This document shows positions 1 to 32,874 of a stretch of DNA of 32,874 nt, one piece after another. The notes beneath the pieces were generated by a model. The model was not told the origin of the DNA and searched no databases. It was given only the letters and a program-made list of their open reading frames with translations. This DNA is from Alphaproteobacteria bacterium (GTDB taxonomy: Bacteria; Pseudomonadota; Alphaproteobacteria; UBA9219; RGZA01): assembly GCA_033762625.1 (NCBI GenBank), contig JANRLI010000001.1, forward strand, positions 1 through 32,874, given 5' to 3'. The translations under genes and the position numbers were made by a program. Each line of letters opens with the position of its first letter. Within the stretch, counting starts at the first letter, position 1.

Positions 1-216
1 TGTGCTACGTGTTGCCGTGCGTTCCGATTTGAATGCAAAATCACGCGATACAAGTTCGGGCCGCGCAGTGCAAATGGCATTCATCGCCGCTTCAAACGCA
101 GCCGGATTGGGATGGCGAAGAATAACAATATCGAAGTTTGCCGAAAACATGGCTTCCAGTGCTGCTGTTTGGTCAGCAGTTATAAATAGTCCTGGTAAGG
201 GCTGTTCGCTGTTCAT
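1..216 (-). CDS. Unidentified protein, N-terminal part only (cut by window edge)
   Basis: The reverse strand is open from an ATG at 216 down to position 1, giving 72 residues without a stop. The product begins MNSEQPLPGLFITADQTAAL and continues with a run resembling a beta-strand/helix unit (FDIVILRHPNPAAFEAAMNAI). It is divergent from lipB with a 72-bp gap that could hold both promoters; no good Shine-Dalgarno precedes the ATG. I do not recognise the family with confidence. The pattern of a hydrophobic strand followed by an Arg-His-Pro turn is loosely reminiscent of DUF1826 proteins, but that is a weak guess. The plus-strand frame over the same bases has no convincing protein character. Confidence 0.45.
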   Translation of the reverse strand, partial: MNSEQPLPGLFITADQTAALEAMFSANFDIVILRHPNPAAFEAAMNAICTARPELVSRDFAFKSERTATRST

Positions 217-288
217 ATATCGTTTTAAAAAATGCAAAGATTATGATGTTTATTTACTAATCAGCTGCATGAAAGTAAAGTTTAAAAC

Positions 289-909
289 ATGACTGAATGG
301 CAATTAAGCCCCAAACCCGTTGAATATCCTGAAGCCTTGGCCGCCATGGAAACCCATGTCGATGCGATGATTGCGGGTAAGGCAGATGAGAAAATATGGC
401 TACTCGAACACCCGCCGCTTTACACCAGTGGCACCAGTGCGGATGCTGCCGAGCTATTAGCGCCGCAGCGTTTTCCGGTTTATCCAACCGGCAGGGGTGG
501 GCGCTATACCTATCATGGGCCGGGCCAACGCGTTGCATATGTCATGGCAGATTTGCGCGCCCGCGGGCGTGATGTGCGCGCTTATGTGCAAAATCTTGAA
601 CAATGGGTCATCAGCGCGCTTGCGGAATTCGGTGTGAAAGCTGCGCAGCGCGAAGGACGCATCGGGCTGTGGGTTGAGCATAATGGCCGTGAAGAAAAAA
701 TTGCGGCAATTGGTGTGCGCATTCGCAAATGGGTTGCGTATCACGGTGTGGCTATTAATGTGAATCCTGATTTATCGCATTTTGCCGGAATTATTCCGTG
801 CGGTATTTCCAGTTACGGGGTGACATCCCTCAACGCGCTAGGAATCGATGTGAAAATGAACCAGCTGGATGATGCCCTTAAATCATCATGGAACCGCGTT
901 TTTAAATAA
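289..909 (+). CDS. lipB: Octanoyl-[acyl-carrier-protein]:protein N-octanoyltransferase LipB
   Basis: LipB moves the octanoyl chain from acyl carrier protein to a lysine of lipoyl domains (pyruvate and 2-oxoglutarate dehydrogenases, glycine cleavage H protein), the first step of cytoplasmic lipoate synthesis. The 206-residue product has the family landmarks: HPPLYTSG near 41-48, the glycine-rich RGGRYTYHGPGQ at 69-80, the acceptor lysine K137 in KIAAIGV and the catalytic cysteine C171 in IIPCGI. Length is normal. The ATG at 289 puts these motifs in the usual register. No lipA lies beside it; the neighbour downstream is a diguanylate cyclase 149 bp away, so it is probably a single-gene transcript. 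Confidence 0.95.
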   Translation: MTEWQLSPKPVEYPEALAAMETHVDAMIAGKADEKIWLLEHPPLYTSGTSADAAELLAPQRFPVYPTGRGGRYTYHGPGQRVAYVMADLRARGRDVRAYVQNLEQWVISALAEFGVKAAQREGRIGLWVEHNGREEKIAAIGVRIRKWVAYHGVAINVNPDLSHFAGIIPCGISSYGVTSLNALGIDVKMNQLDDALKSSWNRVFK

Positions 910-924
910 AAATTTACATTCGGC

Positions 925-942
925 TTACAAAACAATTTGTAA
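925..942. repeat. AT-rich inverted repeat downstream of lipB
   Basis: A perfect 7-bp inverted repeat, TTACAAA-acaa-TTTGTAA, lies 16 bp after the lipB stop and well before the cyclase gene. There is no following T-run, so it is not a typical intrinsic terminator; it could be an operator or chance in AT-rich DNA. Confidence 0.35.
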
Positions 943-1058
943 AATAGTGCTTATAAACGCGATAACTCCAACAGTTAATAGGCATTTGCCATTTTATCTT
1001 TTTTAAGGGTTTGTGCGCTAAATTAGCACTCCAATTCCTTGATAATGATGCCGTATCG

Positions 1059-2183
1059 ATGTTCGAAGATTCCATTCAAAAAGCCAGTGAATATTCCAAA
1101 GCGGCCTTGCTGCGTCTGGAATTTTTAGGGTTGCCGCCAACGCCGCAGAATTTTGAACTGCTCTATGCCTATGTCAGCGGTCGTTTGCCGCAGATTAAAG
1201 AATTAGTGGATGGCGCAGTGCGTGGCAGCGGTTTTACGGCTGATCAAGCGCGCGCTATTTACGATAAGCATCTGGGCGCCGATAAAGAAAAAGAAGTTTT
1301 GCAAAATAACGTCAAACAGCTTTCCGAAGAACTGGCACGTGTGATGGAGGTCATCTCCACCGTTAATGAAGGCAATGCACAGTTCAGCGAAACCTTGAGC
1401 GGGTTCACAACGCATCTGAACAAACCCTTATCGGTTGATGAAATTCGCGCCGCTGTCAATAAAGTGGTTACCGAAACCAAGTCGATTGCGACCAAAAACC
1501 AGCAGTTGCAAGAACAGCTTGAAAAATCATCCGCGCAAATTACCGTGATGAAAGAAGATCTAACGCGCGTTCAAAAAGAAACCCTCACCGATTCATTAAC
1601 CGGCGTTGGTAATCGCAAGCATCTCAGCAATGAATTGAAACGCCTCGTAACCGATGCGGAAGAACAAAAATCTGCGCTCAGCGTATTGATGATTGATATC
1701 GACCATTTCAAGAAATTCAACGACACCCACGGGCATTTGGTGGGTGATCAGGTATTAAAACTGGTGGCGCGCACCCTTATGGAAAACCTGAAAGGAAAAG
1801 ATTGCGTGGCGCGTTATGGCGGCGAAGAATTTGTGATTGTATTGCCGCAAACCAAATTGATGGATGCGCAACGCGTAGCGGATGCGCTGCGTATGTCTGT
1901 ATCGCAAAAGAAAATCATCCGCCGCGATACCCATGCAACCCTGGGTCAGGTCACGGTTTCAATTGGCGTTGCGCAATATCACCCGCATGAACCGCTTTCG
2001 CAATTCCTCAAACGTGCTGATGCAGGCATGTATTTGGCTAAAGCTGCGGGCCGTAACCGTGTGGTGGTGCAAGATTTGGATAGCGTGACCATGGCAAAAC
2101 TGATGGATGCGAAGGGCAAAGATGCCGACCGCTTCGATGACCTCGATTCGGATGATGGCGGAACCGAAGTTGCCGCAGGTTAA
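1059..2183 (+). CDS. Diguanylate cyclase (GGDEF domain) with N-terminal helical region
   Basis: Condenses two GTP into the second messenger cyclic di-GMP. From the ATG at 1059 the protein has 374 residues: an N-terminal helical domain (about 1-90, containing LPPTPQNFELLYAYVSGR), a coiled coil (about 140-180) and a GGDEF domain (about 175-340). The start of the catalytic domain reads LTDSLTGVGNR and the active-site loop is RYGGEEF at 252-258, so the enzyme should be active. The inhibitory RxxD site upstream of the loop reads KGKD, with Arg replaced by Lys. A TTG at 1011 would extend the frame by 16 residues but has AAGGG only one base away; the N-terminus from 1059 looks like that of related proteins. 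No membrane segment or known sensor domain is visible. The acidic tail (DRFDDLDSDDGG) is likely disordered. Confidence 0.88.
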   Translation: MFEDSIQKASEYSKAALLRLEFLGLPPTPQNFELLYAYVSGRLPQIKELVDGAVRGSGFTADQARAIYDKHLGADKEKEVLQNNVKQLSEELARVMEVISTVNEGNAQFSETLSGFTTHLNKPLSVDEIRAAVNKVVTETKSIATKNQQLQEQLEKSSAQITVMKEDLTRVQKETLTDSLTGVGNRKHLSNELKRLVTDAEEQKSALSVLMIDIDHFKKFNDTHGHLVGDQVLKLVARTLMENLKGKDCVARYGGEEFVIVLPQTKLMDAQRVADALRMSVSQKKIIRRDTHATLGQVTVSIGVAQYHPHEPLSQFLKRADAGMYLAKAAGRNRVVVQDLDSVTMAKLMDAKGKDADRFDDLDSDDGGTEVAAG

Positions 2184-2253
2184 ATCAGCCGGAACTTGCT
2201 AAAATTCCCCCATAGCTTTTTTCGTGTATCTTTTCGCGTTTTGTTCTATCTTT

Positions 2254-2272
2254 AGGGCATGCAGCATGCCCT
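2254..2272. repeat. Perfect inverted repeat over the annotated uvrD start codon
   Basis: AGGGCATG-CAG-CATGCCCT: an 8-bp perfect stem with a 3-nt loop. The left arm contains the only Shine-Dalgarno-like bases (AGGG, 2254-2257) and the ATG at 2259. In RNA it would bury both. It might be a protein-binding palindrome, a translational control hairpin, or part of the leader if translation really starts at 2316. Confidence 0.7.
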
Positions 2273-4619
2273 TGTTTCTTCAAATGTTTCTTCAAAAGAT
2301 AATTACCCGGTCGATATGTTATCGGGGCTAAACCCCGCGCAACGCTCCGCCGTTGAAGCGGTGGATGGCCCTGTATTGGTGTTGGCAGGTGCGGGCACAG
2401 GTAAAACCCGCGTACTCACCACCCGCCTTGCCGCGATTTTGCTAAGCGGCCGTGCCAGCCCATTTCAAATCATGGCGGTTACTTTTACCAATAAGGCCGC
2501 GCGCGAATTGCAGGAACGTGTTTCGGCGCTCGTTGGCCAACCGACGGAAGGCTGGTTTTTGGGCACGTTCCATTCGCTGTGCACCCGCATCTTGCGTAAG
2601 CATGCAGAACGCGTTGGTTTGAAGCAGAATTTTACAATTCTAGATACTGATGACCAATTGCGTTTAATCAAACAAATACTGGAAGCAGAACATGTCGATA
2701 CCAAGAAAACGCCGGCACGCGCCGTGCTTGCGGTCATCGAACGCTGGAAGGACAGGGGCTATACACCTGATAAAGTACCGCCCAGCGAAGTAACGCAAAG
2801 TGGCTTATATCTGAAGGTCTATACCATCTATCAAGATCGCTTGCGCACGCTCAATGCCTGTGATTTCGGCGATTTACTTTTATACAATCTGGTGCTGCTG
2901 CAAAATCATCCCGACTTGCTTCAAGAATATCAGCATCGCTTCCGCTATATTCTGGTTGATGAGTATCAAGATACCAACGTCGTGCAATATTTATGGCTGC
3001 GGTTGCTGATGCTCACCCCCGATGGACAGGCGCGCAATATCTGCTGTGTGGGCGATGAAGACCAATCGATTTACGGCTGGCGCGGCGCAGAAATCGGCAA
3101 TATTCTTCGGTTCGAACAGGATTTTCCGGGAGCAAAAATCATCCGGTTGGAGGAAAACTATCGTTCTTCCGGCCATATTCTTGGCGCTGCATCGGCATTA
3201 ATTGCGCATAACCGCGACCGCTTGGGAAAAACCTTGTGGACGAGTGCAAGCGAAGGCGCAAAGGTCCGCGTACAATCCTTATGGGACGGTGAAAGCGAAG
3301 CGCGCTTTGTGGGCGATGAACTGGAATCCTTCCAGCGCCGCGGCATGCCGCTCAATAATATGGCGGTGTTGGTGCGCGCGGGTTTCCAAACCCGTGAATT
3401 TGAAGAACGCTTTTTAAAAATCGGTGTGCCTTATCGTGTTATCGGTGGCCCGCGTTTCTATGAACGTCAGGAAATTCGCGATGCGATTGCGTACATACGC
3501 CTTATGCTTGTGCCGGAAGATGATTTGGCGTTTGAACGCATCATCAATGTGCCAAAACGCGGTCTTGGTCCCGCCACCATGCAGCAAATTGCCGTTCATG
3601 CGCGGGAAAACAAGGTTGGAATGCTGCACGCCGTGCGTGAATTGCTGAATCGCGATGCATTTAAACCCAAAATGCGCGCAACGCTGGAAAGCTTCATTCG
3701 TACTTATGATGTGTGGGTCCAGCAATTACCTGATTTACCACATACCGATTTAACGGAGCGCGTGCTGGAAGAATCCGGCTATATCGCCATGTGGCAGGCT
3801 GAAAAAACGCCCGATGCACCCACACGCCTTGAAAACTTGAAAGAACTTATCAATGCCATCGCTGAATTCGATAATCTGCAAAGCTTCATGGAGCACGTCA
3901 GTCTGGTCATGGAAAAAGCGAGCGCGGAAGATCAAGACCAAGTAACCATCATGACCCTTCATGCTGCCAAAGGCCTCGAATTTGATTTGGTGTTTTTGCC
4001 GGGTTGGGAAGAAGAAATTTTTCCATCCCGCCGTTCCTTGGAAGAAAACGGCATGAAGGGTTTGGAAGAAGAGCGTCGCTTGGCTTATGTCGGCCTCACC
4101 CGCGCGCGCCAGCACGCGGTGATCAGCACCGTTGCCAATCGCCTTGTCTATGGTTCATGGACAAATGCTATTCCTTCACGCTTCATTTCTGAACTGCCCG
4201 CACAGCATATTGAAGCCAGCGCGGAAGCCGGCATGTTCAGCGCGATGAACCGCAGCAGCTTTTCCGAAGGTGGCTTTCGAAATATGCGCGGGGCCCCAAG
4301 AAATTTGGATGCGTCGCCACAAGAATTTGCCCAAACATCCTATAATTCATCCGCTTATCGCGGAGCTGCTTTTGGTAAATCCAATTACCCCGCACGTCCA
4401 AAAGCCAATTTAATTGAAGGTCGCGCCGAGCGTGTAGAGGTTGATGAAGAAACCTCCCGTAAATTCAGCAAGGGTGACCGTGTCTTTCATCAAAAATTCG
4501 GCTATGGCAATGTCGCGCTGGTGGATGGCGTAAAGCTGGAAGTGGAATTTGATATGGGTGGCACCAAAAAAATCATGGCTGATTTCGTTGTGCCTGAAGA
4601 TTTAGCCGGGCAGTTTTAA
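2259..4619 (+). CDS. uvrD: ATP-dependent 3'-5' DNA helicase, UvrD/PcrA family (SF1A)
   Basis: Unwinds DNA in nucleotide-excision and mismatch repair and clears proteins or RNA polymerase from DNA. The 786-residue protein has the helicase motifs in order: Q-motif region LNPAQRSAV (24-32), Walker A GAGTGKT (44-50), FTNKAARELQERV, VDEYQDTN (about 233-240), QSIYGWRGA (about 269), the MTLHAAKGLEF motif and LAYVGLTRAR. The last 50 residues (SKGDRVFHQKFGYGNV onwards) are the Tudor-like tail of PcrA/UvrD that contacts RNA polymerase. PcrA versus UvrD cannot be settled by eye. The start is uncertain: 2259 is the longest frame, but its codon lies in a hairpin and the next 19 codons include a tandem repeat; ATG 2316 (MLSGLNPAQ) would fit the family equally well. 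It leads a tight group with prmA and pepP. Confidence 0.95.
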   Translation: MQHALVSSNVSSKDNYPVDMLSGLNPAQRSAVEAVDGPVLVLAGAGTGKTRVLTTRLAAILLSGRASPFQIMAVTFTNKAARELQERVSALVGQPTEGWFLGTFHSLCTRILRKHAERVGLKQNFTILDTDDQLRLIKQILEAEHVDTKKTPARAVLAVIERWKDRGYTPDKVPPSEVTQSGLYLKVYTIYQDRLRTLNACDFGDLLLYNLVLLQNHPDLLQEYQHRFRYILVDEYQDTNVVQYLWLRLLMLTPDGQARNICCVGDEDQSIYGWRGAEIGNILRFEQDFPGAKIIRLEENYRSSGHILGAASALIAHNRDRLGKTLWTSASEGAKVRVQSLWDGESEARFVGDELESFQRRGMPLNNMAVLVRAGFQTREFEERFLKIGVPYRVIGGPRFYERQEIRDAIAYIRLMLVPEDDLAFERIINVPKRGLGPATMQQIAVHARENKVGMLHAVRELLNRDAFKPKMRATLESFIRTYDVWVQQLPDLPHTDLTERVLEESGYIAMWQAEKTPDAPTRLENLKELINAIAEFDNLQSFMEHVSLVMEKASAEDQDQVTIMTLHAAKGLEFDLVFLPGWEEEIFPSRRSLEENGMKGLEEERRLAYVGLTRARQHAVISTVANRLVYGSWTNAIPSRFISELPAQHIEASAEAGMFSAMNRSSFSEGGFRNMRGAPRNLDASPQEFAQTSYNSSAYRGAAFGKSNYPARPKANLIEGRAERVEVDEETSRKFSKGDRVFHQKFGYGNVALVDGVKLEVEFDMGGTKKIMADFVVPEDLAGQF
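2273..2296. repeat. 12-bp perfect tandem duplication
   Basis: TGTTTCTTCAAA occurs twice head to tail, directly after the inverted repeat. In the uvrD frame it encodes the repeated VSSN/VSSK at residues 6-13, in a segment with no counterpart in the conserved helicase core. Confidence 0.8.
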
Positions 4620-4634
4620 GATGAGTCAGTTCTA

Positions 4635-5528
4635 ATGGCTGTTAAATTTGTCTGGTCACTCACGCTTTATGTGCCGCACACGGTTATTCAGGATGCGTTG
4701 ATGCTTTTGCCCGAAGGCGAAGTAGGGCAAACCGCCTTCAAAGCTGACGCAGAAGACCGCAGCGAAAACCCGTTATGGATTGCCGAAAGCCTTTATTTGG
4801 CAGAGCCCGATATGGCTAATTGCCTCATGGAGCTATCCATTCTGGCAAGCGGGAATAACCACGCACCATACCGCCATGAATTACAAAAACTGCCTGCGCA
4901 AGGTTGGCTGAAGGCAAACCAAGACAGCTTCGCCCCAATTGAAATCGGGCGGGTAGTTATCCACGGTGAAAAAGACCGCGCTACTATTTCTGCTAACAAA
5001 ATCAAAGTTGAACTTGAAGCATCTTGCGCATTTGGCACCGGCGAACATCCAACGACGTTTGGTTGCCTAACTGCATTGCAGGAGCTGCATATAAAGCCTG
5101 ATGCGCATGTGCTCGATTTAGGTGCGGGTTCGGCAATTCTTGCAATGGCCATGGCAAAACTTTTTAAAACACGTGTCGTTGCAACCGATATGGACGCGGA
5201 CTCCGTCAGTGTCGCGCAAGAAAATTGTCGCAAGAATGGCGTCGCGCGGTTTGTAATTAACCGTAAGGCGATGGGGTTTGCCCATGCCGCCATTGCACGC
5301 CATAAGCCTTATGATGTTATTTTAAGTAATATTTTTGCGCGGCCGCTGGCTAGGCTTGCGCCCGAAATGCGCAGGCATTTGAAACCCGGCGGCATCGTTA
5401 TTTTAGCGGGTTTTCTGCATAAAGATGTGGCACGCGTTGCAAATGCCTATGCGCTACAACGCATAGTGATTAAGCGGCGTTTACGCTTTGGCAATTGGTG
5501 TATATTAGTCTTGAAGAAGATGGGATAG
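4635..5528 (+). CDS. prmA: Ribosomal protein L11 methyltransferase PrmA
   Basis: SAM-dependent trimethylation of ribosomal protein L11. The 297-residue product has a diverged N-terminal substrate-recognition domain (about 1-100) and a Rossmann methyltransferase domain. PrmA hallmarks are AFGTGEHPTT at 132-141, SAM motif I VLDLGAGSAILA at 159-170 (the usual Cys and second Gly of LGCGSG are Ala), an acidic VVATDMDADS strand for the ribose, and SNIFARPL at 231-238, equivalent to the family's ANxLAxPL. Length is usual. It starts 15 bp after the helicase stop and ends 8 bp before the aminopeptidase, so the three are likely co-transcribed. Confidence 0.9.
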   Translation: MAVKFVWSLTLYVPHTVIQDALMLLPEGEVGQTAFKADAEDRSENPLWIAESLYLAEPDMANCLMELSILASGNNHAPYRHELQKLPAQGWLKANQDSFAPIEIGRVVIHGEKDRATISANKIKVELEASCAFGTGEHPTTFGCLTALQELHIKPDAHVLDLGAGSAILAMAMAKLFKTRVVATDMDADSVSVAQENCRKNGVARFVINRKAMGFAHAAIARHKPYDVILSNIFARPLARLAPEMRRHLKPGGIVILAGFLHKDVARVANAYALQRIVIKRRLRFGNWCILVLKKMG

Positions 5529-5536
5529 ATTAAAAA

Positions 5537-7333
5537 ATGGAATTTGCCGCAACCAAATCACAGCAAGCTGAACGCATCGCCGCGCTGCGCGATGTGCTTG
5601 TGCATGAAAAACTTGACGGATTTCTGGTTCCCCTGGCTGATGAATACATGAATGAATATGTGCCGCCGTCAGCGCAGCGTCTAACATGGCTCACCGGGTT
5701 TACGGGTTCATCCGGATTTGCGGTGGTGCTTCGTGACAAGGCCGCGTTTTTTACCGATGGGCGTTACACCATTCAGGCAGAGCAACAGGTTGGAAATCAA
5801 TACTACGAATTGCGTCACCTCACTAAAAATCCGCTCCATGAATATCTGGCGCAACATGTTAAGGAAGGCGATCGGATTGCTTATGACCCGTGGTTGCACA
5901 CACGCGCCAGCATCGAAAAAATCAAGGCAGTGTTGACCAAAAACAAAGCCAAGTTGATTTGCGTAGATAAAAACCTGATTGATCTGGTGTGGCAGAATAA
6001 ACCCGCTGCACCGATGACCGAAATATTTGTTCATGATATTAAATATGCAGGCGAAACCAGCGCATCCAAACGCACACGGTTGGCTAAAGAATTGAAAGAG
6101 CAAGGCCTTGATGCCATGGCGCTTACATCGCCGCCATCAATTGCGTGGCTTTTAAACGTGCGTGGCGCGGATGTAGAGGCAACACCATTACCACTAAGTT
6201 ACGCTATTTTATACAACACGGGCAGTGTGGACTGGTTTGTAAATCCAGCCAAGCTCAAACCGGAAACACGCAACATTCTATCTGCTGATGCTACCATTCA
6301 AACGCCGGATGATTTCGCTAGTGCGCTAAAACAACTGGGCGCTAAAAAAGCCAAGGTCCGGGTTGATGCGCAGGAAACACCGTCGCGTATTCTTGATATG
6401 CTTGATGATGCAGGGGCAAGTGTTGATGCAGGGATTGATTTGTGCGATTTACCAAAAGCCTGCAAGAACAAGGATGAACTATCGGGTATCAAGGCCGCGC
6501 ATATCCGCGATGGCTTGGCGCTTACCAAATTTTTATGTTGGCTTGCAGCGCAAAAGCCTGGCAGTGTCACTGAAATCGCTGCCGAAGATAAATTGCTGGA
6601 ATTTCGCAAAACTGCATCTGGCTTTATCTACCCTAGCTTTCCATCCATTTCCGGCGCGGGCCCGCACGGGGCTATTGTGCATTACCGCGCTACTAAAGAA
6701 AGCAATCGCGGTCTAAATGCGGGCGAACTCTACCTGATAGATAGTGGTGGCCAATATTTTGATGGAACAACCGACGTTACGCGCACGCTGGCAATTGGCA
6801 CGCCATCACCGCAGATGAAAACGCATTTCACGCTGGTGCTCAAAGGCCATATTGGTTTAGCTCAGGCGGTATTCCCGCAAGGCACACATGGCGGGCAACT
6901 TGATATACTCGCGCGTCAGCACTTATGGGCCGCAGGACTTGACTATGATCATGGCACGGGCCATGGGGTGGGGGCTTTCCTTGGCGTGCATGAAGGGCCG
7001 CAAAGCATTTCTGGCCGTTCCACCGTGCCACTTCGAGCAGGAATGGTGATATCGAATGAACCTGGGTATTACCTGACGGGCGCCTATGGCATCCGCATTG
7101 AAAATCTGGTTTTTGTCAAAGAAAGCACGAACACGCTTGATGGCAAGCCGATGTTCGAATTCGAAACGCTGACCCTTGCGCCAATCGATCTGAACTTGGT
7201 GGATGCTTCGCTGCTCACCGCATCAGAAAAAACATGGCTCAATACCTATCATGCAACCGTGTTTAATACCCATGCGCCAAATATGAACGAGCAAGAAAAA
7301 GCGTGGCTTAAAGCCGCGACCGCGCCACTTTGA
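5537..7333 (+). CDS. pepP: Xaa-Pro aminopeptidase, M24B family, long form
   Basis: Cytosolic dinuclear-metal enzyme that removes an N-terminal residue preceding proline. At 598 residues it is the long form with two creatinase-like N-terminal domains (about 1-310) before the pita-bread catalytic domain (about 320-540) and a C-terminal extension, as in eukaryotic XPNPEP1, rather than the roughly 440-residue E. coli PepP. All five metal ligands are visible: D402 in LIDSGG, D413 in TTDVTRT, H476 in GTGHGVG, E508 in NEPGYY and E522 in IRIENLV. It is the last plus-strand gene of the helicase group and converges on ligA, only 8 bp away. The symbol is used for the family; orthology to E. coli pepP is not implied. 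Confidence 0.92.
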   Translation: MEFAATKSQQAERIAALRDVLVHEKLDGFLVPLADEYMNEYVPPSAQRLTWLTGFTGSSGFAVVLRDKAAFFTDGRYTIQAEQQVGNQYYELRHLTKNPLHEYLAQHVKEGDRIAYDPWLHTRASIEKIKAVLTKNKAKLICVDKNLIDLVWQNKPAAPMTEIFVHDIKYAGETSASKRTRLAKELKEQGLDAMALTSPPSIAWLLNVRGADVEATPLPLSYAILYNTGSVDWFVNPAKLKPETRNILSADATIQTPDDFASALKQLGAKKAKVRVDAQETPSRILDMLDDAGASVDAGIDLCDLPKACKNKDELSGIKAAHIRDGLALTKFLCWLAAQKPGSVTEIAAEDKLLEFRKTASGFIYPSFPSISGAGPHGAIVHYRATKESNRGLNAGELYLIDSGGQYFDGTTDVTRTLAIGTPSPQMKTHFTLVLKGHIGLAQAVFPQGTHGGQLDILARQHLWAAGLDYDHGTGHGVGAFLGVHEGPQSISGRSTVPLRAGMVISNEPGYYLTGAYGIRIENLVFVKESTNTLDGKPMFEFETLTLAPIDLNLVDASLLTASEKTWLNTYHATVFNTHAPNMNEQEKAWLKAATAPL

Positions 7334-7341
7334 TTTATATC

Positions 7342-11153
<3,812 letters not shown>

Positions 11154-11167
11154 GGAGCGATGCGTTC

Positions 11168-12094
11168 CTATTTCGGGGCTTCGGTTTTTGAAGTTGGGGT
11201 TTCGGTGCGGATATAGACTGGTTGAATAACTTCGCGTTTGGCTGCGGGTCTAACCGTTTCAGGCGGCGCAGGTTCGGGGGCGGGCTTGGGCGTTGAGGAA
11301 CTGAATTGTTTTGCAATCCAGCTTGCTTCGTCCTTTTGTGGTGAGAGGCCCTTACCCTTCAATACTTCGTAACTGTCTTGATACCAGCGGTTGCCTGGAT
11401 AGTTATACCCCAATACCGCTGCAGCGGTTTGCGCTTCTTTTGGAATGCCAATCAGCAGATATGTTTCCACAATCCGGTGCAATGCTTCGGGCACATGGCT
11501 GGTGGTCTGGAAATCTTCAATCACGCGGCGGAAACGGCCCAGCGCGGCGATATATTGTTTCTGGTTCAGATAATACCTGCCAATTTCCATTTCCTTACCC
11601 GCCAAATGGTCTTTGGCAAGGCCAATTTTTAATTCCGCATCGCGTGCATACGGTGTCCCTGGAAAGCGGCGCGATACTTCGCGTAATTCATCCATTGCCT
11701 TTGCGGTGTTGCCTTGGTCGCGTCGCACATCGCTGATTTGTTCGTAATGGCACAGCGCCTTTAAGTAATAGGCATAGGCAATTTGCGCATGGCCGGGGTG
11801 GATTTGAATAAAGCGGTCAAGCGTATTAATCGCATCATCGTATTTGTAATTCTGGTAATGCGAAAACGCCGACATAATCTGCGCACGTGATGCCCATTCG
11901 GAATAGGGATGCTGGCGTTCCACTTCGTCAAACAGCCGTGCGGCTTCGGCAAAATCCTTTTCTTCCATGGCTTTGGATGCAGCCGAATAGAGCTGGTCGA
12001 CCGATTTTTCGACATAGGGTTTTTCAGTGGTACCTTCGCAAGATGCAAGCAACACAAGCGCAAGGACAATGCAGAGTTTTTTGATATGAGCCAT
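11168..12094 (-). CDS. bamD: Outer membrane assembly lipoprotein BamD (ComL/YfiO)
   Basis: Lipoprotein subunit of the BAM complex, which inserts beta-barrel proteins into the outer membrane. I start it at the ATG at 12094 because that gives a proper lipoprotein signal peptide: MAHIKK, a hydrophobic run, then the lipobox LASC with the acylated cysteine at residue 19. The frame is open further to 12202, but that would overlap the lpxC end and bury the signal. The mature part (about 290 residues) is made of TPR-like helical pairs, including LYSAASKAMEEKDFAEAARLF and YDDAINTLDRFIQIHP. The C-terminal Pro/Thr/Glu-rich tail (about 265 onwards) is likely disordered. It lies between lpxC and recN, the usual alphaproteobacterial neighbours. 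Confidence 0.94.
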   Translation of the reverse strand: MAHIKKLCIVLALVLLASCEGTTEKPYVEKSVDQLYSAASKAMEEKDFAEAARLFDEVERQHPYSEWASRAQIMSAFSHYQNYKYDDAINTLDRFIQIHPGHAQIAYAYYLKALCHYEQISDVRRDQGNTAKAMDELREVSRRFPGTPYARDAELKIGLAKDHLAGKEMEIGRYYLNQKQYIAALGRFRRVIEDFQTTSHVPEALHRIVETYLLIGIPKEAQTAAAVLGYNYPGNRWYQDSYEVLKGKGLSPQKDEASWIAKQFSSSTPKPAPEPAPPETVRPAAKREVIQPVYIRTETPTSKTEAPK

Positions 12095-12164
12095 GGCTCG
12101 TTTATAGACGAATTTGATGGCGTGAAAAAGTGCGAAAAGATGTCTGAAATCAGGCCTAAAACGC

Positions 12165-13136
12165 CTAAACAGAAACGGTGTTTTCTGAAAGCTGGGAAGC
12201 AAAGCCTAATGATTCGCTTATCTCTACTTTGGTATAGGCGCTGGGGTCAGCGAATAAAGCACGGAGCAAAGCGTTGTTAAGCGTGTGGCCTGAACGGTTA
12301 CTTTCCATGTGGCCCAGAATAATTCCGCCGGCCAGTGCCACATCACCTACAGCGTCCAGCAATTTATGGCGTGCCAGTTCATTGGGGGAACGATAGCCGC
12401 CCGGGTTCATGATCTTGCCTTCGGCATTAATCAAAATCGCATTACTGAAATTTCCGCCCAGCGCCAATCCCTTGGCGTGAAGATATTCCAAATCGGTTTT
12501 AAAGCCAAAGGTACGTGCGCTTGCAATATCCTTAATGAAATTGCCGTCCTCAAAATCAAAATAGGCTTGTTGTTCACCCACATTATGCTGCGGGTAGGCA
12601 ACGGTTACGCTAAAGCGCGGTGTTGCTGCGGGCAATAAACGTGCATACGCATCGCCGTGCTTGGCTTCAATCGGCTTGATGATTTTGATGAATTCACGCG
12701 GAGCTGCGCCGCAATCCACAATCCCAACGCTTGCAATCATATGCAGGAAAGGCAAGCTGCTGCCATCCATAATCGGCATTTCGGCGCCGTTGATGGTAAT
12801 ATGCGCGTTATCAATACCGCTGGCAAAAAGCGCCGCCATCAGATGTTCAATGGTACGTACTTCAACGCCGTCAGCGTTTAAAATTTGTGTGCAAAGCGGG
12901 GTCACGCGCACGCCGCTCCAGATTGCAGAAACGATATTGGTTTTGTCTTTCACATCGGTGCGCTCAAACTGGATACCGTAATTGGCGGGAGCAGGTTGAA
13001 TACTGATACGCACCGATTTTCCGTTATGCACGCCTTCGCCTTCACACGACAGCGGCGCTGCCAGCGTTTTTTGTGTGCCCGATAAAACGGGAGAAGGAAG
13101 GAGAGGTTGCAAGTCGCCCAGCACTGAAGAATCCAA
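12165..13136 (-). CDS. lpxC: UDP-3-O-acyl-N-acetylglucosamine deacetylase LpxC
   Basis: Zinc hydrolase for the committed step of lipid A synthesis. The 323-residue protein carries the zinc ligands H98 (in EHLMAA), H257 and D261 (in HKLLDAVGD), the catalytic base E97 and H284 (in RSGHTLNN), plus GNFSNAILI and MNPGGYRSPNE. No ATG precedes the conserved core: an in-frame TAA sits two codons upstream of TTG 13136, so the start must be TTG 13136, GTG 13124 or TTG 13112. GTG 13124 has a weak GGA at suitable distance; I list the longest. The gene follows the ftsZ terminator and so probably has its own promoter in the preceding 130 bp. LpxC is often controlled at the protein level by FtsH, not testable here. 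Confidence 0.95.
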   Translation of the reverse strand: MDSSVLGDLQPLLPSPVLSGTQKTLAAPLSCEGEGVHNGKSVRISIQPAPANYGIQFERTDVKDKTNIVSAIWSGVRVTPLCTQILNADGVEVRTIEHLMAALFASGIDNAHITINGAEMPIMDGSSLPFLHMIASVGIVDCGAAPREFIKIIKPIEAKHGDAYARLLPAATPRFSVTVAYPQHNVGEQQAYFDFEDGNFIKDIASARTFGFKTDLEYLHAKGLALGGNFSNAILINAEGKIMNPGGYRSPNELARHKLLDAVGDVALAGGIILGHMESNRSGHTLNNALLRALFADPSAYTKVEISESLGFASQLSENTVSV

Positions 13137-13141
13137 GAGTT

Positions 13142-13152
13142 AGAACAGTTCT
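13142..13152. repeat. Small palindrome just upstream of lpxC
   Basis: AGAAC-A-GTTCT, an 11-bp perfect palindrome, ends 5 bp from the first possible lpxC start codon. It might be an operator or chance. The spacing does not match the alphaproteobacterial LexA box (GTTC-N7-GTTC). Confidence 0.3.
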
Positions 13153-13272
13153 GTAGGGGAACGTAACAAAGGGCAGGGCGCCCCCAAAATCACTGGTTAT
13201 GACGTTGTATTACAATGATAACTATCTGTGAAATAAGCATAAAATGGCAGTTGCAGGGATATAAAAAAAGGC

Positions 13273-13307
13273 AAAAAAACGGCGCCAGAACACATCCGAC
13301 GCCGTTT
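13273..13307 (-). terminator. Intrinsic terminator after ftsZ
   Basis: Read on the minus strand, AAACGGCG pairs with CGCCGTTT (8-bp stem at 13300-13307 and 13277-13284, 15-nt loop) and is followed by a run of seven T. It begins 17 bp past the ftsZ stop. It separates ftsZ from lpxC transcriptionally. Confidence 0.85.
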
Positions 13308-13324
13308 GAAGAAAAAGATGGAGA

Positions 13325-14974
13325 TTAATTCGATTGGCGACGCAGGAATGCGGGGATTTCCAGCGTTTCTTCTTCCGAAGAAAGACGCGGACGATCCGAT
13401 GCATTCACGCCCAATTCTTTAGCGGGGGATTGGGAAGTTTGTTCAGCGGGCGCTGCTGGCACATCACGCTTGCCGCCAAACTCAGCGATGCGCGCAAAAA
13501 GCGAGCTGCTGCGCTTCGTGTTTTGTTTTTCATTCGGCTGCACGAAAGCAGCTTGCTGCTGTGGTTGTTGTGCCTGTGGGAATTGCGGCTGTGATTGACC
13601 AAAGGAAATGGATGCTGGTGGCTGAACAGGCTGGGGTGCTTGCTGTTGTTCAGCGGCAGTTGCCTGGTTCATGATGCTTTCAGCCTGCTTTGCGCGTTCC
13701 AGCAATTGGTCCAGCGCAGCGCTTTGCGATGTTACCGTTTGCTGCTGGGGTTGTTTTGGCGCGCCCCAGGTAAAGGGTGACGAGAAAGAAGGTTGCGGTG
13801 CCGCAGGTGCTTGTTGCTGCTGTTGCTGTGGTGCCGGATTATAGAATGAAGCCTGTTGTTGTGGCTGCACCTTTTGCGCCTGTTGTTGTGCCGCAATCGG
13901 GGCTGTGAAACCGGAATTGAACGACGCTTGTTGTGGAGCTTCGGGTGCGCGGAATTTGGATGTGTTTAAACCGGCCATGCCCACTGCCTGGCTGCGCGGC
14001 ATTTCAGCGGCGGTATCAATACCTGTAGCCACAACGGAAACGCGCATGCGGCCATCCATCTTTTCTTCAAAGGTTGAACCAAAGATGATGTTTGCATCGG
14101 GGTCAACTTCTTCGCGGATGCGGTTGGCTGCTTCATCAACCTCAAACAGGGTCATGTCATACCCGCCAGTGATGTTGATGAGCACACCGCGTGCCCCCTT
14201 CATGGAGACATCATCAAGTAATGGGTTGGCAATTGCCGCTTCGGCTGCATTCACGCTGCGCTTGTCGCCGGTTGCTTCGCCGGTGCCCATCATTGCTTTG
14301 CCCATTTCACTCATCACGGAGCGGATATCAGCAAAGTCGAGGTTAATCAAACCAGGCATAACCATCAAATCGGTCACGCCGCGAACGCCGGAATGCAATA
14401 CTTCGTCAGCCATGCGGAATGCATCCGCAAAGGTTGTTTTTTCATTGGCAATTCTGAACAGGTTTTGGTTTGGAATGATGATGAGCGTATCCACATATTG
14501 CTGCAATTCGGCAATACCGGCTTCCGCCATACGCATGCGGTGTGAACCTTCAAAGTGGAATGGTTTGGTTACAACGCCAACGGTCAAAATGCCATGTTCG
14601 CGTGCGGCTCTGGCAATCACGGGCGCTGCGCCAGTACCCGTGCCGCCGCCCATACCGGCGGTGATGAAGGCCATGTTGGTGCCTTCTAGGTAAGCGTTGA
14701 TTTCATCAATTTGTTCTTCAGCAGATGCGCGGCCCACATCCGGTTTCGCGCCAGCGCCAAGGCCGCGTGTCAGGTTTACGCCAAGCTGCAATTTACGCTC
14801 GGATAAATTGCTGGAAAGTGCCTGCGCATCGGAATTGGCAACCACAAATTCAACGCCTTCCAGATTGGAGCGGATCATGTTGTTGACCGCATTGCCACCT
14901 GCGCCGCCAACACCAAAAACGGTGATGCGTGGGCGAAGCTGGGTTTGCATTTCTGGAACTGTAATTTGAATCAT
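13325..14974 (-). CDS. ftsZ: Cell division protein FtsZ (tubulin-like GTPase)
   Basis: Polymerises at midcell into the Z ring that recruits the divisome. The 549-residue protein has [10 protein letters not shown] at 21-30, the tubulin signature GGGTGTG at 109-115, the T7 synergy loop [10 protein letters not shown] at 211-220 and a globular core ending near 325. A roughly 200-residue Gln/Pro/Ala-rich linker follows, with a short predicted helix (about 418-443) and a conserved-looking [10 protein letters not shown] at 491-500. The C-terminal peptide [12 protein letters not shown] (538-549) is the FtsA/partner-binding tail. Unlike its neighbours it is cut off from ftsA by a gene on the other strand, so it needs its own promoter in 14975-15223. 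An AGGGA lies ten bases before the ATG. Confidence 0.98.
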
Positions 14975-15223
14975 TGTGATTAATCCCTAGGTTGAATTAG
15001 GCGTTTGGATAAGTGTTTGAATCTGTATCGGGAAGGCTAAGCCGCGGCTCGGATTCGAAGCAAGGCCAAATCAACTGATTTGCGTAATGATTGGCGGAAA
15101 TCCTTAATAGATTGGCCATCCGGCGGTATTTTTATGGCAAGATCATCGGGGGCATGTTTTGGCACAGAATATGCTTCTATCCCTATGCGCATCCGTTGAT
15201 GGATGTGCGTGAAGGAGACGGGT
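14975..15223. other. Divergent control region of ftsZ and the small plus-strand gene
   Basis: 249 bp between two divergent starts. It holds a DnaA-like box with one mismatch (minus strand TTATCCAAA, 15004-15012), a perfect 10-bp palindrome AGCCGCGGCT (15040-15049) and the sigma-54-like element at 15160-15175. No convincing -35/-10 pair for ftsZ could be picked by eye, although one must exist because ftsZ is isolated from the ftsA operon. Confidence 0.5.
15160..15175 (+). promoter_or_regulatory. Sigma-54-like -24/-12 promoter element
   Basis: TGGCAC-AGAAT-ATGCT matches the RpoN consensus TGGCAC-N5-TTGCW except at one base, and keeps the invariant GG and GC ten bases apart (15161-15162 and 15173-15174). 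It points at the small gene starting 49 bp downstream, leaving room for a short leader. Binding sites for an enhancer-binding activator were not identified. Confidence 0.45.
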
Positions 15224-15544
15224 ATGAGCAGTGCGATTTCGGGCTTAAGCAGCTATTTTCCTGGGCAAAGCGTCGGCCAGACCGTTAACTTAACGTCAGC
15301 CAAAAAGGATAAAGGCCAGACAGATCCTGCCGAGGAGCTGGTAAAATATTCCCAGATGTCGGCGGCAGACAAAATCCGCTATCAGTACCTTCGTGCGCAT
15401 AACCTCACTGAAGACGACTTAACAGCCATGTCGCCCAAGGTGCGTGCAGATATTGAAAAGAAGATTTCCGAAGAAATTAGACGGGCCATGGATAAGCACG
15501 GCAATACAACCCCGATTGGCTTCAATCTGAATATCACTGCTTAA
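15224..15544 (+). CDS. Small protein of unknown function, inserted between ftsZ and ftsA
   Basis: A 106-residue protein beginning MSSAISGL. The start is set by a strong Shine-Dalgarno AAGGAG (15212-15217) six bases before the ATG, the best in this window. Residues 1-30 are Ser/Gly/Gln-rich and probably flexible; 35-90 form a charged helical segment including DPAEELVKYSQMSAADKIR, a LTEDDLTAMSP turn and DIEKKISEEIRRAM. This helix-LTEDDL-helix pattern recurs, from memory, in small uncharacterised alphaproteobacterial proteins; I cannot name a family. There is no signal peptide, membrane segment or cysteine. It runs against the dcw cluster and its last 4 bp overlap the ftsA stop tail to tail. A sigma-54-like element lies upstream, so a link to motility or another RpoN-controlled process is possible but inferred. 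Confidence 0.8.
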   Translation: MSSAISGLSSYFPGQSVGQTVNLTSAKKDKGQTDPAEELVKYSQMSAADKIRYQYLRAHNLTEDDLTAMSPKVRADIEKKISEEIRRAMDKHGNTTPIGFNLNITA

Positions 15545-16812
15545 ATCGCGTTGCGCAGCCAGCCACCAATGCGGTCAAAGAACCCTTGGCTCGCGCTCAA
15601 ATCCTGACCAAAGCGCGGCATGCCGGCGATGGGGTTGGTGGTGTATGCAAGTAATCCCGCAATCGTCGCAAAGGCAGGGCCTGACGCATTATCGCTTAGA
15701 CCTTGCAAACGATAGGGGCGGCCAATGCGTACTTGCTTATCCAGAATGCGCTGCGCCATTTCACGAATGCCCGGTAATTGACATGCGCCGCCCGTTAAAA
15801 CAACGCGGCGGTTTATCGCAACGCTGCCTTCTGCCGCCTTCAAACGGTCGCGCAGATGTTCAAATGTTTCTTCAAGGCGTGGCCCGATAATCCGGATAAG
15901 ATGGGATTTTGGAATGTGGTTGGCATGTTCGGGTGCTTCTTCGCCGACCTGTGGCACATCAATCATCTCGCGTTCATCGGATGAGCTGGAAAGTGCATTG
16001 CCGAATAATGTTTTTAAACGCTCCGCATGATTGACGGGCGTTGTTAACCCGCGCGCAATATCATTGGTGACATGCATGCCGCCAATCGGAATACTATCGG
16101 CATGCACCATTTGCTTGTCATTGAATAGGGCAAAGGTGGTTGTGCCGCCGCCCATATCAATCAGCGTCGCGCCCAATTCCATTTCATCATCCACAAGGCA
16201 GGCAAGGCCACTGGCAAAAGGTGAAACCACCACATGCTCGACCTGTAAATGACAGCGTTGTAGGGCAGAGAGCAGGGTACGGATAGGTGCATAATGCGCC
16301 GACACCATATGCAGCTTGGCATTCAAATTATCGCCAATCATACCGCGCGGGTCACGGATGCCGTTTTGTCCATCAATTGAAAAATCAGTGGGAACAAGAT
16401 GAATAAGCTCCGATCCTTCCGGCAGACTTTCCTGCTGGCCGATTGCCAGTGCGCGTTCAATATCATAATCGCTGGCTTCGCGGCCATTCAGATTGATGTG
16501 AATATCGGCGTGATGTGAAACTAGTTTTCCACCGGAAAAATTTACAATCACGCGGCTGATTTTTTCGCCGGCAACTTCTTCGGCGTTATCCAATGTTGCG
16601 TTTATCGCATTTTGTGCGGCTTCCACATCCACGATGTTGCCACCTTTTACGCCTTGGGAAATATGATGGCCGATACCGATAACCCGTGTACCGCCTTCGG
16701 CCGTGGTGCGCGCGATGAAACAGCAGATTTTGCTCGAGCCAATGTCCAGCGCGGCCAAAATATCCCCTTTGCCGTTGGAGCGTTTGCGGGTGGCTGAATT
16801 ATCATTGGTCAT
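15541..16812 (-). CDS. ftsA: Cell division protein FtsA (actin-like membrane anchor of FtsZ)
   Basis: Actin-fold ATPase that tethers FtsZ to the membrane and recruits later divisome proteins. The 423-residue protein has phosphate-1 DIGSSK at 23-28, the SHS2 subdomain 1C insertion (about 95-170), phosphate-2 IDMGGGT at 218-224 and an adenosine motif LTGG at 339-342. The last residues, from about 410 (GFFDRIGGWLRNAI), are the amphipathic membrane-targeting helix. It is the last gene of the long dcw operon, 23 bp after ftsQ. Its stop overlaps that of the plus-strand small gene by 4 bp, leaving no terminator between them. Confidence 0.96.
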   Translation of the reverse strand: MTNDNSATRKRSNGKGDILAALDIGSSKICCFIARTTAEGGTRVIGIGHHISQGVKGGNIVDVEAAQNAINATLDNAEEVAGEKISRVIVNFSGGKLVSHHADIHINLNGREASDYDIERALAIGQQESLPEGSELIHLVPTDFSIDGQNGIRDPRGMIGDNLNAKLHMVSAHYAPIRTLLSALQRCHLQVEHVVVSPFASGLACLVDDEMELGATLIDMGGGTTTFALFNDKQMVHADSIPIGGMHVTNDIARGLTTPVNHAERLKTLFGNALSSSSDEREMIDVPQVGEEAPEHANHIPKSHLIRIIGPRLEETFEHLRDRLKAAEGSVAINRRVVLTGGACQLPGIREMAQRILDKQVRIGRPYRLQGLSDNASGPAFATIAGLLAYTTNPIAGMPRFGQDLSASQGFFDRIGGWLRNAI

Positions 16813-16835
16813 GTTTTTTTACCCTGCGTTGTCTG

Positions 16836-17687
16836 CTATATCTTTGGGGCTGACTTTTGATTTTTGGGTGGTTCAATCGGGTCGTTGGTTTCAATAATCA
16901 TACGGTCGGGCAGGCGCAAATCCACTGCAATTATGCTTCGCTCCATGATTTGCTGCTCGCTCATCGCCTTGTTCAGACGTTCCAACGCCGCGCCAACTTT
17001 TTCTTCGGGCAGTTTTACAACAATATTATTATTCATATGCAAATCCCATCGGCGGTTCGAAACGCGCACCGCCGCGCGCAACGGCGTAAGGATAGATTGA
17101 TAACGCAATAACTGCGCAATCAAATCCGCCGCATGGGTATTCGCGCCTTCCCCCACAACCAATGGCAGGCTAGGCGTTTCATCTTTGCCGATATCGCGCA
17201 GTTCATGGCCCTCGCGGTCAATGAGCTTGATAATTTGCTTGTTCTGCCAAATCGCAATCGGTTCGCGTTCATAAAGCCGCACAAAAATGGTGGAAGGCAA
17301 ACGGCGTTCCACAATACCACTTTTCACCCACGAGATTTCACCTAGGCGTTTAAGTGCATCATGCGGGTTGAACGCAAGAATGGGAGAGCCCTTTTCAACT
17401 TGCAGAACGCTGACAATCTGGTCTTTATCGGTTTGATTGCGTCCTTCGACCAGAATGTCTTCAACGGCAAAGCCGGCCTTGCGCGTCATTTCCAAACCAT
17501 TCGCCGTCAGTAACTCCGCTTGTTTTTGAAACCAGCCCTGACGCCACAACACCAACCCGCAACCCAATACGCCAACAAGAACGAAGATAACGCAGGAAAG
17601 CAAAGTCGTGCGCCAGTTCCACACCATTTCAGCAGAACGCGGTGCAGGTCTTGGTTTTGAGCGGCGGATGATAACTTTACGTTTCAT
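16836..17687 (-). CDS. ftsQ: Cell division protein FtsQ
   Basis: Bitopic inner-membrane protein that links early and late divisome proteins. The 283-residue product has a basic cytoplasmic tail (KRKVIIRRSKPRPAPR), one transmembrane segment at about 28-47, a POTRA domain at about 73-141 beginning FAVEDILVEGRNQ and including GSPILAFNPHD, and a periplasmic beta domain to about 265 (VRVSNRRWDLHMNN, VDLRLPDRMI). The short C-terminal tail is Pro/Lys rich. Length and domain order are normal. It sits 18 bp after ddl and 23 bp before ftsA. Confidence 0.94.
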   Translation of the reverse strand: MKRKVIIRRSKPRPAPRSAEMVWNWRTTLLSCVIFVLVGVLGCGLVLWRQGWFQKQAELLTANGLEMTRKAGFAVEDILVEGRNQTDKDQIVSVLQVEKGSPILAFNPHDALKRLGEISWVKSGIVERRLPSTIFVRLYEREPIAIWQNKQIIKLIDREGHELRDIGKDETPSLPLVVGEGANTHAADLIAQLLRYQSILTPLRAAVRVSNRRWDLHMNNNIVVKLPEEKVGAALERLNKAMSEQQIMERSIIAVDLRLPDRMIIETNDPIEPPKNQKSAPKI

Positions 17688-17705
17688 GCTTCAAATCAGA
17701 CATAA

Positions 17706-18647
17706 CTAATCAGGTTGATGCGGATGTTCGATAATCCATTGACAAAGTTGCGCATAAGACATGCCTTTTGCAGCAGCTTGTTCGGGAACGAGTGACAGCG
17801 GGGTAAATCCCGGCTGATTATTCATTTCAAGGAAATAAAGACTTTCAGCTTCAGGGCGCGATTCATCAAAACGCAAATCAATCCGCGCAACGCCCGAACA
17901 GCCCAGTGCGGTATAGGCAACTTCCGCTATGCGCATCGCTTCTTTTTCAACCGCTAATGGAATATGCGCAGGGCAATCATGCGTTGCATGCCCAGCCGTA
18001 TATTTCACGGTGTAATCATAAAAATCGGATGTGAATTTTATTTCCGTAACCATCATGGCCTTGCCGCCGATTAAACCAACGGTCAATTCGCGGCCGGGAA
18101 TATAGCGTTCCACAAGCACTTCATGACCATAGACCCAGCCTTCACGTGCTACATCAAAATTCTCGCCCTTGCGAACAATATGCACGCCAACGCTGGAGCC
18201 TTCATTGGTCGGTTTAATAACAAACGGCGCTTCAAATGGAAAACCATCCCTTAAAATTTCTTCCCGCGTCATCACTTTACCTTCGGGGCAACGCACGCCG
18301 TAGGCGGAAACAATCTTTTTAGCGGTGGGTTTATCCATACACATCGCGGAGCACAACACACCGGAATGCGTATAGGGAATGCCAAGAAATTCCAACACAC
18401 CTTGAATGCAGCCATCTTCACCGCCGCGTCCATGTAATGCGTTGAAAATCACATCCGGTTTGCCCATCGGTTGCTGCAAAATGGATTGCAATAATCCAAC
18501 TAGATCACGCTGCACATCGATCGCAACCACCTGATGTCCAAGTCCCTTTAAGGCTTCCACGACCAATGCGCCGCCGGTCAATGATACTTCGCGTTCAGCC
18601 GACCAGCCGCCCAGCAAAACCGCAATTTTTTTTGGCGTGATGCTCAT
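17706..18647 (-). CDS. ddl: D-alanine--D-alanine ligase
   Basis: ATP-grasp enzyme making D-Ala-D-Ala for the pentapeptide stem. I start it at 18647 (MSITPKK, 313 residues) because that ATG overlaps the murB stop as ATGA and has GGGAAG just upstream; the frame extends nine residues further to 18674. Visible motifs are GGWSAEREVSL (13-23), HGRGGEDG (72-79), the flexible ATP loop EGSSVGV (149-155), and the metal-binding segment EMNNQPG, where the family normally has ExNTxPG, so the Thr is Asn here while Glu and Asn ligands are kept. It is the usual neighbour of murB and ftsQ. Confidence 0.95.
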   Translation of the reverse strand: MSITPKKIAVLLGGWSAEREVSLTGGALVVEALKGLGHQVVAIDVQRDLVGLLQSILQQPMGKPDVIFNALHGRGGEDGCIQGVLEFLGIPYTHSGVLCSAMCMDKPTAKKIVSAYGVRCPEGKVMTREEILRDGFPFEAPFVIKPTNEGSSVGVHIVRKGENFDVAREGWVYGHEVLVERYIPGRELTVGLIGGKAMMVTEIKFTSDFYDYTVKYTAGHATHDCPAHIPLAVEKEAMRIAEVAYTALGCSGVARIDLRFDESRPEAESLYFLEMNNQPGFTPLSLVPEQAAAKGMSYAQLCQWIIEHPHQPD

Positions 18648-19531
18648 TTCTTCCCTAACCGTTTTATTTCCCAACGCAATTCAACGCCGCTTTGTTTGGC
18701 AACGCGTTCGCGAACTGTTTCGCCCAGCAATTCTAAATCATGCGCAGAAGCTTCGCCCGTGTTTATTAAAAAATTACAATGCTGATTCGAAACCTGTGCC
18801 CCGCCAATCGTTAATCCGCGGCATCCCGCCGCATCTATTAATTGCCATGCCTTTTGTCCAGCAGGGTTGGCAAAGGTGGAGCCGCCCGTATAACTGCGAA
18901 TGGGTTGGCTGCTTTGACGGCTGTTTTGAATGTCTGCCATTTTGGCGGTAATCGCGGCTGCATCGCCTGCCTTGGTTTGGAAACGGGCGGAAAGAAAAAT
19001 ATGGCCTTCCGGCGTTTCGGAATGACGGTAGCTAAAGCCAAGCTCGGCATTGGAAAGCATCTTTATATTACCATTTCTATCCATCAGCCGTGCATCAATC
19101 ACCACATCCTTGAATTCACTGCCATACGCACCGGCATTCATAAACAACCCGCCGCCAACGCTGCCGGGAATACCGCTCATAAATTCTACACCGGTTAAAC
19201 CGGCTTTCTCGGCCGCTTTGGCAACTTGTAAATCAACAGCGGCTGCGCCAGCGGTAATCACATCACCAGCAACAGTAATTTTCTTGAATTCCTGTCCAAG
19301 GCGGATAACCACGCCTGCAATACCGCCATCGCGCACAATGACGTTTGATGCAAGGCCAAGGATGGTCACCGGAATAAGTGGCGACAGGTTCTTTAAAAAC
19401 TGCGCAAGGTCGGCTTCATCGGCGGGCTTGAATAAATAATCCGCATTGCCGCCAACCTTGAACCACGTGGTGTCTTTGAGTGGCGCATCCTTGATGATGG
19501 CGCCGCGCACATCCGGCAACACCACACTCAT
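18644..19531 (-). CDS. murB: UDP-N-acetylenolpyruvoylglucosamine reductase MurB
   Basis: FAD enzyme that reduces UDP-GlcNAc-enolpyruvate to UDP-MurNAc with NADPH. The 295-residue protein has [13 protein letters not shown] (21-33), the FAD pyrophosphate loop [13 protein letters not shown] (58-70; the usual LGxGSN has Ala for Gly), IPGSVGGG (121-128), the catalytic serine S218 in GGSTFANP, and [16 protein letters not shown] near 236-251. Length and the GSTF motif point to the type II enzymes. It overlaps murC upstream and ddl downstream by 4 bp each. Confidence 0.96.
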
Positions 19532-21012
19532 GTCTGCTTGGCCGTTTTCTTCGGCGCGGTACTATAGATAGCTTCGAGCGCCTGCGGCAATTGTTGCGCC
19601 CAGCTGGTGATGTTGCCTGCGCCAAGACAAACAACCAGATCATTCGGATTGGCAAGGTCAGCAATTAAATTGGGTAATACATCAGCGGATGCGAGCGCAT
19701 GCACATGTCGGTGGCCATGCTTACGTAACCCTTCCACTAATGCATCGCGGTCAAATCCGTCAATTGGTTGTTCGCCCGCCGCATACACATCGGCAACGAT
19801 CACCGTATCTGCTTCGTTAAAGCAGGTGCAGAATTCATTGAATAACGATTGCAAGCGTGTGTAACGATGCGGCTGCACAACAGCGATGGTTCGCCCAGTG
19901 CCGCCACGCGCGGTTTTTGCTGCCGATAGTACTGCGGCAATTTCAACGGGGTGATGGCCGTAATCGTCGATAACAGTGATGTTGTTGACCACACCAATTT
20001 TGGTGAAACGGCGTTTTACACCGCTAAACTTTGCCAATGCTTCGCGCATCACCGGCGTTGCGATGCCCAGCGCTCTGCCAACAGCGATTGCTGCCAGCGC
20101 ATTCAAAATATTGTGCTGTCCGTACATCGGCAAATCAATACCGGTCACGGTTTCCGATGTGCCGTATTTCGGGCCAAGTAAATTATCATTGAATATCACA
20201 TCAAAGCGCGCACCGAATGCGCCGGTTTCAATATTGCTTGCGCGCACATCGGCTTGCGCATTGGTTCCATAGGTAATCAAACGGCGGTCAGATACGCGCG
20301 GGATCATCGCCTGAACTTCGGGATGGTCGGTGCATAGCACCGCAAAACCATAGAACGGAATATTACTCACAAACGTGTCGTATGCTTTGCGCACCGCATC
20401 GAAACTGCCGTAATGCTCCATATGCTCAGGATCAATATTGGTAACAACGGCAACGGTGGCAGGCAGTTTGGTGAAAGAACCGTCAGACTCGTCACTTTCC
20501 ACCACCATCCATTCGCCATCGCCCAAACGCGCATTCGTGCCATAGGCATTGATAATGCCGCCATTGATGACGGTGGGGTCTTTTCCGGCGGTTTCCAGCA
20601 TCGCACCGACCAATGATGTGGTCGTAGTTTTGCCATGCGTGCCGCCAATCGCGATCGCCCATTTAAGGCGCATAAGCTCGCCCAGCATTTCAGCGCGGCG
20701 CACAATCGGAATATGTTTTTCACGAGCGGCGATTAATTCTGCATTATCTTTTTTAATCGCGGATGAGATAACAACCACGGTCGCATCACCCAAATTGCTT
20801 GCATCATGGGCGGTGAAAATTTTAATGCCGCTCATCCGCAGGCGTTTGACATTCGCATTCTCTGCCGCGTCGCTGCCTTGCACCGTATAGCCAAGATGGT
20901 GGAGGATTTCGGCAATCCCGCTCATGCCAATACCGCCGATGCCTACGAAATGGATCGCGCCAACCTCAAGCGGAATGCGTGTCTTGTTATGAAATGGTAA
21001 AACGGTGTTCAT
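19528..21012 (-). CDS. murC: UDP-N-acetylmuramate--L-alanine ligase MurC
   Basis: Adds L-Ala, the first residue of the peptide stem, to UDP-MurNAc. The 494-residue protein has the N-terminal UDP-binding Rossmann fold ([17 protein letters not shown], about 21-37), the Mur ligase P-loop GTHGKTT at 124-130, [11 protein letters not shown] in the central domain and the C-terminal [10 protein letters not shown] that closes on the substrate. Size fits the family. It is 25 bp downstream of murG and overlaps murB by 4 bp. Confidence 0.97.
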
Positions 21013-21037
21013 CTAATGGTTCGGCTTAAGCGTAATG

Positions 21038-22204
21038 TTAGGCTGCAAGGGTCTTTTCTGTTCCGCCCTCATTATAGCCTGCTTTTTGGCCATCATGCGA
21101 GAGGCCAATCATCTCGCACGCTAAATCCGCCAATTTGCTGGCTGCATCCACTTTTGCCATATTTTTGGTGGCTGCTGCCGTCTTTATTAACGTGGCGGGC
21201 AGGGTAAGCAGTGATTCAAGGCGTACCGCTAAAGCTTCGGGCGTAAACGCAGATTGCGGGATAAGCCAGGCACCGCCCGTTTCGGCGAGCGCTTCGGCAT
21301 TGGCTTTCTGTTCACCTGTTAAGGCGTGGGGGTATGGAACAAGAATAGCAGGGCGGCCTGCAACCGCGAGCTCCGAAACAGTAGATGCGCCCGAACGACA
21401 GATAGCAAGGTGGCAATTCGCTAACCGTTCCGGCACATCGTGAAAGAAGGTGGCAAGTTCTACATGAATACCATTTTCGCCATAGGCTGCGCGAACTTTT
21501 TCCAAATCATCCTTGCGGCATTGCTGGTGGATGATAAGACGCTTGCGCAAGGGTTCTGGTAAGCGCATCACGGCTTTTGGAACAACATCACTGAAAATCG
21601 TCGCGCCAAGGCTTCCACCCAACACCAGTAATGTAAGTGTACCTGTTTCGGAAACCGCAGGGTAGGGCGCATCATACAGTGCGCGAATGGCAGGGCGTAC
21701 AGGGTTGCCTGTTAATGCAATCCGGGTTTTGTTGTTTTCAAGCCCCTTTACATTCGGGAATGATGTCGCAATCGTTTGCGCCAAATGGCTTAAAATCTTG
21801 TTGGCGCGGCCCACAACCGCATTTTGTTCATGCAGCATAATCGGCACGCCGCAGCGTGATGCTGCAAATACGGTTGGAACAGACGGGTATCCACCAAAGC
21901 CGACGACAAGGGATGGCTTGTGTTTGCGAATGGCCATCACGGCCTGAATTGCGCCGATGCTCATTTCCAATACACCGCGTATTTTGCCTAAAAAACTACT
22001 TCCTAAGCCCGCTGCATGAATACGCAGCACGGGCACATCCAGCATGTCTGCACTGAACTGGCCTCCGCGCTTATCGGTTACCAGGCATACATTCACATTC
22101 CGTTTCAGCAATTCGCGCGCCAATGCTTCGGCAGGAAAAATATGTCCGCCTGTTCCGCCCGCTGCAAGCATCACTAATGGAAAGCTGGAATTGTTGCTAT
22201 TCAT
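21038..22204 (-). CDS. murG: UDP-GlcNAc:lipid I N-acetylglucosaminyltransferase MurG
   Basis: GT-B enzyme on the inner face of the membrane that converts lipid I to lipid II. The 388-residue product has the glycine-rich lipid/diphosphate loop GGTGGH at 16-21, VGFGGYPS, MLHEQNAVVGRANK, LTGNPVR, LVLGGSLGA and the UDP-GlcNAc pocket CRSGASTVSELA. It follows ftsW by 14 bp. The C-terminus beyond the conserved fold (about 365-388) is a short variable tail. Confidence 0.97.
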   Translation of the reverse strand: MNSNNSSFPLVMLAAGGTGGHIFPAEALARELLKRNVNVCLVTDKRGGQFSADMLDVPVLRIHAAGLGSSFLGKIRGVLEMSIGAIQAVMAIRKHKPSLVVGFGGYPSVPTVFAASRCGVPIMLHEQNAVVGRANKILSHLAQTIATSFPNVKGLENNKTRIALTGNPVRPAIRALYDAPYPAVSETGTLTLLVLGGSLGATIFSDVVPKAVMRLPEPLRKRLIIHQQCRKDDLEKVRAAYGENGIHVELATFFHDVPERLANCHLAICRSGASTVSELAVAGRPAILVPYPHALTGEQKANAEALAETGGAWLIPQSAFTPEALAVRLESLLTLPATLIKTAAATKNMAKVDAASKLADLACEMIGLSHDGQKAGYNEGGTEKTLAA

Positions 22205-22218
22205 GTTACGTGTTCACT

Positions 22219-23334
22219 TTAAGTATTCTGGCCGTAATGTTTTCGTGTCAAAGATAAAAGCATACCCGCAGACAGAGATAGTGCAAGAAGCGATGAACCG
22301 CCATAGGAAATAAACGGTAAGGTCATTCCTTTTGTGGGTAACAGATGCAGGGATGAACCCATATTGATAACCGCCTGCAATCCGAATTCGGTAAGCAAGC
22401 CCGCAACACTAAGGAATATAAAGAAATTATTTTCGTGGCGCAGCCGCCAGAAGCCGCGCAGGATGATAAAGGCAAATAACGCAACGATAATAACGCAGCT
22501 AATTAACCCGAATTCTTCGCCCGCTACCGAAAAGATGAAGTCCGCATGGGCATCGGGAATGGTCATTTTGATTTGCCCCTCGCCAGGGCCAACACCAAGC
22601 CAACCGCCATTATGAAATGCCTCCAGCGATTTCTGGATTTGGTAATTATCACCAGCATCAGGATTTAAGAAACGGTCCACGCGCGAGGTCACATGCGGGA
22701 AAAAGAAATACGCCGCCAGAATTCCCGTCGCGCCAAGCCCGATAAAGCCAAGCATCAGAAAGAATGGCATGCCCGCCAGAAAAAACTGCGTTGCCCACAC
22801 AATTGAAATCAGGAACGTCATACCCATATCAGGTTGCATCAGCAATCCAGAAGCAACGATGATGTATAAAATGATTGCAAGCACAAAACCTGGGAAGTTT
22901 TGCGTTTCAAGGCGGCGCGAAAATAGCCGCGCCGACAAAATAATAAAGCACGGCTTCATAAATTCCGATGGCTGGATAGAAAGCCCCGGCAAATGGATCC
23001 AGCGTTTCGCGCCTTTGATTTCAACGCCCCAGAAATGCGTTGCGATGACCAGTGCAAATGCAACCACGCCAACCACTAACGCCACCATGCGGATTTGCGA
23101 TGGCGATAACAGCGATAAGCCCACCATTAAAACGACACCAAGCAACAACTGGAACAAGTGTCGCTCGACAAAATAATAACTGTCCTGTCCGATGCGCATG
23201 GCAACGGGCGGAGATGCCGCCTGAATAAGCAACACGCCAACAATCAAAAGGATGGCGATAGCGCCAAGCGTCAGATGATCTACCGTCCACCACCAGCGGC
23301 CTAAAATTGATTGGTCGGAACGTGTAATCGGCAT
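22219..23334 (-). CDS. ftsW: Septal peptidoglycan polymerase FtsW (SEDS family)
   Basis: Multi-pass membrane glycosyltransferase that polymerises lipid II at the septum with FtsI. The 371-residue protein shows about ten hydrophobic segments and the SEDS landmarks KGAKRWIHLPGLSIQPSEF, QPDMGMT, the extracellular loop with YQIQKSLEAFHNGGWLGVGPGEG, AHADFIFSVAGEEFG, and the terminal GMTLPFISYGGSSL. Linkage to murD and murG, together with ftsI in the operon, argues for FtsW rather than RodA. Confidence 0.95.
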   Translation of the reverse strand: MPITRSDQSILGRWWWTVDHLTLGAIAILLIVGVLLIQAASPPVAMRIGQDSYYFVERHLFQLLLGVVLMVGLSLLSPSQIRMVALVVGVVAFALVIATHFWGVEIKGAKRWIHLPGLSIQPSEFMKPCFIILSARLFSRRLETQNFPGFVLAIILYIIVASGLLMQPDMGMTFLISIVWATQFFLAGMPFFLMLGFIGLGATGILAAYFFFPHVTSRVDRFLNPDAGDNYQIQKSLEAFHNGGWLGVGPGEGQIKMTIPDAHADFIFSVAGEEFGLISCVIIVALFAFIILRGFWRLRHENNFFIFLSVAGLLTEFGLQAVINMGSSLHLLPTKGMTLPFISYGGSSLLALSLSAGMLLSLTRKHYGQNT

Positions 23335-23341
23335 GCGTTAC

Positions 23342-24715
23342 CTATAATGCATTCACAAAGCGTGCGAATTCTTCACCGCGATGTTCGTAATTGTTAAACT
23401 GATCATAGGATGCACAAGCAGGGGAGAGGAGTACAACTGCATTTTTATCACCTGATTTGGCGGCCATGGTTGCTGCGTCGCGCACGGCCACTTCCAACGT
23501 GCCGCTGATGCTGGCGGGGGCCTTATCCTTCAACCATGCTGCAAAATCTTTGGCCGCATACCCAATTAAAAACGCATGTTTGATGCGCGGCATGTATGCT
23601 TCCAATCCACTCAACCCGCCATCTTTGGGTTTGCCGCCCACAATCCAGTAAATCGCATCATAACACCCCAACGCCTTGCTGGTCGCATCGGCGTTGGTGG
23701 CCTTGCTGTCATTGATAAAGCGTATGCCATCAATTACGCGGATAAGCTGCTGGCGGTGCGGCAAGCCGGGATAGCTGTGTATAGCCTTGTTAATCGTCCC
23801 AATATCAACGCCAATCGCGTTTGTTGCTGCCAAGGCTGCCGCGGCATTCTGCCAATTATGCGCACCGGGCAGGGTCGGGGCTTTGGCAATACCAAACAGC
23901 TCATCCCCGTTATTATAGAGGGTAGCGCCAACGCCACTTATGCCGTTTTGCAGGATTTTCTGGCTGCTAATTCTTATAACCCGCCAATTCCCCGCATTTT
24001 CAGCTTCATCCGCAACGGCGGCACTGAATTCATCATCAACGCCAATGACCAGAACCTGCTTTTTGCCAGCCCCGTCTTTATTTGCCGGTCGGAGCAGCAT
24101 CTTTTTGGCAGCAACATATCCCGCAATATCCCCGTGGCGGTCGATATGGTCGGGCGTGATGTTCAGCCAGACTACGACATCGAATGCAGCCGAGGGCGTC
24201 AGTTCACATTGAAAGGAAGACATTTCAATAACGTACACGCCGTTCTTATCAAGCGGCTTGAATGACAGAGTTGGAATGCCAAGGTTGCCGCCCACTTCAT
24301 TGACGCGTTTTGCATTGGTCAAAATATGTGCAATCAGTGCGGTGGTGGTCGATTTGCCGTTGGTGCCCGTAATGCCGATATAGGTTGGTTCAGGCATGGC
24401 GCGGAACAGGTATTCCACATCGCCCACAATCTCAACCTTGTGTTGCTTTGCCAACGCTGCAACAGGGTGGGGGGCTGGCAGGGTGTGGGGAATGCCGGGC
24501 GATAACACAAGGCTATCAATCTCGGTCCAATTGGCTTTGGTCAAATCGGTGGTAGGGAAGCCCGCATCCTCGGCTTTTTTGCGGCCATCTGCGCTGTCAT
24601 CGCCTACCAGAATACGCGCGCCGGAATTGCGCAAGGCTTCCAGTGTCGCCATACCTGATTTGCCAAGACCAAATACCGCGATGGTTTTTCCGTTTAATCC
24701 CGTAAGTGCGATCAT
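23342..24715 (-). CDS. murD: UDP-N-acetylmuramoylalanine--D-glutamate ligase MurD
   Basis: Adds D-Glu to UDP-MurNAc-L-Ala. The 457-residue protein has the N-terminal Rossmann motif VFGLGKSGMA (14-23), LVLSPGIP (69-76), the P-loop GTNGKST at 117-123, the central LNITPDHIDRH and the C-terminal LPHRQQLI and FINDSKATNADAT motifs that distinguish MurD from the other Mur ligases. Three bases or fewer separate it from mraY; ftsW follows after 7 bp. Confidence 0.97.
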   Translation of the reverse strand: MIALTGLNGKTIAVFGLGKSGMATLEALRNSGARILVGDDSADGRKKAEDAGFPTTDLTKANWTEIDSLVLSPGIPHTLPAPHPVAALAKQHKVEIVGDVEYLFRAMPEPTYIGITGTNGKSTTTALIAHILTNAKRVNEVGGNLGIPTLSFKPLDKNGVYVIEMSSFQCELTPSAAFDVVVWLNITPDHIDRHGDIAGYVAAKKMLLRPANKDGAGKKQVLVIGVDDEFSAAVADEAENAGNWRVIRISSQKILQNGISGVGATLYNNGDELFGIAKAPTLPGAHNWQNAAAALAATNAIGVDIGTINKAIHSYPGLPHRQQLIRVIDGIRFINDSKATNADATSKALGCYDAIYWIVGGKPKDGGLSGLEAYMPRIKHAFLIGYAAKDFAAWLKDKAPASISGTLEVAVRDAATMAAKSGDKNAVVLLSPACASYDQFNNYEHRGEEFARFVNAL

Positions 24716-24717
24716 GT

Positions 24718-25806
24718 TTAACGTAACTTAAGGGTTGCAAGACCAATCAACGCAAAAATAAACGCAATAATCCAGAACCGGATAACGACGGTGGGTTCCG
24801 ACCATCCGCATTTTTCAAAATGATGGTGCAGTGGCGCCATTTTGAATATGCGTTTGCCGGTTAATTTAAAACTTGCCACCTGCAACATGACCGAAAGTGT
24901 TTCAATCACAAATAATCCGCCAACAATCGCCAGCACGATTTCATGCTTGGTGATTACAGCAATACTGCCAATTGCGCCGCCAAGAGCCAGCGAACCTGTG
25001 TCGCCCATAAACACTTGCGCAGGCGGTGCATTGAACCACAGGAAACCCAAACATGCGCCAATCAGTGCCCCGCATAGCACCAACATCTCACCGGCGCCGG
25101 GGATGTGATGCAGTTGCAGGTATTTGGCAAAATCGATGTTGCCGACAAGATAGGCGATAAGGCCAAAACTGCCCGCCGATAAAATCAACGGCACAGTTAC
25201 CAAGCCATCCAATCCATCAGTTAAATTGACGGCGTTGGCTGCACCAACAATCACCAGCACAGAAAAGGCAATAAACAGGATTAGACCAAGTTGGATAAGC
25301 ACTTCCTTAAAGAACGGTACGGCAAGCGTGTTCGCAAGTTCAGGTGTCGCCTGCGCGCTGATAAAATAGGCCGCAATTGCGGCAACTGTTCCTTGAACGG
25401 CAAGGCGTACACGCCCTGAAACACCCTTGGTATTACGCTTGGTCAGTTTCAAATAATCGTCCGCAAAGCCAACAAGCCCAAAGCCCAGCGTCACAAACAA
25501 CGTAATCCATACGTAAGTATTGCTTAAATCTGCCCAAAGCAGTGTGGCAATAAAAAACGGCACCATAATGATAATGCCACCCATTGTCGGCGTGCCTTTT
25601 TTGGCGAGATGGGTTTGCGGGCCATCTTCGCGAATGGGCTGGCCTTCGCCCTGTTTGCTTTTCAGCCAGCGGATAAGCTTGGGGCCAAGCCAGAACGCAA
25701 GAAGAAGGGTTGTTAAAATCGCACCGCCAGTGCGGAAGGTGATGTAACGGAATAAATTAAAGAAAATAAATTCTTTGCCGAGCGGGCTAAGCAATAGGTG
25801 TAACAT
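24718..25806 (-). CDS. mraY: Phospho-N-acetylmuramoyl-pentapeptide transferase MraY
   Basis: Integral membrane enzyme that transfers phospho-MurNAc-pentapeptide to undecaprenyl phosphate, forming lipid I. The 362-residue protein has about ten transmembrane segments, the signature [12 protein letters not shown] at 66-77, the aspartates D116-D117 in [27 protein letters not shown] and the cytoplasmic histidine cluster HHH at 327-329 followed by FEKCGWSEP. This is the canonical MraY order and size. Confidence 0.97.
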
Positions 25807-25809
25807 TTA

Positions 25810-27210
25810 TTATCCAGCTTTTTTGGTTTTTGATACATCAAGGTTCAAAAGCGCATCCACAACTTTTTGCATGCCAACGCTTTTCGAACCTTTCACCGTT
25901 ATCATATCTCCATCTCGCATCGCGCTTGCAACGATTGGTGCAAGTTCTGCGCTAGTGAAGGTGTAGCCGCCACGAATCGCACTGGGCAGTGCATCAAACA
26001 AATGCTTCATGTGCTCGCCGCAACAGAAAACCTGCGAAATTCCCGCATCGCTAATCGGTTTGGCAAGTCCAAGATGTGCGTCTTTGGAATGCTCGCCCAG
26101 CTCGCGCATATCGCCCAGTACTAATATACGTCTGCCTTTCGGCTGTTTATTGGCCAATACCTTTATTGCCATTTCGACCGCAACGGGGCTGGCATTATAG
26201 CTTTCATCAATCAAGGTAATGCTGCCGCTTGGAATGGTAATCTGCTGCGGTGTGCCACGCCCCTGTGCCAGCACAAGCGTGCTTAAGGATTGCGCGGCTT
26301 TGGCAACATCCGCGCCTGCTAATCCCGCAGCCAATAACACAGCCAATGAATTGGTAACCCAATGCATGCCCGGCGCGCCAATCGTGTAATTTATTCTCTT
26401 GCCGAACAAGGTTGCGGTTACATCGCTGGTGTCACTTTTTAAAACGCAATTTTCCAATCGCGCTTCCATGCCGTTTTTACCGAACGTCGCGATGGCGTTA
26501 ATACCGTCACTCATCGCGCGTTGTTTTAAAAATTCGATGTATTCATTATCGGCGTTCAGAACCGCATGGCCATTACGCGATAATCCTTCAAAAATTTCGG
26601 CTTTTGCCCCGGCAATTTCATCCAATGAATTGAAATTACCAATATGCACCGGTGCGATTGTGGTAATTACCGCAACGTCTGGGCGTACCTGCTGCGACAG
26701 CGGGCCAAGTTCACCCGCATGGTTCATGCCCAGTTCAAAGATGCCATAGTGTGAATTTTGCGGCATGCGTGACAGGCTTAAGGGAACTCCCCAATGGTTG
26801 TTAAAGCTTCCCTCATTTGCGTAAGAAGATGCCTGTGCAGTTAAAATCTGTCGTAACGCTTCCTTGCATCCCGTTTTCCCAACCGATCCTGTGACGGCAA
26901 TAATTTTTGCGGTTGAGCGCGTGCGGCCTGCTTGTCCCAAATCATGCAGCGCGCGGAATACATCTTCAACGATCACGCATTTGTCGGCAGGCACACCCGT
27001 TGGAATGGAGCTCACAATTGCGCCACTTGCACCATTGGCCAATGCGCTTGCAACGAAATCATGCCCATCAAAATTCGGTCCTTGCAGTGCAATAAACAAA
27101 TCGCCTGCTTTTATACTGCGGCTATCAATCGATACAGCATCCACGTTCCATGTGCCGCTGCACTGGCCTTTAGTGACTCTGGCGATATCATTGCTATTCC
27201 ATAAACTCAT
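25810..27210 (-). CDS. murF: UDP-MurNAc-tripeptide--D-alanyl-D-alanine ligase MurF
   Basis: Adds D-Ala-D-Ala to complete the UDP-MurNAc-pentapeptide. The 466-residue protein has the N-terminal MurE/F-type substrate domain with VSIDSRSIKAGDLF (26-39), the P-loop TGSVGKTGCKEAL (107-119), NEGSFNNHWGVPL, ELGMNHAGEL and the C-terminal DESYNASPVA motif specific to MurF. The Gly after GKT in place of Thr is, from memory, common in alphaproteobacterial MurF. It overlaps murE by 4 bp and precedes mraY by 3 bp. Confidence 0.97.
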   Translation of the reverse strand: MSLWNSNDIARVTKGQCSGTWNVDAVSIDSRSIKAGDLFIALQGPNFDGHDFVASALANGASGAIVSSIPTGVPADKCVIVEDVFRALHDLGQAGRTRSTAKIIAVTGSVGKTGCKEALRQILTAQASSYANEGSFNNHWGVPLSLSRMPQNSHYGIFELGMNHAGELGPLSQQVRPDVAVITTIAPVHIGNFNSLDEIAGAKAEIFEGLSRNGHAVLNADNEYIEFLKQRAMSDGINAIATFGKNGMEARLENCVLKSDTSDVTATLFGKRINYTIGAPGMHWVTNSLAVLLAAGLAGADVAKAAQSLSTLVLAQGRGTPQQITIPSGSITLIDESYNASPVAVEMAIKVLANKQPKGRRILVLGDMRELGEHSKDAHLGLAKPISDAGISQVFCCGEHMKHLFDALPSAIRGGYTFTSAELAPIVASAMRDGDMITVKGSKSVGMQKVVDALLNLDVSKTKKAG

Positions 27211-28649
27211 GCCGCTTTCCCGTTCATTATATTTTTGGCAACTGCTACATCATCAAAGGGCAGGGTCTGCGTGCCAATAATCTGGCCTTGTTCATGGCCT
27301 TTACCAGCTATAACCACGACATCACCTGCATTCATCATGTTTAATGCGCCCGCAATTGCATCGGCGCGATTGCCGATTTCGGTTGCACCAATCGCGCCTT
27401 CCAATACCGCTTTTCTAATGCTTGCTGCATCTTCATTGCGCGGATTATCATCAGTCACAATCACCACATCGGCAAATGTTTTGGCAATGCCACCCATAAT
27501 CGGACGCTTGCCAGCATCGCGGTTACCGCCACATCCAAAAACACAAATCAGGCGATTTTGTGTATGTGGGCGCAATGCTTGTAATACCTGTTCCAGCGCA
27601 TCGGGCTTATGGGCGTAATCTACATAGACTGCACCGCCCTTATGTGCGCCAACCCATTCCATGCGTCCACGCACGGGCTGTAATTTGGGCAGGCATTCAA
27701 TCACCTTTGCCGGATGTTCACCACTGGCAATCGCTAGCGAAAGCGCGCAGAGCACATTCGCGGTCTGAAATGCACCAACCAGATTAATATGCGTGGAGAA
27801 TTTTTTACCCGCGACGTTTAATTCCAAATCCTGACCATGCGCATTGAAATTACGTTTTACTAATTGCACATCACTTGCCGCGCTGCCGTATGTCATCAAT
27901 TTAATGCCGCGTTGTTTTACCGCTGCGGCAACTTCTGCGCTTTCTGCCATATCCGCATTCACTACTGCCGTGCCATTCGTTGGCAGTAATTCTTTAAATA
28001 AACGCAACTTGGCGTTTAGATAATTTTCCATGGTTTTATGGTAATCTAGGTGATCGCGCGACAGGTTCGTGAATGCGGCATATCCCACATTCACGCCGTC
28101 TAATCGGTACTGTTCCAATCCATGGCTTGATGCTTCCATAGCAAGATGTGTAATGCGCTTGTCCAAGGCCAGCATCGCCAAATCCTGATGCAAGCTGATG
28201 CTATCGGGCGTGGTCAGCGAGCCATAACGCTCAATCCCATCACCAATAATTCCCAATGTCCCAACACTCGCACTTTTGTGGCCCAGCATCTGCCATAGCT
28301 GGCGCGTGAATTGTACGGTCGATGTCTTGCCGCTGGTTCCCGTGACTGCTGCAATGGTTTTTGGTTGTACGCGATAAAACTTTGCGGCAATTTTTGCCAA
28401 AGCGAGGCGTGGCTCATCATGCGTCACTGCGGTGACTGTTTTTGGCAATAGGCTTCCGGTTTGCGCGAGCACGGCGGTTGCGCCCGCACTAACCGCGCTA
28501 TCAATAAAATCGCGGCCATCAACCTTATCACCTTTTAGTGCGGCAAATAAAAAATGAGGTGAAATGGTTTTTGAATTCTGGCTGATGCCAGTGATATCTT
28601 TATCTTCGCCGCTTATGGCGCAGCCAATTGCCAATTCAGAGATCTTCAT
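27207..28649 (-). CDS. murE: UDP-MurNAc-L-Ala-D-Glu--meso-diaminopimelate ligase MurE
   Basis: Adds the third residue of the peptide stem. The 480-residue protein has the P-loop GTSGKTS at 104-110, MEASSHGLEQYR (the carbamylated-lysine domain), VDYAHKPDAL, FGCGGNRDAGKRP and the specificity motif DNPR at 401-404. DNPR marks meso-diaminopimelate rather than lysine enzymes, so this organism makes DAP-type peptidoglycan, as expected for a Gram-negative. It lies 12 bp after ftsI and overlaps murF by 4 bp. Confidence 0.97.
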   Translation of the reverse strand: MKISELAIGCAISGEDKDITGISQNSKTISPHFLFAALKGDKVDGRDFIDSAVSAGATAVLAQTGSLLPKTVTAVTHDEPRLALAKIAAKFYRVQPKTIAAVTGTSGKTSTVQFTRQLWQMLGHKSASVGTLGIIGDGIERYGSLTTPDSISLHQDLAMLALDKRITHLAMEASSHGLEQYRLDGVNVGYAAFTNLSRDHLDYHKTMENYLNAKLRLFKELLPTNGTAVVNADMAESAEVAAAVKQRGIKLMTYGSAASDVQLVKRNFNAHGQDLELNVAGKKFSTHINLVGAFQTANVLCALSLAIASGEHPAKVIECLPKLQPVRGRMEWVGAHKGGAVYVDYAHKPDALEQVLQALRPHTQNRLICVFGCGGNRDAGKRPIMGGIAKTFADVVIVTDDNPRNEDAASIRKAVLEGAIGATEIGNRADAIAGALNMMNAGDVVVIAGKGHEQGQIIGTQTLPFDDVAVAKNIMNGKAA

Positions 28650-28661
28650 AATCGACTAAAC

Positions 28662-30437
28662 CTATTCGCCCTTAACCGCAACCGGCAGGCGTAACTTCTC
28701 GGTGATGCTATAGTCATTATCATCCACCGGGCTAATCCCTAGCAAGGGTGCAATTTGCGAAATAACGCGCCCAACGGTTGGCGCCGCTACCCAGCCCCCC
28801 GTGGCAAAGCCATAACTTTCCTTGGTTCCCTTGGGCTCATCAATCATAATAAAGACAACATATTTGGGGTCATTCATCGGGAAGGCGGCAAGAAAGGATG
28901 AAAGCCGCGCATCTTTCTTATACCCCTTGCCTGATTGCTTGTCGGCGGTACCGGTTTTTCCGCCAACCACATAGCCCGGCACATTGGCAGATTTACCTGT
29001 ACCTGCCGTTACCACTACGCGGTACAGCTGGCGCATCTGGTCAGATGCTGTTGTGGAAATCACCCGCGTTTGTGGCAATGGAATGGCGGGATCGCGCTTA
29101 ATCAGCGTGGGGGTTACCACCGTGCCGCCGTTTAGAACACTCGCGGCTGCGCTGGCAAGTTGCACGGCGTTCACCGAAATACCATGGCCATAGGAGACCG
29201 TCATCATGCTGATTTCCTGCCAGTTCGCGGGAATCATGGGTTTGCCAACTTCAGGAATTTCCAAAGGCGTTTGTTTAAGAAGGCCAAGCTTACCCAGAAA
29301 TTCGCGCTGTGCGTTGATGCCAATTTTCTCGACAATCTGCACCGCGCCAATATTGGATGAATGCAGGAAAATTTCCGGCACGTTGAGCCAACGATGCATG
29401 GGATGAAAGTCATTAATCTTGAAACGGCCAATTGAAATCGGGTGGGTGCAATCAAAGCTACTGGAAATGCTGATGGCGCCGCGGTCTAACGCTTGTGCCA
29501 GCGTAAAGGTCTTGAAGGTTGAACCCATTTCATAAATGCCAAGGCTTGCGCGGTTAAAACGCTGGTTGTCATTGGCGTTGCCTACATCATTCGGGTCAAA
29601 ATCGGGCAACGACACCATGGAGAGAATTTCGCCATTATGCGCATCCATAATCACGCCTGCGCCACCAATCGCGTTAAAGGTTTTAATGCCTTCCGCCAAC
29701 GCATCGCGCAAGATGCTTTGCAGGCGTATATCCAGCGCGAGTTGCAGCGACTGGTTTTTCTTTGTCAAAAACCCATCAAATGTTTTTTCAAGGCCTGCAA
29801 TCCCCACATGATCAATGCTGTTATAGCCAATAATGTGCGCGGTGAGCGCGCCCTTGGGATATAAGCGTTTTTCTTCGGGTTCAAATGAAAGCCCGGGGAT
29901 GCCCAGTGCATTCACCGCATCCTGCTGCTTGGGCGACAAATTTCGCTTGATCCAGATGAAGCGTTTTTTGCTGTTCAGCTCTTTTAAAATATCCGTGCCA
30001 TTCAGATCAGGAAAAACCGTTTTAAGTTTTTTAATCATATCATTGGCATCAATCACAAGGGCAGGGTCAGCAGCGAGCGATGCCATTTGCAGGGAGGTTG
30101 CCAGCAATTCGCCGTTGCGGTCTACAATATCGCCTCGGGTCAGCATGGCGGTTTCGGGCGCGGGGGGAGCGTTTTTCAATTCCGTATCGGTATTGAAAAT
30201 CATTACGTCGAACAGCCCGTACACGATATAGAGATATAAAAGAAGAAAAAACGCGCCAATAATAACAAGACGGCCGCGCGCTTTTTCAAGAGCGGGCAGC
30301 GCAGCGGCTAAGCTGCGACCATGCGGTGTTGTGGTCCAGCCACTATGCGCAGGGTATTGAGGGTAGGGGGGCGCAGCGCGATGAGATGATTGTGGCTTTG
30401 AATTAAAAAAGCCAAACAGACTCCCAAAAAAACTCAT
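28662..30437 (-). CDS. ftsI: Septal peptidoglycan transpeptidase FtsI (PBP3)
   Basis: Class B penicillin-binding protein that cross-links septal peptidoglycan, working with FtsW. The 591-residue protein has a long cytoplasmic tail (1-55, Pro/Ser/His rich), one transmembrane segment at about 57-80, the dimerisation domain starting RGDIVDRNGE (101-110) and the transpeptidase domain with S306-xx-K309 (STFK, the acylated serine), S360-S-N362 and KTG at 494-496. It overlaps ftsL by 4 bp. The tail is longer than in E. coli PBP3. Confidence 0.96.
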   Translation of the reverse strand: MSFFGSLFGFFNSKPQSSHRAAPPYPQYPAHSGWTTTPHGRSLAAALPALEKARGRLVIIGAFFLLLYLYIVYGLFDVMIFNTDTELKNAPPAPETAMLTRGDIVDRNGELLATSLQMASLAADPALVIDANDMIKKLKTVFPDLNGTDILKELNSKKRFIWIKRNLSPKQQDAVNALGIPGLSFEPEEKRLYPKGALTAHIIGYNSIDHVGIAGLEKTFDGFLTKKNQSLQLALDIRLQSILRDALAEGIKTFNAIGGAGVIMDAHNGEILSMVSLPDFDPNDVGNANDNQRFNRASLGIYEMGSTFKTFTLAQALDRGAISISSSFDCTHPISIGRFKINDFHPMHRWLNVPEIFLHSSNIGAVQIVEKIGINAQREFLGKLGLLKQTPLEIPEVGKPMIPANWQEISMMTVSYGHGISVNAVQLASAAASVLNGGTVVTPTLIKRDPAIPLPQTRVISTTASDQMRQLYRVVVTAGTGKSANVPGYVVGGKTGTADKQSGKGYKKDARLSSFLAAFPMNDPKYVVFIMIDEPKGTKESYGFATGGWVAAPTVGRVISQIAPLLGISPVDDNDYSITEKLRLPVAVKGE

Positions 30438-31009
30438 GGTGCCAAGCGGCTCTTATTCTGTGCTTCGCTAGAAAAACCGAATGCGCTTACAACTTTTTGC
30501 GACCATGTCACTGCAGAAGGAAGTTTTGCATCATCCTGAGTATGCAGCGCAGCTAAAGCATGATCATCATACACGATGGGTTTGGCCAACATGCGCGGTG
30601 CAATCGCTGCTTCAGCGGGCTGAATGTGCAAACCATTGCTTGCCACAGTGGTCGTGGCGGCGCGGTATGCAACCTTGCTTGTCACTTGGCGTTCGCTTAA
30701 CACCTGCGCGGGGATGGCAGCTTTCTTGGCAACCAGATAACGCTGTGCGCGGCTTGATAATTTTTGGGGCTGGTTCAAATACGCCCATTCGGCGCGCAAC
30801 ACGCGAAGGCTGTCTTTTTCAGCGGCAATTTGTGCCTTAATCGCGCTCAATTCATTTTCTTTTTCACGAACGCTGGAGCTTGTGCCATACAGCATCGCGC
30901 TGACAGGGATCATGATGCACATCCATAACAGCACCACCTTCAAGCAGCTGCTGCGCCCAGCACTTTTACCAAGTGAATTTCTGGCAATGGCGTCGCGTAA
31001 AACATACAT
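30434..31009 (-). CDS. ftsL: Cell division protein FtsL
   Basis: Small bitopic protein of the FtsQLB/FtsWI complex. I take the ATG at 31009 (191 residues) because GGAG lies seven bases before it; an in-frame ATG at 31015 would overlap the rsmH stop but leaves almost no spacing. A transmembrane segment (about 23-41) is followed by a leucine/glutamate coiled coil (about 46-76) and LRAEWAYLNQPQKLSSRAQRY, a motif typical of alphaproteobacterial FtsL. The C-terminal 90 residues are low in conservation and longer than in gammaproteobacterial FtsL (about 120 residues in all). Position between rsmH and ftsI supports the call more than sequence similarity alone. Confidence 0.88.
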   Translation of the reverse strand: MYVLRDAIARNSLGKSAGRSSCLKVVLLWMCIMIPVSAMLYGTSSSVREKENELSAIKAQIAAEKDSLRVLRAEWAYLNQPQKLSSRAQRYLVAKKAAIPAQVLSERQVTSKVAYRAATTTVASNGLHIQPAEAAIAPRMLAKPIVYDDHALAALHTQDDAKLPSAVTWSQKVVSAFGFSSEAQNKSRLAP

Positions 31010-31011
31010 AA

Positions 31012-32010
31012 TCATTCTCCTTTTGTGTCAGAGCGTTCAGAGTCTTCACAAATGATTCCAGTTTGTGATTCCGTATGGGTGCTTTCGGTAATTTTTTCAG
31101 CAACACGCAACCGCGCGGAAGCCGCACGGGGATTGCGTGAAATCTCTTCTTCAGTTGGCCCGACAGGTTTTGCAGTTAAGACTCGCAAGCCCGGTTTCGA
31201 CTCGTTCACCGGCATCGGCAAGTGACGCGATACGTTGAATTTACCAGCGCTGCGTTCACGCATAAAATTCTTCACAATGCGGTCTTCAATCGAATGGAAT
31301 GAAACCACCACCAGCAATCCGCCTTTTTTCAAAATCTTTTCAGCGGCGGTTAATCCGTTGCTCAGCTCGTCCAATTCCTGATTTACATAGATGCGCAAAG
31401 CCTGGAAGCTGCGCGTTGCGGGGTCTAGCCCATCCTTGGCAAAAGGTACAACCGCGCGGATGATGGTGGCCAATTGGCCCGTACGGGTAATCGGCTTTTC
31501 CATGCGCGCATCTACAATCGCTTTTGCTACCCGGCGCGCAAAGCGTTCTTCGCCAAAATTAAAAACAATGTCAGCCAGTTCTTTTTCAGGAAGGGTGTTC
31601 ACAGCGTCCGCAGCGGTTTGGCCGTCCTGACCCATGCGCATATCCAGCGGCCCATCATGGCGGAACGAAAAGCCGCGCTCCGCATCATCAAACTGCGGTG
31701 ATGAAACGCCAATATCCAGAACCACACCGTCCACTTCGCCAACCCCTTTGTCGGCAAGCAACGTATCCATATCGCCAAATCGACCATGCACCATCTGCAA
31801 ACGGCCATCAAAATCCTTCTGCAACGCTTCGCCTGCCGCAATTGCCGTTGCATCTCTATCAATGCCGTAAACACGGGTGTTTTCGGTATCCAGTATCGCT
31901 TTGCTATATCCGCCACGGCCAAAGGTTCCGTCCACATAAACGCCATTTGCTTTTGGCTTCAGCCATTGCAGAACTTCCTTCAGCATCACGGGGATATGAC
32001 TAAAGCTCAT
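31012..32010 (-). CDS. rsmH: 16S rRNA (cytosine-1402-N4)-methyltransferase RsmH (MraW)
   Basis: SAM-dependent methylation of C1402 in the decoding centre of 16S rRNA. The 332-residue product opens with HIPVMLKEVLQWLKPK (5-20) and the SAM motif VDGTFGRGGYSKAIL (26-40), followed by YGIDRDATA, LDIGVSSPQFDDAERGFSFR, GPLDMRM, TFNFGEERFAR-type spacing (VFNFGEERFAR) and SFHSIEDRIVK. The Ser/Thr/Glu-rich tail from about 310 is variable. It overlaps mraZ upstream and ends next to ftsL, 4 bp past its first in-frame ATG. Confidence 0.97.
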   Translation of the reverse strand: MSFSHIPVMLKEVLQWLKPKANGVYVDGTFGRGGYSKAILDTENTRVYGIDRDATAIAAGEALQKDFDGRLQMVHGRFGDMDTLLADKGVGEVDGVVLDIGVSSPQFDDAERGFSFRHDGPLDMRMGQDGQTAADAVNTLPEKELADIVFNFGEERFARRVAKAIVDARMEKPITRTGQLATIIRAVVPFAKDGLDPATRSFQALRIYVNQELDELSNGLTAAEKILKKGGLLVVVSFHSIEDRIVKNFMRERSAGKFNVSRHLPMPVNESKPGLRVLTAKPVGPTEEEISRNPRAASARLRVAEKITESTHTESQTGIICEDSERSDTKGE

Positions 32011-32489
32011 CCTTCGCCCCCGCTTAAGGCCGATGCATCGGCAATAATTTTGGAAAGCGAAATATTGTGTGAACGCACTGCATCGCGTGCCTTATTTTCA
32101 AATACCTTGAATTTCTTCGGGTTCCAGATTTGAAAGGTACGCCGTCTGCCAACAAATGCTGCTTCATCATCAATGCCAACGGCTTCCATAAAATGTTCGG
32201 GGATAATGATGCGGCCATCGGCATCAATGGCGCATTGAACCGAACCGCCGAAAATCGTCGTTTCAATCAGCTCATACATCTCTGGGGTCAGGGAAAGACG
32301 TTCCAGCGATTGAGAAAGAATATCGAGATGTTTGAGAGAGCACGCATCCAGCGCATCCACCTGCAAGGAACGGAAAATCACAATCCCGTGATGAACATCG
32401 TCCCCTAATGCAGCGCGAAATGTCGAAGGCACAGAAACGCGGCCTTTTTTATCGACTTTGTTGATGCTGGTGGAAAGGAATAGGGACAT
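32007..32489 (-). CDS. mraZ: Transcriptional regulator MraZ
   Basis: AbrB-like DNA-binding protein that in E. coli represses its own dcw promoter. The 160-residue protein has two MraZ half-domains, each with the diagnostic DxxxR: DKKGR at 13-17 and DADGR at 89-93. Each is followed by a VSVP or IIIP strand. It is first in the operon; its stop overlaps rsmH by 4 bp. The leader holds a candidate promoter with 10-bp spaced TGG repeats that may be its operator. The ATG at 32489 lacks a clear Shine-Dalgarno (only CCTTAGAT before it). Confidence 0.96.
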   Translation of the reverse strand: MSLFLSTSINKVDKKGRVSVPSTFRAALGDDVHHGIVIFRSLQVDALDACSLKHLDILSQSLERLSLTPEMYELIETTIFGGSVQCAIDADGRIIIPEHFMEAVGIDDEAAFVGRRRTFQIWNPKKFKVFENKARDAVRSHNISLSKIIADASALSGGEG

Positions 32490-32507
32490 ATCTAAGGATG
32501 CGCGTGT

Positions 32508-32522
32508 TTAAACTATGCTTAA
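32508..32522. promoter_or_regulatory. CtrA-type binding site
   Basis: TTAA-ACTATGC-TTAA matches the full CtrA consensus TTAA-N7-TTAA exactly and lies 19-33 bp in front of the mraZ ATG, downstream of the candidate promoter. CtrA is the cell-cycle response regulator of alphaproteobacteria. A chance match is possible in AT-rich DNA. Confidence 0.5.
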
Positions 32523-32549
32523 TTTTTATGCAGTAAAAACGAATAACTC

Positions 32550-32558
32550 TGTGGATAA
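32550..32558 (-). promoter_or_regulatory. Perfect DnaA box
   Basis: The minus strand reads TTATCCACA, identical to the high-affinity consensus. A second, one-mismatch copy, TTATCAACA, lies on the plus strand at 32606-32614, so the two flank the candidate promoter in opposite orientation. Confidence 0.6.
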
Positions 32559-32605
32559 GTTGGATCGTTTCTGGGTCCTTATGGTATAACATGGAATTTT
32601 ATGGG
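32552..32605 (+). repeat. TGG repeats with 10-bp period; candidate MraZ operator
   Basis: TGG occurs at 32552, 32561, 32572, 32582, 32592 and 32602, the last four exactly 10 bp apart and preceded by A or C (CTGGG, ATGGT, ATGGA, ATGGG). E. coli MraZ binds TGGGN direct repeats separated by 5 bp, the same 10-bp period. Here the repeats read on the strand opposite to mraZ. Confidence 0.45.
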
Positions 32606-32613
32606 TTATCAAC
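32584..32613 (-). promoter_or_regulatory. Candidate sigma-70-type promoter of mraZ
   Basis: On the minus strand TTGATA (-35, 32608-32613) is followed after 18 bp by TTATAC (-10, 32584-32589), placing the start of transcription about 90 bp before the mraZ ATG. It is interleaved with the TGG repeats, as expected for an autorepressed promoter. Confidence 0.4.
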
Positions 32614-32703
32614 AGCTAATTTGGACTTTTAACCAAATAAATAACTGATTCTAAAGGGTTTTATGTTCTTTATTTGTTCTTTATGGTGACAAAATCCAGC
32701 ATT

Positions 32704-32724
32704 TCGAGTGGTTTTCACACTCGA
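32704..32724. repeat. Stem-loop in the mraZ upstream region
   Basis: TCGAGTG and CACTCGA form a perfect 7-bp stem around a 7-nt loop. No T-run follows on either strand, so a terminator role is doubtful. It may mark the end of a gene beyond the window. Confidence 0.45.
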
Positions 32725-32874
32725 CAATAAATAACAAAATATGGGGCTAATTAAGTGGTTGCGCGTGCTCCTGCACTGACACCGCTTTTGGTGACACCCA
32801 ACTTATACCATTTAGTTGGACGCCAACAGGTGCTTTCGAGACCATGCTTGATGCAATCCAGACGATGGTTATAG

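Follow-up and report, generated by a model that had tools for sequence, protein, structure and literature searches.

The 32,874-nucleotide stretch of alphaproteobacterial DNA that we analyzed (the window) carries on its minus strand a dcw cluster of Mur and Fts genes, including ftsA, ftsZ, and lpxC, as assigned by Pfam. Seated between ftsZ (13325 to 14974) and ftsA (15541 to 16812) is an open reading frame of 106 codons plus stop, which runs on the plus strand from an ATG at 15224 to a TAA at 15544. A gap of 249 bp separates it from the divergent ftsZ, and its stop codon overlaps that of the convergent ftsA by 4 bp (TTAA), as the original prediction had stated. The Shine-Dalgarno sequence AAGGAG, at 15213 to 15218 on the plus strand, has six contiguous matches and is, as predicted, the strongest among the 19 window genes compared, the other 18 having at most four; an alternative in-frame start at 15203 would lengthen the frame, but the Shine-Dalgarno sequence favors 15224. 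The encoded protein is 79% identical to its nearest relative, with 14, 11, and 38 differences at codon positions 1, 2, and 3, respectively, and homologues were found in 25 GTDB families of alphaproteobacteria. These comparisons show that the frame is coding, and the small gene that opposes ftsZ and ftsA is real.

Upstream of the gene lies TGGCACAGAATATGCT, at 15160 to 15175 on the plus strand (TGGCAC-AGAAT-ATGCT), which shows the GG-N10-GC spacing and corresponds to the TGGCAC-N5-ATGCT element that had been proposed as a sigma-54 promoter. Five sigma-54-like sites were scored in the window; this one scored best and is the only one lying in an intergenic region directly ahead of a gene. From its position, a sigma-54 transcript is predicted to start near 15185 to 15186, with a leader of about 38 nt. 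The lack of an rpoN gene would have counted against this reading; the window's genome (2.23 Mb in 26 contigs) has one rpoN, so that objection fails. Transcription from a sigma-70 promoter would likewise have spoken against it, and no sigma-70-type promoter was seen in the interval from 14900 to 15800. A further block, GCAAGGCCAAATCA, which contains the near-palindrome CAAATCAACTGATTTG, is conserved at 15057 to 15085, approximately 80 to 100 bp before the sigma-54-like promoter, and is a candidate activator-binding site or, alternatively, a candidate control site for ftsZ.

The original prediction had described the product as an unknown helical protein, and our searches and structural model agree with this description. 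Scans of the 106-amino-acid protein against Pfam and NCBIfam gave no family match, and scans of 34 members of the family gave weak, scattered matches among the best 25 families listed, with equally weak ones from PHROGs. A PDB sequence search matched a designed protein over a short stretch of 18 residues (E value of 3e-5), its other matches being chance ones; fold searches with the full model and with the core gave nothing below an E value of 0.001, and a VIA-align comparison over 21 chains reached a best Z score of 3.2. No description of the family was found in literature searches. By these searches, the family is undescribed and has no Pfam or NCBIfam model. Residues 1 to 34 are predicted to be disordered and residues 35 to 93 to form a helical core, followed by a tail ending in NLNITA. 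In the AlphaFold2 model, residues 1 to 30 are of low confidence and helices span residues 35 to 44, 47 to 58, 63 to 68, and 71 to 93, with a mean pLDDT of 67.6 for the whole protein and 82 for the core alone. Across the family, a variable N terminus precedes a core of about 60 residues, EFL.YM..SPAERIR..YLK.HNLTEEDLAAMSPEERA.IE..I...I, and the C terminus fits [DNS][LIVM]x[AV] in 17 of 47 members, compared with 1% of long open reading frames in the fetched loci.

Whole-genome searches recovered relatives of 79% and approximately 37% identity in two congeners, in both cases between ftsZ and ftsA, and more distant relatives elsewhere. With a profile built from 34 members, the family was detected in 44 of the 385 alphaproteobacterial genomes sampled, with a single location in every positive genome except one; of the 33 genomes of the order, 9 had been positive with an earlier 12-row profile. 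Five members entered as weak matches (E values of about 1e-5 to 1e-10) and are less certain relatives. A weak second match in the window's own genome, on contig C26, lies inside a TPR protein and appears to be a chance match. In one genome, G234, two diverged family members stand in tandem after a single sigma-54-like site (L121:9267-10012).

For each of 47 members, the region scored for sigma-54 sites began 150 bp ahead of the open frame and reached as far as the core; the matrix was set from the general sigma-54 consensus and not fitted to the scored sequences. These regions were long (240 to 790 bp) and unequal between members. A score of at least 11, a cut-off picked after inspection of the table, was found upstream of 40 of the 47 members, from 19 of the 25 GTDB families. 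Independently of the cut-off, 31 of the 47 outscored every window of equal length elsewhere in their own locus, and 39 fell below 5% in this comparison, where about 2 would be expected. The rule by which start codons were chosen made use of promoter position, so the spacing between the -12 element and the assigned start, mostly 27 to 58 nt (median, 45 nt), is not fully independent. Among the remaining members, G115, G139, G144, and G313 keep GG-N10-GC at 38 to 60 nt with weaker flanks, the site in G144 being no better than its control windows. In G234, the apparent failure concerns the second gene of the tandem pair; TGGCATGTCGATTGCT lies about 40 nt before the first. No convincing sigma-54 site was found upstream of the members in G046 and G075. 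Rhizobium and Agrobacterium members mostly do not have a site, and those examined had none at the right place, which speaks for the link with flagella; sigma-54 is not known to control the flagella of rhizobia.

These data show that the promoter is a conserved feature of the family, whatever its genomic location. They also bear on whether the site before the 106-amino-acid gene is a chance match, with the gene expressed from an ordinary promoter. The motif is short, and the pattern TGGCAYNNNNNWTGCW has 21 matches in the whole genome, mostly inside genes, against 3 for a reversed-pattern control. However, chance would have to account for a site retained in most members at a similar distance and, in the three congeners, for TTTGGCA and TGCTTCT being identical when their surroundings have diverged, and we regard it as very improbable. 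The sigma-54 reading of the promoter is strongly supported by these sequence comparisons.

The original prediction had also proposed that transcription of the gene would collide with that of ftsA and so join division to motility. A sigma-54 transcript running antisense into ftsA, or a promoter interfering with ftsZ, could in principle act as such a switch: the two genes converge with a 4-bp overlap, no terminator-like site was found between 14900 and 15800, and the location is kept in three congeners. The ftsZ-ftsA neighborhood is, however, limited to these three (the window's genome, G002, and G001), and the overlap is replaced by an 18-bp gap in G002 and by a gap of about 700 bp with another open reading frame in G001. 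Elsewhere the gene lies away from ftsA, at unrelated sites, and yet the promoter and the protein are kept; the neighbors there include rlmN-like, chloride-channel-like, dnaX-like, and ispD/dus-like genes (named by eye). The absence of the overlap from both congeners, together with the other locations, argues that a cis effect on ftsA is not a conserved function, and we consider a switch coupling division to motility highly unlikely. A local cis effect on ftsA may exist in the window's species. The placement between ftsZ and ftsA seems to be a local accident, genus specific and without conserved function. Nor did orthologues usually lie near flagellar genes, the other location that had been suggested: a flagellar gene, encoding a FlgE-like hook protein in G334, was next door in 1 of about 20 neighborhoods inspected. 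In G001, the open reading frame that separates the family gene from ftsA (L006:784-1185) is helix-turn-helix and antitoxin-like.

The distribution of the family did point to motility. All 44 family-positive genomes of the class have fliG, compared with 228 of the 385 genomes overall (p = 1.5e-11); the association was also seen among near-complete genomes only (p = 4.8e-10) and in a count by genus (p = 3.5e-8), the last being the only one of these values that takes kinship into account. The rpoN gene is present in 293 of the 385 genomes and in 43 of the 44 positives, the exception being a 78% complete draft. In the sample from the order, one family-positive draft, G029 (79% complete), had no fliG match. 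Thus, among the alphaproteobacterial genomes checked, the family was found almost only where flagellum genes occur. The converse does not hold: about 19% of FliG-positive genomes show a detectable member, and 24 of the 33 genomes of the order have no family match, despite the presence of fliG and rpoN in nearly all of these genomes. A family found in about one in five flagellated genomes is either accessory or fast diverging, and it is not a core flagellar part.

In the window's genome, sigma-54-like sites of the same class and at the right distance precede flgE-flgK-flgL, a 479-amino-acid protein, a GGDEF protein, and a response regulator; a weaker one precedes rpoN. The genome encodes three strong sigma-54 activators, one of which is FlbD-like and directly follows a fliF-fliG pair, before an flhA-like gene (fliG was named by Pfam; fliF, flhA, and the FlbD likeness were named by eye). 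In Caulobacter, FlbD and RpoN activate hook and flagellin genes (PMC3930126). We sought an activator site common to flgE and the 106-amino-acid gene and found no clear shared element. The site before the 228-amino-acid GGDEF protein is strong (TGGCACAGTGCTTGCA, 56 nt upstream; G000:C13:88770, L145:5771-6523), which suggests that a c-di-GMP enzyme belongs to the same regulon. That before the 479-amino-acid protein is also strong and lies 39 nt upstream (G000:C2:68871, L144:5399-6872); the protein has no Pfam match and is possibly a hook-length (FliK-like) protein. About 21 nt ahead of rpoN stands TGGAACAATTCTTGCA (L001:2982-3016, G000:C5), hinting at autoregulation.

The tie to RpoN and motility contained in the original prediction gains support from the family-wide conservation of the promoter, from the near restriction to flagellated genomes, and from the promoter class of flgE. 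We asked how well the same data fit a sigma-54 gene of another program, such as nitrogen, c-di-GMP, or surface life, controlled by an NtrC-type or other activator and linked with flagella through shared lifestyle or ancestry. The two other activators in the genome, and the sites before the GGDEF protein and the response regulator, would fit such a program. The presence of fliG in every positive genome, a tighter link than that with rpoN itself, and the shared promoter class of flgE argue against it, and we judge it unlikely, with perhaps one chance in several of being right. We consider it probable that the family belongs to the sigma-54 flagellar program, is transcribed at the hook stage, and is an accessory to flagellar assembly, its seat between ftsZ and ftsA being specific to the genus. 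Against this reading we count the patchy occurrence among FliG-positive genomes, the single flagellar neighborhood, the failure to find an activator site in common with flgE, the lack of a fold or family match telling function, the other regulons served by sigma-54, and the two further activators.

The gene, its family, the conservation of the promoter, and the co-occurrence with flagella are shown by the sequences compared. Building on these, RNA polymerase with RpoN would transcribe the 106-amino-acid gene together with the hook-stage genes, the most likely activator being the FlbD-like protein encoded in the flagellar cluster. The product, with a predicted disordered N terminus and four-helix core, would probably assist flagellar assembly as an export-linked, chaperone-like, or checkpoint protein, roles that fit its size, disorder, and putative timing. 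More speculatively, and in our view doubtfully, it might be a flagellar checkpoint protein in alphaproteobacteria without FliA and FlgM. Such a protein would be synthesized at hook time, would then be retained or exported, and would target RpoN, FlbD, or the export gate; its C-terminal tail would serve as a docking or degradation signal.

These observations add an undescribed protein family, spread over 25 GTDB families, to what is likely a sigma-54 flagellar program; orphan genes of this kind cannot be found through gene neighborhood. An unannotated member is present in Azospirillum brasilense Sp7 (NZ_CP012915.1:949035-949349, L147) behind TTGCACAAAACTTGCT; it lies on the minus strand of plasmid p1, with its start near 949349. 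An rpoN mutant of this strain lacks both kinds of flagella (PMC12826043). The near-consensus promoter of the Sp7 member makes the sigma-54 flagellar idea directly testable.

Three known systems invite comparison. FlgM, the anti-sigma-28 factor and exported checkpoint protein, has about 100 amino acids, a disordered N terminus, and a helical C terminus. The window protein resembles it in size, in this layout, and in flagellar context but showed no sequence match to the FlgM family at E values up to 10. Caulobacter does not use FliA (PMC3930126), and homologues of FliA and FlgM are absent from Azospirillum (PMC12826043), so that FlgM would lack its usual target there. FliX, the partner of FlbD in Caulobacter, is likewise small, alphaproteobacterial, and linked to sigma-54 flagellar genes; however, FliX is an early gene (PMC3930126), and the window protein matches no Pfam family, FliX included. 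Compared with the sigma-54/FlbD hook-stage genes of the Caulobacter type, the window gene is an orphan outside flagellar clusters, encodes an unfamiliar protein, and occurs patchily, but it shares with them the TGGCAY-N5-WTGCW promoter, the flagellated hosts, and an FlbD-like activator in the fliF-fliG cluster.
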